DNA of 64,000 bases from Emergencia sp. 1XD21-10 (lineage in GTDB: Bacteria; Bacillota; Clostridia; Peptostreptococcales; Anaerovoracaceae): positions 1 to 64,000 of the forward strand of contig NZ_QWEQ01000016.1 in the NCBI RefSeq assembly GCF_009936045.1, written 5' to 3'. This document shows, piece by piece, positions 1-64,000 of this stretch. The number at the start of each line of letters is the position of its first letter. Positions within the stretch are counted from its first letter, which is position 1. The translations under genes and the position numbers were made by a program. The notes beneath the pieces are model-generated. The model had not been told where the DNA came from and searched no databases. It saw only the letters and a program-made list of their open reading frames with translations.

Positions 1-2519
1 GTCCAGTTGATTCTCATCTTGGAACCGGTGTAACGCTTTGTGGTTACCTTAATCTTGAAGGATTCTACTGCTTTGATAATCTTTTCTACAGCATCTTTTT
101 CTAAAGCTGCTAATGTAGCTTCAGCATCTGCTAATTCTTTGAATTTTGCATCAGGAATATCTTTTGCAGCATTCTGATTATATACGCCACTTGGAGCTGG
201 AGCAGTATAATCTGTGTATTCAGCAACATATGCATCATATAATGCTCTAGCCGTTTCAACTAATGCCTTATGGGCTTCAGTTACATTAAACGGAATTGCA
301 TCAATTGCCTTTTTAACAGCAGCTAATTCCTGACCGCGAATGGTTACTAGCTTATCAGTTAAAGTCGTAATTTCAGCATCAGTAAATCTTGTCACACCTT
401 CGTAGATTTTGCCAGTATCACATTTTTCATTGAATGCCTTCTCTTTCGCAACTAATGTTTTGATATTTTCCTTATCAGCGCTAGTTACATTAGCAGGAAG
501 TTTTGCAATTGCATCAGTGATTTCTTTCTTTTCAGCTTTGGCTAATGCAGAAATCGCTAATTTTAAAGTTGCGATGTTTGCAATGTCAGTATTATCCATT
601 GTTTTATTCGCATCTTTGTTGTATGCCACAGCTGCATCAAATGCAGCTGTAACTGCAGCGGCATTTGCGGTAGTAATGGTTGCAGGCAGTGCCGCAATTT
701 TATCTTCAACTGCTTTCTTGTCGGCTGCAATCTGTCCCTTGGTTTTTGCTGCGTCAAGTACTGCTTTTGCAGTGTTTAACAGTGCAGCAACTTTTTCAGT
801 TGTTCTAGCACCATTGCTTGCATATAAATCTGCAAAGAAATTATCATCATATGCCGTGAAATCTCTGTAGCCTGCATCTGCGGATGTAAATCCAGCATTC
901 AGCATTGTTTTATATGCTTCCAGAGCAGTTTTGTTGGTAGTAAAGCCTGCCATCGCTTTAATCTCATCTAATAAATCTTCTTTAGTATAGATTTCATCTA
1001 AACCAACTACTGCATTGTTATTAGTATATACGTTCTGAACTTCAGTAGCAGTTTTTGCAGCATCTACAGCAGCAATTAATTTATCAAAGAGAGCGTTTAC
1101 TTTTGCTTCTTCTGGAGCATAGTAGCCTTCGGCAAGTGCCTCTGCTCTACCTTTTTCAATATCAGCTTTTTCAAGTTCAATCACTTCTTTGGAAACCGCA
1201 GCTGCAGCATTGGTAGCATCAGATTTAATCTCTGCTTCAGCAGCATCATATCCAGACCAGGCAGCATTTGTTTTGTATGCTGCAACTTTTGCATCTGCAA
1301 CAATTTTATCAATTGCATCTGCATCTTTTACAGTATTTCCATCTGCATCTTTATATGCTTTATATTTAGCTGCAACTGTTTCCAGATCAGAGATTTTTAC
1401 CGCATTTGCAGTATAGAAGAAATCAGTTGTTGGAACAGCAATAGTATCGGTTGAAGTAGCAATGGCACTCAACTCAGCATCTGTAGTAACAGCATTGATA
1501 ATTGCAGTCATGCCTGCAACATATGCATCCTTTTCGGCCTTTACTTTTGCAGCAGTATCACCAGTAGCAGTAGCATTGCTAGCAAGGTACTGTGCAGCAT
1601 TTGCATTTACACGGCTTAAATAAGCAGCCTTTTTTGCAGCTAAAGTGGTAGCATCTGCTTCTTCTTTCGCAGTTGTTAAATAGTTCAGTGCATTTGCGAG
1701 CTTGTAACCGATTACAACATTTGCATCTGTACTGTCAACAATTTTAACAACATCTTTTAATGCGCCGGCATCAACCGTTGCCGTTTCAGTACCATATTCA
1801 CCGGTAGCAGTATTATAAGTAACGGTTTCTGTAGCACCAATCTCACCTAATGCAGTCTTAACAGCACTAACATCTGCATTTGCAGCAATTGTTACAGCAT
1901 TGATTTCTTTTTTGATCTCAGCAATTTTTTCTTTTGCAAGATCATAACCACTCTTTTTTGTTACTTTATCAACAGTAGTGGAGTAAATAGATAAATTAAT
2001 CTTATCTACAGCATTCAGTGCTTCTGCTTTCTTCTCTGCAAAGTCAGCTCTAGCAACAGCATCCTTCACCTTGACATCAGCGTATAACGCATCGTTTAAA
2101 TCACCCTGTACCAAAACTGGAGCGTCAGATGCAAAATCATTTTTGGTATCATCTCCCTTCGCTTCACTATAGAGTGCAACAATCTCGTTTACTGTTAAGT
2201 CTTGAAGATCAGCATATTTGCCTTTGATTTCGTTTGTTCTTGCAGTGATAGCAGCAAGCTGCTTATCTTTAATCAGCTGTGCAGCAGCAGTCCAAGCAGC
2301 TTTGCTGGCAGTATAGCCAGTATCATATTCTGCAGCAGTTATGTTCTTTACAACATTGTTATAGCTGCTATTCAGAGTTTCAGTAACCTGCGCCTGAGCC
2401 TGATTTACATTACCGTTGAATGTTCCTTCATCGGTTACCGCAAAAACAGTTCCAACAGCACTGAAGCTATAAGTGAAGACAACTGACAATGCAAGAAGCA
2501 CTGTTAAAAATTTCTTCAT
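1..2519 (-). CDS. Large Ala-rich secreted protein with C-terminal Fn3-like domain (partial, runs off window start)
   Basis: About 839 codons are visible from the ATG at 2519; the C-terminus lies before base 1. The start is fixed by a signal peptide (MKKFLTVLLALS, hydrophobic core, cleavage near VFA) and an SD about 10 nt upstream. The body is Ala/Lys/Asp-rich and helical, with loose repeats in which ALP or AIP is followed by VT.ADK-type segments. The last visible residues (ending SKMRINW) match the start of the Fn3-like domain of the paralogue at 7303-10110. No LPXTG or SLH motif is visible in this part. Function is unknown; a secreted or surface structural or adhesive role is inference. The paralogue shares its promoter block nearly base for base. 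Confidence 0.85.
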   Translation of the reverse strand, partial: MKKFLTVLLALSVVFTYSFSAVGTVFAVTDEGTFNGNVNQAQAQVTETLNSSYNNVVKNITAAEYDTGYTASKAAWTAAAQLIKDKQLAAITARTNEIKGKYADLQDLTVNEIVALYSEAKGDDTKNDFASDAPVLVQGDLNDALYADVKVKDAVARADFAEKKAEALNAVDKINLSIYSTTVDKVTKKSGYDLAKEKIAEIKKEINAVTIAANADVSAVKTALGEIGATETVTYNTATGEYGTETATVDAGALKDVVKIVDSTDANVVIGYKLANALNYLTTAKEEADATTLAAKKAAYLSRVNANAAQYLASNATATGDTAAKVKAEKDAYVAGMTAIINAVTTDAELSAIATSTDTIAVPTTDFFYTANAVKISDLETVAAKYKAYKDADGNTVKDADAIDKIVADAKVAAYKTNAAWSGYDAAEAEIKSDATNAAAAVSKEVIELEKADIEKGRAEALAEGYYAPEEAKVNALFDKLIAAVDAAKTATEVQNVYTNNNAVVGLDEIYTKEDLLDEIKAMAGFTTNKTALEAYKTMLNAGFTSADAGYRDFTAYDDNFFADLYASNGARTTEKVAALLNTAKAVLDAAKTKGQIAADKKAVEDKIAALPATITTANAAAVTAAFDAAVAYNKDANKTMDNTDIANIATLKLAISALAKAEKKEITDAIAKLPANVTSADKENIKTLVAKEKAFNEKCDTGKIYEGVTRFTDAEITTLTDKLVTIRGQELAAVKKAIDAIPFNVTEAHKALVETARALYDAYVAEYTDYTAPAPSGVYNQNAAKDIPDAKFKELADAEATLAALEKDAVEKIIKAVESFKIKVTTKRYTGSKMRINW

Positions 2520-2615
2520 TTTAAGAATTCCTCCCTCTTTTTTGTTCTTTTTTAAGATTATAGTTATACGCCTTTTTGCGCAAAACTCATAAATGAAATG
2601 ATAGTTCACAATGAA
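2441..2615 (-). repeat. Direct repeat A, copy 1: promoter, 5' UTR and signal-peptide block
   Basis: This block is nearly identical to 10031-10206. It covers the first ~25 codons of the large secreted protein, its SD, a TATAAT -10 box (plus-strand ATTATA at 2557-2562) and about 50 bp upstream. Identity stops abruptly at 2615 on the promoter side and around the signal-peptide end on the coding side, so expression and export signals were duplicated or are being homogenised between the two paralogues. Confidence 0.85.
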
Positions 2616-2730
2616 CTTAAAAATAAAGTGTCGAAGTAAATTTTAACAAAGATAACAAAGAAATTTGAAATAGAGAACAGCAGTTTATGATTAAGCGCAT
2701 AATATAAAAGGAGATGACGCTATAGGAGTT

Positions 2731-2952
2731 ATGACTATGGATATAGGAGATATGACGGGCAGAAAGACTGTAAGCATTTCACAAAAGCGGAAGCTTATAA
2801 TTCCATAGTGGCAAGAGTTGCTTTTGAAATTTAAAGAGATACAAAGGAATTTTCGACCTGCAATGGAGTCAATGCTTGAAGATGCAGCAAAAGCAGCATA
2901 CGGCGAAGGCGAATTTTATACCAGTGAAGATATTTTTGGTCGGGAGGATTAA
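2731..2952 (+). pseudogene. Decayed AbrB/MazE-type antitoxin gene of a RelE-family TA pair
   Basis: The reading frame opens at ATG 2731 behind AGGAG, encodes an AbrB-like N-terminal stretch (RKTVSISQKRKLIIP) and hits a TAG stop at 2806-2808. The same frame continues after the stop with the C-terminal part of this antitoxin family (FRPAMESMLEDAAKAAYGEG, then EDIFGRED) and ends at TAA 2950-2952. The residues normally joining the swapped-hairpin fold to the C-terminal helix are missing, so an internal deletion plus a stop is likely. It overlaps the toxin remnant immediately downstream, the usual operon order. Family assignment is from recall of clostridial antitoxins with this C-terminus. Confidence 0.7.
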
Positions 2953-3231
2953 CTATGGTTTACCGCCAGCTGCAAAATATCTTAAGAAAATAAAGGACAA
3001 ACATCTAAAAAAGTATTCCAGAATGCGGTTAGTGGGATTTTGCTGAATCCGCAGATAGGGAGCCCGAAAAAGGGAGATTTATCTGGTATTTATGGATACG
3101 ACATATATCATAACAAAACAAATTACGAACTTTCCTATCAGATTGAAATTATAGATGAAACTGTAGTTATCGTTATTTTAGCAGGGACTAGAGAGAACTT
3201 TTATGAGCAACTGAAGCGATATATGAAATAA
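2948..3231 (+). pseudogene. RelE/ParE-family toxin gene broken by a -1 frameshift
   Basis: The frame starting near 2948 (ATT AAC TAT) reads NYGLPPAAKYLKKIKD, typical of RelE/ParE toxins, up to an A6G run at 3007-3013. Shifting -1 there gives VFQNAVSGILLNPQIGSP, then GIYGYDIY and a C-terminus ending NFYEQLKRYMK at 3231, together a full-length toxin of about 94 residues. No ATG opens the first frame; ATG 2954 is in another frame and stops quickly. The A AAA AAG heptamer sits exactly in the phase needed for -1 slippage, but the partner antitoxin is also broken, so decay is the simpler reading. Confidence 0.7.
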
Positions 3232-3267
3232 GAGGTCAAGCAATTTGTGAATTATGAATGATGACAA

Positions 3268-3304
3268 AAGAAGGTCGGAATAAACCGACCTTCTTGATTT
3301 TTTT
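3268..3304 (+). terminator. Intrinsic terminator after the TA remnant
   Basis: An 11-bp perfect stem (AAGAAGGTCGG, 3268-3278, with 3285-3295) closes a 6-nt loop and is followed by a run of seven T residues. It lies between the plus-strand TA remnant and the convergent antiporter gene. Confidence 0.85.
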
Positions 3305-3441
3305 GGATAGGTGAATCACCAATCATTTAGCAATTCTGTAAGCCTTGTTGGATTAGTCAGATTATAAGCGCTTACTTTGTTCAGGTACTCGGTATTTTTG
3401 TAAGTACTCTTTGATTTCTTTTCCTGCGTTTAAAGATGGAA

Positions 3442-5754
3442 TTATCTATCAATCCTTGAAAGAGGTCTGAAATCTGTTTCCTCGGCTGTTTCAACAGATT
3501 CGGCAACGATAACGCTCACGTTATGGTTGGAACCCATGACCCAGATGATGTCATCCTTGGTAATTAGAGTATTGATATCAGGCATGATTATCGGGTAGCC
3601 GCTTTGCTGTACGCCCAGCACCATGCAGTGGAACTTTTCTCGAATATTACCGTTCTTAAGGGTTTTTCCGGCATAAGACTCATTGCCGGTCACCTTGATC
3701 GCACAGACAGACAGGGCATTGTCAGCGTCAGGATAGTCTGTCTCCATAAACTTCTTTAGGGTTCTAGGAGGTTTAGAAGGTTTCATTTGTACCAGACGAT
3801 AAAAATTTTCGATGGACTTTAAATCTCCAACTACAAAGACTTTATCGCCTGCGGCAATGGTAGCCTTAGGTTCCGGTAAAATAATGTGCTTGCCATGATG
3901 GCGGATTTTAACAACATATACGTTATATACTTTCCCCCATTGCAGATCAGCCAGGTGCTTACCGAGAAAATCTGCTGACTCCGGCGCAATTAAGGAAATA
4001 ATATGAAGTTCCGTATCCAGCCAGGACTGGTGCAGCCCTTTTTCTTCTTCGGCCTCAATCAATCTCTCGTTCAGATTGCGAAGAAACTGAGTTTCCAGTC
4101 TGAGGTAAGCCGTTGAGAGAAAGTTGCTTTTTCCGGCAATGAGCACTGCGATAATAATAAAGATAAATAGGTATGCAGGATTGATTTCGAACAATACGCT
4201 AATTGGAATCATGGCAATTGTTGCAGTCAATATAACGCGAACGGCTGCCAATACGATTAGAGGCAGTCTATTTGCCCTTTTTTTGAGCCATAGAGAGGTA
4301 AAAAGAGCATTGCCGGGATTCAACATAGGTCTTACAAAAATCGCTATGACGAAGAAAATTATAGCGCAGGTAGCGATGCTCGCTGAAAGTGGAGTGAGTG
4401 TTTCTGCTAAAAACGGATAAATGCCTTCGATACCAATCATGACAGCAACAAGCATGATGACACTATAAAGTGCTGTTCTGGAAACAAATTTTCGGATATA
4501 TTCATTCCAGTCTGTATCTTTATCATCATCAGTCTGGTCGCTGGAAGTATACTGGTGCAGCTTTTGAAGAAGACTCTCTGGAAGTTTTCTCTGCAAAAGG
4601 TCAGTAACGCTACTGGAATTTTTAATTAAAAATGGTGTTAAAAACGTAGTTATCACTGCAGCAGATACGATAATCGGATAGAGGTTTTCTTCCATCACAC
4701 CAAGGCTGACGCCCAGTGCCGCAATGATAAAAGAAAATTCCCCAATTGGCGCTAGACTGAAACCACTTTTTACGGCGGTGTTTAAGGTTTGACCGGATAA
4801 CAGCATGCCGACTGTGGCAAAAATCAGTTTTGCAATGACCGCAACTACAGTAATTACTGCAATGATTGGCGCATAGTTTACAATAGCATGAGGATCAACT
4901 TTCATTCCGACGGACAGGAAGAAGAAAGATACGAACATATCCTTAACGCCGCCGGTAAGATGTTCCACTCGTTCAACGTGAATGGTGCCCGCAAGAAGAG
5001 AGCCTGCAAGAAAAGCGCCCAACTCTGAAGAAAATCCCAGAAAGTTGGCAATCATAACCATACCAAAGCAAAGTCCTAATGATAAAATAAGAAGCATTTC
5101 ATCATTCATCACCTTGATGACTTTGTTCAGGAAGGTTGGGAGTAAATAAATGCCGAGAAGCAGCCAAACAACCAGATAGCAGACCATCAGTGCCAGACTG
5201 ATCATCAACTCTTTGCCTGCAACGCTCTGGCTGACAGAGATAGTGGATAGAACCACCATCATAAAAATGCCCACGATGTCTTCAATAACCAGAGTGCCCA
5301 TAACTAGTTGGGAATACTTTTGTCCTTTGATTTCCAGTTCTTCAAAGCTTTTTTGTATGACAGCGGTAGAACTGATGGAAAGCATACAGCCCAAAAAAAG
5401 ACTGCTGATGACGGAAAAACCCATCAGGATACCGACTAGGTATCCTGTCAGCATGACGCCGCCCATCTTTATAATGGCAGAGATGACTGCCGTTCCGCCC
5501 AGTTTTGCAAGCTTATGCAGATTAAATTCAAGTCCAATGTGAAACATCAGAATAATAACTCCGATTTCACTCCATAGATTAATGGAATCGATGTCTTCTA
5601 CATTGAAAAATAAAGGAAAGTACGGGCTAATAAGAAAGCCCGCCAGAATATAACCTAGAATCAAAGGCTGTTTGATTTTTTTAAATAAAATTGTGATAAG
5701 ACCGGCAGTAAGCAGCATGACGGCTAAATCAGTAATCATGTCAGGTGTGTGCAT
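3442..5754 (-). CDS. CPA2-family cation:proton antiporter with C-terminal TrkA_C domains
   Basis: This 770-residue protein belongs to the KefB/CPA2 monovalent cation:H+ antiporters of the cytoplasmic membrane. Residues ~1-380 are strongly hydrophobic, with the family patterns GYILAGFLISP, ILMFHIGLEF, SISSTAVIQK and SELGAFLAGSLLAG. A second membrane block spans ~415-540, more than the usual count. The soluble C-terminus carries two RCK-C (TrkA_C)-like segments at ~595-670 and ~690-755, so gating by a small ligand is likely; in Firmicutes such domains often bind c-di-AMP, whose synthase (cdaA) is at 41562. The start has AGGAGG about 8 nt upstream. The ion transported cannot be told. Confidence 0.88.
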   Translation of the reverse strand: MHTPDMITDLAVMLLTAGLITILFKKIKQPLILGYILAGFLISPYFPLFFNVEDIDSINLWSEIGVIILMFHIGLEFNLHKLAKLGGTAVISAIIKMGGVMLTGYLVGILMGFSVISSLFLGCMLSISSTAVIQKSFEELEIKGQKYSQLVMGTLVIEDIVGIFMMVVLSTISVSQSVAGKELMISLALMVCYLVVWLLLGIYLLPTFLNKVIKVMNDEMLLILSLGLCFGMVMIANFLGFSSELGAFLAGSLLAGTIHVERVEHLTGGVKDMFVSFFFLSVGMKVDPHAIVNYAPIIAVITVVAVIAKLIFATVGMLLSGQTLNTAVKSGFSLAPIGEFSFIIAALGVSLGVMEENLYPIIVSAAVITTFLTPFLIKNSSSVTDLLQRKLPESLLQKLHQYTSSDQTDDDKDTDWNEYIRKFVSRTALYSVIMLVAVMIGIEGIYPFLAETLTPLSASIATCAIIFFVIAIFVRPMLNPGNALFTSLWLKKRANRLPLIVLAAVRVILTATIAMIPISVLFEINPAYLFIFIIIAVLIAGKSNFLSTAYLRLETQFLRNLNERLIEAEEEKGLHQSWLDTELHIISLIAPESADFLGKHLADLQWGKVYNVYVVKIRHHGKHIILPEPKATIAAGDKVFVVGDLKSIENFYRLVQMKPSKPPRTLKKFMETDYPDADNALSVCAIKVTGNESYAGKTLKNGNIREKFHCMVLGVQQSGYPIIMPDINTLITKDDIIWVMGSNHNVSVIVAESVETAEETDFRPLSRIDR

Positions 5755-6100
5755 GAATCAAACCTCCTTTTGTATAAAATTTGTATACTATTATTATATA
5801 TGAAAAACTTTCGGGGAAAAAGAAATTATTGTGAAAAAGGGGCGTGAAATTATGAAATCAGTAAAAAGTTTAATCTGTAATTTCTTTGTGTGAGGATACT
5901 GCAAAGGGATATCTGCAGCATTGCTGGATTGTCTATACCGGTTTCAAAGAGAGGATTTTTCTCATTTCTAACTGTATAATGCCTGCATCTTGTTCACTGT
6001 ATTATGAAGAAAAATGCAGATGAGTGATGAATTGTCATTAAAAATATGATATACTAAAAATACAATTTCGAATAAACTTTATTACCGAGAGAAGGTCCCC
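5755..6100. other. Intergenic region between divergent antiporter and HipA-like genes
   Basis: No gene is supported here. The left end holds the antiporter SD and AT-rich sequence with two GTATAC/TATAC-like motifs suitable for a -10 element. The right end has TTGTCA followed 17 nt later by TAAAAA, a weak candidate promoter for the HipA-like gene. I see no structured RNA in between. Confidence 0.5.
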
Positions 6101-7225
6101 ATGAATTACACGCTTATGAATAAAGAGCGTCCTATCCTGACGTTTTCTACTTTTAAAACTGAATATGGTACAACCAAGGCGAAGAATGTAAAAGTTCTGG
6201 AGCCGGACGGACTTCCCGCTGCATATGACGGCAGCATAATTCGGTTTATTGAACGGCGTAAAGCTCCTAAGCACCGCAAATATATCCGGGGCATTTTGAA
6301 ACAGCTGGGAGCAGAGGATATTGACGGCTTTATTAAAGTCAGCCGGGGTGCATCTTTGAATGATACCTTCTGGGTAAGAAATGATGAAGAACCTCTGGTA
6401 TGGAAGCAGGTTTCTCTTTACCATAATGATTTTGACGAAAATATCGCACGAATTGCTTTTGAAGGCGGTTCCGGCAGTCTCAGCACAACGACACCGGAAC
6501 TTTCCGTAGACGGTAACTATGCGAAATGCTGGATTCGTGAGAATGAACAGCTTTTTCTTCTGAAGCGGGGCAGCGAGACCCACGGGCAGGAGGTTTTCGC
6601 CGAGTACTATGCTTCGCAGCTGGCAGAGGCTTTCTGCACTGATTCTGTTAAATATGATTTAGTAAGTCACCACGGACATCTTGCCAATAAGTGCGGCATT
6701 TTCACCAGCGAGGAAGTAGGATTCTCTCAGATGACATATCATGTGGAAAATCCCCAGTCGGTTTCTGTCCAAGAGGCGCTGGCGGTGATGGAAAAATGTG
6801 GCCATGGTGAGCATTTCAGGCGAATGATGGTACTGGATGCACTGATTCTCAATATTGACCGCCATTTGGGGAATTTTGGACTTCTGGTGAACAATGACAC
6901 TCTAAAACCTATAGGGATGGCTCCAGTATTTGATCATAACCGATCTATGCTGTTTCATATGGATGATGACCGTTTTATGAGACAGAATATGGATTGTCTG
7001 ATAGATATTTATCCGCGCCTTATGGGGGAATTCAATATCAACGCTAACGATATGCTGACAGACGAAATTCGGAGTGACCTGAAAAATCTTTCCGGCTTTG
7101 CGTTTATTCCTCACGAGAAGTACAACTGGCCGAAGGTGAGACTGGAAAAATATCAGAAGTTTATGGACACGCAAATTGACCGCATACTGAAACGGGAGAA
7201 GCTGTTTATCAGCAGATTTGAGTAA
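6101..7225 (+). CDS. Stand-alone HipA-like Ser/Thr kinase domain protein
   Basis: The 374-residue product has the HipA kinase fold signature: a Lys in LLKRG (~155), the catalytic loop ALILNIDRHLGN with D253 and N258, and a DFG-equivalent VFDHN at ~277-280. HipA kinases phosphorylate protein targets such as aminoacyl-tRNA synthetases, but the target here is unknown. There is no HipB-like HTH gene next to it; neighbours are an antiporter and a secreted protein, each with its own terminator, so it is monocistronic. The N-terminal ~130 residues differ from classical HipA and match a clostridial subfamily, with RGASLNDTFWVR as a marker. The start has AGAAGG 5-6 nt upstream. Confidence 0.82.
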   Translation: MNYTLMNKERPILTFSTFKTEYGTTKAKNVKVLEPDGLPAAYDGSIIRFIERRKAPKHRKYIRGILKQLGAEDIDGFIKVSRGASLNDTFWVRNDEEPLVWKQVSLYHNDFDENIARIAFEGGSGSLSTTTPELSVDGNYAKCWIRENEQLFLLKRGSETHGQEVFAEYYASQLAEAFCTDSVKYDLVSHHGHLANKCGIFTSEEVGFSQMTYHVENPQSVSVQEALAVMEKCGHGEHFRRMMVLDALILNIDRHLGNFGLLVNNDTLKPIGMAPVFDHNRSMLFHMDDDRFMRQNMDCLIDIYPRLMGEFNINANDMLTDEIRSDLKNLSGFAFIPHEKYNWPKVRLEKYQKFMDTQIDRILKREKLFISRFE

Positions 7226-7245
7226 TATATAGCAGGTAAAATATC

Positions 7246-7287
7246 AAAAAGAAAAAGAAGGCCGAATTTGACCTTCTTTTTCTTTTT
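7246..7287. terminator. Bidirectional terminator between convergent genes
   Basis: A 16-bp perfect stem (7246-7261 with 7272-7287) encloses a 10-nt loop. The A-rich and T-rich arms give a U-run in either direction, serving both the HipA-like gene and the secreted protein gene. Confidence 0.85.
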
Positions 7288-7302
7288 GATTTAGTTTAAA
7301 TC

Positions 7303-10110
7303 TTATTTCCAGATTCTATTACCTACTGTGGAGTAGTCGGAGAAGTATCTTACGCCGTCAATTTCAACATAAGCTCTTACTCTGTAGTATACTCTAGTAC
7401 CCTTCTTCACGTTCTTCTTGATGGAAGTGTGGTTGATGTACTTCTTAGTAGTCTTAGTTAAGTACTTGTAACCGGAGTTGGACTTCTTAGTGGAGTAGTA
7501 TACTCTGTATCCATCGATTGCGGATTCATCACCTGTTGCAGTCCAGTTGATTCTCATCTTGGAACCGGTGTAACGTTTTGTAGTTACCTTAATCTTGAAG
7601 GATTCTACTGCTTTGATACGACCTTCCACATCAGCTTTTTCTAATGTTTTGATAGCCAGTTCCAGCTTAGCAACCAGTGCAGCGGAATCTCTGTCAAATG
7701 CAGCCCTATCAGCATCGGATAATGCATCGTAAGCAGCTTTTGCAGCGTCTACAGCTTCCTTATCAGCAGCTGTGATAACTTCCGGCAGAGCGGCAATCTT
7801 CTTAGCCGCATCAGCCTTCATAGCATTGGACAATGCAGCTTCTGCAGCTTTAAGTGCGGCATAGACAACAGTATCAGTAGCCGTAGCGCCACTTCCAGTC
7901 TGATAAATATCAACGTATCCAGCGTACTTGGAATAGTTGTCAGCATATGCATCAACAGCAGCTCTTGCAGCTTCAACAGCAGCTTTATCTGCAACTGTAA
8001 TAGTTCTAGGCAGAGCATTTACTAATGCTTCAGCAGCAGCTTTTTCTAAGGTGATGATTCTGGTTACATAAGCGTTCAGCAGACCACGATTGGTAACGCT
8101 TGCTTCAGTTGCACCAGCAAGTTCAAGATAATCTTCGTACATTTTCTGTACAGCCAGATAATCAGCTTTCTTTTCTAATGTTGCGGTAACAGGTAATGCT
8201 TTGATAGCATCGATTACTTTCTGCGCTTCAGAAGCTAATACAGAATCCGCTTTCATAGCATCAATCTTAGCTAATGCAGCAGCATAATTTTCAGACAGAA
8301 TAGCTTTGATTTCAGAAGCTTTCAGGTTTGCATTCTGTTTAGCGTTTACAGCATCATAGAATACCTCTAATGCCTGATTAACAGCATCTTCTTTTGTCTT
8401 GTTTGCATAAGCGTTTACGCTGTCTCTAGCAGCAACGCCATCAGCATAAGCTTTTAAGAATCCTGTAGTCTTATCAATGGCAGCTGCAGTACCGCCAACA
8501 TAACCAGCTGCAATTAATTGTGTGTTAACACTTGTTTTTACAGATGCAGTCTGAGTAATAGTCAGATATTTATCCATAGCGGCTCTTGCTTCTTTTACTA
8601 ATGCAACAACAGCATCAGCATTGGCAGCAGCTTTAATTTTAGCTTCAAAATCCTTCTGGATTGTTTCTACAGCATCTTTATTATCGCCTTCCCAGTTTGT
8701 AGGGGCATATTTATCCGTTGCTTTGTTCAAAGCAGAAAGATTCGTGTTGTTTGATTCTAATGCAGTAGCAGCATAATCAGTTTTAATCAGACGTACGCCA
8801 TCATTGATAACTTTTTCTAAATCTACAATCTCTTTTTCTGCATTCGGAATATTAGTAGAAGACTGCATCCATGTCTGGATTTTGCCATAAGTATCAACGG
8901 TTGTATCTAAGTTATTAATTAATTTAACGAGCTTTTCTAATGCAGCATCAACAGTTGCAGCGTTATAAATAGCCTTACCTGTAGTAGGACTATACTGGTT
9001 CTTTAAAGCAGCCGCATAGTCAGTAGCATATTTTACTAACAGGTTGACATTTACAAACTTGTCAGCAATCTTATAGAAGTTGTCTGGTTCACTAGTATTA
9101 GCAGAAGGAGCCAACGTAGCTAATGCAGTAGTTTTAGCTGTTGTGACAGCACTTTCTGCTTCCGCATCATTAATCTGACCAACATATAAAGCAACTACCT
9201 TCTGTACATTTGCAGTTAATGAACCTAATCTTGCGTTTGCTTCTGCAACCTCAGTAGCATTGCTTGCTGCTTCAGGATTCGCAACGATATTCTGCAGTCT
9301 TGCTCTTTCAGCAGCAGTGAAATCAGCAGCATCATCATTTACAGCATCAACAGCTTCTTTCTTTGCTTTGTCCAGAGCAGCTGCTGCATCAGTTTTTGTT
9401 ACTAAATCTTTAGTAACATTTTTGAATACTGCGATTGCACCTAGCTTTTCAGTATCTTCTGCAGCCTCTCCGCCTAACAGTTTCTGCAAACCTGCCTTAG
9501 AATTTGCTACAATTGTAACAACAGTTGTTAAGTCAGCCTTTTTTTCTACGATAGTTGCAGCATCAGTATCGCTGTAGTTAGCAGGATCAATTGCTTCCAT
9601 AGCAGCCTGTGCAGTTGCCTTAGCAGCTTTTACAGCTTCTGTGTACAGAATGCCATCTACAGCACCATATGCACCTGCAGTCTCATCAAATAACTTTGTG
9701 CCTACTGCATATGCGTCAGTACCTTTTAAATCAGCCCATACATCATCTACTGCTGTAGTATCTTCATCTGTCCAGTTGTTATCGGCAACTCTTTGAGCAG
9801 CTTCTGTAGCAATTTTTTCATTGTAATCAGCTTTCAATTTAGTCAGTGCTGCATCAATAGCAGCTTTTGTAAGGTTTTTATCCAGAGATGCATCAGCAAC
9901 ATCTGGTACGCTTACTACATTGCCCTGCTGATTGTAGACAATCTTGCCAGCAAATTCATCTACATATTCAGCCATTTCTTTCTGTGCGTCAGCAATTGCA
10001 GCATTTGTCTGTTCAGCTGGTGTAGCGGCTGCAAAAACAGAGCCAACAGCACTGAAGCTATAAGTGAAGACAACTGACAATGCAAGAAGCACTGTTAAAA
10101 ATTTCTTCAT
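7303..10110 (-). CDS. Large Ala-rich secreted repeat protein with C-terminal Fn3-like domain
   Basis: The 935-residue product starts at ATG 10110, chosen because it opens directly into a signal peptide (MKKFLTVLLALSVVFTYSFS, cleavage near VFAAA) behind GAGGAAGGA; an upstream in-frame ATG at 10287 would bury the signal. Residues ~35-830 are helical and Ala-rich, with recurring ~60-90-residue units containing LP followed by ITVADK or ITAADK and a Y..Y or ALSDADRAAF segment. Residues ~835-935 form an Fn3-like beta domain (SKMRINWTATGDES, GYRVYYSTKK, VYYRVRAYVE). No cell-wall anchor is present. It is a paralogue of the protein at 1-2519. A surface or matrix role is inference. Confidence 0.88.
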   Translation of the reverse strand: MKKFLTVLLALSVVFTYSFSAVGSVFAAATPAEQTNAAIADAQKEMAEYVDEFAGKIVYNQQGNVVSVPDVADASLDKNLTKAAIDAALTKLKADYNEKIATEAAQRVADNNWTDEDTTAVDDVWADLKGTDAYAVGTKLFDETAGAYGAVDGILYTEAVKAAKATAQAAMEAIDPANYSDTDAATIVEKKADLTTVVTIVANSKAGLQKLLGGEAAEDTEKLGAIAVFKNVTKDLVTKTDAAAALDKAKKEAVDAVNDDAADFTAAERARLQNIVANPEAASNATEVAEANARLGSLTANVQKVVALYVGQINDAEAESAVTTAKTTALATLAPSANTSEPDNFYKIADKFVNVNLLVKYATDYAAALKNQYSPTTGKAIYNAATVDAALEKLVKLINNLDTTVDTYGKIQTWMQSSTNIPNAEKEIVDLEKVINDGVRLIKTDYAATALESNNTNLSALNKATDKYAPTNWEGDNKDAVETIQKDFEAKIKAAANADAVVALVKEARAAMDKYLTITQTASVKTSVNTQLIAAGYVGGTAAAIDKTTGFLKAYADGVAARDSVNAYANKTKEDAVNQALEVFYDAVNAKQNANLKASEIKAILSENYAAALAKIDAMKADSVLASEAQKVIDAIKALPVTATLEKKADYLAVQKMYEDYLELAGATEASVTNRGLLNAYVTRIITLEKAAAEALVNALPRTITVADKAAVEAARAAVDAYADNYSKYAGYVDIYQTGSGATATDTVVYAALKAAEAALSNAMKADAAKKIAALPEVITAADKEAVDAAKAAYDALSDADRAAFDRDSAALVAKLELAIKTLEKADVEGRIKAVESFKIKVTTKRYTGSKMRINWTATGDESAIDGYRVYYSTKKSNSGYKYLTKTTKKYINHTSIKKNVKKGTRVYYRVRAYVEIDGVRYFSDYSTVGNRIWK

Positions 10111-10206
10111 TTTAAGAATTCCTTCCTCTTTTTGTTCTTTTTTTAAGATTATAGTTGTACGCCTTTTTGCGCAAAACTCATAAATGAAATGATAGTTCAC
10201 AATGAA
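10031..10206 (-). repeat. Direct repeat A, copy 2
   Basis: Second copy of the signal-peptide/5' UTR/promoter block seen at 2441-2615, with only scattered differences. The shared -10 box is TATAAT on the minus strand (plus 10148-10153). Upstream of 10206 the two loci diverge completely. Confidence 0.85.
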
Positions 10207-10333
10207 GTGAATTTGTACAAATAGTGCTGAATTGTAAAATTTTGTAGAAAGGTGTCGACAGATTAGAGTGGACAGGCAGGTAGACATAGGTTAATATAAA
10301 ACTAAGAAATCACTAAATTGCTAAGGAGGGAAG

Positions 10334-11398
10334 ATGAAAATGAAGAAAATCATGAAAAAGGTATCTGTGCTTGTGACGTTGTGTTTGATTATGACGATGC
10401 TGTCTGCGCAGCCTATATTTGCAGCGGGTACTTATACGGTTGACGATGGGGGTACAATTACCGCAGTCTCTGCGCAACGAGCGGCTGCATGTGACAAGAT
10501 GCTTAAAATGTCACAGATGCCTTGGAAGCTGACTGCAACATTACGATATTGTTATGGTCAAGATGATAACAATCAGCTGACAGAGAGTTCTAAGGTAAAG
10601 GTCAACTGCCGATGGGATAATAAGCTGGCAAATGAGGTGATTCCACGGAAAGGGATTCCGTATTCACAGGTTTATAGAGAAGAAGAGTATTCGAACGGTA
10701 TAACATTAAAAAAGGGGACAAAGACACTTGCCAGCGATCCGCAATACGTTTCTATTTATGGAACTGACTGCTCTTCATCTGTTGGTTTTGCATGGAAAGC
10801 CGCGACAGGTGTGTATTTGGCAAGAAAAGATACAGGGAAGATTTACAGAACAAAAAACATGTTTGCCGATGGTATTATTGCAAGCGAAAATGAGAATGAT
10901 TATCTCATGCTGGTAGGAAAGTACGGAAAATACTATAGCGCTCGGAAAAATGCTACTACGACGAAACAGGTTGTTACTGGTCTTTCAGCAGAAGGAAATT
11001 ATGAGGATGGTGAAGATATTTACAGTAAGGTATATGCAGCAATTAAGCCTGGAGATGCATTACTTTTTAGAACCACGGATGGGAGCGGGTATGGACATGT
11101 TCGTTTAGTTGTGGGCGTTAAGATTGTGTATGCAGATGCTTCAAAAACAAAGGTAGATCCAGAGAAGAGCCAAGTAACATGCATAGAACAGGTAGGTTTC
11201 AGTAAGACAAATGGAAATTGCAAAACTTCATGGATTCCAAACGACGAGATTGTTCCAACCGGAGCATTTGCGGGACAAACTTACACGGGAGTATATACCT
11301 TTAATCAGCTTACAGGAAAATCAGCAAGCCCAACCATAAATGATGGGGATAAAACGAGATGTTATGTTCCAATCAGATTAAAAGCATTTAATGATTAA
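10334..11398 (+). CDS. Secreted NlpC/P60-like (papain-fold) hydrolase candidate
   Basis: The 354-residue protein begins with a clear signal peptide (charged MKMKKIMKK, hydrophobic core, cleavage after IFA at ~30). The mature part has a Cys in GTDCSSSVGFAW (C146) and a His in GYGHVRLVV (H255) preceded by KPGDALLF, the order and spacing expected of NlpC/P60 or CHAP-type cysteine peptidases that cut peptidoglycan peptides. Overall similarity beyond these motifs is not obvious to me, so substrate and family are tentative. AAGGAGG precedes the start by 5 nt. It has its own terminator downstream and stands alone next to the Ala-rich secreted protein. Confidence 0.72.
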   Translation: MKMKKIMKKVSVLVTLCLIMTMLSAQPIFAAGTYTVDDGGTITAVSAQRAAACDKMLKMSQMPWKLTATLRYCYGQDDNNQLTESSKVKVNCRWDNKLANEVIPRKGIPYSQVYREEEYSNGITLKKGTKTLASDPQYVSIYGTDCSSSVGFAWKAATGVYLARKDTGKIYRTKNMFADGIIASENENDYLMLVGKYGKYYSARKNATTTKQVVTGLSAEGNYEDGEDIYSKVYAAIKPGDALLFRTTDGSGYGHVRLVVGVKIVYADASKTKVDPEKSQVTCIEQVGFSKTNGNCKTSWIPNDEIVPTGAFAGQTYTGVYTFNQLTGKSASPTINDGDKTRCYVPIRLKAFND

Positions 11399-11425
11399 TA
11401 ATAGAGAGATGACTTGATAATAATG

Positions 11426-11463
11426 GAGCCTTTACAGGAAGATTCGGTAAAGGCTCTGTTTTT
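11426..11463 (+). terminator. Intrinsic terminator of the NlpC/P60-like gene
   Basis: A 10-bp stem GAGCCTTTAC/GTAAAGGCTC (11426-11435 with 11447-11456) is followed by TGTTTTT. Confidence 0.88.
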
Positions 11464-11488
11464 ATGCAAATATATAAGGAATAAAGTG

Positions 11489-11518
11489 TTCGACTTTTTT
11501 TGTTTTAGCCTGTATAAT
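11489..11518 (+). promoter_or_regulatory. Sigma-A-like promoter of the LysO-type gene
   Basis: TTCGAC at 11489-11494 and TATAAT at 11513-11518 are separated by 18 nt, with TG just before the -10 box. It lies 36 nt upstream of the start codon. Confidence 0.6.
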
Positions 11519-11554
11519 ATTAGAAAATAACTTGAAGAAAGAGAGGTCAGCAGC

Positions 11555-12529
11555 ATGAACGTGTATATTCCCTTTATCTGTCTTGCTTTAGGTGCCGCGA
11601 TTAACTGGCGCGAGCTGCCCGAAAAAATTCTTCAGTACATAGATTACCTGACGAATCTGGCTTTATTTTTGCTGATGGTTGTAATTGGAATCAACATCGG
11701 AACCAGTGAGGAGGTCATGGGTAATTTGAATCGGATTGGGATCAACTGCTTCCTCATTTCTCTAAGCGCAGTGGCTTGCAGTGTGGTGGTCACAGTACTT
11801 TTAGAAAAGACAATCATGCCTCTTGAAAAAATTCGTCTGCAGCTTCATATGGAAAAAGGGGCTTCTATAGCATCGGATACTGCTTCTGGAAGCGAATCGA
11901 AGTCTAAAGGAAGAAGTAGCTTTTCACCTTTGATTGTTATCATGCCTGCGTGCATTGCAGTAGGCATGATTGCTGGCAGATTTTTTATGCAGAATATACA
12001 GGAATACCTGTTAGATGCAATGTTGACTGGCTGTCTGATTTTTCTTTATACAGGCGTTGGGGTGAGTCTTGCGTCCAACAAAAGTGTGTTTAGCTATATT
12101 CGTCGATTGGGATTTCGAGTGCTATTGATGCCCACAGGGATTTTTGTGGGTTGCCTGTTCGGGGGAATGCTGGCAGGCGCGGTGCTGAGCGTGCCGACAA
12201 ACTGGGCGGTGCTTTCGGCAAGCGGTATGGGATATTACAGTTTGACGGGTGCAGCGATGACGGATACTTTTGGCATTGAGGCCGGAACTTATGGATTTAT
12301 TGTAAACATTCTGCGGGATGTACTGACTGTGGCACTGCTACCGGTTCTTATCAGAATCAGCAAAGGTAGCCCCATAGCCTCAGGTGCTGCTGGTTGTATG
12401 GATTCCATGCTGGTGCCTGTCAGCCGCTTTGTGGGTCCGGAACTTTCCATGGTGGCACTTATCAGCGGTACTATTTTGACCTTTGTGGTACCACTGTGGC
12501 TTCCTATGGGTACCCAGCTTCTGACATGA
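11555..12529 (+). CDS. lysO: LysO-family lysine exporter (DUF340)
   Basis: The 324-residue membrane protein matches the LysO/YbjE family, which exports L-lysine and its toxic analogues across the cytoplasmic membrane. The family hallmark SASGMGYYSLTG, followed by GTYGFIVNILRD, lies in the C-terminal half, and about eight to nine hydrophobic segments are visible. A short hydrophilic Ser/Lys-rich linker (~105-125) joins the two halves that are separate domains in the family. GAGAGGTCAG precedes the ATG. It is monocistronic, between two terminators, so no pathway context supports lysine directly. Confidence 0.85.
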   Translation: MNVYIPFICLALGAAINWRELPEKILQYIDYLTNLALFLLMVVIGINIGTSEEVMGNLNRIGINCFLISLSAVACSVVVTVLLEKTIMPLEKIRLQLHMEKGASIASDTASGSESKSKGRSSFSPLIVIMPACIAVGMIAGRFFMQNIQEYLLDAMLTGCLIFLYTGVGVSLASNKSVFSYIRRLGFRVLLMPTGIFVGCLFGGMLAGAVLSVPTNWAVLSASGMGYYSLTGAAMTDTFGIEAGTYGFIVNILRDVLTVALLPVLIRISKGSPIASGAAGCMDSMLVPVSRFVGPELSMVALISGTILTFVVPLWLPMGTQLLT

Positions 12530-12549
12530 TTTATTACATCATAAAAAAT

Positions 12550-12607
12550 TAAAAGCTTTCGCTTCCTTAACTGACATGATTAAACAGTTAAAGAACGAAA
12601 GCTTTTT
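12550..12607. terminator. Bidirectional terminator between lysO and the M18 peptidase gene
   Basis: A long hairpin pairs AAAAGCTTTCG with CGAAAGCTTTT and, further in, TTAACTG with CAGTTAA, leaving a loop around ACATGATTAAA. T-runs follow on both sides. Confidence 0.85.
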
Positions 12608-12619
12608 CTTTACTATATC

Positions 12620-13888
12620 TTATGCAAACAGTGCAACAGCCACTTGAGCCAGGTCTGCAGTATCTTTGATGCCGCCGGTTTCATAAGGGGAGTGCATTGC
12701 CAGCTGAGGCAGACCGATGTCGACGGAGTTCAGTGCAACCTGAGAGGTGGAGATATTGCCCAGTGTGGAGCCGCCAGCCATGTCGGAGCGATTTGCAAAG
12801 GACTGAACAGGCACGCCGCAGACTTGGCACAAATCCTTGAACATGGCGGAGGAAACCGCATCAGTGCAGTACTTTTGGTCACCGTTATACTTGATGACGA
12901 TGCCTTTATTTATATAAGGACGGTTGGTTGGATCAGCTTTGTCTCCATGGGCTGGATGCACTGCGTGCGCATTGTCGGCAGAGACGAGAAAACTCTTTGC
13001 AATAGCAACCAGATAATCCTCATGGCTCATGGAGAGCCCTTCGCAAATGCGAGCTAGAGTGTCTTTCAGGAAGGTAGAAGCTGCGCCTTGTTTGGTTTCG
13101 CTGCCGACCTCTTCATTATCGAAGACGCAGTGAATTGCAGCATGCTTTTCTTTTTTTCCTTGCAAAAATCCTTGTAATGACGCAAAGGCACACTGTAAAT
13201 CATCCAGTTTGGCGCTGGAAATAAATTCGTTATTGGCACCCCAGACGGTGCCTTGCTGTCTGTTATAAAGGAATAAATCGTGACCGAGAATATCTTCTGC
13301 CCGCACACCTGCAGCTTCTGCAATCAACTCCATGAAAGAACCCTCAGCTGGAGAAGCAGCATAGAGTGGAAGCAGATCCTTTTGCGGATTGTACTTGTAT
13401 CCGCTGTTAACCTCCCTGTTCATGTGAATGGCAAGATTTGGAATCAACAGCAGGTCACGGTCAATGTTTACCAGTTTTGTTACGAATTTATCGCCATCCT
13501 TTATGACGATACGACCGGCAACGGAAAGAGGGCGATCCAGCCACGAACTGTAAATCATGCCGCCGTAGCGCTCCACATTGAGCCTGGTATAGTGGTTTTC
13601 TATTGTAATTTCAGTTTTTTCTTTCACTTTAAAAGTAGGAGAGTCGCTGTGGCTTGCCATAATACGAAAGCTGCTGATGCCGCCTATCGGAATGGTAAAT
13701 GCGATGATAGAAGAGTCATTTCGTGTGACAAAATAGCTGCCACCCGGAGCAAGTGTCCATTTTTCTTCTTCGCAAAGCTTGGTAAAGCCTTTGGATTCCA
13801 GTGTGTCTGCCATATTCTTTACAGCATGGAAACAACTGGGGCTGGCGTTTAGAAATGCCAGCAATTCTTCAGATATTTTTCTATACAT
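12620..13888 (-). CDS. M18 family metalloaminopeptidase
   Basis: This 422-residue protein is an M18 (aminopeptidase I) zinc enzyme that removes N-terminal residues from cytosolic peptides. Metal and catalytic signatures are visible: MASHSDSP (H80, D82), VFDNEEVGS, VSADNAHAVHP and MHSPYETGG near the C-terminus. Length is normal for bacterial ApeB-type enzymes. The start follows GGGAGG by about 9 nt. A 17-bp perfect inverted repeat lies just upstream of the ribosome binding site and would fold in the 5' UTR. No operon partner is present. Confidence 0.92.
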   Translation of the reverse strand: MYRKISEELLAFLNASPSCFHAVKNMADTLESKGFTKLCEEEKWTLAPGGSYFVTRNDSSIIAFTIPIGGISSFRIMASHSDSPTFKVKEKTEITIENHYTRLNVERYGGMIYSSWLDRPLSVAGRIVIKDGDKFVTKLVNIDRDLLLIPNLAIHMNREVNSGYKYNPQKDLLPLYAASPAEGSFMELIAEAAGVRAEDILGHDLFLYNRQQGTVWGANNEFISSAKLDDLQCAFASLQGFLQGKKEKHAAIHCVFDNEEVGSETKQGAASTFLKDTLARICEGLSMSHEDYLVAIAKSFLVSADNAHAVHPAHGDKADPTNRPYINKGIVIKYNGDQKYCTDAVSSAMFKDLCQVCGVPVQSFANRSDMAGGSTLGNISTSQVALNSVDIGLPQLAMHSPYETGGIKDTADLAQVAVALFA

Positions 13889-13909
13889 AACAAATTGCCT
13901 CCCATTGTG

Positions 13910-13953
13910 TTCTTGATAAAAACCTGCGGTTACACACAGGTTTTTATCAAGAA
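13910..13953. repeat. 17-bp perfect inverted repeat in the leader of the M18 gene
   Basis: TTCTTGATAAAAACCTG (13910-13926) pairs perfectly with 13937-13953 across a 10-nt loop. On the minus strand it sits ~20 nt upstream of the M18 start codon, just ahead of the SD. There is no plus-strand gene to its left for which it could be a terminator, so it may be an operator or a 5' UTR structure. Confidence 0.7.
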
Positions 13954-14391
13954 TATACTAGCTTTGGAATGTTGTTCTGTCAAGGATAAGATTTCAGTGC
14001 GTGTGACAGGAAAGAGGGGGTAAAACGTTTTCAAAAATTAGAAAGTCTGCGAATGCTGTGCGTCTGGCGCATGAACAAATGATTTCAACCCAAATTACGA
14101 TTTTCGATAAAATATGTATAACTGGGGAGACGAATCTTAACCGAGAAATAGAAAATACAAAAAAAGTGTATAATTGTAGTCAAATTGCATCACCAATAGG
14201 TGTGATACCCTGGGCTTCAGATAGGATTTACCCTTGATTTTCTGCGGAAATACTGCATTTTACGTAAGAATTTGGTGATTTTATATGATATCTTACGCCA
14301 AATGCAAGCTGCATAAAAGTACAGAACAAAAATGTTATACACTTTTTCTTGAAAACAGGATTTTAGGTTGAGATGCACAGTAGGGAACCGG
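13954..14391. other. Intergenic region upstream of mscL
   Basis: No gene is supported in this ~440-bp stretch. It contains one imperfect hairpin at 14252-14309 and AT-rich sequence. Small antisense frames here lack ribosome binding sites. Confidence 0.5.
14252..14309. repeat. Imperfect inverted repeat upstream of mscL
   Basis: GCATTT and CGTAAGA (14255-14260, 14263-14269) pair with TCTTACG and AAATGC (14291-14297, 14300-14305) around a symmetrical 2-nt internal loop. No T-run follows. Purpose unknown. Confidence 0.45.
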
Positions 14392-14420
14392 TTGCCGTGT
14401 TTATCAAAATATGCTAAAAT
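14392..14420 (+). promoter_or_regulatory. Sigma-A-like promoter of mscL-rarA
   Basis: TTGCCG (14392-14397) and TAAAAT (14415-14420) with a 17-nt spacer lie ~75 nt upstream of the mscL start. Confidence 0.6.
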
Positions 14421-14493
14421 AAGATGAATTTCAAATAATATCGTAAAAAAACGATGAACGATGCAAAAGAAAAGAACAGCAGAGGAAAACTTT

Positions 14494-14976
14494 ATGGAGA
14501 AGAAAAACAAATTGACAGGCACTGTAGGCAGCACAGTCAGCGAATTTAAAGCCTTTATCTTAAAAGGAAATATCATTGATATGGCTGTTGGCGTGATTAT
14601 CGGAGGTGCTTTTGGGAAAATCGTAACATCTCTTGTAAACGATATTCTTATGCCGGCATTAGGAGCGATTACAGGTACAATCTCTTTTTCAGATTTAAAG
14701 TGGGTGATAAAGGAAGCTGAGCTGGACGCTGCCGGCGCTGTCGTAACACCGGAAACAGCGATTCTTTATGGAAGTTTCATACAGAATATCATCGATTTTT
14801 TGATTATCGGTGTGTGTATTTTTGCCATGGTGAAGGTTGCGGCAAAAGTGACAGCGACATTTACGAGAGCAGCTGCAAAAGAAGCCGAAGAGAAGGCACC
14901 GAAGGGACCAACCCAGGAGGAGCTTCTTGTAGAAATTAGGGATTTGCTGAAAGCAAAGCAGACGGAAGAGAATTAG
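14494..14976 (+). CDS. mscL: Large-conductance mechanosensitive channel MscL
   Basis: The 160-residue product is MscL, the membrane emergency valve opened by tension during osmotic downshock. The N-terminal signature FKAFILKGNIIDMAVGVIIG followed by GAFGKIVTSLV is the first pore helix, and the second transmembrane segment is at ~IIDFLIIGVCIFAMVKV. I chose ATG 14494 rather than 14461 because GAGG lies 8 nt upstream and it gives the normal short N-terminus. An extra ~10 residues between the helices fit the variable periplasmic loop. It ends 1 nt before the rarA start, so the two are cotranscribed. Confidence 0.93.
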   Translation: MEKKNKLTGTVGSTVSEFKAFILKGNIIDMAVGVIIGGAFGKIVTSLVNDILMPALGAITGTISFSDLKWVIKEAELDAAGAVVTPETAILYGSFIQNIIDFLIIGVCIFAMVKVAAKVTATFTRAAAKEAEEKAPKGPTQEELLVEIRDLLKAKQTEEN

Positions 14977-14977
14977 T

Positions 14978-16327
14978 ATGGAACAGATTACAATTTTTGA
15001 CAATAGACCCGAAGTTGCGCCGCTGGCAAGCCGTCTCAGACCAGAAACTCTGGACGAGTATGTGGGGCAGCAGCACCTGATTGGAAAAGGGAAAATCTTA
15101 CGCCAGCTCATAGACAAGGATCAGATTTCTTCGATGATTTTCTGGGGGCCACCGGGTGTGGGAAAAACCACTCTTGCAAGGATTATCGCAAAGCAAACCA
15201 AGGCGAACTTTGTGGAGTTCAGTGCGGTAACCAGCGGAATCAAAGAAATCAAAGCGGTTATGGGACGAGCCGAAGAGTCCCGGCGTATGGGGATTCGCAC
15301 ACTGCTCTTTGCGGACGAAATCCATAGGTTCAATAAGGCGCAGCAGGATGCGTTTCTTCCTTATGTGGAAAAGGGCAGTATCATACTAGTTGGTGCAACG
15401 ACGGAAAATCCATCCTTTGAAATTAATTCTGCGCTTTTATCAAGATGCAAGGTCTTTGTGATGAAAGCTCTTGGCGAAGAGGATCTGACAGGACTTCTGC
15501 AGCATGCCATTACCAGCGAAAAGGGTTTTGGAAATATGGATGTTGATATTACGGAAGGGGATCTTTCGGTTATTGCCAGGTTTTCCAATGGGGATGCAAG
15601 AACAGCGCTGAATACGTTGGAGATGGCGGTGCTCAACGGTGAAATTGACGAAAATGGCACAGTTCATGTGACTGATTCAGTGCTTTCCGAATGCATGAAT
15701 CGCAGATCGTTGTTATACGATAAAAATGGAGAGGAACACTATAATCTGATTTCAGCGCTTCACAAATCCATGCGAAACAGCGACCCAGACGCTGCAGTGT
15801 ACTGGCTTTGCAGGATGCTGGATGGCGGAGAGGATCCACTGTATATCGCGCGCAGACTGGTGCGCTTTGCCAGCGAGGATGTAGGTATGGCAGATTCTGC
15901 AGCACTACAGATAGCAGTCGCGGCTTATCAGGCTTGTCACTTTCTGGGTATGCCAGAGTGTGATGTGCACTTGACCCATGCTGTGGTGTATCTTTCCATG
16001 GCGAGCAAATCCAACGCTCTTTACAAAGCCTGCGAAGCGTGTAAGAAAGATGTAAAGAATATGCCGGCAGAGCCAGTGCCGCTGCACCTTTGCAATGCAC
16101 CGACCAGCCTGATGAAGGAACTAGACTACGGAAAAGGATATGAATATGCCCATGACACAGAAGAAAAGCTGACTGTTATGACTTGCCTGCCGGATTCACT
16201 GAAAGGAAGACAGTATTATCAGCCGACGACCCAGGGCAGAGAAAAGCTGGTAAAGGAGCGGCTTTCTCAGATTGAGGAATGGAAACAGAAGAAACGAGAA
16301 GAGAAGAGGCTCTTTACTTCCGAGTAA
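14978..16327 (+). CDS. rarA: Replication-associated recombination protein A (AAA+ ATPase)
   Basis: The 449-residue protein is RarA/MgsA, a clamp-loader-like AAA+ ATPase acting at stalled replication forks. Walker A GPPGVGKTT is at 57-65, Walker B LLFADEIHRF follows, and the arginine-finger region LLSRCKVF and the C-terminal tetramerisation domain (PLYIARRLVRFASEDVG) are present. Length is normal. It starts directly after mscL and is probably translated from the same mRNA. The C-terminus is Lys/Arg/Glu-rich. Confidence 0.93.
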   Translation: MEQITIFDNRPEVAPLASRLRPETLDEYVGQQHLIGKGKILRQLIDKDQISSMIFWGPPGVGKTTLARIIAKQTKANFVEFSAVTSGIKEIKAVMGRAEESRRMGIRTLLFADEIHRFNKAQQDAFLPYVEKGSIILVGATTENPSFEINSALLSRCKVFVMKALGEEDLTGLLQHAITSEKGFGNMDVDITEGDLSVIARFSNGDARTALNTLEMAVLNGEIDENGTVHVTDSVLSECMNRRSLLYDKNGEEHYNLISALHKSMRNSDPDAAVYWLCRMLDGGEDPLYIARRLVRFASEDVGMADSAALQIAVAAYQACHFLGMPECDVHLTHAVVYLSMASKSNALYKACEACKKDVKNMPAEPVPLHLCNAPTSLMKELDYGKGYEYAHDTEEKLTVMTCLPDSLKGRQYYQPTTQGREKLVKERLSQIEEWKQKKREEKRLFTSE

Positions 16328-16377
16328 AGGGGCAGTATAATAAATCCAGAAGAATACCATACAGGAGGAAAATGGAA

Positions 16378-16680
16378 ATGATAGAAGTTGAAATGTTAAA
16401 CGTAAACGGACAATCTGTTCAGGGACTGCGAGTTGTTGCCCCTGGCGGAGAAGGACATCCGAATATGCTTTTGATTCCTTGCAGGAAGGGATATGTAATG
16501 TGCGGCTATCTCAATCTGCCGGCGGCTGAGTCCTTTGGGGATGCTGCTGCAATTGTAGGCGGCAGCTGTTTTGAGGAGACGCTGGCAAATCCGGTAAAGG
16601 CGGTTTCTGCAAAGGCTGCGGAGCTGGGCGTTGAGGTCGGTATGACAGGCGCTGAAGCGGTAGCAAAATTAAACGCATAA
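16378..16680 (+). CDS. DUF1805 (YunC-like) protein
   Basis: The 100-residue protein matches the YunC/DUF1805 family in length and motifs: GYVMCGYLNL in the middle and LGVEVGMTGAEAVAKL at the C-terminus. Function is unknown. I chose ATG 16378, 9 nt after AGGAGG; ATG 16372 is only 3 nt away and the longer frame from 16279 lies inside rarA. It is followed by its own terminator and probably belongs to the mscL-rarA transcript. Confidence 0.85.
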   Translation: MIEVEMLNVNGQSVQGLRVVAPGGEGHPNMLLIPCRKGYVMCGYLNLPAAESFGDAAAIVGGSCFEETLANPVKAVSAKAAELGVEVGMTGAEAVAKLNA

Positions 16681-16692
16681 CTTTTAGTATCT

Positions 16693-16731
16693 AACACCTC
16701 TTTTATGCAGTGCAGGCGGGAGGTGTTTTTT
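16693..16731 (+). terminator. Intrinsic terminator after the DUF1805 gene
   Basis: Stem AACACCTC (16693-16700) with GAGGTGTT (16720-16727), followed by five T residues. Confidence 0.8.
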
Positions 16732-16826
16732 CGCGGCGTTTTCGAGAGAAAAAGGTTTCAATTCTGCTGTAAATGGTATAAAATAGAAAAGTATGTAACA
16801 ATTATTAAGTTTTTTGGAGGAACAAC

Positions 16827-17549
16827 ATGCTAACACTTGAGAATGTGTGCTGGAAACCGGATGGCAGAGATGCGGTTCTCAAAGGAATTGATTTGCAGCT
16901 AAAACCGGGGAAACTGACTGTAGTTACTGGTCCAAATGGAGGCGGCAAGACTTCCCTTGCGAAGGTTATTGCGGGTCTGAATCAGGTCAGCAGCGGCAGA
17001 ATCAGCCTTGGAGATATAGATATTACGGAGAAAGATATTACAGAACGAGCGAAGCTTGGTATCAGCTATGCTTTTCAGCAGCCGGTCAGATTTAAGGGGA
17101 TTACCGTGCGTTCTCTTCTTGATTTGGCAGCAGGCGGAGACGTTGGCGATGAAAATGTCTGTCAGCTGATGGCGAAGGTGGGGCTTTGCACCAAGGATTA
17201 TATCGATAGAGAAATCAATGCCAGCCTTTCAGGCGGTGAAATCAAAAGAATCGAAATTGCTTCCGTACTGGCGCGAAGAGACAGCAAGGTGCTTATTTTC
17301 GACGAGCCGGAGGCAGGTATTGACCTGTGGAGCTTTACAGGACTCATTGAGACCTTTGAGGATCTTAAAAAAGAACAGGATAAGGCTCTTCTGGTTATTT
17401 CCCATCAGGAGCGTCTTCTTGAGATTGCAGATGAAATTGCGGTAATTGTGGACGGAAAAGTTCGCATTTCAGGTCCGAGCCAGGAAATTATGCCGCAGCT
17501 TTTGGCAGGTGAAAAAGCCGGCATCTGCCCGATTGGAAAGGAGTGGTAA
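16827..17549 (+). CDS. sufC: SufC-like ATPase of a minimal SUF Fe-S assembly system
   Basis: The 240-residue ABC-type ATPase has Walker A GPNGGGKTS (35-43), the signature LSGGEIKR (134-141), Walker B VLIFDEPEAG and switch VISHQ. Like SufC it has no partner permease; the next gene encodes a SufB/SufD-type protein starting 4 nt downstream. Together they form a two-gene system that supplies or assembles Fe-S clusters in the cytosol, the minimal SMS-type arrangement known from anaerobes. TTGGAGGAAC precedes the start, and TTTCAA-17-TAAAAT upstream is a plausible promoter. The extra C-terminal CPIGKEW is unremarkable. Confidence 0.88.
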   Translation: MLTLENVCWKPDGRDAVLKGIDLQLKPGKLTVVTGPNGGGKTSLAKVIAGLNQVSSGRISLGDIDITEKDITERAKLGISYAFQQPVRFKGITVRSLLDLAAGGDVGDENVCQLMAKVGLCTKDYIDREINASLSGGEIKRIEIASVLARRDSKVLIFDEPEAGIDLWSFTGLIETFEDLKKEQDKALLVISHQERLLEIADEIAVIVDGKVRISGPSQEIMPQLLAGEKAGICPIGKEW

Positions 17550-17552
17550 AAG

Positions 17553-18482
17553 ATGGACAAGCTGACAGAAGAACTTTTAAAAGCAGTCTCTGATTATACA
17601 GAGGGAGGCTATACAGGGGCATTCAACATTAGAGAAAACGGCGGCTGCGCAGGCAGACAGTCCACCGACAACATTCAGATTGAGGGTAAGGCTGACGGCA
17701 GCGGTATTGATATTTACATCAAAGCAGGCACCAAAGGAGAGAAGGTTTTCATTCCTGCCTGTGTGACTCGCGGTAACGTGAGTGACCTTGTATATAATGA
17801 TTTTCACGTTGGTGAAGGTGCTGATGTAGTGATTGTAGCAGGCTGCGGTGTGCATACCGACGATGAAGGGGAAGCTGCACACAACGGTATTCATAGCTTC
17901 TATCTGGAAAGAGGTGCTAAAGTTCTTTATGAAGAAAAGCATCTGGGAACCGGAGAAGGAACCGGGCAGAAGAAAATCAGTCCGGTAACCCATGTGGAAC
18001 TTGCTGAGGACGCTGTGCTTGAGATGAACACCATTCAGCTGGGTGGTGTGGATCATTCCGTCAGAACTACCACAGGAAGCCTTGAGGACCGGGCGAAGCT
18101 TTTGATTCACGAAAGTCTGATGACAGACGGAGACGAATACGTCATGACAGATTTTGATGTGGATATGAATGGCGAAGACAGCGCCATTGATTTGATTTCC
18201 CGCTCTGTCGCAAAGGGCAATTCCTATCAGGAATATCATTCCAAGATAAAAGGCAACAACCGCTGTACAGGTCACTCCGAATGTGACGCAATTCTCGTAG
18301 GAAAAGGCAGAGTTAATGCGGCGCCCGAGCTTTATGCCGGTCACCTTGATGCAGAACTGATCCATGAGGCAGCTATCGGCAAAGTGGCAGGCGAGCAGAT
18401 TTTGAAGCTGAGAACTCTGGGACTTACTGAGGAAGAAGCAGAACAGCAGATTATCGAAGGATTTTTAAGAGCAAATGGTTAA
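17553..18482 (+). CDS. SufB/SufD-family Fe-S scaffold protein
   Basis: The 309-residue protein has the SufB/D beta-helix core: THVELAEDAVLEMNTIQLGGVDHS and the C-terminal GHSECDAILVGKGRVNAAPEL and HEAAIGKVAGEQ, with the conserved Cys/His/Glu region. It is far shorter than SufB (~470), lacking most N-terminal sequence, as in minimal two-gene systems where one protein replaces SufB and SufD. It probably works with the ATPase encoded 4 nt upstream. mutY, encoding a 4Fe-4S enzyme, starts 5 nt downstream, which fits a shared need for clusters. Confidence 0.86.
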   Translation: MDKLTEELLKAVSDYTEGGYTGAFNIRENGGCAGRQSTDNIQIEGKADGSGIDIYIKAGTKGEKVFIPACVTRGNVSDLVYNDFHVGEGADVVIVAGCGVHTDDEGEAAHNGIHSFYLERGAKVLYEEKHLGTGEGTGQKKISPVTHVELAEDAVLEMNTIQLGGVDHSVRTTTGSLEDRAKLLIHESLMTDGDEYVMTDFDVDMNGEDSAIDLISRSVAKGNSYQEYHSKIKGNNRCTGHSECDAILVGKGRVNAAPELYAGHLDAELIHEAAIGKVAGEQILKLRTLGLTEEEAEQQIIEGFLRANG

Positions 18483-18487
18483 ACAAA

Positions 18488-19522
18488 ATGGTGAAACGAA
18501 TCGATAAAACTTTTACAGAAACGCTGATGACATGGTACCGCGAAAATCGCAGAGATTTGCCTTGGCGAGAAGACAAAGAACCATATCATGTCTGGGTTTC
18601 AGAGATTATGCTGCAGCAGACCAGAGTGGAAGCAGTACGGGAATATTATCTGCGCTTTATGAAGGCGCTGCCGACCATTTCTGATCTTGCAGCTGCGGAG
18701 GAAGAGACCTTGCTGAAGCTTTGGCAGGGTCTTGGATATTACAATCGAATCCGAAACATGCATAAAGCCGCCCAGCAGATAGAAGCGCAGATGGGCGGTA
18801 TTTTTCCGCAGGAGTTTGATGCTATTAAAGCCCTTCCGGGCATTGGAGATTACACGGCAGGGGCAATTGCATCCATATGCTTTAATCAGAAGACCGCAGC
18901 TGTGGACGGCAATGTGCTGCGGGTGATGAGCCGTTTAAATAACGACGATACGGATATTTTAAATGCCGGGCTGAAGAAGCGGATTACTGCTTACCTGTCC
19001 TCCCTTTATCCAGAAAAAGACTGCGGCGATTTTACGCAGGGACTCATCGAGCTGGGGGCGCTTATCTGCGGACCGGCAGGCGCACCAAAGTGTGAAATCT
19101 GTCCGGTGAACGCCTACTGCGAGGCGAAAGCCGCAGGTACAGCAGCTGCACTACCTGTGAAAGCGAAGAAAAAGGCAAGAAAAAAAGTGGACATGACTGT
19201 TTTTATCCTGCAGGCGCCTTTAGGAACGGCTGTTTGCAGGCGTGCTGAAACAGGTCTTTTAGCGGGACTGTATCAGTTGCCTAATGTAGAGAAAAGGCTG
19301 ACTGCCGCCCAAGCCATAGAGCAAGTGGAACGCTGGGGCTGTGCGCCGAAGAATCTTTTGCGCAGTACCGATTACTGCCATGTATTTACCCATGTAGAGT
19401 GGCATATGACAGGTTATTTTATTGCAGTGGAAAAAATGCCGAAAATTTTCCAGTGGGCAAGCGATGCGCAGTTAGCTGCAGAAATACCGCTGCCGACAGC
19501 TTTTGGATATTTCTTGAAGTAA
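18488..19522 (+). CDS. mutY: A/G-specific adenine glycosylase MutY
   Basis: The 344-residue enzyme removes adenine mispaired with 8-oxoguanine in DNA. Visible are the catalytic Glu in SEIMLQQTRV (~39), the helix-hairpin-helix LPGIGDYTAGAI (~116-127), the catalytic Asp in AAVDGNVLRV (~140) and a Cys cluster C-x7-C-x2-C-x5-C (CGPAGAPKCEICPVNAYC) for the 4Fe-4S centre. The C-terminal MutT-like domain is present. It is the third gene of the SUF-like operon. Confidence 0.93.
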   Translation: MVKRIDKTFTETLMTWYRENRRDLPWREDKEPYHVWVSEIMLQQTRVEAVREYYLRFMKALPTISDLAAAEEETLLKLWQGLGYYNRIRNMHKAAQQIEAQMGGIFPQEFDAIKALPGIGDYTAGAIASICFNQKTAAVDGNVLRVMSRLNNDDTDILNAGLKKRITAYLSSLYPEKDCGDFTQGLIELGALICGPAGAPKCEICPVNAYCEAKAAGTAAALPVKAKKKARKKVDMTVFILQAPLGTAVCRRAETGLLAGLYQLPNVEKRLTAAQAIEQVERWGCAPKNLLRSTDYCHVFTHVEWHMTGYFIAVEKMPKIFQWASDAQLAAEIPLPTAFGYFLK

Positions 19523-19603
19523 AGTAGTAAAGTTTTTATATGAAAAAAATAAAAAATTTACTAGAATTTTGTAAGGTTTTGCGGTATCATAGAGAACGTG
19601 TGT

Positions 19604-19644
19604 GGCATGTCAGAATGCACCAGCATTTGATATGCCTGCTTTTA
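19604..19644 (+). terminator. Hairpin with T-rich tail after mutY
   Basis: A 14-bp stem with one bulged A (19604-19618 with 19623-19636) and an ACCA loop is followed by TGCTTTTA. It likely ends the SUF-mutY transcript, although a role in the leader of the next gene is possible. Confidence 0.65.
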
Positions 19645-19699
19645 TTGCGTTAAGTTAATTTGTTTAACAAAAGAAATGATGTAACCAAAGGAGTAAAAA

Positions 19700-21211
19700 A
19701 TGAACGAGAAGAAACGCGGAATTTGGAACGGTATTGAGCGCTTCGGAAACAAGCTGCCTCATCCCGTTTACATTTTCATCATTCTGACGATCGTAGTATT
19801 CGTCATTTCCGGTCTTTGCGGTAATATTGTATTTCCACATCCAAACACCGGTGAAGAGCAGTATATCATGAACCTGATGAGCAAAGAAGGTCTGATTTGG
19901 CTGCTGCAGTCTATGGTTGAAAACTTTGTAACTTTCAGCCCGCTGGGTATGACCCTGGTAGCTATGCTGGGTATCGGTATTGCTGAAGAAACAGGGCTTG
20001 TAACCACTGTAATCAAATCTTCTATTGCAGGTGCGCCGAAAGTACTTGTAACTGCTGTAGTACTGTTTGTAGGTATTATGGGAAGTTTGGCTGGTTCTGC
20101 AACATTCGTTATTATCCCGCCTCTTGGCGCTATGATTTTTAAGGGTATGGGAAGACACCCGATTGCAGGTCTTGCTGCTGGTTTTGCCGGCGTAGCTGCA
20201 GGTCTTTCTGCAAACCTGTTAATCACGCAGACAGATATTCTGCTTGCCGGTATCACCCAGGATGCAGCACAGATTTACGACCCGAACTATCTGGTAAATC
20301 CGACTGTAAACTGGTACTTCATGGCAGTATCTACCATCGTTTTGACTATCACAGGCACCATTGTTTTAGAAAAAGTGGTTGAGCCTCGTTTGGGCGAATA
20401 CAAAGCTGAAGACGGAGATGGTACTGTAGAAGATACCACACTTTCTGCAGTAACAGCAGAAGAAAAATCCGGACTGAAATGGGCGGGTATCTCTGTTTTA
20501 ATTTATCTTATTGTGGTTGCAATTACCATTGTGCCGACAAACGGCATTCTCCGTGGAGAAGACGGCGGCGTTATTCAGTCACCGTTTATGAGCAGCATGA
20601 TTCCAATTCTGACTGTTTTCTTCCTGGTACCGGGCATTGTTTATGGTATTCGCACCAAGGCAATCAAAAAATCTGCAGATGTAGTAAATATGTGGGGCAA
20701 ATCCATGTCCGGTCTGGCTGGATTTATCGTACTGTGCTTCTTTGCAGGTCAGTTTGTAAAAGCATTTTCACAGTCCAATCTGGGATTATATCTGTCAGTA
20801 AAGGGCTCTGAATTTTTAAGCAGCACCAACTTGACCGGTATTCCTCTCATCTTGGCATTTATCGGTATTACTATGCTGATTAACTTTGTAATCGGCAGTG
20901 CATCTGCAAAATGGGCGCTGATGGCACCGATCTTTGTACCGATGTTCATGAAGATGAACTTTTCACCGGCATTTACGCAGGCAGCATTCCGTATCGCTGA
21001 CTCTGTAACTAACTCCATCTCACCGCTTGAGCCATTTATGCCGTTTATCATCATGACTGCGCTGAAATATGACAAGAAATCTGGTCTGGGTTCTATTATC
21101 GCAACCATGCTGCCAATGGCAATCACTATTGGTTTGACTTGGGTTGTACTGATTGTAGTATGGTACGTTCTGGGACTGCCTCTTGGACCTGGCGCAACCA
21201 TCTTCATGTAA
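19700..21211 (+). CDS. AbgT-family transporter (p-aminobenzoyl-glutamate type)
   Basis: The 503-residue membrane protein has AbgT features: N-terminal GNKLPHPVYIFI, SPLGMTLVAMLGIGIAE, GSATFVIIPPLGAMIF, and in the second half NFVIGSASAKWALMAPIFVP. The family moves p-aminobenzoyl-glutamate or sulfonamides and is coupled to ion gradients. The next gene, 19 nt downstream, is an M20 amidohydrolase of the AbgB type, so import followed by cleavage of an amide substrate is the likely pathway. AAAGGAG precedes the start. Confidence 0.9.
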   Translation: MNEKKRGIWNGIERFGNKLPHPVYIFIILTIVVFVISGLCGNIVFPHPNTGEEQYIMNLMSKEGLIWLLQSMVENFVTFSPLGMTLVAMLGIGIAEETGLVTTVIKSSIAGAPKVLVTAVVLFVGIMGSLAGSATFVIIPPLGAMIFKGMGRHPIAGLAAGFAGVAAGLSANLLITQTDILLAGITQDAAQIYDPNYLVNPTVNWYFMAVSTIVLTITGTIVLEKVVEPRLGEYKAEDGDGTVEDTTLSAVTAEEKSGLKWAGISVLIYLIVVAITIVPTNGILRGEDGGVIQSPFMSSMIPILTVFFLVPGIVYGIRTKAIKKSADVVNMWGKSMSGLAGFIVLCFFAGQFVKAFSQSNLGLYLSVKGSEFLSSTNLTGIPLILAFIGITMLINFVIGSASAKWALMAPIFVPMFMKMNFSPAFTQAAFRIADSVTNSISPLEPFMPFIIMTALKYDKKSGLGSIIATMLPMAITIGLTWVVLIVVWYVLGLPLGPGATIFM

Positions 21212-21230
21212 TTTCACGTAAGGAGAAATC

Positions 21231-22418
21231 ATGTTAGCTGAAAAATATATTGGAAAAATCACTGAGGAACTGGAAAGCCGAAGACAGGCGCTGACTGCTA
21301 TGAGCAGAACCATCTGGGAAAACCCGGAACTGGGACATCAGGAGTTTAAGGCTTCGAAGCTGCTTACTGATATGCTTTCTGAAAACGGTTTTACTGTAGA
21401 AAGAAATCTTTTAGGCATGGAAACTGCTTTTTCCGCGGTGAAAAAATCTGGAAAACCGGGACCTGTTATCGCATATGTTGCAGAGTATGACGCACTTCCA
21501 AAAATCGGACATGCCTGCGGCCATAACCTGTTCTGCTGCTCCGCTGTAGGCGGCGCAATTACCCTAAGCAAAATTCAGGAGGAACTGGGAGGCGAAGTCC
21601 GTGTCATCGGCGCGCCGGCTGAAGAAGGAACTGTTCCTAACTACGGAACTAAAGCGGTTATGGTAAACGAAGGCATTTTCAGCGATGTGGACTGCGTATT
21701 CACAGCCCACGGTGAGGGAGAAACTGTCATCGAGAGAAATCTGGTGGCTGCAACCACTGTAAAGCTGCACTTCCACGGATATGGCGTTCATGCAGGAGGC
21801 GATCCGGTGCTTGGCAAAAATGCACTGACTGCCGGCATGCTTTGCATGAGCAACATGAATGCAATCCGACAGCAGAACCGTCCTTGCGATGTCATCAGCG
21901 GCATTGTAACCGACGGAGGACTGGTTTCCAACACCATTCCTGACAGCTGTGGACTGGAATTCAGTCTTCGTTCCGACACATCTCCGCATCTTGACAGAGT
22001 TGTGCAGAATCTGCGTAACTGTGCGGAAGCGGCTTGCTTGGTAACAGGCTGCACTTACGACTGGGAAGTTGTTCCAAACCCGATGAAAGATACCAAATCC
22101 AATCATCAGATGGGGCTGGTTTTGGCACAGTATTTGGACAGCATTGGAGAAAGCTATACCCAGACAGATTCCAGAAACTTTGCATGGGACGTAGGTGACA
22201 TCACCTACGCGTGTCCGACCCTCGGATCCTACTTCAAAATGGGTCCTAGTGACATCGCTTGCCACACAGAACCTTTCTGCAAGGCAGCAGGCTCGCAGCA
22301 GGGCTTTGACGGTATGATGCTGGCAGCCAAAGGTTTAACCGTAGTTGCCTGTGAATATCTTCTCAATGAAGATTTCCGCAAAGCTGCATGGAAGGAATTT
22401 GAAGAGACAAGAAAATAA
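21231..22418 (+). CDS. M20-family amidohydrolase (AbgB/ACY1L2-like)
   Basis: The 395-residue protein is an M20 zinc amidohydrolase. Metal-site motifs include GHACGHNLF, PAEEG and VFTAHGEG, and the dimerisation domain follows (VKLHFHGYGVHAG). AbgB-type members cleave p-aminobenzoyl-glutamate; related ones act on N-acyl amino acids or dipeptides. It lies directly behind the AbgT-type transporter with AAGGAG before the ATG and is followed by a strong terminator, so the two form an operon for a small amide. The exact substrate is inference. Confidence 0.9.
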   Translation: MLAEKYIGKITEELESRRQALTAMSRTIWENPELGHQEFKASKLLTDMLSENGFTVERNLLGMETAFSAVKKSGKPGPVIAYVAEYDALPKIGHACGHNLFCCSAVGGAITLSKIQEELGGEVRVIGAPAEEGTVPNYGTKAVMVNEGIFSDVDCVFTAHGEGETVIERNLVAATTVKLHFHGYGVHAGGDPVLGKNALTAGMLCMSNMNAIRQQNRPCDVISGIVTDGGLVSNTIPDSCGLEFSLRSDTSPHLDRVVQNLRNCAEAACLVTGCTYDWEVVPNPMKDTKSNHQMGLVLAQYLDSIGESYTQTDSRNFAWDVGDITYACPTLGSYFKMGPSDIACHTEPFCKAAGSQQGFDGMMLAAKGLTVVACEYLLNEDFRKAAWKEFEETRK

Positions 22419-22433
22419 AAAATTGAGTAAATT

Positions 22434-22470
22434 ATGCCGTATCGGGGGATTTTCCTGATACGGCATTTTC
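22434..22470 (+). terminator. Intrinsic terminator of the abgT-like operon
   Basis: A 10-bp stem ATGCCGTATC/GATACGGCAT (22434-22443 with 22457-22466) is followed by TTTTC. Confidence 0.88.
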
Positions 22471-22516
22471 TCTATAGGCGATGTGCGTGATTTTGTTTCT
22501 TTATCCTTTCCTTTGT

Positions 22517-22545
22517 CAGTATCGCCTTTGTCGATACTGTTTTTG
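22517..22545 (+). terminator. Second terminator-like hairpin downstream
   Basis: CAGTATCG (22517-22524) pairs with CGATACTG (22532-22539) and five T residues follow. It could be a backup terminator or part of the repeat-rich intergenic region. Confidence 0.5.
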
Positions 22546-22636
22546 TCGGTACTGCCGGTAGGTGCTGGTGATTGTACTATCCTGACGCGACTGGTTCGTG
22601 CTGCCGATTCATGTAACTGCTTCGTATCGTCGAGAA

Positions 22637-22960
22637 GTCGTGTGCCATAATCCCGGGACTTTTCTGTATACATGGCGCATCACCCTTATAAAGTGCCATG
22701 TTTTAAATGCTTTTTCGTATACACGGCGTTCCGCTGCTGCCAAACGCCATGTTTGAGCTCATTCTCTAGAAAACTGGCGTACGGTTTGCTCCTAAAGCCA
22801 GTTTTTTAACATTTTGACACAGGATGCTGGAAACTTACTGACTATCCGGCGACTTTTTCTTTTATGGACGCCGGGTTTTCTCAAAACTTCTCGTTATATG
22901 GCACTTTCCCATATGTCTGTGCCTTGTATACAAAAATAGAATTAAAACATGGCGTGAAGG
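22637..22960 (+). repeat. Multi-hairpin intergenic repeat, copy 1
   Basis: This ~325-bp block resembles 24500-24830 in order and motif. It holds GTGCCATAATC, then GTATACATGGCG-type modules each closed by GCCAT: CATGGC/GCCATG (22671-22700), GGCGTT/AACGCC (22725-22748), AAAACTGGC/GCCAGTTTT (22770-22805) and GGCAC/GTGCC (22900-22923), with GTATACA again at 22925-22931. No supported reading frame runs through it. It could be a transcribed structured RNA or a non-autonomous mobile repeat. Confidence 0.65.
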
Positions 22961-23090
22961 AATCGTATCTAAAGTGCGGATTAGTGCGGATTTTCGGTAA
23001 AGCAGGCTGTACTGGAAACTTGCTCAAAGCGAAGTCAGCGCATAGCAGCGATAAAGCATGAAAGAGTTTTGAAATAATCTGAAATTTTGT

Positions 23091-23119
23091 TTGAAATTCT
23101 AACGAACTTGGAGTAAAAT
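23091..23119 (+). promoter_or_regulatory. Sigma-A-like promoter of the aminotransferase gene
   Basis: TTGAAA (23091-23096) and TAAAAT (23114-23119) are separated by 17 nt, ~60 nt upstream of the start. Confidence 0.6.
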
Positions 23120-23176
23120 ATAAGTATTTTAGGAGAAAGAAAAGTGTTTTGATAGAAGAAAGGCAGGTAGAGAAAC

Positions 23177-24370
23177 ATGATTTCAAAGAAAATGGTTCCT
23201 TTTGTAGAAGGAAGCTCTGTTGTAAGAGCTATGTTTGAAGAAGGAAAGCGAATGGCAGAAGAATTTGGTCCTGAAAATGTTTTTGATTTCAGCGTAGGTA
23301 ACCCTAGCGTTCCAGCGCCAGAGGAAGTAAAAGAAGCAATCATAGATATCATCCAAAATGATGATCCGCTGTATGTACATGGCTATATGAGTAATGCAGG
23401 TTTTCCAGAAACCAGAGCTGCTGTAGCAGGCAATTTGAACCGGCGTTTCGGCACAAGCTTTACAGAAAATAATATCATTATGACTGTCGGAGCAGGGAGT
23501 GCTTTGAATATTTTGCTCAGAACGATGCTCAATGAGGGTGAAGAAGTAATCGTGTTTGCACCATATTTCCTTGAGTACGGCAACTATATTAAGACTTACG
23601 GCGGCGTAACTGTTGCAGTTTCTCCAAATCCTGAAGGCGGATTTATGCCAAAACTGGATGAATTTGAAGCCAAAATTACCCCTAAGACCAAGGCTGTTAT
23701 CGTTAACAATCCGAACAATCCAACAGGTGCAGTATATCCGGAGGAAATTGTAAAGGGCATTGCTGATATTTTAAAGAAAAAGCAGGAAGAATATGGAACA
23801 GTAATTTACCTGCTTTCTGATGAGCCGTACAGAGAACTGGCATTTGGCGGTGTAGATGTACCGTATATGACAAAATACTACGATAATACTGTTGTGGCAT
23901 ATTCCTACAGTAAATCCCTGTCACTTCCAGGTGAACGTATCGGTTATGTTGTAATTCCTGACGAATCCGACGGTGCTGAAGAATTTATTCAGGCTGTAAC
24001 TGTTGCTAACCGTCTGGGCGGTTTCACCAACGCGCCGTCTTTAATGCAGCTGGTTATCGCAAGGTGTGTTGACGCTCAGTGCGATGTTTCCTACTACGAA
24101 GAAAATGCAAAAGCGCTCTACGGCGGCCTGACTGCGCTGGGATTTGAATGCACCAAGCCGGAAGGTGCATTTTACCTGTGGATGAAGTCCCCTGTAAAGA
24201 ACGAAAAGGAATTTGTAGCAGCGGCAAAGAAACATAATCTTCTGTTAGTGCCGGGAAGTTCTTTTGCAGGCCCAGGCTATGTGAGAATGGCATACTGCGT
24301 ATCCCGCGAAAAGATTATGAATTCCCTGCCTAGATTTGCAGAGTTGGCAAAGGAATACAATTTAGATTAA
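23177..24370 (+). CDS. Class I/II PLP-dependent aminotransferase
   Basis: The 397-residue protein is a fold-type I aminotransferase of the aspartate aminotransferase superfamily. Landmarks are VNNPNNPTGAVY, LLSDEPYRELAF, the PLP lysine in SYSKSLSLPGERIGY and the carboxylate-binding Arg in GYVRMAYCVS. Length is normal. Substrate cannot be assigned. AGGCAGG precedes the ATG. It is monocistronic, with its own promoter and terminator, and is flanked on both sides by copies of a multi-hairpin repeat. Confidence 0.92.
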   Translation: MISKKMVPFVEGSSVVRAMFEEGKRMAEEFGPENVFDFSVGNPSVPAPEEVKEAIIDIIQNDDPLYVHGYMSNAGFPETRAAVAGNLNRRFGTSFTENNIIMTVGAGSALNILLRTMLNEGEEVIVFAPYFLEYGNYIKTYGGVTVAVSPNPEGGFMPKLDEFEAKITPKTKAVIVNNPNNPTGAVYPEEIVKGIADILKKKQEEYGTVIYLLSDEPYRELAFGGVDVPYMTKYYDNTVVAYSYSKSLSLPGERIGYVVIPDESDGAEEFIQAVTVANRLGGFTNAPSLMQLVIARCVDAQCDVSYYEENAKALYGGLTALGFECTKPEGAFYLWMKSPVKNEKEFVAAAKKHNLLLVPGSSFAGPGYVRMAYCVSREKIMNSLPRFAELAKEYNLD

Positions 24371-24391
24371 TTGTACATCGAGATAATAGAG

Positions 24392-24426
24392 AAAGGGACT
24401 GTCTCAAGCGTAGACAGTCTCTTTGC
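24392..24426 (+). terminator. Intrinsic terminator of the aminotransferase gene
   Basis: A stem of about 12 bp, AAGGGACTGTCT with AGACAGTCTCTT, encloses CAAGCGT; a short T-run is part of the 3' arm. Confidence 0.75.
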
Positions 24427-24499
24427 CGTAAAAGTAGTATTAGAGCGAAAAAGGATTCAGGTCAAATGCTGGGATTTGGTATGCGGCAGTTCATGCTGC

Positions 24500-24830
24500 G
24501 GAGAAACCGGCGCGCCATAATCTCAGGATTTTTTTGTATATCTGGCGTTCACTCCCTGGAAAACGCCATATTTTAAGCGTTTTTTTGTATACATGGCGCC
24601 AGCCACTCGCCAAACGCCATATTTGAATTCATTTTCTGAAAAACTGGCGCGCACCTGCTGCCTGATACCTACCTTTTTGATATTTTACTGTAGAGTGCCA
24701 AAGTTTTTCCGACTTTCTGTCTGCATTTCTTTCTGCAGCCGCCATTTTTTCTTAAAAAGCTTTTATATATGGCACTTTTTCGCAGGTCTGCGCCATGTAT
24801 ACAGAAATCAAGGTCAAATATGGCGCGCAA
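24500..24830 (+). repeat. Multi-hairpin intergenic repeat, copy 2
   Basis: Same order of motifs as 22637-22960 and in direct orientation: CGCCATAATC, GTATATCTGGCGTT paired with AACGCCATA (24544-24567), GTATACATGGCG paired with CGCCAT (24593-24620), AAAACTGGCG, and ATATGGC paired with GCGCCAT followed by GTATACAG. Sequence between hairpins has drifted while the paired arms persist, suggesting structural constraint. A 131-codon frame running through it lacks a ribosome binding site. Confidence 0.65.
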
Positions 24831-24938
24831 ATCATCGACATATCCCCATTCTCTTTTTGTTAAGCTTACTCCCGTACACAAACCTAGGACTTACTGCTTC
24901 AAACGGGTGCGTGGAAATCTTGTTGTCCTCAGACAATA

Positions 24939-24975
24939 AAAAGACGCGCACAAGATTCACCGATACACGTCTTTT
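24939..24975 (-). terminator. Intrinsic terminator of the phosphoribosyltransferase gene
   Basis: AAAAGACGCG (24939-24948) pairs with CACGTCTTTT (24966-24975) with one G-U pair; on the minus strand a U-run follows. Confidence 0.75.
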
Positions 24976-24992
24976 AATTATCCGTTAATCAT

Positions 24993-25643
24993 TTAGTTTC
25001 GGAATGTGGAAACTGAAATTTCGGTTTCTGCTTCTCTTGCTTTTGCAGCCTTTTTCATAGGGCTTTCAATCGGGGTAAAGGTGCCGTCTTCGTTTGGTGT
25101 AAAGACATAGTGTTCTTTTAAGAAGATGATATCATCTCTGTAAACCGAGTCAAGCTCAGCAAGAACTGCTGCACGGCACACGATTTCGGCTCCAGCTTCC
25201 TTTGCCAAAGTTTCCAGTGCGTTCAGCGATTCCCCGGTAGCAATGACGTCGTCTATAATCGCAACTCTCTTGCCGCGAATCTTATCTACATCGCAACCGT
25301 CCATGTAAAGGGTCTGTTTTTTCTGGGTGGTGATGGAGTAAACATTGGCTTCCAGCACATTCTGCATATATGGTTTGTTGCTTTTCCTTGCTACGACAAA
25401 GTCCTTGTGACCTAGAATTCTGCTGAGCTCATAGGTTAGAATGATTCCTTTAGCTTCAGCAGTTAAAAGTACATCAAATTCCGGCAGTTTTTTTGCAAGT
25501 TCAGGCGCAACAGCCTGTACCAGCTCTGTATCAGAAACGATACAAAAGCTGGCAAGAGCCATGTCTTCTTTTATCTTTACAAAAGGAAGTTTTCTCTTTA
25601 CTCCGCAAATCTCAAAATCAAAATAAGGTGGTTGATATCGCAT
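24993..25643 (-). CDS. Type I phosphoribosyltransferase (adenine/xanthine PRT-like)
   Basis: The 216-residue protein has the PRPP-binding loop VAIIDDVIATGESLNAL, typical of purine-type phosphoribosyltransferases that join PRPP and a base, and the upstream LLTAEAKGIIL motif of APRT/XPRT-like enzymes. It is ~30-40 residues longer than APRT, with a charged C-terminal tail. AAAGGAAACG precedes the ATG. It is monocistronic; the substrate base is not determined. A regulatory PRT of the PurR kind is less likely because no HTH is visible. Confidence 0.85.
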   Translation of the reverse strand: MRYQPPYFDFEICGVKRKLPFVKIKEDMALASFCIVSDTELVQAVAPELAKKLPEFDVLLTAEAKGIILTYELSRILGHKDFVVARKSNKPYMQNVLEANVYSITTQKKQTLYMDGCDVDKIRGKRVAIIDDVIATGESLNALETLAKEAGAEIVCRAAVLAELDSVYRDDIIFLKEHYVFTPNEDGTFTPIESPMKKAAKAREAETEISVSTFRN

Positions 25644-25860
25644 AGCGTTTCCTTTCTGCTATAAGTTGTATTCTTTACAGAGACCTTTTATCGGTTTTCT
25701 GCATTAAAATTTATTATACAGGATTTTTTGCTGTAAATAAACCCCTTTCTATGATAAAAAATGTCGAAACTTACGATTTTGTAAGGGGATTGTAAGCGGC
25801 AGCTATGGAAAGGGAAACAGACGGATTATATAATGTAGGTACAAAGGGGGATTGATAAGG

Positions 25861-26055
25861 ATGAGAAATCACAGCAAGCTGGCTTGCGGTGCGCTGACCG
25901 TCAATTTAATCAGCGGGATATTGGGGCTTTGCTATCTGATTGTATTAGGGGTAAATCAGTCAGAGACGACAGCGTTTCCGCTGCTGGGCATTCTGGCAGC
26001 AGTTATGGCAGTTTCCACCCTCGTAATGATACTTGCGCTGCCAAAGAAAAAATAG
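25861..26055 (+). CDS. Small two-helix membrane protein
   Basis: The 64-residue product has two hydrophobic segments (~8-29 and ~38-58) and ends PKKK. ATG 25861 is preferred over the upstream in-frame TTG because AAAGGGGG lies ~10 nt away. I do not recognise the family. It is monocistronic and convergent with an XRE-type regulator across a long bidirectional terminator. Confidence 0.6.
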   Translation: MRNHSKLACGALTVNLISGILGLCYLIVLGVNQSETTAFPLLGILAAVMAVSTLVMILALPKKK

Positions 26056-26061
26056 AGAGTA

Positions 26062-26117
26062 ATAGAAAACAACCGGATTTGGCAGATTACCACCACCTTC
26101 GCCCGGTTGTTTTCTAT
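26062..26117. terminator. Bidirectional terminator with 15-bp stem
   Basis: ATAGAAAACAACCGG (26062-26076) pairs perfectly with 26103-26117 around a 26-nt loop. It serves the convergent small membrane protein gene and the XRE regulator gene. Confidence 0.8.
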
Positions 26118-26123
26118 TGGCTC

Positions 26124-26489
26124 TTATTTTACTTTCTCGTCCATCAGCAGAATGGCTGCTTTTTCAATGAGACAGCCTTGGGAGAAAGGGGAAAGCTTAC
26201 GATATAGGTACAGCAGTTCTGATACATCGGAATTATGAGCATCGGAAAGGGCGACACTCCTTGCAAACTTTTCGTAGTTTTGTTCCATGAGAAGGTCGAC
26301 AGGCACCTGATAAACCCGTGCCAGTCTTACAAGTAAATCTGTGCGCATATTTTTAGTTCCGCTTTCCAGTATTCCGTAAGTCGTACGAGAAATATGTAAA
26401 AGGGCGGCTACGTCTTCCTGTGTGTAGTCATAATAATCCCTGAGATACCTTAAATTATTCGCTATACACTGCTGCATTTTTTTGTCCAT
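26124..26489 (-). CDS. XRE-family transcriptional regulator
   Basis: The 121-residue protein has an N-terminal Cro/C1-type HTH (NLRYLRDYYDYTQEDVAALL, then ISRTTYGILESG) at ~12-65. A C-terminal helical tail follows that resembles small clostridial XRE regulators. AGGAGGACTATACCAC precedes the ATG. It probably regulates its own promoter or a neighbour; targets are unknown. Confidence 0.85.
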   Translation of the reverse strand: MDKKMQQCIANNLRYLRDYYDYTQEDVAALLHISRTTYGILESGTKNMRTDLLVRLARVYQVPVDLLMEQNYEKFARSVALSDAHNSDVSELLYLYRKLSPFSQGCLIEKAAILLMDEKVK

Positions 26490-26621
26490 GTGGTATAGTC
26501 CTCCTATTAAATTCTAAAAAGTGTTACATAATAATAGAGTACGTCACAGGGCAAAAAAGTTTCAAGTTTTGACGTTTTTAGACAAAATTCCACATGTTTT
26601 TTTAAAAATACAATTACAATA

Positions 26622-26657
26622 GCAAAGCCCGCAGGGGATGTACCCAGCGGGCTTTGC
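26622..26657 (-). terminator. Intrinsic terminator of the antiporter gene
   Basis: An 11-bp GC-rich stem GCAAAGCCCGC/GCGGGCTTTGC (26622-26632 with 26647-26657) lies just beyond the antiporter stop; the following tail on the minus strand is only moderately U-rich. Confidence 0.75.
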
Positions 26658-26679
26658 AGCATTTACAGTAATTAAGGTG

Positions 26680-27837
26680 TTATTTCATGAATTTTTTCAA
26701 AAGCACCGGCGTAATAATGGTAGTAACGATAACTACCAATACGATTGGTGAGAATAAGTAGCCGCTGAGAAGTCCCATGTTGTAGCCTTTCTGTGCAACA
26801 ATCAGTGCGACTTCACCTCTGGACACCATGCCGATACCAATATGGAAAGAATCGCTGGTGCTAAATTTGCAGATTCGTGCACCCAGTCCGCAGCCGAGAA
26901 TCTTTGTCAGAACAGCTACAAGAAGGAGCAGCACAGAGAAAATCAACATGGATATTGTCATACCGGAAAGCTCTGTTTTGATTCCGATACTTGCGAAGAA
27001 GATCGGAGAGAAAAAGAGATAGCTTGGAACGGTAAGTTTTTTTGCAATATAGGATTTAATCTCAAAGGTAGACATTAAAAGCCCCAGCAGGTATGCACCA
27101 GTGATATCAGCGATTCCAAAATACTGTTCTGTAATAAATGCGACGAGCAGAATGAGCGCCATTACGTAGATGCAAACTCTGCGTTTGTCTTTTAAATCGT
27201 CAACTTTTGGTCTGGCAGTTTTAAGAATAACGGCAAGCACAGCCATGAGAACGATATATAGTGCGATTTTGATTAAAATGGAGATAATGCTTACCGACGG
27301 ATCTTTCAGGCTGGATACGATGGTTAAAATGATGATACCGATGATATCGTCAAGCACTGCAGCACCCAGAATAGCACTACCAACAGGACCGTTCAGCTTA
27401 CCCATTTCACGGAGTGCTTCTACTGTAATACTTACAGAAGTTGCAGTTAGAATGACACCCATGAATACGCACTTTAGGACTTCATTAAAGTCGGATGAAT
27501 CTACATGAAAATAGAAATAGTAGCAGGCAGCGCCGCCGATGAGCGGCAGAATCACACCCATGGCTGCAATACACAGCATGGAAACGCTGTTTTTCTTGAT
27601 TTCGTTAATATCTGTATCAAGACCTGCCATAAACATCAGTAAAATAACACCGATTTCGGCGGTTTCCGCAAGAAAATTGGTTTCTGTTACAACGCCAAGT
27701 ACCGATGGTCCGAGGATAACACCGGCAACCAGCGCGCCCACAACCTGGGGCATGTTAACCTTTTCTGAAAGGCCGCCCAAAAACTTCGTTGACAAAATGA
27801 TAATGGCAACGGCCAAAAGGAAGTAATAGCTAGTCAT
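26680..27837 (-). CDS. CPA2-family Na+(K+)/H+ antiporter, membrane domain only
   Basis: The 385-residue protein is a cation:proton antiporter of the CPA2 family with about 12 transmembrane segments. Visible signatures are VVGALVAGVILGPSVLG, IGVILLMFMAGLDTD, SITVEAL, the conserved AVLDDIIGII and SRGEVALIVAQKG. It has no TrkA domains, unlike the antiporter at 3442. I start it at ATG 27837, where GAGG is 8 nt upstream, six codons inside the longest frame. Ion specificity is unknown. Confidence 0.9.
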   Translation of the reverse strand: MTSYYFLLAVAIIILSTKFLGGLSEKVNMPQVVGALVAGVILGPSVLGVVTETNFLAETAEIGVILLMFMAGLDTDINEIKKNSVSMLCIAAMGVILPLIGGAACYYFYFHVDSSDFNEVLKCVFMGVILTATSVSITVEALREMGKLNGPVGSAILGAAVLDDIIGIIILTIVSSLKDPSVSIISILIKIALYIVLMAVLAVILKTARPKVDDLKDKRRVCIYVMALILLVAFITEQYFGIADITGAYLLGLLMSTFEIKSYIAKKLTVPSYLFFSPIFFASIGIKTELSGMTISMLIFSVLLLLVAVLTKILGCGLGARICKFSTSDSFHIGIGMVSRGEVALIVAQKGYNMGLLSGYLFSPIVLVVIVTTIITPVLLKKFMK

Positions 27838-28000
27838 AATAAATACCTCAATCATTCTATAAAAATTTTCACTAGACTACTCTAACACCAACCAAGCGTT
27901 TTGTAAATGGAACTTTTTACTTAAAAGGCAAAAACTTAAGTTTCAAAAGAAAAATCCGGAAAAATTTTCAAAAAAACAGAAATAATATCTGAAAATTCTT

Positions 28001-28029
28001 TGACAAGTGGAAAAAGTTGTAGTAGAATA
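28001..28029 (+). promoter_or_regulatory. Strong sigma-A promoter upstream of the SDR leader
   Basis: A perfect TTGACA (28001-28006), a 17-nt spacer and TAGAAT (28024-28029). The expected transcription start is near 28036, leaving a ~158-nt leader before the SDR start codon. Confidence 0.75.
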
Positions 28030-28035
28030 TAGATG

Positions 28036-28193
28036 AAAATAATCTGAGAATCTCGGAATTAGTTTCTAAGATTATAGTTAATACTATGCGCCAGAAATAT
28101 AAGCAAAGAAAAAACATTGGGCAAGTCCCAATGTTTTTTTGCAAAGAAACAGGTTTGCCTATGAAACTTATGAGAACAGAAAAGAGGTCCAAG
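28036..28193 (+). promoter_or_regulatory. Candidate attenuator leader of the SDR gene
   Basis: Between the promoter and the SDR gene is a perfect intrinsic terminator: AAAAAACATTGGG (28109-28121), loop CAAGT and CCCAATG followed by seven T (28127-28140). The gene to the left is divergent, so this terminator has no upstream plus-strand gene to end. The leader upstream of it can also fold (ATAATCT with AGATTAT). This is the layout of a riboswitch or attenuator, or of a short independent RNA. It matches no riboswitch consensus I know. Confidence 0.6.
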
Positions 28194-28916
28194 ATGAAAT
28201 CGGTTTTGATTACGGGAGGCTCCAGGGGAATCGGCGCTGCTATGGTAAGAGCGTTTACGGAGAGCGGATATAAAGTTGCCTTCCTTTATAAAGAGAGAGG
28301 CGACAAGGCAAAGGAGGTTACCGAAGAGACAGGTGCTGTAGGCATTTGTTGCGATGTATCTGACAGTCAGCAGGTTTCCGAAGGTGTGCGGGCAGCCCGC
28401 ATGTATCTGGAAGTGCCTTATTTCGATGTGCTGATATGTAATGCAGGAATTAGCATCACGGGGCTGTTCACAGATACAACGCAGAAGCAGTGGAAGGAGA
28501 TTATGGATACCAACTTATACGGAACAATCTCAGTGACCAGCCAAATACTTCCAACCATGATAGAAAGGCAGCGGGGAAGTATCGTGATGGTTTCCTCTGT
28601 TTGGGGACAGACTGGTGGCTCCTGTGAAGTGGCGTATTCCACCACCAAGGCCGCAGTTATTGGATTTGCAAAGAGTCTTGCCAAGGAAGTCGCACCTTCT
28701 GGCGTTAGAGTCAACTGCATTGCGCCGGGGGTTATCGATACCGATATGAGTCGCATTTGCGGAGAGGATACCCTGCAGGCGCTGACAGAGGAAATCCCTA
28801 TGGGAAAAATTGGTGACGCCGATGAGGTGGCAAAGGCGGCTGTGTTTTTAGCCTCAGAAGAAGCTTCCTATATAACAGGACAGGTTCTTGCTGTCAACGG
28901 GGGGTTTTACATCTGA
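28194..28916 (+). CDS. Short-chain dehydrogenase/reductase (FabG-like)
   Basis: The 240-residue enzyme is a classical SDR using NAD(P)H: cofactor motif GGSRGIGAAM (~9-18), NAG in ICNAGIS, Ser in MVSSVWG and the YxxxK catalytic pair in VAYSTTKAAVIGFA, with C-terminal ITGQVLAVNGGFYI. It resembles 3-oxoacyl-ACP reductase FabG, but there are no fatty acid genes nearby, so the substrate is open. ATG 28194 has AGAGG 6 nt upstream; the longer frame from 28086 would translate the leader terminator and lacks an SD. Confidence 0.9.
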   Translation: MKSVLITGGSRGIGAAMVRAFTESGYKVAFLYKERGDKAKEVTEETGAVGICCDVSDSQQVSEGVRAARMYLEVPYFDVLICNAGISITGLFTDTTQKQWKEIMDTNLYGTISVTSQILPTMIERQRGSIVMVSSVWGQTGGSCEVAYSTTKAAVIGFAKSLAKEVAPSGVRVNCIAPGVIDTDMSRICGEDTLQALTEEIPMGKIGDADEVAKAAVFLASEEASYITGQVLAVNGGFYI

Positions 28917-28970
28917 AAAAGACTGTGATATACTATTGCCAGAAAGAGAAATGGAGGGGTTAGCCAGATT

Positions 28971-30770
28971 ATGACGATCATTTCGGGAATTTTTAAAAGC
29001 ATTGGAGAGTTTTTTGCAGGGATTCTGGAAACAATTCAGGAAGTTTTCGCATCTGACTACGGTTTTGAACTGATTTATACTGCTGTAGCCAGATGGGTTT
29101 TTATTGCCCTTGCGATTTTTATTTTAATGCGGGCGATTCGCTCACTTCTCAAGTCCAAAAATCCGTCGGAGGTTTGGGCTTATTTACATTTGAGTACGGG
29201 AGAAAATCTTCCCATTACCCATTGGGAAAATGTACTTGGAAGGGCGAAAAGCTGCGATATCAACATCGAAGACCCGCGGGTTTCCAGAAACCATGGGACA
29301 CTGACCAGAGACCCTAAGGGGAACTGGACTTATCGTGATTTGGGATCCAAGAACGGAGCCTATGTCAACGAGCGACGCGTCAGAAAGGATCAGAGAGTCA
29401 AAGTTCGCCCCGGCGATGTCATCAGCGTGGGCATGACTCAGTGTACATTGTTTCCAATCAGCCTGGAGGAACGCCGCAATAATATAAAGATGAGAAAATC
29501 GGACACAGTGATTCCGCTGCCGTGGCCGTCCTTGTTTGCGCTGAGCATTTTTCAGGTAATGACAGTGATACAACTGAAGATAGCTTTGGGAGAAAACTAT
29601 CTTCATTCTATTACGATGGCTTTTGCTGGAATCTGTATCCTTATGTGGGTTTATGTAATTCTGCTTCGATCCATGAAGCGAAAAGGTTTTGAAATGGAAA
29701 CTATCGCCTTTTTCTTATCTACCTTGAGTCTTTCGGTGACCGCTGCGAAATTTCCAGAAGCGGCTTTTAAGCAATTTATTGCGGTTGCCATGGGGCTTGC
29801 TTTGTTTTTCTTTATGTGTGCTTACCTTAGGAATCTGACGAGAACGGAAGCCATTCAGAAGCTGATGTACATAGGTGCGGCGGGACTTCTTTTGTTTAAT
29901 TTGGTCTTCGCTACTGATCGCTTTGGTGCTGCCAACTGGGTGGAAATTGGCGGATTTTCTTTCCAGCCGTCGGAGCTGATTAAGCTTGCATTCATCTGGG
30001 TGGGAGCGGCGTCCTTGGACAAGCTCTTTGAAAAAAAGAATTCTATTATATTTATGCTGTTTTCAGGCTTCTGCTTTTGCTGCCTGGCGCTGATGGGGGA
30101 CTTTGGAACGGCGATTATATTCTTCGTCACTTTCCTGGTGATTTCTTTCCTTAGAAGTGGAGATTTTACCAAGCTGATTTTGCTGGTAGGCGTAGCTTTT
30201 GTTGGAGGTCTGATGGTGCTGAAGTTCAAAGCATATATAGCGGAGCGCTTTTCGGTATGGGGACATGCCTGGGAGTTTGCAGACGGGCTGGGTATGCAGC
30301 AGACAAGAACCATGTCGGCGGCGGCAAGCGGTGGTTTTGTCGGCGTTGGTGCCGGAAAAGGCTGGCTGTCCAGCGTTTTTGCTGCGGACACTGACCTTGT
30401 TTTCGGTATGTTGGTAGAAGAGTGGGGACTGATTATTGCAGTTCTTGCGGTGATTTCTATCATCACTCTTTCCCTTTTTGCGGTGCGCTCTATCTTGGCA
30501 GGCAGGTCCACCTATTACACCATTGCTGCTTGTGCGGCTACTTCCATGTTCCTGTTTCAGACGGTGCTCAATGTTTTCGGTGCGGTGGATTTACTGCCGA
30601 TGACCGGTGTGACTTTCCCATTTGTTTCCAACGGAGGAACCAGTATGATTGGCTCCTGGGGTATGCTGGCCTTTCTTAAAGCGGCGGACACCAGGCAGAA
30701 TGCCAGCATTGCAATCAGCCTGACGGACAAAGGTCTTAAGGCTGAGACGGAAGAGGAGGATATGATATGA
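28971..30770 (+). CDS. FHA domain-FtsW/RodA fusion (SEDS glycan polymerase)
   Basis: The 599-residue protein joins an N-terminal membrane anchor (~38-58), a cytosolic FHA domain (~85-150; LGRAKSCDI, SRNHG, GSKNGAYVN, which bind phosphothreonine) and a C-terminal SEDS domain (~190-585; FQPSELIKL, MGDFGTAIIF, GVGAGKGWL, PMTGVTFPFVSNGG). SEDS proteins polymerise peptidoglycan with a partner class B PBP, and one is encoded by the next gene, overlapping by 4 nt. The FHA domain suggests control by a Ser/Thr kinase. Separate FHA and RodA genes occur near PBP and kinase genes in Actinobacteria; here they are one protein. Confidence 0.92.
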   Translation: MTIISGIFKSIGEFFAGILETIQEVFASDYGFELIYTAVARWVFIALAIFILMRAIRSLLKSKNPSEVWAYLHLSTGENLPITHWENVLGRAKSCDINIEDPRVSRNHGTLTRDPKGNWTYRDLGSKNGAYVNERRVRKDQRVKVRPGDVISVGMTQCTLFPISLEERRNNIKMRKSDTVIPLPWPSLFALSIFQVMTVIQLKIALGENYLHSITMAFAGICILMWVYVILLRSMKRKGFEMETIAFFLSTLSLSVTAAKFPEAAFKQFIAVAMGLALFFFMCAYLRNLTRTEAIQKLMYIGAAGLLLFNLVFATDRFGAANWVEIGGFSFQPSELIKLAFIWVGAASLDKLFEKKNSIIFMLFSGFCFCCLALMGDFGTAIIFFVTFLVISFLRSGDFTKLILLVGVAFVGGLMVLKFKAYIAERFSVWGHAWEFADGLGMQQTRTMSAAASGGFVGVGAGKGWLSSVFAADTDLVFGMLVEEWGLIIAVLAVISIITLSLFAVRSILAGRSTYYTIAACAATSMFLFQTVLNVFGAVDLLPMTGVTFPFVSNGGTSMIGSWGMLAFLKAADTRQNASIAISLTDKGLKAETEEEDMI

Positions 30771-32098
30771 AGAAATTAGAGCAGAGAGGCATCATTTGCC
30801 TTGCTCTTGCAGCAGCGCTGTTTTTGGGCATATGTATTTTCATATTTAAGTTTGTGACAGACGGCGGTGAATGGGCGACTTTCTACGCGAACCAGCACGT
30901 GTATTATGAGGGAAGGCTTGCAATTGGCAAGGTTTACGATGCAAACGATACCATCCTTGTAGAGAATACCAAAAATGGAATGAAATATAATGACGATGAA
31001 CTGACACGCAGAGCGACCCTTCATGCCGTAGGGGATATGGATGGAAATATTGCAACTGCAGCGCAGAGTGCTTTTCGAGACAAAATCGTAGGCTACAGTC
31101 TTTTGACCGGAACCTACAGTATTACGGGAAACGGCAACGACCTGAAACTTTCCATCGACGCGGAAGTGTCAAAGGCTGCGTATAACGCTCTGAACGGAAG
31201 AAACGGCACCGTAGGTGTATATAATTATGAAACGGGGGAAATTATCTGTATGGTAAGTTCTCCGGGATTTGACCCTGCTAATCCGCCGGAAATTGCAGCG
31301 GATGATACGTCGGGCGTATATTTGAACAAGTTCCTGTCTTCCAATCTGATTCCGGGATCCATCTTTAAGTTGGTGACCTGCGCTGCTGCCATCGAAAATG
31401 TTAGCGGACTTGAGGACTGGAGCTATACCTGCGGTGGTGTCAGCTACATCAGAGACGAGGCTATCACCTGCACTCAGGCCCACGGGACGGTGGATTTTGA
31501 GGGGGCGCTGGCAAAATCCTGCAACTGCGCCTTTGCGGATTTGTCCCAGAGGATTGGCGGCACTGTCATGGCAAGTTATACGAAAAAACTGGGGCTTTTG
31601 GACTCCTACGATATTGACGGCATTCATAATGCGAAAGGCTCTTTTGAGTTTCCCAAAAACGATGATTTGAGTCTGGCGTGGGCGGGAATCGGGCAGTATA
31701 ACGATGAACTGAATCCTTGCTCCATGCTGGTTTATATGAGCGCAATTGCAAGAGACGGGGTGGGCACGGTGCCTAGAATTCTTTATACAAACTTTCCGTC
31801 AGGCGAGGATACCGAACGCATGATTGACGAGTCCACGGCGGAAAAGCTGCGCTCCATGATGAAAAATAATGTCGTATCCAATTATGGCGAGAGCAATTTC
31901 CCTGGGCTTGATATTTACGCAAAATCGGGAACAGCAGAGATGTATGGAAGCGAGCCCAATGCCTGGTTTACAGGCTTTATAAAAAACGAAGGAAATCCTT
32001 ATGCTTTTATTGTCTGCGTAGAAAACGGCGGCTATGGAAGCAGCGTGGCAGGACCTGTTGCAAATCAGGTGCTGCAGGCTGTTGTGAACAGAGATTAA
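30767..32098 (+). CDS. Class B penicillin-binding protein, short PbpA-like
   Basis: The 443-residue D,D-transpeptidase crosslinks peptidoglycan outside the membrane. It has one N-terminal TM (~9-30), a reduced N-terminal domain and a transpeptidase domain with S198-x-x-K (PGSIFKLV), SCN (KSCNCAF) and KSGTAEM. The family usually has 480-700 residues, so the pedestal domain is small, as in actinobacterial PbpA. The ATG overlaps the FHA-FtsW stop (ATGA), implying translational coupling and a SEDS-bPBP pair for elongation, division or spore wall synthesis. Confidence 0.92.
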   Translation: MKKLEQRGIICLALAAALFLGICIFIFKFVTDGGEWATFYANQHVYYEGRLAIGKVYDANDTILVENTKNGMKYNDDELTRRATLHAVGDMDGNIATAAQSAFRDKIVGYSLLTGTYSITGNGNDLKLSIDAEVSKAAYNALNGRNGTVGVYNYETGEIICMVSSPGFDPANPPEIAADDTSGVYLNKFLSSNLIPGSIFKLVTCAAAIENVSGLEDWSYTCGGVSYIRDEAITCTQAHGTVDFEGALAKSCNCAFADLSQRIGGTVMASYTKKLGLLDSYDIDGIHNAKGSFEFPKNDDLSLAWAGIGQYNDELNPCSMLVYMSAIARDGVGTVPRILYTNFPSGEDTERMIDESTAEKLRSMMKNNVVSNYGESNFPGLDIYAKSGTAEMYGSEPNAWFTGFIKNEGNPYAFIVCVENGGYGSSVAGPVANQVLQAVVNRD

Positions 32099-32122
32099 CC
32101 GCAAGTACGGCACGGAATTTCT

Positions 32123-32155
32123 GCAGGTATACTATTATAGTGTACCTGCTTTTTT
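32123..32155 (+). terminator. Intrinsic terminator of the ftsW-pbp operon
   Basis: GCAGGTATACT (32123-32133) pairs with AGTGTACCTGC (32139-32149), with one mismatch or wobble, followed by six T residues. Confidence 0.88.
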
Positions 32156-32179
32156 GATTGGTTTGATTAGAGGCAGACA

Positions 32180-32487
32180 CACGGCAAACGCATGAAACAC
32201 ATCATTAGTACTTTTAAGAGTTTTTTGCAAAAAAGGTACTAAAATATCCAAAACATTTTATCTATTATATGGAAAATAAGGAATGAACTTTTGGATAATG
32301 GAAGACTTATACGAAAATAGCCCCTTAGAAAACAAAAAAGAACGAAGAATTTCATTTCTATTTCGTTTAATTTGCACAAAACCTTTTAGCTAGTATAAAG
32401 TGACTCCTAATTTTTGATACCTTTTTTGCAAAAATACGGAACAGGTACTAAAATTTAATGTTCGCAACTTTTCATGCGTTTACCGTG
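32180..32487. mobile_element. MITE-like element with ~85-bp imperfect terminal inverted repeats
   Basis: The outer 18 bp (CACGGCAAACGCATGAAA at 32180-32197) is repeated inverted at 32470-32487 with one mismatch. The similarity continues inward on both sides through TTAGTAC and a TTTTGCAAAAAAGGTA core. The ~308-bp unit is AT-rich, has no coding frame and sits between a terminator and the two-component operon. No clear target-site duplication is visible. It may be a non-autonomous transposon relic or a long foldback regulatory element. Confidence 0.6.
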
Positions 32488-32623
32488 ATGCTGGAAGCAT
32501 GGCGCATTGACAACCGCGTAATGCCTTGTTACAATTTGTTAAGAATATCGTAAGAAACGCCATGGGCGCTTTGTAATAATTCAGGACTATTCTATAGTTG
32601 TAAGCGAAAGGAGTTAAGGTTTG

Positions 32624-33310
32624 ATGAATATTTTGGTATGCGACGATGATAAAGAAATCGCAGGGGCAATTGAGATTTATCTAAGGAACGAGGGGTATAC
32701 GGTGTTTAAAGCCTTTGATGGGATAGAGGCTTTGAATTATGCCAGAAATCAGCAGCTTCATTTGATTATCATGGACGTAATGATGCCGAAGATGGATGGG
32801 GTGCAGGCAACCATGAAAATCAGAGAGGAAAAGAATATTCCGATTATCATGCTTTCGGCAAAGTCGGAGGACTACGACAAAATCACGGGGTTAAACGTCG
32901 GCGCTGACGATTATATCACCAAACCTTTTAATCCGCTTGAGCTGATTGCCAGAGTAAAATCTCAGCTGAGACGATATGTGGATCTTGGAAGTATGGAGAA
33001 AAAGAGCGGGGTTTACAAGACAGGGGGACTTGAAGTGGACGACGATGAAAAGGCGGTGCGCATAGATGGGGAGTATGTCACCGTGACGCCGACGGAGTTC
33101 GGCATCTTGAAACTTCTGACGGAGAATGCGGGAAAAGTGTTTTCCATGGAGCAGATTTATGAGAACGTTTGGAACGAACCTGCTTACAATCCGGAAAATA
33201 CCGTTGCAGTCCACATCAGAAGAATCAGAGAAAAAATAGAAATTAATCCTAAAAATCCAAAGTACTTGAAGGTGGTGTGGGGAATTGGATACAAAATTGA
33301 AAAGCTATAG
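32624..33310 (+). CDS. OmpR-family response regulator (VanR-like)
   Basis: The 228-residue regulator has a receiver domain (acidic CDDDKE, phosphoacceptor Asp in LIIMDVMMPKMDG, Lys in ITKPFNPLELIARV) and a C-terminal winged helix with TPTEFGILKLL and HIRRIREKIE. It pairs with the histidine kinase whose gene overlaps its 3' end by 26 bp. ATG 32624 is chosen; TTG 32621 is possible, with the SD AAAGGAG upstream of both. The VanR/VanS resemblance is general and no vancomycin-resistance enzymes are nearby. Confidence 0.9.
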   Translation: MNILVCDDDKEIAGAIEIYLRNEGYTVFKAFDGIEALNYARNQQLHLIIMDVMMPKMDGVQATMKIREEKNIPIIMLSAKSEDYDKITGLNVGADDYITKPFNPLELIARVKSQLRRYVDLGSMEKKSGVYKTGGLEVDDDEKAVRIDGEYVTVTPTEFGILKLLTENAGKVFSMEQIYENVWNEPAYNPENTVAVHIRRIREKIEINPKNPKYLKVVWGIGYKIEKL

Positions 33311-34922
33311 AACATTGACGTACAGCATCAGTTCTGTGATTGCGGTGATAGCCGCAGAAGCAGCTGTTTTAGTGGGCTGTATGCTGGCACTGGTTTACCA
33401 TATTAAATATGGGCTGTATGGCAGGACAACAGGAGAAGATGGCGAGACAACTTGGCAGCATGTTGAAATTCGCGGCGGAGACGAGCATATATCGGCATTG
33501 TGGATGATTGAAATCGGCGTGGTAATCATAGCCCTTGCAGCAATTATCGTGTCCCTTGTTAAGGTAGGCAGAAAAGATGCGATGGGAAGTGTGGTACTGA
33601 ACTGGTTTGACAAAATATTTACCGATGTGCAGATTGTGGTTGGTGCTCTTGCCTTTTGCGGCATCGCACTGATGAGCATGCCTCATGTTGATTGGCTCAG
33701 CGGCAGCGATTGGTATCAGGAATATGCGTTGGGGCTCTTAAACAAAGAGCAGATGGAGCAGTTCAGCAGTGATATTTACTTTTACAATTCAGAGTTTGAG
33801 CCGAGATGGCTGGAGTTGTTCTTCTGTATTGCTGGAAATCTCTTTCTGATGGGCGTATTTCTCATACTGCTGCAGTCCCTTGTTAAAAAACTGAAGACCA
33901 GGTCTTTCTGGCGGCATACCATTATCGGAAAGCTAGTCTGCTATATTGCAGATGCAATTGCTGCCAGCGATGAAGTGTTCTGGAAAGTCATGGTTACGGC
34001 CATCGTGGCAGTGCTGCTTTCCGCGACATGGCTGGGAATGATACCGGTATTGATTTTCATCTTTATCTTTATTCCTAAATGGGTGAAGAAGTACTGCGAA
34101 GTTAAAGAAGGAGTCAATCAGATTAAGCGGGGCAATTTAGATTATAAAATCCCTGTGACGGATGGAGGAGAACTTGATCGTCTTGCTATGAGTGTTAACG
34201 AAATTTCAGAAGCCATGAATATCGCCGTGATGGATAAGCTGAAGAATCAGAGAATGAAAATTGACTTGATTTCAAACGTTTCTCACGATTTGCGCACGCC
34301 GCTGACTTCCATGGTGTCCTATGTGGATTTACTCAAGACGGAAGGACTGGACAGTGAAAATGCACCGATGTATCTGGAGATTATCGATGAGAAGACAAGA
34401 AGGCTACGGAAACTCACAGAAGATTTATTTGAGGCAGCAAAGGCTTCCAGCGGCAATATTCCTGTGGAAATTGCGAAGATTGAAATGACTTCGATTGTCA
34501 ATCAGGCAATGGCTGAGATGGAAGAACGGCTGTCCGAAAACAATCTTGACGTGATTTTTACCAATAAAGCGGATTCCATCTACGTGATGGCGGACGGTCA
34601 GCTTCTGTGGAGAGTCATCGAAAATCTTTTGACTAATGCGAGCAAATATGCACTGCCGGGTAGCCGAGTATATATTGATATTCTGGAAGAGAATAATATG
34701 ATTTATTTGGACGTTAAGAACATGTCCAAGGAACAGCTGAACATCAGTGCTGACGAGCTGATGGAGCGGTTTAAGCGGGGCGATGAGTCCAGAAATACGG
34801 AAGGAAGCGGGCTGGGCCTTGCGATTGCAAAAGATTTGACCAGCCTGATGAACGGAAAATTTGAACTTACTATCGACGGTGACCTGTTCAAAGCCAGGGT
34901 GGTTCTTGAAAAAGCGATGTAA
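33285..34922 (+). CDS. Membrane sensor histidine kinase
   Basis: The ~545-residue kinase has two N-terminal TM segments, two more membrane segments (~175-195, ~235-260), a HAMP-like region, HisKA with phosphoacceptor His in SNVSHDLRTPLTSM, the N-box LLTNASKYALPG and the G box GSGLGLAIAKDL. The start is uncertain: TTG 33285 overlaps the regulator gene by 26 bp and no clean SD is visible; other TTG codons follow at 33297 and 33315. It phosphorylates the response regulator encoded just upstream. The signal is unknown. Confidence 0.88.
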   Translation: MDTKLKSYRTLTYSISSVIAVIAAEAAVLVGCMLALVYHIKYGLYGRTTGEDGETTWQHVEIRGGDEHISALWMIEIGVVIIALAAIIVSLVKVGRKDAMGSVVLNWFDKIFTDVQIVVGALAFCGIALMSMPHVDWLSGSDWYQEYALGLLNKEQMEQFSSDIYFYNSEFEPRWLELFFCIAGNLFLMGVFLILLQSLVKKLKTRSFWRHTIIGKLVCYIADAIAASDEVFWKVMVTAIVAVLLSATWLGMIPVLIFIFIFIPKWVKKYCEVKEGVNQIKRGNLDYKIPVTDGGELDRLAMSVNEISEAMNIAVMDKLKNQRMKIDLISNVSHDLRTPLTSMVSYVDLLKTEGLDSENAPMYLEIIDEKTRRLRKLTEDLFEAAKASSGNIPVEIAKIEMTSIVNQAMAEMEERLSENNLDVIFTNKADSIYVMADGQLLWRVIENLLTNASKYALPGSRVYIDILEENNMIYLDVKNMSKEQLNISADELMERFKRGDESRNTEGSGLGLAIAKDLTSLMNGKFELTIDGDLFKARVVLEKAM

Positions 34923-34943
34923 GGGAAAATTTCTTCACAATTT

Positions 34944-34996
34944 AATCACTATACTAATTGGACCAAATGTTATATAATTAGTGTAGTGATTTTTTT
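34944..34996 (+). terminator. Intrinsic terminator of the two-component operon
   Basis: A 15-bp stem with one G-U pair (34944-34958 with 34977-34991) is followed by a run of T residues. Confidence 0.82.
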
Positions 34997-35011
34997 GATG
35001 GAGACGATTGA

Positions 35012-35989
35012 ATGAAACAATTTTATGCGGCGGATTTGAAAGGACAATCCGAAATTACAGATTTTTTTATGGTAAAGAGTGCCAACATCAAGGTTGGTGC
35101 TAACAAGAAACAGTACTTTGATGTAGTGCTGGGCGACAAGAGCGGCGAGGTAAACGGCAAGAAATGGGAGATTTTGGATGATGAACTGGAACTCTTATCC
35201 GGCATGAAGGAGGGGGATCTGATTAAGGTCAGAGCGCAGGTTACCGAGTGGCAGGGGCAGAGTCAGCTTAGAATCAGCAGAATCAGAGCTGCCAACTCAG
35301 AGGATGCCCTTGAGATTTCTGAATATGTTAAGGCTGCGCCAGAGGACTCAGAAGAGATGTACAGCTACATTTACTCTGTGGCAGAATCTATGGAGGATAA
35401 AGATTTACGTGCTCTTTGCACCAAGGTGCTTTCAGAAAACAAAGAGAGACTTCTGTACTATCCGGCAGCGTCCAAGAATCATCACGCAGAGTACGGCGGT
35501 CTTTTGTATCACATAAAGAGAATGCTGATGACAGGGCTTCGCGTCTGCGAGGTCTATACCAATTTGAATAGAGATTTAGTGGCAACTGGTGTAATCCTTC
35601 ATGATATTGAAAAACTCAATGAGATTCTGTCCAATGAGTACGGGGTGTCACCGGGATATTCCTTTGAGGGACAGATGTTAGGACATATCGTGCAGGGTGT
35701 AAAGTTTTTGGATCGAACCTGTCGAGATCTCGGCTTCAGCGAAGAGAAAACACTGATGCTGGAACATATGATTTTAGCCCACCACTACGAACCGGAGTTT
35801 GGAAGTCCAAAGAAACCCCTGTTTCCGGAGGCGGAGGTGCTGCACTATTTAGATATTTTAGATGCCAGAATGTTTGATATGGAGGATGCGCTTAGAGGCG
35901 TTGCGCCGGGTGAGTTTTCCGATAGAATCTGGACACTGGATAACCGTAGAATTTATAAACCCACAGAAGATGGAGGAACACAGAAGTGA
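35012..35989 (+). CDS. yhaM: YhaM-type 3'-5' exoribonuclease (OB fold plus HD domain)
   Basis: The 325-residue protein has an N-terminal OB-fold nucleic acid-binding domain (~15-95) and a metal-dependent HD domain with HHAEYGGLLYH and VILHDIEKL, the layout and length of YhaM/CBF1, which trims RNA and single-stranded DNA from the 3' end. The stop codon overlaps the GTG start of the next gene, a tRNA nucleotidyltransferase-like protein. The four genes yhaM, cca-like, recD2 and comFC overlap end to end and form one operon of RNA and DNA metabolism. Confidence 0.9.
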   Translation: MKQFYAADLKGQSEITDFFMVKSANIKVGANKKQYFDVVLGDKSGEVNGKKWEILDDELELLSGMKEGDLIKVRAQVTEWQGQSQLRISRIRAANSEDALEISEYVKAAPEDSEEMYSYIYSVAESMEDKDLRALCTKVLSENKERLLYYPAASKNHHAEYGGLLYHIKRMLMTGLRVCEVYTNLNRDLVATGVILHDIEKLNEILSNEYGVSPGYSFEGQMLGHIVQGVKFLDRTCRDLGFSEEKTLMLEHMILAHHYEPEFGSPKKPLFPEAEVLHYLDILDARMFDMEDALRGVAPGEFSDRIWTLDNRRIYKPTEDGGTQK

Positions 35990-37275
35990 TTAAATTCGAC
36001 AAAGATGTGCTGAGGACACTGAAGACACTGGAAAAAGAGGGCTTTGAAACCTACGCAGCGGGGGAATGTGTTCGCGGTCAAATCATGGGCGAAAAGGTGT
36101 ACGACTGGGATTTGCTGACAAAGGCGACTCTTACTGATTTGCAGAGAGTTTTTCCGGACTGTCAGGTGCTGGACGAAGGGAAACAGTCAATACGGCTGGA
36201 TTTTACCTATGAAGTGCCGGCAAAGGATGAAGACGAACCTGTTGTCATCGACGGCTGTATTGTTGATGTCAGAAACTTTGAGGGGACCATTGAAGAGGCG
36301 CTGAAAGAGATGGTGTTTACGGTTAACGCTATTGCGGATAATCCGGAAAGAACTTTGGTCGACCCATATGGCGGCAGGGATGATATTCGAGCCAGGCTGA
36401 TTCGGACGGTGGAATCCTGCGAGGAGGTTTTTGAGAAAGAACCGATTCATATGCTGGAGTCTGTAAGAATTGCGGCGGAACTGGATTTTGACCTGCACAA
36501 AAGCATCTTTGAAGCAATAGGTAATCACTGGCGAGTTTTGCTTGCACAGACAGACAGCGGCGATGTAGCGTCCGTGCGTGAGGAATTTGAAAATCTTCTG
36601 ATATCGGATCATGCGGGAAAAGGTCTGAAAATGCTGACTGGAACTGGCCTGATGGCAGTAATTTTAGGTGAAGATGTGGCAGGCAGGATGTCCATGTCTG
36701 ACACCAATGCTTTTAAGACTGTATGCGGTAATATCGATAAAACCAAGCCGGTGAGAACCAGAAGGCTGGGACTTGTCTATACTGCGATTACCAAGAAGCG
36801 GGCGCTGGCTGCCATTGAGAGATTGCAGTTTGATAAGAAGACGGAGGAACACTTGAAAGATGGTGTGGAACGTATTATTGATATTAACTTTCTCAACACT
36901 GACATGGAATTCAAAAAGTTCCTGTTTAAATATGGAAATGAACGTTACAATTATCTGCACAATCTATCTAAGGCTATGCGCATTGTTTACGACCAGCCGA
37001 GCCTGAAAATTGAATCCAGAAACTACATGATGAAGAAGATCATTTCCGGCAACGAACCGGTATTCGTAGAGGATTTGGTCATTGATGCCAATGACATTAT
37101 GGAGGCGGGTATTACCGATTCCGCAGAAAAAGCGGCGGAGCTTTTAGAGCAGGTAGCTGCTCTGGTACATAAGAATCCTGCAAATAATCATAGAGACGTG
37201 CTGTTGAAATATGCAAAGAAATACTCGAAGAATAAACTGGCGGCAAAGACCAGATACGTTAAGTGGGTAAAATAA
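35986..37275 (+). CDS. CCA-adding/poly(A) polymerase family nucleotidyltransferase with altered active-site motif
   Basis: The 429-residue protein belongs to class II tRNA nucleotidyltransferases, which build or repair the CCA end of tRNA. The catalytic acidic pair is kept (YDWDLLT), but the flanking signature, usually GG.VRD, reads GECVRG. The middle has VFTVNAIA and DPYGGRDDI, and the helical neck/body/tail follow. No HD domain is visible, but HD-containing yhaM lies upstream. GTG start at 35986 behind GGAGG, overlapping the yhaM stop. It may be a full CCA enzyme or a diverged relative. Confidence 0.82.
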   Translation: MIKFDKDVLRTLKTLEKEGFETYAAGECVRGQIMGEKVYDWDLLTKATLTDLQRVFPDCQVLDEGKQSIRLDFTYEVPAKDEDEPVVIDGCIVDVRNFEGTIEEALKEMVFTVNAIADNPERTLVDPYGGRDDIRARLIRTVESCEEVFEKEPIHMLESVRIAAELDFDLHKSIFEAIGNHWRVLLAQTDSGDVASVREEFENLLISDHAGKGLKMLTGTGLMAVILGEDVAGRMSMSDTNAFKTVCGNIDKTKPVRTRRLGLVYTAITKKRALAAIERLQFDKKTEEHLKDGVERIIDINFLNTDMEFKKFLFKYGNERYNYLHNLSKAMRIVYDQPSLKIESRNYMMKKIISGNEPVFVEDLVIDANDIMEAGITDSAEKAAELLEQVAALVHKNPANNHRDVLLKYAKKYSKNKLAAKTRYVKWVK

Positions 37276-39494
37276 TGGAAGAAAAGCAAGGGATTATCAC
37301 CGAAATTATTTTTCATAATGAGGACAACGGATATACCATTGCCATCATGGAGACTGACGATGAATACTTTACTGTGGTCGGCAGTCTTCCTTCTTGTGCG
37401 CCGGGCTTCCGGTACAAGCTTCGGGGAACCTTTAAGGTGCATCCCACTTATGGGGAGCAGTTTGCTTTTTCTGAGTTTGAAGAGGTGCTGCCGACTGGAA
37501 TCGCAGGTATTGAAGGTTTTCTTGCTTCCGGGGTTATCAGAGGAATCGGTCCAAAGATGGCGTCTGCTATTGTGGCAAAGTTCGGCGAGGATACTTTTGA
37601 AATTATGGAGAGGGAGCCGCACAGATTGACCCTTGTCAGCGGAATCGGACCGAAAAAAGCCGAAGCAATCGCTGAGGCATTTGCAGCCCACAGGGAATTT
37701 GCGGAGGTGTCCATGTTTTTTCAGGAATATGGTGTTTCTGCAGAGTACGCCCTGAAACTCTACAAAGTTTACGGTGCCGACGCCGTGGAACTGATTAGCG
37801 AAAATCCTTACAGGCTGGTGGAAGAGGTGTACGGAATTGGCTTTCACAAAGCGGATAATATCGCTGCAAAGATGGGTATTGAACCGGAAAGCCCTTTCAG
37901 AATCAGGAGCGGAATTAAGTACGGACTTAGCTATTTTGCGGGAGAAGGAAACACTTATATGCCGCAGGAAGAGCTTTGTGAAAGGGTTGGACAGCTTCTT
38001 GACGTGTCCAGACAGTTGGTTTATGAGAATATGGTGGATATGGCTTTTGAAGGGGAGATTCAGCTGGATACACTGAAAGGGCAGACCGTAGTATATCTGT
38101 ACGTCTATTATTTGGCGGAACAGAAGATTTGTCGAAATTTGGCAGCTATTGAAAATGCGGGGCTTAAGTCTCTTTCTGTGGACATCGACAGTATGATTTC
38201 CATGACTCAGAGACAGACGGGAATTGAGCTTTCCGCTCAGCAAGTCAGTGCAGTCAAAAGTTCCTTGACCAGCGGAATTTCAGTCATTACAGGTGGTCCC
38301 GGCACAGGAAAGACCACTATTATCAATACCCTGATCAATATCTTTGAGCAAAGTCAGTTTAAAGTGGCAATCGCTGCGCCGACTGGCAGGGCGGCAAAAA
38401 GAATTACGGAAACCAGCGGGCACTATGCTTCTACGGTGCACCGTCTTTTGGAATACTATTACTCCTCGGAAGAGGACACTATGCGCTTTGGGAAAACTAG
38501 TGAAGACCCGTTGAAATACGATGTGGTAATTGTGGACGAGGCTTCCATGATTGATCTGCTTTTAATGCAGGGGCTAACTGAAGCGATTAAACCGGGTACT
38601 CGTCTAATTATGGTAGGCGACTACGATCAGCTGCCTTCTGTGGGCGCGGGCAACGTGCTTAGGGATATCATAGAAAGCGAGTACGTCCATACCGTAAAGC
38701 TAAAAGAGATTTTTCGTCAGGCGCAGGAAAGTATGATTGTAGTAAACGCCCATCGAATCAACGAGGGTGAATATCCTTTTGTCAACAGCAAGGACAAGGA
38801 TTTCTTCTTTATGGAGCGGGCTTCGGAAAAGCAGATTGTGGATCTATTGGTGCAGCTGATTACAAAGCGTCTTTCAGCTTATTATGAAGGCATTGTGCCG
38901 GTGCGGGATATTCAGCTTTTGACGCCGGTTCGAAAAGGCGCGCTTGGCTGTATCGCGTTGAATAAAGTGCTGCAGGAGGCTTTGAATCCGCCGCGGGAAG
39001 ATTTGACAGAAAAGAAGTTCGGCGATAAACTTTTCCGCGAAAACGACAAAGTTATGCAGATTCGTAACAACTACGAAATCGGTTGGAAGAAGAGGCGAGA
39101 CTTTTCAGAGGGGCAAGGCGTCTTTAACGGCGATGTGGGTTTCATAGAAAAAATCAACAAAGAATACAATCAGATGACAGTCATCTTTGATGAGGACAAG
39201 TATGTGACCTACGAATTTTCTCAGCTTGATGAACTGGAACTTGCTTACGCCATTACGGTACACAAAAGTCAGGGCAGTGAATTTCCAATCGTAGTTATGC
39301 CTATCTCTTGGTTTCCGCCGATGTTGGCGACTAGAAATCTTTTGTACACGGCGGTGACTCGAGGCAAGCAGGTAGTCGTGCTGGTAGGCGGGGAACAGAA
39401 GATGAATGCCATGATTGACAACAACCGAATTAAAATGCGCTATTCCGGGCTTCGGTACAGATTAGAAGAGTTGCTGGAGGTGGGCATAGGTTGA
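37275..39494 (+). CDS. recD2: RecD2-type ATP-dependent 5'-3' DNA helicase
   Basis: The 739-residue helicase is an SF1 RecD-like enzyme without RecB/RecC. It has the N-terminal OB and HhH region (RGIGPKMASAIV, SGIGPKKAEAIA), Walker A GGPGTGKTT, Walker B VIVDEASMID, the VGDYDQLPSVGAG motif and C-terminal YAITVHKSQGSEFP. Length matches RecD2 (~740). ATG 37275 overlaps the upstream stop (TAATG); an upstream GTG would extend it by four codons. It likely acts in repair or recombination. The comF-like gene starts inside its 3' end. Confidence 0.93.
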   Translation: MEEKQGIITEIIFHNEDNGYTIAIMETDDEYFTVVGSLPSCAPGFRYKLRGTFKVHPTYGEQFAFSEFEEVLPTGIAGIEGFLASGVIRGIGPKMASAIVAKFGEDTFEIMEREPHRLTLVSGIGPKKAEAIAEAFAAHREFAEVSMFFQEYGVSAEYALKLYKVYGADAVELISENPYRLVEEVYGIGFHKADNIAAKMGIEPESPFRIRSGIKYGLSYFAGEGNTYMPQEELCERVGQLLDVSRQLVYENMVDMAFEGEIQLDTLKGQTVVYLYVYYLAEQKICRNLAAIENAGLKSLSVDIDSMISMTQRQTGIELSAQQVSAVKSSLTSGISVITGGPGTGKTTIINTLINIFEQSQFKVAIAAPTGRAAKRITETSGHYASTVHRLLEYYYSSEEDTMRFGKTSEDPLKYDVVIVDEASMIDLLLMQGLTEAIKPGTRLIMVGDYDQLPSVGAGNVLRDIIESEYVHTVKLKEIFRQAQESMIVVNAHRINEGEYPFVNSKDKDFFFMERASEKQIVDLLVQLITKRLSAYYEGIVPVRDIQLLTPVRKGALGCIALNKVLQEALNPPREDLTEKKFGDKLFRENDKVMQIRNNYEIGWKKRRDFSEGQGVFNGDVGFIEKINKEYNQMTVIFDEDKYVTYEFSQLDELELAYAITVHKSQGSEFPIVVMPISWFPPMLATRNLLYTAVTRGKQVVVLVGGEQKMNAMIDNNRIKMRYSGLRYRLEELLEVGIG

Positions 39495-40216
39495 AAAATG
39501 CAGCAACAGGCGCTGCCCGCGCAATGATCTCAAAAGGACTGGATTTGCTGTATCCACCGGCACTTTACTGTATCTGCTGTGGCAATATCATTGATGAAAG
39601 CAGAACTTACCATTTATGTGACCACTGCATGGCGCATATCAGATGGGATGGGCAGCCACCGCAAAAAGTTAAGTTTGCAGGCGGTGATGGCATAGCTGGT
39701 GTTGCTGGCGGATCGGTTCCATTTTTGTCTTTGCGCTGCACCCAGTATGGTCTTTATGAACGCAGGCTCATTTTCTCCCTAAAATATAACGGGAAAAAGT
39801 ACATTGCACGGGATTTGGCGCAGATGATGGCGGATCGGCTGAATCTGGCACGCCTTGTCTTTGATATGATTGTGCCGGTTCCTATGTTTTTCGAAAAGGA
39901 GCGGCAGAGGGGCTTTAATCATGCGGCGCTTATGGGGCAGCACCTGGGGAGGCTGCTGGGAAAGCCTTGCCTGAAAGATGCTCTTTTGCGAACTGGAAAT
40001 ACCCGGCCTATGCGAGGCTTAAGTCCTACGGAGCGGCAATTAAATGTAAAAGGAAAGTTTGCATATAACCAAAAATATGGTACACTGTTAAAGGAAAAGA
40101 AAATTCTGCTGCTTGATGATTTTTATACGACCGGAAGTACGGCGAATGCCTGCTACGAGGCACTGCTTTCCGCACAGCCTGAAATCGTGTATTTTTTAGC
40201 ATTTGCAGCAAAATAA
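39491..40216 (+). CDS. comFC: ComF family protein (phosphoribosyltransferase-like, competence-associated)
   Basis: The 241-residue protein has the ComFC architecture: an N-terminal zinc ribbon (CICCGNI and CDHC), then a PRT fold with the late motif ILLLDDFYTTGSTANAC and the marker ERQRGFNHA. ComFC works with DNA-uptake helicases in natural transformation. The start is TTG 39491 with GGAGG 10 nt upstream, overlapping recD2 by 4 nt. No comFA is seen nearby. The raiA ncRNA and hpf follow. Confidence 0.9.
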   Translation: MKNAATGAARAMISKGLDLLYPPALYCICCGNIIDESRTYHLCDHCMAHIRWDGQPPQKVKFAGGDGIAGVAGGSVPFLSLRCTQYGLYERRLIFSLKYNGKKYIARDLAQMMADRLNLARLVFDMIVPVPMFFEKERQRGFNHAALMGQHLGRLLGKPCLKDALLRTGNTRPMRGLSPTERQLNVKGKFAYNQKYGTLLKEKKILLLDDFYTTGSTANACYEALLSAQPEIVYFLAFAAK

Positions 40217-40230
40217 AAAATAAGAAGAGA

Positions 40231-40414
40231 CGGCGTTGCAGTTGTCTGGGTCTGTGGTTGAAAATCCAAGCCAGTTACGGGCAAAGGGATCCACGTAAGC
40301 TGATCCGCAAGGCGGCAGTGATCATGGCGTAGCTTAGATGTAAGTCCTCGGGAAAATCCCGGTCAAGGCGAGTGTGGGGGCAAAGACCAGGTCAGCCAGA
40401 CAACTGCAATGCCG
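40231..40414 (+). ncRNA. raiA RNA: raiA-motif structured RNA
   Basis: The ~184-nt element is closed by a 19-bp stem with one G-U pair: 40231-40249 pairs with 40396-40414. Inside are conserved-looking stretches such as GGTTGAAAATCC, AGTCCTCGGGAAAATCCCGG and GGCAAAGACCAGG with short local hairpins. It lies between comFC and hpf, the typical place of the raiA motif RNA found in Firmicutes, a large ncRNA whose disruption is reported to affect sporulation and aggregation in Clostridium. The closing stem is followed by TTTTT, so it also acts as an intrinsic terminator. The class call rests on position, size and motif recall. Confidence 0.82.
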
Positions 40415-40690
40415 TTTTTCTATGCTTTTCGCCCGAAGGGCGGAAAGTATAGCGAAGCGTAGAAAAAGGGACAGCGAAGTGAACGAAGAGAACGGAGGAG
40501 AGAGCAAAGTGAACGTTGCCGTTTTTCTATGCTTTTCGCCCGAAGGGCGGAAAGTATAGCGAAGCGTAGAAAAAGGGACAGCGAAGTGAACGAAGAGAAC
40601 GGAGGAGAGAGCAAAGCGAACGTTGCCGTTTTTCTATGCTTTTCGCCCAAAGGGTGGAAAGCATAGCGAAGCGTAGAAAAAGGGACAGCG
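40411..40690 (+). repeat. 107-bp tandem hairpin repeats (2.6 units)
   Basis: Units begin at 40411, 40518 and 40625 with a period of exactly 107 bp; the third is cut at ~40690. Each starts with GCCGTTTTTCTATGC, i.e. the 3' end of the raiA closing stem plus its T-run. Each folds as a nested hairpin (TTTTTCTATGC with GCGTAGAAAAA; CTATGCTTTTCGCCC with GGGCGGAAAGTATAG), then has a purine-rich arm. Unit 3 has changes on the 3' arm that convert G-U to G-C pairs (GCATAG for GTATAG), while the loop differs. Frames through the array are by-products of the repeat. Confidence 0.85.
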
Positions 40691-40786
40691 GCGGCAGCTG
40701 CATAGGTAGCCTCATCGACATAGGAATAATTTCAGGAAAAAAGTCGGACTTGGCACAAAAAAGATATATGATTTTTCAGAAAAGTA

Positions 40787-40875
40787 TGTTATAATGGTTT
40801 TAAAGAAAATCACCTTTGCTTTCGGCGTTTCTGCTGAAAGGCCGGACTCAGAGGAGTGGCTAAGGAGGTCATCAC
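40787..40875 (+). promoter_or_regulatory. Extended -10 promoter and leader hairpin of hpf
   Basis: TGTTATAAT at 40787-40795 is a perfect extended -10 element without a good -35. The leader contains CTTTCGGC/GCTGAAAG, an 8-bp hairpin, and AAGGAGGT 8 nt before the ATG. Confidence 0.6.
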
Positions 40876-41403
40876 ATGAAGGTAAACATCACAGGTAAGA
40901 ATTTTAACACTTACAAGCATTTACAGGACACACTGGAGAGGAAATTTGATAAGCTTGGGAAATATTTCTCCGATGACATTACTGTAAAAGTGGTATTATC
41001 TCAGGAGAGAGGCAAGGACAAGATAGAGGCAACTATCAACGCCAAAGGGGCAGTATTCAGAAGCGAAGACGTTTCGGATGATATCTATGAGGCAATTGAT
41101 AAGGTTGTAGATAAGCTGTCCAGCCAGATGGCAAGATTTAAAGGCAAGCTGCAGAAGCGTTATAACGACAACAAATCCGTAAGATTTGAGAGTCTGCCAG
41201 AACTTCCGGAAGAAGTGGAAGAAGTAAAGGTTGTGAAAACCAAGAAGTTTGAGCTCTCGCCGATGTCAGTGGAGGAAGCAATTTTGGAGATGGAAATGCT
41301 GCAGCATAATTTCTTCGTCTTCCTTGATATGGAAACAGACAGCGTCAATGTGGTCTACATCAGAAAAGATGGAAACTATGGTGTGCTGGAGACAACTTAC
41401 TAA
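40876..41403 (+). CDS. hpf: Ribosome hibernation promoting factor, long form
   Basis: The 175-residue protein has the N-terminal HPF/YfiA/RaiA domain (MKVNITGKNF, IEATINAKG, DIYEAIDKVVDKL) and the C-terminal dimerisation domain of long HPF (KKFELSPMSVEEAI, EMLQHNFFVFLD, YIRKDGNYGVLE). Long HPF silences ribosomes as 100S dimers in stationary phase. It has a strong SD (AAGGAGGT) and its own promoter, and lies downstream of the raiA RNA. Confidence 0.95.
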   Translation: MKVNITGKNFNTYKHLQDTLERKFDKLGKYFSDDITVKVVLSQERGKDKIEATINAKGAVFRSEDVSDDIYEAIDKVVDKLSSQMARFKGKLQKRYNDNKSVRFESLPELPEEVEEVKVVKTKKFELSPMSVEEAILEMEMLQHNFFVFLDMETDSVNVVYIRKDGNYGVLETTY

Positions 41404-41418
41404 TAAAGGAAATGTTTT

Positions 41419-41446
41419 AGGACTGTCCGTTTGGGCGGTCCTTTTT
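41419..41446 (+). terminator. Intrinsic terminator of hpf
   Basis: AGGACTGTCC pairs imperfectly with GGGCGGTCCT around a TTTG-type loop and is followed by five T residues. Confidence 0.8.
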
Positions 41447-41503
41447 GAATAGAAAACTTTGTTAAGATTTCATGAGTTTACCATGGTTTTTGTGCCAATT
41501 CCC

Positions 41504-41532
41504 TTGAATTTTTTAGTTAGATACGGTAGAAT
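41504..41532 (+). promoter_or_regulatory. Sigma-A-like promoter of the cdaA operon
   Basis: TTGAAT (41504-41509), 17-nt spacer, TAGAAT (41527-41532), 29 nt upstream of cdaA. Confidence 0.65.
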
Positions 41533-41561
41533 TATATAAGCTATATATAAGGGGAAGGCAT

Positions 41562-42407
41562 ATGGAAAATTTTTTCAACAACATCATTTCCAGTATTGGA
41601 ATTAACGATATTTTGGACATTCTCATCGTGGCCTTTATCGTCTACAAAGTCATTAGTTTTATCAGAGATACCAGAGCGCAGCAGCTGGTGAAAGGACTGC
41701 TTGTATTAATTGCCGCTTTTTTCCTTTCAGATGTGCTGGACTTGTATGCGCTTAATTGGATTTTAAGGGGGACACTGACCATGGGTATTATTGCTCTGGT
41801 TGTAGTATTTCAGCCTGAATTGCGCAGGGGCCTTGAGTATGTAGGCAGAAGTAAGATTGTGAAAGCGCCATTCGGTCAGTTGGACAAAGAAAAGGCAAAG
41901 GATATTACCGACGAATTCGTCAAGGCAGTGAACTCTTTTTCTGCGACAAAGACTGGTGCGCTCATTATTTTGGAAAGAGAAACAGCTCTTGTAGATATCG
42001 CTGAGACCGGAACTGAAGTCAATGCGGATATTTCTGCACAGCTTTTGGGCAATATATTCTATGAGGGTGCGCCGCTCCATGATGGAGCTGTCATTATCCG
42101 TGCAGACAGGATTTATGCTGCAGGATGTGTTCTGCCTTTGACAGAAAATAAAAATTTAAATAAAAGTCTGGGAACCAGACATAGAGCTGGTATTGGAATT
42201 ACCGAACATTCTGATGCGATTTCCATCATTGTGAGTGAGGAAACGGGCGTTATTTCTATGGCAGTGGATGGAAAGCTGACGAGATTTTTAGATACTAAGA
42301 CTGTTGAAAAAACTCTTTTAAATTTATATTTAAACAAGGAAGGAGATCGCGGCGACAAGCTGAAAAAGATTATAGGCAAACTGGGGAGGAAGAAAGATGC
42401 TAGATAA
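41562..42407 (+). CDS. cdaA: Diadenylate cyclase CdaA
   Basis: The 281-residue membrane enzyme makes c-di-AMP from two ATP. Three N-terminal TM segments lie within residues 1-85, followed by the DAC domain with DGAVIIR and GTRHRAGIGI, the two substrate/metal motifs. c-di-AMP controls potassium uptake and wall homeostasis, which fits the RCK-type antiporter elsewhere in the window. Its 3' end overlaps cdaR by 11 bp, the conserved cdaA-cdaR-glmM-glmS order. Confidence 0.95.
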   Translation: MENFFNNIISSIGINDILDILIVAFIVYKVISFIRDTRAQQLVKGLLVLIAAFFLSDVLDLYALNWILRGTLTMGIIALVVVFQPELRRGLEYVGRSKIVKAPFGQLDKEKAKDITDEFVKAVNSFSATKTGALIILERETALVDIAETGTEVNADISAQLLGNIFYEGAPLHDGAVIIRADRIYAAGCVLPLTENKNLNKSLGTRHRAGIGITEHSDAISIIVSEETGVISMAVDGKLTRFLDTKTVEKTLLNLYLNKEGDRGDKLKKIIGKLGRKKDAR

Positions 42408-43602
42408 CAAAAAGTTCAATATCGTCCTCTCTGTGCTCATAGCGATTGGAATTTGGGCATATGTTATTGGGGAAACCAACCCGACCGACACCAAGACTTA
42501 CAGGGATGTCCCAATTCAGTTTCTGGGGGAAGAATCGCTGGATGAAAACGAGCTGGCAATTTTAGACATCAGCGCTGAGACTTTGAACGTGACGGTGACG
42601 GGCACAAGAGCCAACGTAAGCAGACTGCGCCCTGGTGATATTACTGCTTCTGTCAGCTTAGAGGAGGCAGCGAAAGGTGAGAATCAGTTACGGGTCAATA
42701 TCAGAGTGCCGGATAATGTGGAAATTGAAGATAAAAGTTTAAATAAAGTCACTGTTACAGTTGAAAACAAAGTCTCAAAGGAAATTGACATTCTGCCGCA
42801 GTATGAGGGAGTTTTCAGTACGGATCAGGAACCGATTACAGTAGAATTGAGCCGCAGCAAGGTTACGGTAACTGGTGCACAGTCACTGGTAGAACAGGTA
42901 GATCATGCTAGTGCCTTGGTAAAAGAAGGAGAAGTAACAGATAGGTTGAAGACCATTGCCTGCAAATTGGAACCTGTAGATAAAAGAGGCGAAATGATAG
43001 AGAGAGTCAAACTTTCTGCAGGGTCTGTACAGGTGACAGCGGAGCTTGGAATGGCGAAGACCGTACCGCTAAAGGTGCCAGTTGTGGATCTATCCGACGG
43101 CACATTGGAAAAATCCGTTTCTGCTCCGAAGACTATTACGATCAAGGGAAAAAGCAGCGTCCTTGAATCCATTGAATTTGTTACTGCTGAGGCTATTGAT
43201 TTGACCGATGTTACAGAGGATACTACGGTGAAGATTGTGCCAGTACTTCCTGCAGATGTACAGGTTTCCGGAAGGTCAGCAGAATCTATGATTGCAGAGA
43301 TTAAGGTGGAAGCCCTTAGCACTAGGACTTTTACTTTTAACAGCGATGAAATTGATATGCAGAATTTGGCAGCGGATTTACAGGCGGAAATCTCGGGAAT
43401 TGATCGTCTGGTTGTTGTTCTGACAGGTAAAGAGGAACAACTTGCAGCTATAGAAAAGGAAGATATTATACTGCAAGTGGAACTGAAGGATAAACAAGAA
43501 GGTAGTCATCAGGTGAGTCTGGAAGTCGTGTGTCAAAAAGATTGTACTAAAATTGAAGTGATTCCGAAAAAAGTACACGTTGAAATTGAGCAAAAGGAAT
43601 AG
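42397..43602 (+). CDS. cdaR: CdaA regulatory protein CdaR (YbbR repeats)
   Basis: The 401-residue protein has one N-terminal TM (FNIVLSVLIAIGIWAYVI) and an extracellular part of about four YbbR-like beta repeats. CdaR binds CdaA and modulates c-di-AMP synthesis. The start overlaps cdaA and has GGGGAGGAAG a few nt upstream. glmM begins 9 nt after its stop. Confidence 0.92.
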   Translation: MLDNKKFNIVLSVLIAIGIWAYVIGETNPTDTKTYRDVPIQFLGEESLDENELAILDISAETLNVTVTGTRANVSRLRPGDITASVSLEEAAKGENQLRVNIRVPDNVEIEDKSLNKVTVTVENKVSKEIDILPQYEGVFSTDQEPITVELSRSKVTVTGAQSLVEQVDHASALVKEGEVTDRLKTIACKLEPVDKRGEMIERVKLSAGSVQVTAELGMAKTVPLKVPVVDLSDGTLEKSVSAPKTITIKGKSSVLESIEFVTAEAIDLTDVTEDTTVKIVPVLPADVQVSGRSAESMIAEIKVEALSTRTFTFNSDEIDMQNLAADLQAEISGIDRLVVVLTGKEEQLAAIEKEDIILQVELKDKQEGSHQVSLEVVCQKDCTKIEVIPKKVHVEIEQKE

Positions 43603-43611
43603 AGGCTATTT

Positions 43612-44964
43612 ATGGGAAGATTATTTGGAACAGACGGTGTCAGAGGCATCGCCAATTCAGAACTGACGCCGGAGCTGGCGTTTAATTTGGGAAAAGCAGG
43701 CGCTCATGTTCTGCGCAAAGAAAGCAAAAGACCAGTTATTGTAATCGGTAAAGATACAAGAATTTCCGGTGATATGCTGGAAAATGCTTTGACTGCTGGT
43801 ATTTTGGCAGTCGGCGGAAATGTGATTAAAGTTGGCGTAATTCCTACGCCGGCAGTTGCATATCTGGTAAAATATTATCATGCGGACGCTGGGATTGTCA
43901 TCTCTGCTTCACATAACCCTTTTGAATATAACGGAATTAAATTTTTTAACAGCGAGGGTTTTAAACTGGACGATTCCATAGAAGAAAAAATAGAAGATAT
44001 TATTATCAGAGGAATCGACACTAATAGCCATAAAACTGGTGATGAGTTGGGAAGATGTCTGGATGCAGATGATGATGCGGCGGAGCTTTATTGCAAGTTT
44101 CTTCTGTCAACCATCGATATCAGACTGGAAGGCATGAAAGTGGTGTTGGATTGTGCCAATGGTGCAGCATTTAAAACAGCACCAGCAGTTTATCGTGCCC
44201 TGGGTGCAGAGGTAATTACTATCGGGTGCGAGCCTGACGGTCTTAACATCAACGATAAAATTGGCTCAACTCATCCTGAAAAATTGCAGCAGGCAGTGGT
44301 ATCAGAGCATGCTGATATTGGTCTTGCTTATGATGGAGATGCAGACAGACTTATCGTTGTAGACGAAAAGGGTATGGTCATTGACGGAGACAAGACCATC
44401 TGCATTTGTGCTAAAATGCTAAAGGAAGCAGGGCAGCTTGCTGAGAATAAGGTCACTGCAACGGTAATGAGCAATATCGGCTTCCATAAATATATCAAGG
44501 ATGTTGTGGGTGCAGAGGTAGAAGTGACTGGTGTAGGTGATAGATACGTGCTGGAATCTATGCAGGAAACTGGTTGCATTCTGGGTGGAGAACAGTCTGG
44601 TCATATTATTTTCCTGAATTACACCACGACGGGGGATGGAACCCTTTCCTCTCTTCAGTTTGTGAAGGCGGTAGCCTCGTCAGGAAAAAAGCCTTCGGAG
44701 CTTTCCGCTGAGATTGAAATTTTCCCACAGGTTCTTGAAAATGCGAGGGTAAGCAATGAAAATAAAAAAGCCTATCTAACCGATAAAGAGGTGCAGCAGG
44801 CTATTTCTGCTATTGAAAAAGAGATGGAAGGAAGTGGTCGAGTTCTCATCAGACCATCCGGCACAGAACCGCTGGTTCGCGTGATGATTGAGGGCAGTGA
44901 TATAGAGAGGATTCATCAGCTGGCAACAGAACTGGCAGATTTAATTAGCAGGAAATTCAGTTAG
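43612..44964 (+). CDS. glmM: Phosphoglucosamine mutase GlmM
   Basis: The 450-residue enzyme converts glucosamine-6-phosphate to glucosamine-1-phosphate for peptidoglycan precursors. Visible are GTDGVRGIAN, the phosphoserine loop ISASHNPFEYNG, the Mg loop AYDGDADRL, and the sugar loop GGEQSGHI with the phosphate-binding RPSGTEPLVRV. GlmM also binds and inhibits CdaA in Firmicutes, explaining the operon. Confidence 0.96.
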   Translation: MGRLFGTDGVRGIANSELTPELAFNLGKAGAHVLRKESKRPVIVIGKDTRISGDMLENALTAGILAVGGNVIKVGVIPTPAVAYLVKYYHADAGIVISASHNPFEYNGIKFFNSEGFKLDDSIEEKIEDIIIRGIDTNSHKTGDELGRCLDADDDAAELYCKFLLSTIDIRLEGMKVVLDCANGAAFKTAPAVYRALGAEVITIGCEPDGLNINDKIGSTHPEKLQQAVVSEHADIGLAYDGDADRLIVVDEKGMVIDGDKTICICAKMLKEAGQLAENKVTATVMSNIGFHKYIKDVVGAEVEVTGVGDRYVLESMQETGCILGGEQSGHIIFLNYTTTGDGTLSSLQFVKAVASSGKKPSELSAEIEIFPQVLENARVSNENKKAYLTDKEVQQAISAIEKEMEGSGRVLIRPSGTEPLVRVMIEGSDIERIHQLATELADLISRKFS

Positions 44965-44999
44965 AAAAAAGGAATTGAGAGATAAGAGAGGTATAACTT

Positions 45000-46829
45000 A
45001 TGTGTGGAATTGTAGGATATGTCGGGGCTGATAACGCCAGGGATATTATCATTGATGGACTTAAAAAGTTAGAATATAGAGGATATGACTCTGCGGGAAT
45101 TGCCCTGCACAGTGGCGGTGAACTAATCGTCAGAAAGAAAGAGGGCAAGATTGCTAATCTGGAAAAAGACATTGCCGGTGAGAACCTTTATGGAACAACG
45201 GGAATCGGACATACAAGATGGGCAACCCATGGCGTTCCCTCTGACGCCAATGCACATCCGCATATAAATGGTGACAGTTCTATCGCCATTGTGCATAATG
45301 GAATCGTAGAAAACTATGTGGAATTAAAGGAGTGGCTCACCAAGGAGCACGGCATTACTTTTCGGACTGAGACGGATTCAGAAGTTATTGCACATCTTTT
45401 GGGTGTTCTAAAGAAGACAACCCTGGAGGATGCCGTCTTTGAGGCGGTAAAGATGATGAGGGGAGCCTATGCCATCGTAGCGATGTCAAAGGATGAACCG
45501 GGCAAAATCGTGGCATACAGAAAAGATGCGCCGCTGATTGCAGGTCTGGGAAAAGGCTGTAACTTCATCGCTTCGGATATTCCGGCGCTGTTAAAATATT
45601 TGAATAAAATATATCTGATTGAAAATAACGAGATGGTAATCTGCACACCGGAGCAGATTCAGATTTTGAATCAAGACAGAAAGCCGGTTAAGAGAGATGT
45701 GCTGCAAGTGACTTGGAGCCTTGAGGATGCTGAAAAAGACGGATATGAGCACTTTATGCTAAAAGAAATTCATGAGCAGCCGAAAGCGATCAGAGAAACT
45801 TTAACCAGGCGTCTTGATGAAAACGGCAGAGTGAAGTTAGACGGTATTTCTTTGACACTGGAAGACCTGAAGAAATTTAACAAGATTTATATTGTTGCCT
45901 GTGGAACAGCATATCATGCTGGTCTTGTGGGCAAGTACGCCATAGAGAAGATGGCAAGAATTCCGGTAGAGGTAGACGTTGCATCGGAATTTAGATATAG
46001 AGATCCATTTGTGGATGAGAATACTTTGTTTATTGCAATCAGCCAGTCGGGAGAGACTCTGGATACGCTGGCAGCGCTGCGTGAAGCCAAGAGCAAAGGT
46101 GCCAGGATTTTATCCGTAGTTAACGTAGTGGGAAGCTCGGTAGCAAGAGAATCCGACGATGTATTCTACACTTGGGCAGGGCCGGAAATCGCAGTGGCGT
46201 CTACTAAAGCATACACCACCCAGATGGTCTGCATGTATCTCATTGCCCTTTATATGGGGGACTTGAAGGGAACTATTACGGAAGAATACTATCAGGCAAT
46301 GCTGGCTGAACTTATGGCAGCACCGGAAAAGGTGGAGCGGATTATCGAAAAATCTGCAGAGATAGAAAAGCTTGCCAAGGTACTTTATAATAGAACGCAG
46401 GTATTCTTTATTGGAAGAGGTATGGATTCAGCGGTAGCGTATGAGGGATCTCTGAAGCTGAAAGAAATTTCATATATCAATTCCTTTGCTATTGCGGCAG
46501 GGGAGCTGAAACATGGAACTATTGCGTTGATGGAGCCTGAGACCATTGTTATTGCATTGGCAACACAGGATGCGCTCTTTGAGAAGATGTTTTCCAACAT
46601 TGTAGAGGTAAAAGCGCGGCTTGCACATGTGGTTTCTATTGCAAAAGAGGGCAAGGAGCAGATTGAAAAGCAGAGTAATGAAGTTATTTACATTCCACCT
46701 TGTGCTGACGAAGTTTCACCGCTTCTGTCTGTGATTCCACTTCAGCTGTTCGCTTACTATGTGGCAAGGGAAAAAGGTGAGGATATTGATAAGCCGAGAA
46801 ACCTGGCAAAGAGTGTTACTGTAGAATAA
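45000..46829 (+). CDS. glmS: Glutamine-fructose-6-phosphate aminotransferase GlmS
   Basis: The 609-residue enzyme makes glucosamine-6-phosphate from fructose-6-phosphate and glutamine. The N-terminal Cys nucleophile (MCGIVGYVG), the glutaminase motif TGIGHTRWATHG, and two SIS domains (ISQSGETLDTLAAL) ending in NLAKSVTVE are all present. Only 35 nt separate it from glmM, so there is no room for a glmS ribozyme directly upstream. Confidence 0.97.
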   Translation: MCGIVGYVGADNARDIIIDGLKKLEYRGYDSAGIALHSGGELIVRKKEGKIANLEKDIAGENLYGTTGIGHTRWATHGVPSDANAHPHINGDSSIAIVHNGIVENYVELKEWLTKEHGITFRTETDSEVIAHLLGVLKKTTLEDAVFEAVKMMRGAYAIVAMSKDEPGKIVAYRKDAPLIAGLGKGCNFIASDIPALLKYLNKIYLIENNEMVICTPEQIQILNQDRKPVKRDVLQVTWSLEDAEKDGYEHFMLKEIHEQPKAIRETLTRRLDENGRVKLDGISLTLEDLKKFNKIYIVACGTAYHAGLVGKYAIEKMARIPVEVDVASEFRYRDPFVDENTLFIAISQSGETLDTLAALREAKSKGARILSVVNVVGSSVARESDDVFYTWAGPEIAVASTKAYTTQMVCMYLIALYMGDLKGTITEEYYQAMLAELMAAPEKVERIIEKSAEIEKLAKVLYNRTQVFFIGRGMDSAVAYEGSLKLKEISYINSFAIAAGELKHGTIALMEPETIVIALATQDALFEKMFSNIVEVKARLAHVVSIAKEGKEQIEKQSNEVIYIPPCADEVSPLLSVIPLQLFAYYVAREKGEDIDKPRNLAKSVTVE

Positions 46830-46840
46830 AGGAATCACCG

Positions 46841-47350
46841 ATGAAGCATATTTATTTTAAATTACTGGTGATTCTTGCAATCATCTCATTATTTATGGCA
46901 TGTACCGGATTCGGAAATAAAGTAAGAGTAAAGGTTGTGCTGCTGAATATGAATGCGCTGCAAACAGGTAGCATAGAGGAAATCTTACTGGAACGAACTG
47001 ATGAAGTTTCAAGCGGCGGTAGAACGGAGCTTTACGGAAAAGCGCTGAAGTGCCTGCAGGAAAAGAAAATTTCTGCAGATATGCAGGCGGGTACAGCTTT
47101 TAAGAATCAGTACAAGATAAACTACATTAAGGAAGTAGAAGGCGAAGTCACTGTTGATTTTTCCAGTCGGAATCTGGTTGGAACGGAGCTGGAGGAAAGG
47201 CTTTTAATTGCACAGATTGTAGCCACTTTGACAGGCTCATTTGAAGAGGTGAGCAGAGTGCGCTTCACTGTGGACGGAGAGCCGGCGGAAACACTGATGG
47301 GACATGTCTGTATTGCGTACAGCTTTGCTTCGCCGCTGGAAGCAGTATAA
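46841..47350 (+). CDS. GerMN-domain lipoprotein
   Basis: The 169-residue product has a lipoprotein signal (ISLFMAC, Cys ~21) and one GerMN domain (~30-165; the motif EVTVDFSSRNLVG and RVRFTVDGEPAE). GerM-type proteins act at the membrane in sporulation or germination. It starts 11 nt after glmS with AAAGGAATC ahead, so it is probably in the same transcript, upstream of ahcY. Confidence 0.82.
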   Translation: MKHIYFKLLVILAIISLFMACTGFGNKVRVKVVLLNMNALQTGSIEEILLERTDEVSSGGRTELYGKALKCLQEKKISADMQAGTAFKNQYKINYIKEVEGEVTVDFSSRNLVGTELEERLLIAQIVATLTGSFEEVSRVRFTVDGEPAETLMGHVCIAYSFASPLEAV

Positions 47351-47377
47351 ATACATATAAGAAAAGGAATCAGAATC

Positions 47378-48628
47378 ATGGAGAATTACGATATCAGAGA
47401 TATTTCACTGGCGCCCTCGGGGCATCAGAAAATAGAATGGGTCAGAAACAATATGCCGCTTCTTCGCGGAATGGAAGAGGAGTTTTCAAAAACGAAGCCT
47501 TTTGAGGGAATCAAAATTTCTCTTTCTGTGCATTTGGAGGCGAAGACTGCATACCTTTGCAAGGTTTTGGCGGCAGGCGGCGCGGAAATGTCTGTAACAG
47601 GCAGCAATGTGCTTTCTACGCAGGATGACGTGGCAGCAGCCCTTGCAGACAGCGGCATGAAGGTATTTGCATACCACGGTGCAACACCGGAAGAATATGA
47701 CAAACATATTGAAATGTGCCTTGAACACAAGGCAAACATTATCATCGATGATGGCGGTGATTTAGTCGGCATGTTGCATACAAAGCGTCCTGATTTAGCA
47801 GAAGAAGTCTGGGGCGGCTGTGAGGAAACGACTACCGGCGTCATTCGCTTAAAGGCTATGGAAAAAGAAGGTATTTTGAAATTCCCTATGGTTGCAGTAA
47901 ACGACGCAGACTGCAAGCATTTGTTTGATAATCGTTACGGTACTGGACAGTCCGTTTGGGACAGTATCATGAGAAACACCAACCTGATTGTAGCAGCAAA
48001 GACTGTGGTAGTAGTCGGCTACGGCTGGTGCAGTAGAGGCATTGCAATGCGCGCAAATGCTCTGGGCGCAAAGGTGATCGTTACGGAAGTAAATCCTGTA
48101 AAAGCCATTGAAGCCAAGATGGATGGTTTTGACGTGATGACTATGGAAAAGGCGGCGCCTTACGGCGATATCTTTGTATCGGCGACAGGCTGCTGCAAGA
48201 CGATTACTGTGGATCATATGCTCACCATGAAAGACAGAGCCATTTTGACTAATGCAGGTCATTTTGACTGCGAAGTAGATATGAAAGGCCTTGAAGCAGC
48301 AGCGTTAGAGAAGAAGGAAACCCGTAAGAATATTATGGGATACAGGCTCCCAAATGGAAAATGGGTCAATGTTATTGGGGAAGGTCGTCTGGTCAACATT
48401 GCGGCAGCTGACGGACACCCTGCAGAAATCATGGATATGAGTTTTGCAGTGCAAGCCCTTTCTGCCATGTACATCAAGGAGCATTACAGTGAGCTGGGAA
48501 AAGGTGTTGTCGATGTCAGCACTGAAATTGACGATGTTGTTGCAAGAAGAAAGCTTGCAGCTTGGGATATTGAAATTGATACACTGACAGAAGAGCAGGA
48601 AAAGTATCTTGCCAGCTGGAATGTATAA
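47378..48628 (+). CDS. ahcY: Adenosylhomocysteinase (S-adenosylhomocysteine hydrolase)
   Basis: The 416-residue NAD-dependent enzyme splits S-adenosylhomocysteine to adenosine and homocysteine. Visible are MPLLRGMEEEF, the dinucleotide motif VVVVGYGWCSRGIAMRA, the substrate loop AVNDADCKHLFDNRYGTGQS and TNAGHFDCEVD. Length fits the prokaryotic form (~420). AAAAGGAATCAG precedes the ATG. Confidence 0.94.
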   Translation: MENYDIRDISLAPSGHQKIEWVRNNMPLLRGMEEEFSKTKPFEGIKISLSVHLEAKTAYLCKVLAAGGAEMSVTGSNVLSTQDDVAAALADSGMKVFAYHGATPEEYDKHIEMCLEHKANIIIDDGGDLVGMLHTKRPDLAEEVWGGCEETTTGVIRLKAMEKEGILKFPMVAVNDADCKHLFDNRYGTGQSVWDSIMRNTNLIVAAKTVVVVGYGWCSRGIAMRANALGAKVIVTEVNPVKAIEAKMDGFDVMTMEKAAPYGDIFVSATGCCKTITVDHMLTMKDRAILTNAGHFDCEVDMKGLEAAALEKKETRKNIMGYRLPNGKWVNVIGEGRLVNIAAADGHPAEIMDMSFAVQALSAMYIKEHYSELGKGVVDVSTEIDDVVARRKLAAWDIEIDTLTEEQEKYLASWNV

Positions 48629-48675
48629 CAGAAGCGACATGTGAACATGCAAATTCATTTAAGGAAGTGATATAA

Positions 48676-49245
48676 ATGTCTTATGAAGAAATCAGAGAGC
48701 AGGCAGCAAGTGCGGTGAAGGAGCTTTTAGAAGCTGCAAAGCTGCAGAAAGGCGATATCTTTATTATTGGCTGCTCTTCTAGTGAAATTAAGGGAGAGCG
48801 GATTGGGAAGGGTTCGGACTTCAATGCGGCGAAAGCGGTCTATGACGGCGTTTATCCGATTCTGGCGGAAAGAGGAATCTTTCTGGCGGCACAGTGCTGT
48901 GAACACCTGAATCGTGCTGTTATTGTGGAGAGGGAAGCTCTTCTTCCCGGTACAGAGATTGCTAATGTAGTACCACAGACCCATGCAGGCGGCTCCTTTG
49001 CTATGGCAGTTTATGAAAACGCAAAGAATCCTGTAGCTGTGGAGGAAATCAAAGCGGACGCAGGTATGGATATTGGAGATACGTTAATCGGTATGCAGCT
49101 CGCGCGTGTGGCGGTGCCAGTTCGCATTTCTGTAAAGAAAATCGGAGAGGCGCATGTGGTATGCGCTAGAACCCGTCCAAAATTTATCGGCGGTAGCCGC
49201 GCTGTTTATGACGATATCCTGTCTGGCGGCGATGTGAAGCGATAG
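48676..49245 (+). CDS. UPF0340 (YwlG-like, DUF436) protein
   Basis: The 189-residue protein matches the YwlG/TIGR01440 family in length and in motifs FIIGCSSSEIKGERIGKGS, AQCCEHLNRA and ARTRPKFIGGSRAVYD. Function is not known. AAGGAAGTGATATAA precedes the ATG. It is probably the last gene of the transcript that includes ahcY. Confidence 0.9.
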   Translation: MSYEEIREQAASAVKELLEAAKLQKGDIFIIGCSSSEIKGERIGKGSDFNAAKAVYDGVYPILAERGIFLAAQCCEHLNRAVIVEREALLPGTEIANVVPQTHAGGSFAMAVYENAKNPVAVEEIKADAGMDIGDTLIGMQLARVAVPVRISVKKIGEAHVVCARTRPKFIGGSRAVYDDILSGGDVKR

Positions 49246-49276
49246 AAAAGAGAAAAAATCTTTGACATAGACAGGA

Positions 49277-49304
49277 ACAAATACACCGGTTTCATCATAC
49301 TGTA
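49277..49304 (+). promoter_or_regulatory. Candidate SigK-type mother-cell promoter
   Basis: AC at 49277-49278, a 17-nt gap and CATACTGTA at 49296-49304 match the late mother-cell sigma K consensus (AC, N17, CATANNNTA). It lies 35 nt upstream of a small spore-type peptide gene. The match is short and could be chance. Confidence 0.45.
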
Positions 49305-49338
49305 AAGTAAAATCTATGAAAGAAGCAGGTGAAATATT

Positions 49339-49443
49339 ATGTCAAACAATTGTGGATTATTCAACAACGAAGGTGGAATCGATACTAGCTTATTGTTCTT
49401 CTTCTTACTGTTAGTAATCATTTTCTGCAACTGCGGAAACTAA
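49339..49443 (+). CDS. Small sporulation/coat-type peptide (YjcZ-like)
   Basis: The 34-residue product (MSNNCGLFNNEGG, then a Leu/Phe-rich hydrophobic helix and a CNCGN end) has the size and plan of the small YjcZ-type sporulation proteins. GGTGAAATATT precedes the ATG and a strong terminator follows directly. Upstream is a SigK-like promoter. Too short for default gene finders; expression in the mother cell is inference. Confidence 0.75.
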   Translation: MSNNCGLFNNEGGIDTSLLFFFLLLVIIFCNCGN

Positions 49444-49457
49444 ACATTACCTATTAG

Positions 49458-49483
49458 AAAAGGGCTCCACTTGGAGCCCTTTT
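49458..49483 (+). terminator. Intrinsic terminator after the small spore peptide gene
   Basis: AAAAGGGCTCC/GGAGCCCTTTT (11-bp perfect stem, loop ACTT) at 49458-49483. Confidence 0.9.
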
Positions 49484-49507
49484 GGCATACTGTTTTTTAA
49501 TTTAGGA

Positions 49508-50737
49508 TTATTTCCATTGAATTTCGTAATAACCATTACCAGAACCGTATTTGGTAACCTTGATGTAGTAGGTTCCTTTTTGCAGATATCCCATATGAAC
49601 GCCATTGATTGTAGTATAAAGCTCTAATCTGCCTGAATAGGAATCTGGACTGCTTCCGTTATAAAACTCGGAAGATCCCATAGACTTGGAACCGCTGTAA
49701 ACGGTAATCTTGATTCCACCAGAACCGCCTGTTTCTGTATAAACATCTAAGTTTACTGCCTGATTGCTGTTGACTTTAATCTTGTACCAGTCAGCAGAAG
49801 TCTTAGACTGGGTTGCGGTAACCAGACCTTTTTTCTTTCCGCCTTTAGAAATGCTTTTTGCTTTTGATTTGCTGCTTCCGCTGTTTTCGGTCACCTTTGT
49901 CTGTTTTACCTTAATGCTGTAGCAAGAATCAGTAGCGGTAGAAACAGCTACATAGTAGGTTCCCTTTGGAACAGCGCCAAAAGTAGTATAATCGATAGAG
50001 GAGCTTACAGTTGTAACGCCACTCAGGGTCTTTTTCTTTTTGGAATCCATGATTTTTACTTTATATTTTGAATTGGTTCCATCGCCCCAAGGGAAAGAAA
50101 TTGTTAATTTTCTATTTCCTACGGTAGTAACTTTATAGTAGCGATAACCGCTTCCTGATACGGAGGCATAGAAGTCTTTGTTGGATTTTAGTGTTGAGCT
50201 GCTGGTGGTTGTTTTTGCTGGTGCATAAGTTACAGTGAAAGCGCTCTGTGCACTACCGTAAGCAGCCTCGAATACTAAGTAGTAAGTACCAGCTTTCTTT
50301 ACCTGCACGGAGAAAGTCTGAACGTCGTCTGTTGTCTCAGCAGCAGCAATGCGGCGTGCGTCGATATATGAGTCATTAAGGTCTTCGTACAGATAGACAT
50401 TAGTATCGCCGACAGATAAAATATCAAAGATAAAGTTTCCTGCTTTTGGAATTTCTACCGCATAATAAATTGCCTGATTTGTATATTCCGTGGTGGTATA
50501 CATATTCAGGTCTTTGTCTGCAACAGTGTTTAAATTCTGTGCAACAACCGGAGTTAACTCTGTTGTGTCGTCTGCAGCTTTGAACTTAGCGGCATCCTGG
50601 AAAGGAGCTCCCTGTAATGTAATGTTTCCTTCAGGAAGCGTTACAGTATCCGCAAATACGCTCTCTGTTCCGGCAAATACTGTGGATAAAACCAAAGCCA
50701 GTGCCAGAGTGAGACTGATTAATTTTGATTTTCTCAT
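49508..50737 (-). CDS. Secreted protein with three PPC-like beta domains
   Basis: The 409-residue protein has a signal peptide (MRKSKLISLTLALALVLSTVF, cleavage near VFADT) and three repeats of a beta-sandwich resembling the bacterial pre-peptidase C-terminal domain: KKAGTYYLVFEA, VPKGTYYVAVST and LQKGTYYIKVTK mark the same strand in each. PPC domains usually accompany secreted peptidases, but no catalytic domain is present, so it may bind glycans or protein at the cell surface. A Ser/Lys-rich linker joins repeats 2 and 3. Monocistronic. Confidence 0.82.
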   Translation of the reverse strand: MRKSKLISLTLALALVLSTVFAGTESVFADTVTLPEGNITLQGAPFQDAAKFKAADDTTELTPVVAQNLNTVADKDLNMYTTTEYTNQAIYYAVEIPKAGNFIFDILSVGDTNVYLYEDLNDSYIDARRIAAAETTDDVQTFSVQVKKAGTYYLVFEAAYGSAQSAFTVTYAPAKTTTSSSTLKSNKDFYASVSGSGYRYYKVTTVGNRKLTISFPWGDGTNSKYKVKIMDSKKKKTLSGVTTVSSSIDYTTFGAVPKGTYYVAVSTATDSCYSIKVKQTKVTENSGSSKSKAKSISKGGKKKGLVTATQSKTSADWYKIKVNSNQAVNLDVYTETGGSGGIKITVYSGSKSMGSSEFYNGSSPDSYSGRLELYTTINGVHMGYLQKGTYYIKVTKYGSGNGYYEIQWK

Positions 50738-50887
50738 TATTGTGTCCTTTCATATTCTTAATTGATTTTTTTCATAAAAATTATACCCCTTATGGAAGAA
50801 AAATGCAATATTCTTGCTAAAAATTTCATGTACAAGTTTGAGGAAAATTAGACAGATTCTGCTGGTTTTATCCTCGCATATTTTAAT

Positions 50888-50928
50888 GAAAAAAGCAGAT
50901 GGAAAGTCTTTTGGAACTTTCCATCTGC
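50888..50928 (-). terminator. Intrinsic terminator of the gerQ-like operon
   Basis: A 13-bp perfect stem GCAGATGGAAAGT/ACTTTCCATCTGC (50895-50907 with 50916-50928) is followed on the minus strand by a run of U residues. Confidence 0.9.
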
Positions 50929-50943
50929 GGGGTACAGAGTTAT

Positions 50944-51678
50944 TTATCTGAAATAAGGCAGTTGAGGGGTTGCGTAATAAATATAGACATATTTAATATT
51001 ATAGTAGTCGATTGCACTGACGTTACCTGTGCCGATTTCCTGCAGCAGAATGTAGTTGACGCCGACGCCGATAAGGTAACCGTATCGGTCTTCAACGTTG
51101 CTGGAACCTACCAGCTGCTCAACACGCATATACTTTCCAATCTGTGTTCTGAGAAAACCGTTTAAGTACTGAAGATTTTCATAATCGATTGTCTCCTGAT
51201 AGCCTGGCGGAAGGAGGGGATTATTAGGTACTTGAAACTGCGGGGCTTCAGGAAGAATACTTGGAGGAACACTACTGCTGCTTGGTGTTTGCGTGCTGCC
51301 CGTTGCGGAAGACGAAGTAACTCTTCCAGCATCTGCGTTAGCATTTGTGAAAAGCGCCGGAGGATCCGGCTGACCTGGAATGGTTTCGAAGGGTCCTTCG
51401 GCAGCAGGAATAATGGAAGGTGCCTGCGTTTCTGCACCACTCTGATTTACTGCTTGTGTACCTGGCATTGGCACGGTTGAAGCGACAATCCCAGGAAAGG
51501 TAGGAGAATTTGAAGTGCCGGGCATTTGCTGCGGTGTGTATGGGTGATTGGTGCAATTTGTCATTTGAGGGTAAGTAATAATTGGTGCGGGAACAAAATT
51601 GATATCATGGTTATCTATTGGTTTTGGCTGCAGGGACACGTTACCGCATCCGCTTTTTGCATTACATAATGTTGCCAT
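50944..51678 (-). CDS. gerQ: GerQ-like spore coat protein
   Basis: The 244-residue protein has a long low-complexity Pro/Thr/Ser/Gln-rich N-terminus (~1-165) and a compact C-terminal domain (LQYLNGFLRTQIGKYMRVEQ, YLIGVGVNYILLQE, NIKYVYIYY) like GerQ, a coat protein needed to place the cortex hydrolase CwlJ. GerQ is usually ~180 residues, so the N-terminal part is extended. It lies directly downstream of a CwlJ/SleB-type gene fragment, the cwlJ-gerQ order known in Bacillus. GAGGTAATTTAT precedes the ATG. Confidence 0.78.
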   Translation of the reverse strand: MATLCNAKSGCGNVSLQPKPIDNHDINFVPAPIITYPQMTNCTNHPYTPQQMPGTSNSPTFPGIVASTVPMPGTQAVNQSGAETQAPSIIPAAEGPFETIPGQPDPPALFTNANADAGRVTSSSATGSTQTPSSSSVPPSILPEAPQFQVPNNPLLPPGYQETIDYENLQYLNGFLRTQIGKYMRVEQLVGSSNVEDRYGYLIGVGVNYILLQEIGTGNVSAIDYYNIKYVYIYYATPQLPYFR

Positions 51679-51739
51679 ATAAATTACCTCGCTTTAAATT
51701 TTTATAACATAGGAATGTCGATTTTTGATTCGGTTGTCA

Positions 51740-52111
51740 TTAAGTATTGGCATAATAGGAAGTTGGAAGATAAAAGCAGTGATCACCGATTCGGTTATGA
51801 ATCACGCCCACATTTGTAGGGAAATAGGTGGGACAGGTTGGGCTGTAAGGGTTGTGAAAGAATAGAGAACCATCCACACCGGGCAGCCTGCCGCCGCCCA
51901 TTGCCCAGTCTACAATATCATAATGCTCTTGTGTCGGGGTCATATTATAAATATTTTGCCTGTTGTAAGTGCCGCCTATAGACTCGCGCAGACATACAAA
52001 CTGCCCCTGCTGTAAAATGATGGCGCGAATGTCGCCGCCATTGCTAACGCGGGCAAACTCACCGTAATCTATTGTAGCGCGATTCATAATCACTGTTGCG
52101 ACAGCGCGCAT
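51740..52111 (-). CDS. cwlJ: CwlJ/SleB-type cortex hydrolase, 3' part, interrupted at its 5' end by the prophage
   Basis: The 123 residues (MRAVATVIMNRA, QGQFVCLRE, SLFFHNPYSPTCP, GDHCFYLPTSYY) cover most of the cell wall hydrolase domain of CwlJ/SleB enzymes, which degrade spore cortex during germination. The missing N-terminus would hold the family's conserved Glu region (AEA.GE). Reading upstream in frame gives only AHIG before a TAA at 52130-52132, and no SD precedes the ATG. The recombinase gene stops 37 bp upstream. The simplest reading is a prophage inserted in the gene near codon ~20, with the 5' part at the far end of the element, outside the window. Confidence 0.8.
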   Translation of the reverse strand: MRAVATVIMNRATIDYGEFARVSNGGDIRAIILQQGQFVCLRESIGGTYNRQNIYNMTPTQEHYDIVDWAMGGGRLPGVDGSLFFHNPYSPTCPTYFPTNVGVIHNRIGDHCFYLPTSYYANT

Positions 52112-52148
52112 ACCTATATGCGCTCTAGTTTACCACCACGGGCATTTT
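52112..52148. other. Candidate prophage attachment junction
   Basis: This 37-bp gap separates the recombinase stop from the cwlJ fragment. The bases nearest the fragment still encode AHIG in frame, as expected of chromosome sequence, while the rest contains a stop and reads as phage DNA. The crossover core is therefore probably near 52112-52130. The partner site lies beyond the window. Confidence 0.5.
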
Positions 52149-53681
52149 TTATAACTTGAGATGTATCTCAAGCTTGAAATCTAGCGGATTAGAGCCTTTT
52201 GGCTTATCGTACACAACGTAGTCGATGAGACCGCATAAAAACTCATTTTTGTGCTGCGGATCCAGATTTTCATAAACGTGGTTGATAAATTCCATTGCGG
52301 AGGTGATTCTCGGCAGCGTGTTTTCAGAATGCAGTTTTTTCTCTTCCAGTATCTTTATTTTTTCCTCTGCTTCGCTGATGAGAGCGTACTCTTTTTCCGT
52401 GGCAGCAGCGATTACTTTTCCACGCTGCAGAAAATCTTCCGAGGTGTAAGTTCCTTCTTCCAGTAAGTCATACTGACGTTGGCGCTTTTCCATCAGCTTT
52501 TTAATTTCTTTCCTGGCGTTTTCGATGACCTGCGAGGTAAGGGCAATCTCTTCTTCCAGTTCAGCTGCCGGGTCAATGTCGCGGTACTTCCACTGCAGCC
52601 CTTCGAGTATGTCTCTGACCTGCGAAATGAGCCGCTCTTCGACGATATCTATGTAAGTGGACATTACGCCTCCACAGCTTTGAGAACAACGCAGGGTAGG
52701 CTTTTTCTTGGTGGAGGAGCGCTGACTCATGGTGCGACCGCAGGCGCTGCACTTGATAAGATAGGAAAGGGGATTGCTCAGGTTCCGAGAATAGATGTGC
52801 GGTACGATGCGCTCTTTGGCAAGGTCCTGCGCCTTCCAGAATGTTTCTTCATCGATGATGCCCTCGTGTTTACCTTCGTAAATATTCCAGTCTTCGATGG
52901 ATTTCAGTGTGCTGCCAACGCGGCGCCCGTCTTTATAGGTGAAATCCCGCTTATTCCATGCGACTTTTCCGATGTAAATAGGGTTGTTGAGAATCCTGCG
53001 AATGGTGGTGCGCTGCCAGTCTGCTCCATTATGGTTTTTTATGCCGTGGTCTTTTAGGTACCGGGCGATACGGGTATCGCCGTAGCCTTTGTTTACGTAG
53101 AGGTCAAACATCAGCTTTATGATTTTGGCTTCCTCTTCCACAATGCAAAGGGTTTTGTTTTCCTTGCGGTACCCGAACGGGGCATTAGTGCCAATATAAT
53201 TGCCGGCGTTGAGACTTGCCTGTTTTCCGCGGGCAAAACGGCGCTTGATGGTGACAAGCTCTTTTCGGGCGAAAAATGCCTTGAAGTCGAACATGTCTTC
53301 GTCTGTCTCATCGGAAAGGTCATAGGTTTTGTCAGGCGTGATGATGCGAACATGTTTCCTCTTGAAGAGGTTCAGGATATAGCCCTGATCCTGCAGGTCG
53401 CCGCGACCAAGTCTGTCGATGTCCATGACGAGAACTGCATCGACAAGTCCTTCTTCGATGTCGGCGAGAAGTTCCAACATCATAGGTCTTACTGCGATGC
53501 TATCGCCGGTCTGCACTTCTTTATAGACTTTGACAACGTTCAGGCTTTTCGCCTTTGCCAGCCTGTTCAGGGTGTCGTGGTGACGGGCAAGAGTCACTTC
53601 GATGGGTTCATCGAGGTGCTGCTCGTCTTTCCTGGACTTGCGCAGGTACATGTATGTGTTCCATAGTTCCATTGGTTTCAT
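52149..53681 (-). CDS. Large serine recombinase (phage integrase/excisionase type)
   Basis: The 510-residue recombinase has a resolvase catalytic domain (nucleophile Ser16 in YLRKSRKDE; VLVMDIDRLGRG), the recombinase domain (RRILNNPIYIGKVAWNKRDF), a zinc ribbon (KCSACGRTM with RCSQSCGG) and a coiled coil (~370-450). Such enzymes integrate and excise phages at short att sites. It abuts the split cwlJ gene, as SpoIVCA-type recombinases abut split sigK genes. AAGGAGGAGTCC precedes the ATG. If excision is sporulation-linked, mother-cell control is expected. Confidence 0.95.
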   Translation of the reverse strand: MKPMELWNTYMYLRKSRKDEQHLDEPIEVTLARHHDTLNRLAKAKSLNVVKVYKEVQTGDSIAVRPMMLELLADIEEGLVDAVLVMDIDRLGRGDLQDQGYILNLFKRKHVRIITPDKTYDLSDETDEDMFDFKAFFARKELVTIKRRFARGKQASLNAGNYIGTNAPFGYRKENKTLCIVEEEAKIIKLMFDLYVNKGYGDTRIARYLKDHGIKNHNGADWQRTTIRRILNNPIYIGKVAWNKRDFTYKDGRRVGSTLKSIEDWNIYEGKHEGIIDEETFWKAQDLAKERIVPHIYSRNLSNPLSYLIKCSACGRTMSQRSSTKKKPTLRCSQSCGGVMSTYIDIVEERLISQVRDILEGLQWKYRDIDPAAELEEEIALTSQVIENARKEIKKLMEKRQRQYDLLEEGTYTSEDFLQRGKVIAAATEKEYALISEAEEKIKILEEKKLHSENTLPRITSAMEFINHVYENLDPQHKNEFLCGLIDYVVYDKPKGSNPLDFKLEIHLKL

Positions 53682-53705
53682 GGTGGACTCCTCCTTGAGG
53701 GCATT

Positions 53706-53870
53706 TTATGAAAAAGGATACAAAAATACCTCTAAAACTTGATTTTTAAGGGCTGCAATGACACAACATGATTGCTTAAGTTGAGTTGCGTTGTGCAGCT
53801 CCGCTTCCATGTCCTCACGGGACTTGCGGAGGTAGATGGAGTATAGGTCGTTAGCGAGGTTGGGGTGCAT
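53706..53870 (-). pseudogene. Remnant of a second serine recombinase (N-terminus only)
   Basis: From ATG 53870, behind GGAGACC, the frame reads a recombinase start (LYSIYLRKSREDMEAEL) for ~26 residues, then loses similarity and stops at 53706 after 54 codons. The YLRKSR active-site segment parallels that of the intact recombinase beside it, so tandem recombinase genes probably existed and this one was truncated by deletion. Confidence 0.65.
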
Positions 53871-53888
53871 GGGTGGTCTCCTAAAGGG

Positions 53889-54752
53889 TTACTTTATGGT
53901 TAGTAATGATTTCCAATGATAGGGGAAATCAAGATGATTTCGGCTGATGTACGGCGTGTATTTTTTTATCAGCTTATCTAATTGTTTTAAAACGTCATTA
54001 TTCCATTTATCTTTTTCAGGATACATCAGTTTCAACATATAAAATTGAGCAAAAAGTCTACGAGTAGGCACGTAGCTTTCACCTTTTGGCATTTTCGGCA
54101 TTGCAGGGAATTTTACGTAATATAATCTTGAGTAATGAGCGCACCTGTTTCTTAAGTCTGTTAAACAACGTAACCAACTGTCCATAGTTTGATAGTTTAC
54201 ACCATAGAGCGACTTAGCTAATGCCGCTTTATCAGGGTTACTCATTCCTCGATAAAAGTGAGAAAGCATTCCGATCGAGAAAAATTCAATGATTACCCAT
54301 AATGGGAATTTGCCATTATATTTTTGTATATGGTGCTGTACAACAAGAGTCTTGCTGTTTTCGCTTATACATGATGTAACGTGCTTAGAGAAAAGGGCGT
54401 GATTGTGTTTTTTGTTGTATACCTTTGGGGACATATAACCATCAGGTCCATATTTATGTACGTAGTAGTATGACACTTGTGTTCTGAGAAAGATTTCAAT
54501 CTGCTCAATGGTAGATAGAATTAACTTTCGAAGTTCTTTGTCAAACTCATAAATTTCTGCGATTTGCGAAAAGGGAATGTTGTAAATACATTTTCCATCA
54601 GGACCTTTATACGGCAAATAATAAGCAGACAGTCTATAATAGTTAATTCTTTTCAACAGATTAAGGCATTGTTCGCGATTATCTATGAGGATATTCTTTT
54701 GTTCGAGTAATTCAATCTGCTCCTCAAAAGTAGTTGCTTCTTTTAGTTTCAT
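53889..54752 (-). CDS. abiF: AbiF/AbiD-family (Abi_2) HEPN abortive infection protein
   Basis: The 287-residue protein belongs to the Abi_2 family (AbiD/AbiF), phage-defence HEPN RNases. It shows the N-terminal marker INYYRLSAYYLPY, DKELRKLILSTIEQIEIFLR, and the HEPN active-site motif R-x4-H (RNRCAH, R201-H206). ATG 54752 follows GGAGAAACT; a longer frame would start inside an upstream structured RNA. A strong promoter drives a leader with a compact hairpin, matching the AbiF ncRNA-toxin arrangement. It lies beside the integrase, a common accessory-gene site. Confidence 0.88.
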   Translation of the reverse strand: MKLKEATTFEEQIELLEQKNILIDNREQCLNLLKRINYYRLSAYYLPYKGPDGKCIYNIPFSQIAEIYEFDKELRKLILSTIEQIEIFLRTQVSYYYVHKYGPDGYMSPKVYNKKHNHALFSKHVTSCISENSKTLVVQHHIQKYNGKFPLWVIIEFFSIGMLSHFYRGMSNPDKAALAKSLYGVNYQTMDSWLRCLTDLRNRCAHYSRLYYVKFPAMPKMPKGESYVPTRRLFAQFYMLKLMYPEKDKWNNDVLKQLDKLIKKYTPYISRNHLDFPYHWKSLLTIK

Positions 54753-54759
54753 AGTTTCT

Positions 54760-54818
54760 CCAAAAAATAAATGTGCTCCCATTTGACACATCATTGAGAG
54801 GTGCGGGAGCTTCTGTTA
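54760..54818 (-). ncRNA. AbiF RNA: AbiF-type structured RNA upstream of abiF
   Basis: From the predicted transcription start (~54818) the RNA holds GCTCCC pairing with GGGAGC around a 24-nt loop that contains further pairable segments (GCACC, GTGT) and an ATGATGTGT stretch, followed by ACATTTATTTTTT, which can terminate. An AbiF RNA motif upstream of abiF genes has been described and recently tied to RNA-controlled AbiF toxins proposed as Cas13 ancestors. The match to that motif is from memory. Confidence 0.7.
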
Positions 54819-54824
54819 GTACAT

Positions 54825-54853
54825 AGTATATGCGAAATCTCCCAAAATGTCAA
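54825..54853 (-). promoter_or_regulatory. Strong sigma-A promoter for the AbiF RNA and abiF
   Basis: On the minus strand TTGACA (plus 54848-54853), a 17-nt spacer and TATACT (plus 54825-54830). Confidence 0.78.
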
Positions 54854-55003
54854 TGGTAAAAAATGTATTTATACAGTTCAGCGTGATGCGCAGCAAAGTG
54901 ATTCACCATTTTGCCAACCTCCGAAAATAGACCCTATCAAAATAAATCTTAATTCCATATACTTATAATCGTGTGCCCGTAATCTAAAAAGAGAGGGCAT
55001 GTT

Positions 55004-55129
55004 ATGAAAAGGCAATATAAAGATTTAAAGCACACCTATTTATTGGCAGTTTATGATAAAGTAGAAGATCTCATTATTTACAACACAGCAAGAGAAGAGG
55101 GGGCTAAATTAATTTTTATTATTTTCTAA
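55004..55129 (+). CDS. Small prophage protein, 41 residues
   Basis: ATG 55004 follows GAGAGGG by 6 nt. The product (MKRQYKDLKHTYLLAVYDK, acidic/basic helix, hydrophobic end IFIIF) is unrecognised. A TATAAT box at 54964-54969 may drive it, without a clear -35. It ends in an inverted repeat shared with the convergent repressor gene. Confidence 0.5.
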   Translation: MKRQYKDLKHTYLLAVYDKVEDLIIYNTAREEGAKLIFIIF

Positions 55130-55164
55130 TTCTTTTGCAGAAATTACATATCTGCAAAGGAATT
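55128..55164. terminator. Inverted repeat between convergent prophage genes
   Basis: AATTCTTTTGCAG (55128-55140) pairs with CTGCAAAGGAATT (55152-55164) with one G-U pair. It lies between the 41-residue gene and the repressor gene and may end both transcripts, although T-runs are weak. Confidence 0.45.
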
Positions 55165-55178
55165 AATTCGAAAACAAG

Positions 55179-55736
55179 CTAAACTGATTCTTTGACGGGC
55201 GCACAATCTTCTAATTGTTCACAGCTTTTGCGTTTTCGCTCTTCCCGTGCTTTTATCACTTCCTGCCGGATTTCTTCATAATCATTATCAATTGAACCAT
55301 GATTTAGTCCCTGTGCATATGCGAGCAGCCTACCTTTGCTATATGCGTCGCAGCTTACAAAACATTCCATGAGTGCGAGTGCGTCCCGCTGAATTTCTTC
55401 GGATTCATCCTGCAGCAAAGCAACGATATCAGAAGTGGTTGAGTAGGCTTCCGGCGATGAAGAGGTGCAAACGTCCATCTTTTCGTAAAATCTTCCCATA
55501 GGAACATTGAATCCCATTAACCAAGTTTCATTGACTCCAAGTGCCATGCCAAGAATAGCGAGTTTGTCTTGATTTGGTTCGACCTTACCAGAAACATATT
55601 GACTCAAATCAGATTTATTCATCTTAACGCCGTATTCTTCGCAGTAAGGTAAAGCTAACGACAAAATGTCAACTTGACGAAGATTACGAGAGTTCATTAT
55701 TTCCTTTAAACGCTCTGCGGTGGTGTATCTTTTCAT
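55179..55736 (-). CDS. CI-like phage repressor (XRE HTH)
   Basis: The 185-residue protein has an N-terminal HTH (AERLKEIMNSRNLRQVDILSL, KMNKSDLSQYVSGKVEPNQ) at ~5-70 and a C-terminal region without a peptidase motif I can see. ATG 55736 is chosen because GGAG lies ~9 nt upstream; longer frames run through the operator region. It is divergent from a Cro-like gene, with GTTCA-type operators in between, the standard lysogeny switch. Confidence 0.85.
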   Translation of the reverse strand: MKRYTTAERLKEIMNSRNLRQVDILSLALPYCEEYGVKMNKSDLSQYVSGKVEPNQDKLAILGMALGVNETWLMGFNVPMGRFYEKMDVCTSSSPEAYSTTSDIVALLQDESEEIQRDALALMECFVSCDAYSKGRLLAYAQGLNHGSIDNDYEEIRQEVIKAREERKRKSCEQLEDCAPVKESV

Positions 55737-55760
55737 ATTTGCATCTCCATTTTTTCTATC

Positions 55761-55789
55761 AATATAACACATAATGAACAAAAGTTCAA
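55761..55789 (-). promoter_or_regulatory. Repressor promoter with overlapping operator
   Basis: Minus-strand TTGAAC and TATATT with a 17-nt spacer (plus 55784-55789 and 55761-55766). The dyad TGAAC-AAAA-GTTCA (55775-55788) overlaps the -35 region. Confidence 0.7.
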
Positions 55790-55828
55790 TAGTCAAAACA
55801 AAAAAGTTAAAAAAATTGAATTGCAGTG

Positions 55829-55881
55829 TTGACAAAGAGGAGCTGTGATGATATATTAAGATAAAGTTCAAAATATTGAAC
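55829..55881 (+). promoter_or_regulatory. Early lytic promoter with operator
   Basis: TTGACA (55829-55834), 17-nt spacer, TATATT (55852-55857). The dyad GTTCAA-AATA-TTGAAC (55866-55881) covers the start region and shares half-sites with the operator at 55775-55788. Confidence 0.75.
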
Positions 55882-55900
55882 CAAGAAAAGAGGTGAGATA

Positions 55901-56125
55901 ATGTCATTCGACTATAGCAAGCTAAGGGGAAAAATCGTTGAAAAGTATGGGACAAATGCAAAATTTGCAAAGGATATGGGGTTATCCGAGCGTTCACTAT
56001 CCCTAAAACTTAATGGAAAAGTTTTTTGGAAGCAGAATGAAATTTGTACGGCGGCTGAGCTTCTGGGTATAAAAAACGAGGACATACAATCGTTTTTTTT
56101 TACAAAGATAGTTCAAAATTTTTAA
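55901..56125 (+). CDS. Cro-like regulator (DUF739)
   Basis: The 74-residue protein is a DUF739/Cro-like phage regulator: KLRGKIVEKYGTNAKFAKDM then GLSERSLSLKLNGKVFWKQ, an HTH with GKVFWK in the third helix. It is the first gene after the early promoter, with AGAGGTGAG ahead of the ATG. Confidence 0.85.
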   Translation: MSFDYSKLRGKIVEKYGTNAKFAKDMGLSERSLSLKLNGKVFWKQNEICTAAELLGIKNEDIQSFFFTKIVQNF

Positions 56126-56155
56126 CTTAGCACTTTGAAGAGGGAGGTGAAAACG

Positions 56156-56326
56156 ATGAAAGACAAGATAAAGCCGGAAGAAGTATATATACTCCCGCCG
56201 GAGAAATTTTACCAATCCGGACGAAAAAGAGATTACCGAGCGGGAGTTTTGTACTACCTCAGTGTGATAGCAAGAAGTGCAATCTTGCTGACAAAGACGT
56301 CAGAATCTAAAGAATTTGAAGAATAA
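56156..56326 (+). CDS. Small prophage protein, 56 residues
   Basis: ATG 56156 has GGGAGG 8 nt upstream; the 7-codon longer frame would start in the SD leader. The product (MKDKIKPEEVYILPPEKFYQ, then a helix SVIARSAILL) is unrecognised. Its last 20 bp overlap the minus-strand gene 56307-56489 tail to tail. Confidence 0.65.
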   Translation: MKDKIKPEEVYILPPEKFYQSGRKRDYRAGVLYYLSVIARSAILLTKTSESKEFEE

Positions 56327-56489
56327 AGGCCGCAACTGATGCGATAGCAGCAATTACAGTACTCACAAACATGACAATGTTTTTAACTCGGCTTTTACGC
56401 TTTTCAGCTTCTAAGTATTCGATTATTTTGGCGGCATCGCTTTTGGTAGCGTTCATGATTGCTTCGTGCAATTCGGGATCCATTTTCAT
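56307..56489 (-). CDS. Small C-tail-anchored membrane protein, 60 residues
   Basis: The product has a charged helical N-terminus (MKMDPELHEAIMNATKSDAA) and a C-terminal TM (VKNIVMFVSTVIAAIASVAA). ATG 56489 is chosen because the promoter TTGCTT-17-TATAAT lies at 56539-56567 and would be inside the longest frame; the SD is weak. It overlaps the 3' end of a plus-strand gene by 20 bp. Confidence 0.6.
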   Translation of the reverse strand: MKMDPELHEAIMNATKSDAAKIIEYLEAEKRKSRVKNIVMFVSTVIAAIASVAAFILQIL

Positions 56490-56538
56490 AATAGTATCAT
56501 TTTCTTTGTGTTCGGTTGCAATAACGACTTGTAAGTAC

Positions 56539-56567
56539 ATTATAAGTTGGAAAATGGGAAAAAGCAA
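56539..56567 (-). promoter_or_regulatory. Sigma-A promoter for the minus-strand membrane protein gene
   Basis: Minus-strand TTGCTT and TATAAT with a 17-nt spacer (plus 56562-56567 and 56539-56544). Confidence 0.65.
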
Positions 56568-56611
56568 TGAAAACTAAACGTAAGAAGTAATTTGAAGAGG
56601 GAGGTGAAGGA

Positions 56612-56782
56612 GTGGATATTGAGAAAGAAATCAGGCGGCTTAAAGAAAGTAATATGCACATAGAAAAGCAGGTACATTTAATTACCAAGACTTTAAGGAC
56701 ATTTGCTTGGTCAGCCCTTGGAAATACGATAACGGTCTCTTTACTGGCAATTAACCTGTTAATAATTGTACACCAATGGTAA
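56612..56782 (+). CDS. Small membrane protein with coiled coil, 56 residues
   Basis: GTG 56612 follows GGGAGGTGAAGGA. The N-terminal ~30 residues are charged and helical (IEKEIRRLKESNMHIEKQ), then one TM (TITVSLLAINLLIIV). It overlaps the minus-strand gene 56751-57113 by 32 bp at the 3' ends. A haemolysin XhlA-like plan is possible but the protein is short. Confidence 0.6.
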   Translation: MDIEKEIRRLKESNMHIEKQVHLITKTLRTFAWSALGNTITVSLLAINLLIIVHQW

Positions 56783-57113
56783 TAGCCCCTCCGACGAAAA
56801 TACCGGTGATAGTAGCGATGAGGGTAGCTATGCCAATTCTATTTGAAAATTTATTGCTTTTTAAATCTTCCTTACGCCAAACTTCGGCTTTTTGTTGATA
56901 CTCAATGTGTTCTTGATGTTGGATATCAAGTCGCTTGTTTGTTTCCTCTAGGGAACGCATCGTATTAGACATTAAGTCGATAAGCACATCCAGCTTTGCC
57001 CCTTCTGGCGTAGTAGGATTGCGAAGATATTCTAATGTTTCATCAGATATTTCAAGGTCATTCTGATGAATGAGAGAATTGAGAAGTTTTTCCTGATCTT
57101 TGATGGATGCCAT
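56751..57113 (-). CDS. C-tail-anchored membrane protein, 120 residues
   Basis: A charged helical region (~1-85) with KLLNSLIHQNDLEIS and EETNKRLDIQHQEHIEYQQK is followed by a C-terminal TM (GIATLIATITGIFVGGA). AAGGAG precedes the ATG and a promoter TTGTTC-17-TATAAT lies at 57141-57169. It is unrecognised. Its 3' end overlaps a plus-strand gene by 32 bp. Confidence 0.68.
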   Translation of the reverse strand: MASIKDQEKLLNSLIHQNDLEISDETLEYLRNPTTPEGAKLDVLIDLMSNTMRSLEETNKRLDIQHQEHIEYQQKAEVWRKEDLKSNKFSNRIGIATLIATITGIFVGGAITIGVQLLTG

Positions 57114-57140
57114 AATAATCTCCTTGGTATTGATAAGGAA

Positions 57141-57169
57141 ATTATATCATAGCAATAAATTGTGAACAA
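57141..57169 (-). promoter_or_regulatory. Sigma-A promoter for the 120-residue protein gene
   Basis: Minus-strand TTGTTC and TATAAT with a 17-nt spacer (plus 57164-57169 and 57141-57146). Confidence 0.7.
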
Positions 57170-57260
57170 GCATAAGAGAGAAAGGCGGACCGGAAAAAGT
57201 TTTTACAAAAACAAAAGACGCAGGGTAAAAAGGAATTTTTAAAGAGGGAGGCGAAAACGT

Positions 57261-57461
57261 GTGAACAGGAACGTGGCAATAAAAATCAAGGCAATGGAAA
57301 GAATTGAAACGCTCTCAAAGTTTAGAAGAGAACTTGCAGAGTCGTATCAGAAAAATATAGATGCCGAAGAAAACGCAATATTGTCTGAGAGTTATTCTAA
57401 GCTTGAGAACGCTGTACAGACTGTATTTGATGCGGAAATCAAATACCTATCGAAGATTTGA
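57261..57461 (+). CDS. Small coiled-coil prophage protein, 66 residues
   Basis: GTG 57261 follows GGGAGGCGAAAACGT. The product is one long charged helix (RIETLSKFRRELAESYQKN, ESYSKLENAVQTVFDAEIKY). Unrecognised. The next gene begins 17 nt after its stop with an equally strong SD. Confidence 0.62.
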   Translation: MNRNVAIKIKAMERIETLSKFRRELAESYQKNIDAEENAILSESYSKLENAVQTVFDAEIKYLSKI

Positions 57462-57478
57462 GGAGGGGGTGAATAACT

Positions 57479-57613
57479 GTGGAAATTGTCATAAAGATTG
57501 ATGCAAAAGAAGCGGCTGACATTGTAAAAGAACTACAAACTCAGCCGGATGTGAATCATATTGTAAATGTTATTCGCTGTCGTTTACAAGAAGCTCTTGA
57601 GCAAGAATCTTAG
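57479..57613 (+). CDS. Small prophage protein, 44 residues
   Basis: GTG 57479 follows AGGAGGGGGTGA. The product begins MEIVIKIDAKEAADIVKELQ, suggesting a small alpha/beta fold. Unrecognised. Its 3' 44 bp overlap the minus-strand gene 57570-57779. Confidence 0.6.
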   Translation: MEIVIKIDAKEAADIVKELQTQPDVNHIVNVIRCRLQEALEQES

Positions 57614-57779
57614 TATATTTTTTAGACAATGAGAGTACTTCAACAGCGATATTGAGATAAACATCTTCCTTTTGTACATTTTTTAGTCTTGTTGCAAGGG
57701 AGTCCATCTCAGATTCAATTAGTGAAGAGAAAGATGCATCAGCTCTTTTACAAGCGTCTTGGAAAAACTCTTGATTCAT
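57570..57779 (-). CDS. Small helical prophage protein, 69 residues
   Basis: ATG 57779 follows AAGGAGG by 7 nt, and the promoter TTGTCC-17-TATAAT lies at 57830-57858. The product is soluble and helical (MNQEFFQDACKRADASFSS, LSLSKKYTKILAQELL). Unrecognised. It is the third minus-strand gene here that overlaps a plus-strand gene tail to tail. Confidence 0.68.
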   Translation of the reverse strand: MNQEFFQDACKRADASFSSLIESEMDSLATRLKNVQKEDVYLNIAVEVLSLSKKYTKILAQELLVNDSE

Positions 57780-57829
57780 AAAATACCTCCTTATTTAACT
57801 ACTCGACCACGGCAATGGTCTGTGTATCC

Positions 57830-57858
57830 ATTATAAAACAAGGCGGAGAATCGGACAA
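57830..57858 (-). promoter_or_regulatory. Sigma-A promoter for the 69-residue protein gene
   Basis: Minus-strand TTGTCC and TATAAT with a 17-nt spacer (plus 57853-57858 and 57830-57835). Confidence 0.7.
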
Positions 57859-57895
57859 GCAAAACGAAAGAGAAATTGAGAAGGGAAAGGAAGAG

Positions 57896-58003
57896 ATGAG
57901 AGTGGTGGATTTTCTAAAGTTGTCGATTTCGTATGAGCCTGAAAGAGTTTTGGCGGCAGAAATATATTTACACACTTTCCGCCGCCATTGGTATATTTGC
58001 TGA
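57896..58003 (+). CDS. Small prophage protein, 35 residues
   Basis: ATG 57896 follows AAAGGAAG closely; the longer in-frame ATG at 57815 has no SD and lies in the opposing promoter region. Product MRVVDFLKLSISYEPERVLA, then HTFRRHWYIC. Unrecognised. A GAATAAG/CTTATTC hairpin follows the stop at ~58001-58022. Confidence 0.42.
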   Translation: MRVVDFLKLSISYEPERVLAAEIYLHTFRRHWYIC

Positions 58004-58225
58004 ATAAGGAGTTACGCTTATTCGTTAGAGATTATATCACAAAATCCAAAGCAATTGCAACATTGTATATGATAAAAGTCGTATTAAACGAGATATGACA
58101 TCAAAGTGGTCTAGTATCACAATCGTAGAGTCAGGATAATGTCTGCGATAAATACACGAGCAAGGTAGTACTCTGAAGCATAGGACAAAGTTCTTTGCTC
58201 ATACGATAAAGAAAGGAGGGAAACC

Positions 58226-58402
58226 ATGGTCAGAACTGTCTCAGACTTAGAAGGATACAAGTATAAAGTCGTTCACGACTCGGGAGATGTTACATATTTT
58301 AACGAGCTAAAGATATCTGATTCACTTAGCGAGATAATGAGCCGGTGCTGGGATAGTCTGTCCGATGAAGTGAAGAGAGAAATTAACAGTAGAAAACAAT
58401 AG
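58226..58402 (+). CDS. Small prophage protein, 58 residues
   Basis: ATG 58226 follows GAAAGGAGGG. Product MVRTVSDLEGYKYKVVHDSG, then DSLSEIMSRCWDSLSDEVKR, soluble. Unrecognised. The next gene starts 13 nt after its stop. Confidence 0.68.
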   Translation: MVRTVSDLEGYKYKVVHDSGDVTYFNELKISDSLSEIMSRCWDSLSDEVKREINSRKQ

Positions 58403-58415
58403 AAAGGAGTACAGT

Positions 58416-58538
58416 ATGAAAAAGTACAAAATCAGGAAGTTTAGTCCCATTTGGTGGACAGGCTGGAGCCTGGCATGGGCAGCCGGCATTGCGATGCTGT
58501 GGATTTGCCTTTGTGGTTGGGCGGCAATCCCGGTTTGA
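58416..58538 (+). CDS. Membrane-anchor peptide, probably the N-terminal part of an interrupted cell-wall hydrolase
   Basis: ATG 58416 follows AAAGGAGT. The 40-residue product is a basic N-terminus plus one TM rich in Trp and Ala (SPIWWTGWSLAWAAGIAMLW) ending at TGA 58536-58538. The frame continues open after the TGA directly into the glucosaminidase-like frame ending at 58955, so this looks like its anchor, separated by a single stop codon. Confidence 0.6.
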   Translation: MKKYKIRKFSPIWWTGWSLAWAAGIAMLWICLCGWAAIPV

Positions 58539-58580
58539 AAGTCAGTCCCGGTAGTAAGAGATTGCTGGCCAGAGCAAGTA

Positions 58581-58955
58581 GTGGAAACGGACAAGCCTGA
58601 ACCAGCAGAAGGAATCTATACGCCATCAGTGCAGGAGATGATAGTGCGAGCTTGCCGGGAGCACGACATCGAACCGGATATTCCGCTTGCAATAGCAAGA
58701 CTGGAAACAGGAAACTTTACCAGTGCAGCCTTTACCGAGTGTAACAATGTCGGCGGTATGAGCGTTGATGAAGTGCCCATTACATATGACAGCTTGGAAG
58801 ATGGCGTTGACGCATTCGTAGGAAATCTGGCCAGGAATTATTTTGGCAAAGGATACGATGACGTAGAGAAAATTAGCAAGAAGTATTGCCCGGTCAATGC
58901 GGAGGCATGGGCGGAAGCAGTGCAGGAACTGATGAGAGAGGAGAACGAGTTATGA
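58581..58955 (+). CDS. Glucosaminidase/lysozyme-like domain protein, in frame after a UGA
   Basis: The 124-codon frame has MIVRACREHDIEPDIPLAIA and LETGNFTSAAFTECNNVGGM, then SLEDGVDAFVGNLARNYFG, like phage glucosaminidase-type muramidases. GTG 58581 lacks an SD, and the same frame runs open back to the TGA at 58536-58538. A membrane-anchored hydrolase split by one stop is the likely history; readthrough or internal initiation is possible. Confidence 0.65.
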   Translation: METDKPEPAEGIYTPSVQEMIVRACREHDIEPDIPLAIARLETGNFTSAAFTECNNVGGMSVDEVPITYDSLEDGVDAFVGNLARNYFGKGYDDVEKISKKYCPVNAEAWAEAVQELMREENEL

Positions 58956-59131
58956 GCTTGCTAGAAAGAATGACGATTAATGAACTAAAAAATGCCATTT
59001 GGATGGATAAAAACGGGATGTGCCCTGTTGGAGGGTTACCTAGAGAATGGTATGAGGATGAACTCGAAAAACGCACAGGAAGTCGAAAAGGATATCACGA
59101 GGAGGAAGAAGCATGTCAGAACAAAAAATAA
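58952..59131 (+). CDS. Small prophage protein, 59 residues
   Basis: ATG 58952 overlaps the previous stop (ATGA) with GAGAGGAGAACGAG upstream. Product MSLLERMTINELKNAIWMDK, GMCPVGGLPREWYEDELEKR, acidic tail. Unrecognised; translationally coupled. Confidence 0.62.
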   Translation: MSLLERMTINELKNAIWMDKNGMCPVGGLPREWYEDELEKRTGSRKGYHEEEEACQNKK

Positions 59132-59478
59132 AGACCGACTGCGAAGCAGCCGATCCTATCAAACAATCTAATTGTACCATACTTCGGCCAGGTAGTAAAG
59201 GAACATTTTCTATAGTACACATTTACCGTGCACCCGATAAATCAGGGATCCTAGCAGCTGTCGAAGAAGAATCCGGAAAATGCTACGTGGGATATTTCAG
59301 TACCGTAAAAAGGAAGTGTCGTAGAGCAGATTTGAGAACAAAAGGCAATGAAAACGTTTCGATTAAGAGGGTCAACCCGGACACCGATGACTGGTGCGAA
59401 GCCCAAGAACGACTGAATGTATACGCTGAGAAACTTAATTTAATAGAACTACCGCTGACTATAGGCGGAGAGATTTAA
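59113..59478 (+). CDS. Hypothetical prophage protein, 121 residues
   Basis: ATG 59113 follows GAGGAGGAAGAAG and overlaps the preceding gene by 19 bp. The product has several Cys, a predicted beta-rich centre (GTFSIVHIYRAP, CYVGYFSTVKRK) and a C-terminal helix (EAQERLNVYAEKLNLIEL). Unrecognised. Confidence 0.68.
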   Translation: MSEQKIKTDCEAADPIKQSNCTILRPGSKGTFSIVHIYRAPDKSGILAAVEEESGKCYVGYFSTVKRKCRRADLRTKGNENVSIKRVNPDTDDWCEAQERLNVYAEKLNLIELPLTIGGEI

Positions 59479-59488
59479 GGAGGAGACT

Positions 59489-59953
59489 ATGAAAGTTATC
59501 ATTGAAATGACAAGAGAAGAAGGAAGACTTGCAGTAAGTAGCGGAGCGCTCCTTGCGCTGTTAAACGAAGAAGAACCAGTGCAGAACGAAAAGATGTGCT
59601 GCAGCTATCCCGATACATTAGCAGCGGTGCCGGAAGTAAAACCGGAGCCTGCTGTAGAGCCAGCAGAAAATGTGCCTGGCAAAGTAGAACCGGCGCAGCA
59701 GCCTGATCCGGCAAGCCCGGTGGCAAAACCTGCAGGGCAGGCCATTGCACCGGCTGCGCCGATTGCAACAAAGGAAAGAACATATAGCCTTGATGAGCTT
59801 GCGACTGCCGCAATGGGGTTGATGCAGCAGGGCATGCAGCCGCAACTGCAGGAACTCTTACAGCAGTTTGGGGTAATCGCCTTACCGGAGCTACCAAAAG
59901 GACAGTACGGGGCCTTTGCTACGGCGCTTAGAGGAATGGGGGCACAGATATGA
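59489..59953 (+). CDS. Hypothetical prophage protein with Pro/Ala-rich linker, 154 residues
   Basis: ATG 59489 follows GGAGGAGACT. A short alpha/beta N-terminus (MKVIIEMTREEGRLAVSSG) is joined by a Pro/Ala/Glu-rich linker (~45-95) to a helical C-terminal domain (SLDELATAAMGLMQQG, LQQFGVIALPELP). This plan recurs in phage genes just ahead of DUF2800. Function unknown; it may be an adaptor to replication or recombination proteins. Confidence 0.72.
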   Translation: MKVIIEMTREEGRLAVSSGALLALLNEEEPVQNEKMCCSYPDTLAAVPEVKPEPAVEPAENVPGKVEPAQQPDPASPVAKPAGQAIAPAAPIATKERTYSLDELATAAMGLMQQGMQPQLQELLQQFGVIALPELPKGQYGAFATALRGMGAQI

Positions 59954-61125
59954 GTCATGCGGAAAGAAGCCATGCAGTTTTAAGTGCATCGAGTTCTCAC
60001 CGATGGATGACCTGTCCTGGAAGCGTGCACCTTGAGCAGCAGTTTCCAGATACCACATCTGAAGCAGCCAGAGAGGGTACGCTGGCACATGAACTGGCAG
60101 AACTCAAACTTCGCAATTATTTTTATACGAAAGAGTGTGGAAAGCGGAAGCTGAACGCGGATATCAAAAAGCTGAAAGAAAATCCGCTTTGGGACGATGA
60201 AATGATGGGATACACCGATGATTACCTGGACTATATAAAACGTCTGGCGTTGAGTTTTGACGCAAAACCCAGCGTCATCATCGAGGACCGGGTGGATTTC
60301 AGCCGGTGGGTGCCGGAAGGGTTTGGCACTGCAGACTGTATCTTAATCTCCGGTGATACTCTTTGCGTCATAGACCTTAAATATGGGAAGGGCGTAAAGG
60401 TTGATGCTGAGAGAAATCCGCAGCTGCAGCTTTATGCGCTTGGCGCCTACGCTGCCTACGGAATGCTGTATCCAATCAAACGCATCCATATGGCCATCGT
60501 ACAGCCAAGGCTTTCTTCAGACGCATCAGAGTGGACGTGTACGACTGAAGGACTGATGGTATTTGCAGATTGCGCAGAGGCGGCTGCAAAGGAAGCTCTG
60601 AAGGAAGACGCACCATTTCATCCGGAGGAAAGTGCCTGCAGATTCTGCAGGGCAAAGACGCAGTGCAGAGCAAGGGCCGAGCATAATGTAAAGCTGGCGT
60701 TCTTCACAGACAAGAAGCCACCGCTGATTACCAATGACGAAGTTGGGGCGTTTTTGAAACAGGGTGAAGATGTGGCGAAGTGGCTGGCCGATCTGAAAGA
60801 CTATGCTCTATCACAGTGCCTTGCAGGAAAAGAGATTCCTGGGTGGAAAGCTGTCGAGGGCAGGGGATCCAGAGACTGGATAGACATGGATACCGCCTTT
60901 GCGGCGCTTACAAAAGGAGGCATTAGCGAAGCGCTGCTTTGGGAGAGAAAGCCTCTCAGCCTTGCGCAGGTGGAAAAGGTCGTGGGCAAGAAAGAATTCA
61001 CTGCTATCGCAGGTGAATATGTCATAAAGAAGCCGGGAAAGCCGGCGCTGGTACCGGAATCAGACAAAAGAGAAGCCATCACAAATATAGTAACAGCCGA
61101 AGAGGCATTTAAGGAGGAAAAATAA
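59950..61125 (+). CDS. DUF2800 phage nuclease (PD-(D/E)XK fold)
   Basis: The 391-residue protein has the DUF2800 start (SASSSHRWMTCPGSVHLE), the PD-(D/E)XK motif GTADCILI, then CVIDLKYGKG with the catalytic D...D-x-K, QLQLYALGA, and a Cys set (CRFCRAKTQC) like the Fe-S cluster of AddB/Cas4-type nucleases. It probably acts as a recombination exonuclease with the DUF2815 protein encoded next. Start overlaps the previous stop (ATGA). Confidence 0.9.
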   Translation: MSHAERSHAVLSASSSHRWMTCPGSVHLEQQFPDTTSEAAREGTLAHELAELKLRNYFYTKECGKRKLNADIKKLKENPLWDDEMMGYTDDYLDYIKRLALSFDAKPSVIIEDRVDFSRWVPEGFGTADCILISGDTLCVIDLKYGKGVKVDAERNPQLQLYALGAYAAYGMLYPIKRIHMAIVQPRLSSDASEWTCTTEGLMVFADCAEAAAKEALKEDAPFHPEESACRFCRAKTQCRARAEHNVKLAFFTDKKPPLITNDEVGAFLKQGEDVAKWLADLKDYALSQCLAGKEIPGWKAVEGRGSRDWIDMDTAFAALTKGGISEALLWERKPLSLAQVEKVVGKKEFTAIAGEYVIKKPGKPALVPESDKREAITNIVTAEEAFKEEK

Positions 61126-61737
61126 ATGGATATGACAAATGTAACAACAGGTAGAGTAAGATTATCATTCGTGCACGTTTTTAAGCCGTACGCTTTTCAG
61201 CCAGGCCAGGAGGAAAAGTACAGTACAACCGTGCTGGTACCAAAAACAGATGTGGATACAAAAGCAAGAATCGATGCAGCTATCGAAGTCGCAAAGCAGA
61301 GAGGTGTTACCGACAAGTGGAATGGTGTAATGCCGCCGATTGTTCCGACTCCTATCTATGATGGAGACGGGGTGAAGCCTTCTGATGGAACTGAGTTCGG
61401 CCCAGAATGTAAAGGGCATTGGGTATTTACAGCAAGAGCCAGCGTGGATCATGCCCCTGAAGTGGTTGATAAGATGGGGAATCCAATCATCAACCAGTCA
61501 GAAATGTATAGCGGCGTCTATGGCAGAGTGAATGTGACTTTCTTTCCATATGTCTACGGCGGCAAGAAAGGCATTGGCTGTAGCTTGGGTCCGGTGCAGA
61601 AACTGGAGGATGGAGAACCTCTTTCCGGAGGGGCGCCGAGTGCAGCGCAGGCGTTTGGCAGTCCGACGCCGGTTACACAGGCGCATCCGCAGATGTCCGG
61701 CGTACAGATTGACCCAATTACCGGAAAAGCAATGTAA
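61126..61737 (+). CDS. DUF2815 phage single-stranded DNA-binding protein
   Basis: The 203-residue protein matches DUF2815, an OB-fold ssDNA-binding family like T7 gp2.5: GRVRLSFVHVFKPYAF, KYSTTVLVPK, YSGVYGRVNVTFFPY. The C-terminal ~45 residues are a flexible Gly/Pro/Ala tail. It starts right after the DUF2800 stop with GGAGGAAAA. Works in phage replication or recombination. Confidence 0.9.
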   Translation: MDMTNVTTGRVRLSFVHVFKPYAFQPGQEEKYSTTVLVPKTDVDTKARIDAAIEVAKQRGVTDKWNGVMPPIVPTPIYDGDGVKPSDGTEFGPECKGHWVFTARASVDHAPEVVDKMGNPIINQSEMYSGVYGRVNVTFFPYVYGGKKGIGCSLGPVQKLEDGEPLSGGAPSAAQAFGSPTPVTQAHPQMSGVQIDPITGKAM

Positions 61738-61779
61738 TTTGTGGGAGCAGAGTGCTCCCGTTTGTAAGGAGATTCGAGG

Positions 61780-63747
61780 ATGGTACATCTTAGTATTGAT
61801 ATTGAGACAAAGAGCAGCGTGGATATCAAAAAGGCAGGAGCTTACAGATATGCTGAGGCGGAGGATTTTGAAATCCTCCTCTTTGCCTATCAGTGGGGCG
61901 AAGAGCCGGTGAGACTGATTGACCTAACGCAAGAGGAAATGCCGAAAAAACTGGTTGATGCCCTGAATGATGACAATGTGGTTAAACACGCGTATAATGC
62001 AGCTTTCGAGTGGTACTGCCTGAACAAGGCGGGATATAAGACGCCGATCGAGCAGTGGCGATGCACAATGATACACGGTCTTTACTGCGGGTATCCCTCC
62101 GGGCTTGAGGCAGCAGGAAATGCAATCGGTCTTCCGCAGGATAAAAAGAAGCTGATGACAGGAAAGGCGCTGATTAAATATTTCTGCACACCTTGTAAGC
62201 CCACAAAGACGAATAGCGGCAGAACCTGGAACTTGCCGCAACATGCGCCGGAGAAATGGGAGCTGTTCAAAGAATACTGCGTGCAGGACGTTGTAACCGA
62301 AAGAGCTATTTTAGACAGGCTATCGTTATTTCCAGTTCCTGAAATGGAAGAGCGTCTTTGGCAAAGGGACGTCCTCATGAACGCTTATGGCGTAAATGCT
62401 GACAGCAAGATGATAGACGGCGCGCTGCAGATTAACGATATTAGTGGAGAAGTACTGCTTCGGGAGGCGGCAAATCTGACCGGGCTTGATAATCCAAATA
62501 GCCCGGCGCAGCTGCTGCCCTGGCTGACAGAAAAACTCGGAAAGGAGATTCCCAACCTGCAGAAAGCAACAGTTGGAGAACTGTTGGCAGAGGAGCTGCC
62601 TGAAGACGTGCGCAGAGTACTCGAGATTCGCCAGCAGCTTGGAAAGACGTCGATTAAAAAGTATGTCACCATGAAAACCGCACAGGGTGAAGACGGACGT
62701 ATCCGTGGACTAATGCAGTTTTATGGAGCTAACAGAACTGGTAGATGGGCAGGGAGACTGGTGCAGATGCAGAATCTCCCGAGAAACTATATTTCCACCC
62801 TTGACGGCGCAAGAAACCTGGTCAAAGCAGAAAACTACGCTGGGGTCAAAATGATTTACGGCAATGTGCCGGATACCTTATCGCAGCTAATCCGAACGGC
62901 GTTTATCCCTTCAGAGGGGTATAAATTTGTTGTGGCGGACTTTTCTGCCATCGAGGCGAGAGTCATCGCCTGGCTTGCAGGAGAGACGTGGGTGAATGAA
63001 GTATTTGCCACGCACGGGAAAATCTATGAAGCGACAGCATCTCAGATGTTCCATGTGCCAATTGAAAAGATATCGAAAGGAAACCCTGAATACAGTCTAC
63101 GGCAGAAGGGAAAAGTCGCAACACTTGCGCTCGGATACCAGGGCGGTACTGCAGCACTTGAAGCAATGGGTGCGCTTTCGATGGGGCTTAGCCAAGAGGA
63201 ACTACCGGATATCGTGAGCAGATGGAGGCAGGCGAACCCGCACATTGTAAAGTTGTGGGCAGACGTTGGAGCTGCAGCTGTATCCGTAGTAAAAACGGCA
63301 CAAACAGAGGTAACTCACGGATTGATTTTATCGATGGAAGGCGATTTAGTTTACGGTCAGACATTTATGACCATACAGCTTCCCAGTGGTAGAAAGCTAT
63401 TCTATCCGCAGCCATCATTGAAAGAAAATCGGTTCGGGCGAGAGGCGGTGCATTACTATGGGCTTGGTCAGAACAAAAAATGGGGAGAGGAATCGACCTA
63501 CGGAGGAAAGCTGACAGAAAATATCGTACAGGCAATCGCAAGAGATTGTTTGGCGGAGACACTGCGCAGAATCGATGAAAAAGGACTGCAGGTTGTTTTT
63601 CATGTGCACGATGAGGTTATCATCGACGCACCGATGGACGTGACGGTAGATGAAATCTGCGGCTTGATGGCACAGTCTATCTCTTGGGCGCCAGGGCTCA
63701 TCTTAAAGGGCGCAGGATTTGAAGGAAGCTATTACATGAAAGATTAG
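61780..63747 (+). CDS. Phage family A DNA polymerase
   Basis: The 655-residue polymerase has a 3'-5' exonuclease domain (SIDIETKSSVD with D7/E9; EYCVQDVVTERA) and a family A palm/fingers: VVADFSAIEARVIAWLAGE (motif A), LRQKGKVATLALGYQGG (motif B), FHVHDEVIIDAP (motif C). It replicates the phage genome. AAGGAGATTCGAGG precedes the ATG. Its place between DUF2815 and a VapE-type primase is standard for Firmicutes prophages. Confidence 0.95.
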   Translation: MVHLSIDIETKSSVDIKKAGAYRYAEAEDFEILLFAYQWGEEPVRLIDLTQEEMPKKLVDALNDDNVVKHAYNAAFEWYCLNKAGYKTPIEQWRCTMIHGLYCGYPSGLEAAGNAIGLPQDKKKLMTGKALIKYFCTPCKPTKTNSGRTWNLPQHAPEKWELFKEYCVQDVVTERAILDRLSLFPVPEMEERLWQRDVLMNAYGVNADSKMIDGALQINDISGEVLLREAANLTGLDNPNSPAQLLPWLTEKLGKEIPNLQKATVGELLAEELPEDVRRVLEIRQQLGKTSIKKYVTMKTAQGEDGRIRGLMQFYGANRTGRWAGRLVQMQNLPRNYISTLDGARNLVKAENYAGVKMIYGNVPDTLSQLIRTAFIPSEGYKFVVADFSAIEARVIAWLAGETWVNEVFATHGKIYEATASQMFHVPIEKISKGNPEYSLRQKGKVATLALGYQGGTAALEAMGALSMGLSQEELPDIVSRWRQANPHIVKLWADVGAAAVSVVKTAQTEVTHGLILSMEGDLVYGQTFMTIQLPSGRKLFYPQPSLKENRFGREAVHYYGLGQNKKWGEESTYGGKLTENIVQAIARDCLAETLRRIDEKGLQVVFHVHDEVIIDAPMDVTVDEICGLMAQSISWAPGLILKGAGFEGSYYMKD

Positions 63748-63756
63748 GAGGCAGGC

Positions 63757-64000
63757 ATGCAAAACGATAAAAAAATACAAATCAGCTTGGGCGCTAGCAG
63801 GAAGACCTCCTACTGGCCTGCAGCGGATATGTATTGGTCAGAATTTATTACCCGCTTAAAAACACCAGTCAGAGGACCGGAAACCTTAGAGGAGTATCTA
63901 AAGTTTGCGAAGTCAAAGCAAGATGAACTAAAGGATGTTGGCGGCTTTGTAGGCGGGATATTTTCTGGAGACAGACGAAAGGCATCGAACCTCATAGGAC
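63757..64000 (+). CDS. VapE-like phage primase/helicase, N-terminal part (cut by window end)
   Basis: ATG 63757 follows AGGAGGCAGGC. The 81 visible codons (QISLGASRKTSYWPAADMYW, LKTPVRGPETLEEYLKFAKS, KQDELKDVGGFVGGIFSGDR, RRKASNLIG) match the start of phage virulence-associated protein E/primase proteins. The rest lies beyond 64000. Confidence 0.8.
   Translation, partial: MQNDKKIQISLGASRKTSYWPAADMYWSEFITRLKTPVRGPETLEEYLKFAKSKQDELKDVGGFVGGIFSGDRRKASNLIG

Follow-up and report, generated by a model that had tools for sequence, protein, structure and literature searches.

The mother cell produces CwlJ, which does its work in the coat when the spore germinates. The window, by which we mean the whole stretch of 64,000 nucleotides analysed here (positions 1-64000 of contig C11 of genome G000, a contig of 90,193 bp in total), carries a cwlJ gene that lacks its start and lies beside the recombinase gene of a prophage. 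The locus raises the question of whether cwlJ can be restored by excision of the prophage, and whether such excision would be part of sporulation.

Table 1. Features of the split cwlJ locus; positions are those of the window unless another contig is named.
Feature	Position	Strand	Basis or remark
Gene directly downstream of cwlJ	50944..51678	(-)	no family match
cwlJ 3' part (codons 25-147 plus stop)	51740..52111	(-)	Pfam Hydrolase_2
Shared core GGTAT	52110..52114	(-)	identical letters at both junctions; centre of attP symmetry
Phage arm of attachment site, with TGGTGGTAA and GCGCATATA	52115..52144	(-)	symmetry with far arm; joined form in L032
Prophage part inside the window	52115..64000	(.)	continues to C11 end (90193), then C12:1-4774
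Large serine integrase, 510 aa	52149..53681	(-)	Resolvase, Recombinase, Zn_ribbon_recom domains; adjoins cwlJ in relatives
Sigma-E-like site GCATAGG, 15 bp, CATACGAT	58178..58207	(+)	-10 box the strong part; two-box site equalled in 15/300 shuffles
Candidate recombination directionality factor (RDF), 58 aa (family A)	58226..58402	(+)	common to G004, G534 and the 3.7-kb G176 element
cwlJ 5' part, codons 1-24 with start codon	G000:C12:4846-4775	(-)	pattern and protein search

Truncated cwlJ beside a serine integrase

The frame of 123 codons left in the window belongs to Hydrolase_2: it matches the Pfam model from position 7, with the domain start missing, and is the sole such match in a search of the whole G000 genome. 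Matches to cwlJ were found in 19 of 61 genomes. In 17 of the 19 the open frame has at least 149 codons, and ahead of the Met that comes first in the window's frame these relatives have an N-terminus resembling MAYDTRELFARLIQCEAGGEGEDG; the frame is shortest, at 129 codons, in the window and in G004. The N-termini of the 17 longer relatives indicate that 24 codons are missing from the window gene. The first-pass annotation had put the loss at about 20 codons and had counted the family's conserved Glu among them; the truncation was borne out, and the alignment-invariant Glu16 does fall within the 24 missing codons. Upstream and in frame, a stop and a short stretch are present as had been described, the stretch reading TRAHIG, not AHIG.

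We take Glu16 to have a catalytic role. In an alignment-based search it pairs with a Glu in SleB (structure 4f55), a weak match (E 0.0066); a single-sequence search for a solved CwlJ structure gave no match. An intact relative scores 30 bits against the NCBIfam model spore_SleB, below the cut-off of 236.5 bits, so the label CwlJ, not SleB, rests on length and context, and by these we assign the window gene and its relatives to CwlJ. The insertion cuts cwlJ between the conserved Glu and the remaining domain. While the prophage is integrated, each half would be non-functional.

A distance of 37 bp separates truncated cwlJ from the end of the recombinase gene, as claimed earlier, and the domains of the product confirm a recombinase. 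The gene that follows cwlJ had been called gerQ, a label that we do not retain: this gene has no match in Pfam or NCBIfam, and a genome search with Spore_GerQ (PF09671) gave no match to it at E ≤ 10, with a B. subtilis control above the cut-off. A gerA germinant-receptor gene lies beside the 5' half of cwlJ (G000:C12:5451-6806); gerA is present in 7/7 genomes searched and adjoins cwlJ in G000, G004, G008 and G176.

The G000 prophage measures about 43 kb. Its genes in the window include DUF2800 and phage ssDNA-binding genes, and beyond the window it carries terminase, portal, tail sheath, baseplate and endolysin genes, which cover head, tail and lysis functions. Just upstream of the integrase, a 54-codon frame (53706-53870, minus strand) resembles, by reading, the start of another serine recombinase; it has no Pfam match and is also found in the viral records L032 and L033. 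An Abi_2 abortive-infection-type gene (53889-54794, minus strand) follows in the prophage, shared with G534 and L033. Near the far prophage end, L024 (G000:C12:3580-4159, plus strand) holds genes for a Phd/YefM-like antitoxin, just below the cut-off, and a ParE toxin.

Far prophage end and attachment sites

If the prophage splits cwlJ, the missing codons should stand at its other end, as the first-pass annotation had predicted. A degenerate pattern for the missing N-terminus matched once in the whole G000 genome, from C12:4846 downward. The fragment was not found on the window's own contig and is located instead on C12, where it has a start codon and codes for MAYNTRELFARLIQCEAGGEGEDG, followed by phage sequence; it differs by one amino-acid change, D4N. 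A core shared by both ends had also been predicted, at 52112-52130; it exists, and is the shorter GGTAT at 52114-52110, with the crossover dinucleotide GG at 52114-52113. The two G000 halves rejoin in frame through GGTAT. The recombinase lies at the element end next to a short shared core, a trait of skin-type elements; across the genomes split at this codon (see below) the cores are 5-8 bp long and contain GG. The implied attP is palindromic around GG, with 22 of 30 arm positions symmetric with the far arm and none of 2000 shuffles as good.

Comparison with prophage-free relatives, which the annotation had proposed, gave the same picture. In the sister species G008 cwlJ is intact and the site is empty: to one side the G008 locus matches C11, running down from 52114, and to the other it matches C12, running up from 4767, the two stretches having 11 bp in common. 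Neither a lack of the 5' fragment nor the same short frame free of prophage was seen; G004, the sole other short-frame genome among the 19 with matches, carries a related integrase, likewise at this junction. The 5' fragment, the core and the in-frame rejoining bear out an insertion in cwlJ that excision could reverse. In silico, excision would rejoin the ends at GG and restore cwlJ exactly.

A scan of viral contigs with the integrase returned three loci. L031 is identical to the window across its 6,942 bp, and L033 is another provirus record with the same cwlJ split. L032, a metagenome contig, carries the joined attP letter for letter as predicted, and the exact 18-bp attP pattern matches only this contig. 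Taken as a whole (L202), the L032 contig matches C11 53861-52104 to one side of attP and C12 4777-1 to the other. It also aligns with the end of C11, so that the ends of C11 and C12 belong together. In the stretches fetched, the L033 record (G535, 44,130 bp) matches C11 57889-73051 at 99.98% and C12 1515-4645 at 99%. No isolated phage with a close integrase was found: the 542 matching records, out of 50,697, all stay under 60% identity. What points to excision is the joined attP in the metagenome contig; restored attB is represented solely by the intact cwlJ that other species carry. The insertion is probably reversible, and we regard this as close to shown.

Recurrence of the split in other genomes

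An integrase search of the order gave matches at E ≤ 1e-90 in 16 of 393 genomes. The four best after the window (G176, 51% identity; G436, 45%; G400, 44%; G375, 44%) adjoin a cwlJ 3' part that starts at the same codon as in the window; the next two, G405 and G434, are not beside a cwlJ 3' part. A scan of named genomes, in which 80 of 127 confirmed loci were kept, added one Tissierellales genome (L079 = G534) and returned G004, G176 and G400 again. The codon-24 split is thus present in seven genomes (G000, G004, G176, G375, G400, G436 and G534). All seven contain the cwlJ 5' half, and in all seven both halves are open and rejoin in frame at GG, so that each shows the pattern of skin-type elements: a sporulation gene interrupted by the element, its two parts retained and able to rejoin in frame. 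In none of the seven genomes, of which G004 is only 73% complete, was an intact CwlJ orthologue seen; G375 has a distant homologue with 29% identity and an internal stop.

The elements range widely in size, from about 3.3 kb (G375) and 3.7 kb (G176) through 23 kb (G436) and the 43 kb of G000 to 53 kb (G400 and G534), that of G004 being spread over two contigs. Terminase and portal genes occur in G400, together with a tape-measure gene, and in G534, together with head genes; the elements with phage head genes (G000, G400 and G534) may be ordinary temperate phages. On reading of the ORFs, no phage structural genes were seen in G375, G176 or G436. Two genes searched in the G176 element encode an endonuclease and a PH-domain protein, and two in the G375 element gave DUF898 and a weak DUF5675 match. 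These smallest elements retain a full-length integrase frame and both cwlJ halves. Ranging, at a single codon, from a complete phage to a remnant of 3.3 kb, these elements could represent stages of domestication.

When G000 is compared with G004, dN and dS are 0.004 and 1.48 for the cwlJ 3' part, and 0.008 and 0.22 for the integrase. The much lower dS of the integrase indicates that it arrived after the species split, at the same codon, and the arrivals in the two genomes therefore appear independent. The low dN of cwlJ may be explained by selection before the insertion, and we do not count it as evidence. A quick tree of 94 rows did not uphold the cwlJ integrases as one clade, requiring 2 changes; a more careful tree, built from 17 selected rows, puts them on one side of a branch with support 77/75, which is not conclusive. 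Extra 5' cwlJ fragments were observed in G400 (C21:103769-103683), 20 kb away from the element-end fragment, and in G427 (C18:233087-233194), 11 kb from an intact cwlJ; they could be relics of earlier insertions or duplications.

Of 349 genomes in the family to which the window belongs, 62 gave a cwlJ match, and three of these (G000, G004 and G176) show the codon-24 split. Five more (G291, G293, G335, G337 and G340; L184-L191, L196, L197) are split at another codon, between ..QPG and QFVC.., where a different serine recombinase stands on the 5' side; the one searched, from G335, contains Resolvase, Recombinase and Zn-ribbon domains. In G291, G335 and G340 the two halves were both seen and can be rejoined in frame; in G293 and G337 the 5' half alone was seen. 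Genes with RepA_N/HTH and DUF6017 domains at the far end suggest that the G291 and G340 elements are ICE- or plasmid-like. Genomes G338, G339 and G348, in which cwlJ breaks near contig ends, were left out of the count. In the part of the 393-genome order sample that lies outside the family, we counted a clear CwlJ orthologue (E ≤ 1e-20) in 23 genomes, of which 3 are split.

Candidate excision factors and the case for sporulation control

We compared ORFs of at least 40 aa across nine element sequences, several of them partial. The integrase is the only ORF family present in all nine. Family A (58-85 aa) occurs in G000, G004, G534 and G176, the very four that make up one integrase branch (support 99/99). 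Family B (41-50 aa) adjoins the far end in G375, G400 and G436, with a second copy in G400, and also lies near related integrases with other targets (L060, L071). These assignments cover the fetched stretches only, where not being seen does not amount to absence. Searches of known families with the small genes gave only weak matches. Because of its small size and its co-occurrence with one integrase branch, family A is a candidate for the excision factor (RDF) of its integrase; SprB, the RDF of SPbeta, is reportedly small.

All four family A genes are preceded by CATAC[AG][AT]T, which we take to be a sigma-E -10 box. Among 434 background ORFs of at least 60 aa from the same loci, only 2 have this motif within 60 bp, both of family A, and 7 have the looser CATAC..T. 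The G000 member is shorter than 60 aa and hence outside this set, and the G004 member probably dropped out through an overlapping ORF. The -35 boxes are weak: the two-box sites of family A are equalled by 15, 6, 53 and 39 of 300 shuffles. The -10 box of G000 lies so near the ribosome site that the leader would be very short. The same scan, of 19 upstream regions with one sigma-E consensus, found no sigma-E-type box before family B genes and no convincing site before integrases except that of G176 (1/300 shuffles); we therefore do not argue for control of the integrase elsewhere.

These observations suggest the following course of events. A temperate phage inserted at the GG of cwlJ codon 24 through its large serine integrase, in what appears to be the only SleB/CwlJ-family hydrolase gene of the genome. 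During sporulation, mother-cell sigma-E would switch on the small family A gene, and its product would make the integrase excise the prophage. This would restore the gene in the mother cell, which produces CwlJ and is itself doomed, and the forespore would keep the prophage, so that germination of lysogen spores would depend on excision. The first-pass annotation had proposed such programmed excision, and the circumstantial evidence goes part of the way: integrase-keeping remnants with both halves, and a sigma-E-type box before the candidate excision factor. We consider it probable, on balance, that the locus holds a skin-type intervening element in a new target gene, cwlJ, excised in the mother cell. 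The candidate factors make sporulation control of excision, which we infer, directly testable.

The prophage could instead be an ordinary temperate phage whose att site lies in cwlJ by chance and which excises only on lytic induction, with no sporulation control; lysogen spores lacking CwlJ would then germinate poorly or by way of another enzyme. Its head, tail and lysis genes fit this account, as does an integrase that has moved between species; the contig with the joined attP may be free phage, and the pull of a conserved attB would suffice for the recurrence. An ordinary phage accounts less well for the 3.3- and 3.7-kb remnants that retain integrase and gene halves, for seven of seven half pairs remaining in frame, and for a box found only before family A among the 434 ORFs, and we regard it as possible but doubtful. 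That the insertion is a dead end, with cwlJ lost in a lineage losing sporulation or germination, seems very unlikely: the D4N change in the G000 5' half would agree with decay, but the halves are open and in frame in 7/7 genomes, gerA is present in each of the seven genomes searched for it, and a joined attP is seen. An assembly artefact, suggested by the contig breaks that put the cwlJ halves on different contigs in G000 and G004, is refuted by independent genomes and has next to no probability, as both halves lie on one contig in five further genomes, including the single-contig genome G436, and L033 has the same junction.

Excision in the mother cell would place cwlJ beside known systems. 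The skin element in sigK of B. subtilis and C. difficile likewise has a large serine recombinase at the element end and cuts a mother-cell sporulation gene in frame. Both cwlJ and spoIVCA, which encodes the skin recombinase, are described as sigma-E genes raised by SpoIIID in B. subtilis (available part of PMC517825). The skin excision factor of C. difficile is controlled by sigma-E and SpoIIID, and the recombinase there is constitutive (available part of PMC5025042), a layout that fits the window, with its sigma-E-type box before the candidate excision factor and none before the integrase. Unlike skin, whose excision in sporulation is established, the element studied here is only predicted to excise then; it targets a germination hydrolase instead of a sigma factor, and has an integrase only about 37% identical to sigK-linked recombinases. 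SPbeta, an active prophage in B. subtilis spsM that is excised in sporulation (available part of PMC4191935), is also a prophage in a sporulation gene, but the target and the phage differ. The elements vfbin (spoVFB), vrin (spoVR), gin (gerE) and yin (yabG) interrupt sporulation genes other than cwlJ, and gin is without phage genes, like the small G176 and G375 elements (available parts of PMC5595907, PMC10747680 and PMC4191935).

In the parts available of PMC5595907, PMC10747680, PMC4191935 and PMC5025042, cwlJ is not named as a target of intervening elements. A literature search on cwlJ with prophage or serine recombinase, with most subscription papers and all preprints outside its coverage, gave nothing relevant, and the gut-prophage literature naming cwlJ, in its available part, concerns a point mutation, not an insertion. 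The cwlJ target, its recurrence and the series from phage to remnant are thus new to us, and the mechanism is of the skin kind. Judging from what these sources contain, the known elements (in sigK, spsM, spoVFB, spoVR, gerE and yabG) act on the building of the spore, and one in cwlJ would control its waking. More tentatively, cwlJ may be a repeated docking site, at which different serine recombinases independently control germination by excision and even complete phages wire their excision factor to sigma-E; there would then be no germinable spores without the cooperation of the phage.

Other gene parts adjoin more distant relatives of the integrase. In 20 of 94 rows (L056-L155) these are parts of sigK; 4 relatives adjoin parts of a Mn-catalase/cotJC-like gene, 9 a protein labelled SPOCS, 8 parts of an ABC-type binding protein (Pfam only below the cut-off) and 3 a peroxiredoxin-tail protein, perhaps of a CotE-like chitinase, and a GH18 gene and a DUF444 gene were also seen. 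Several of these look like further intervening elements.
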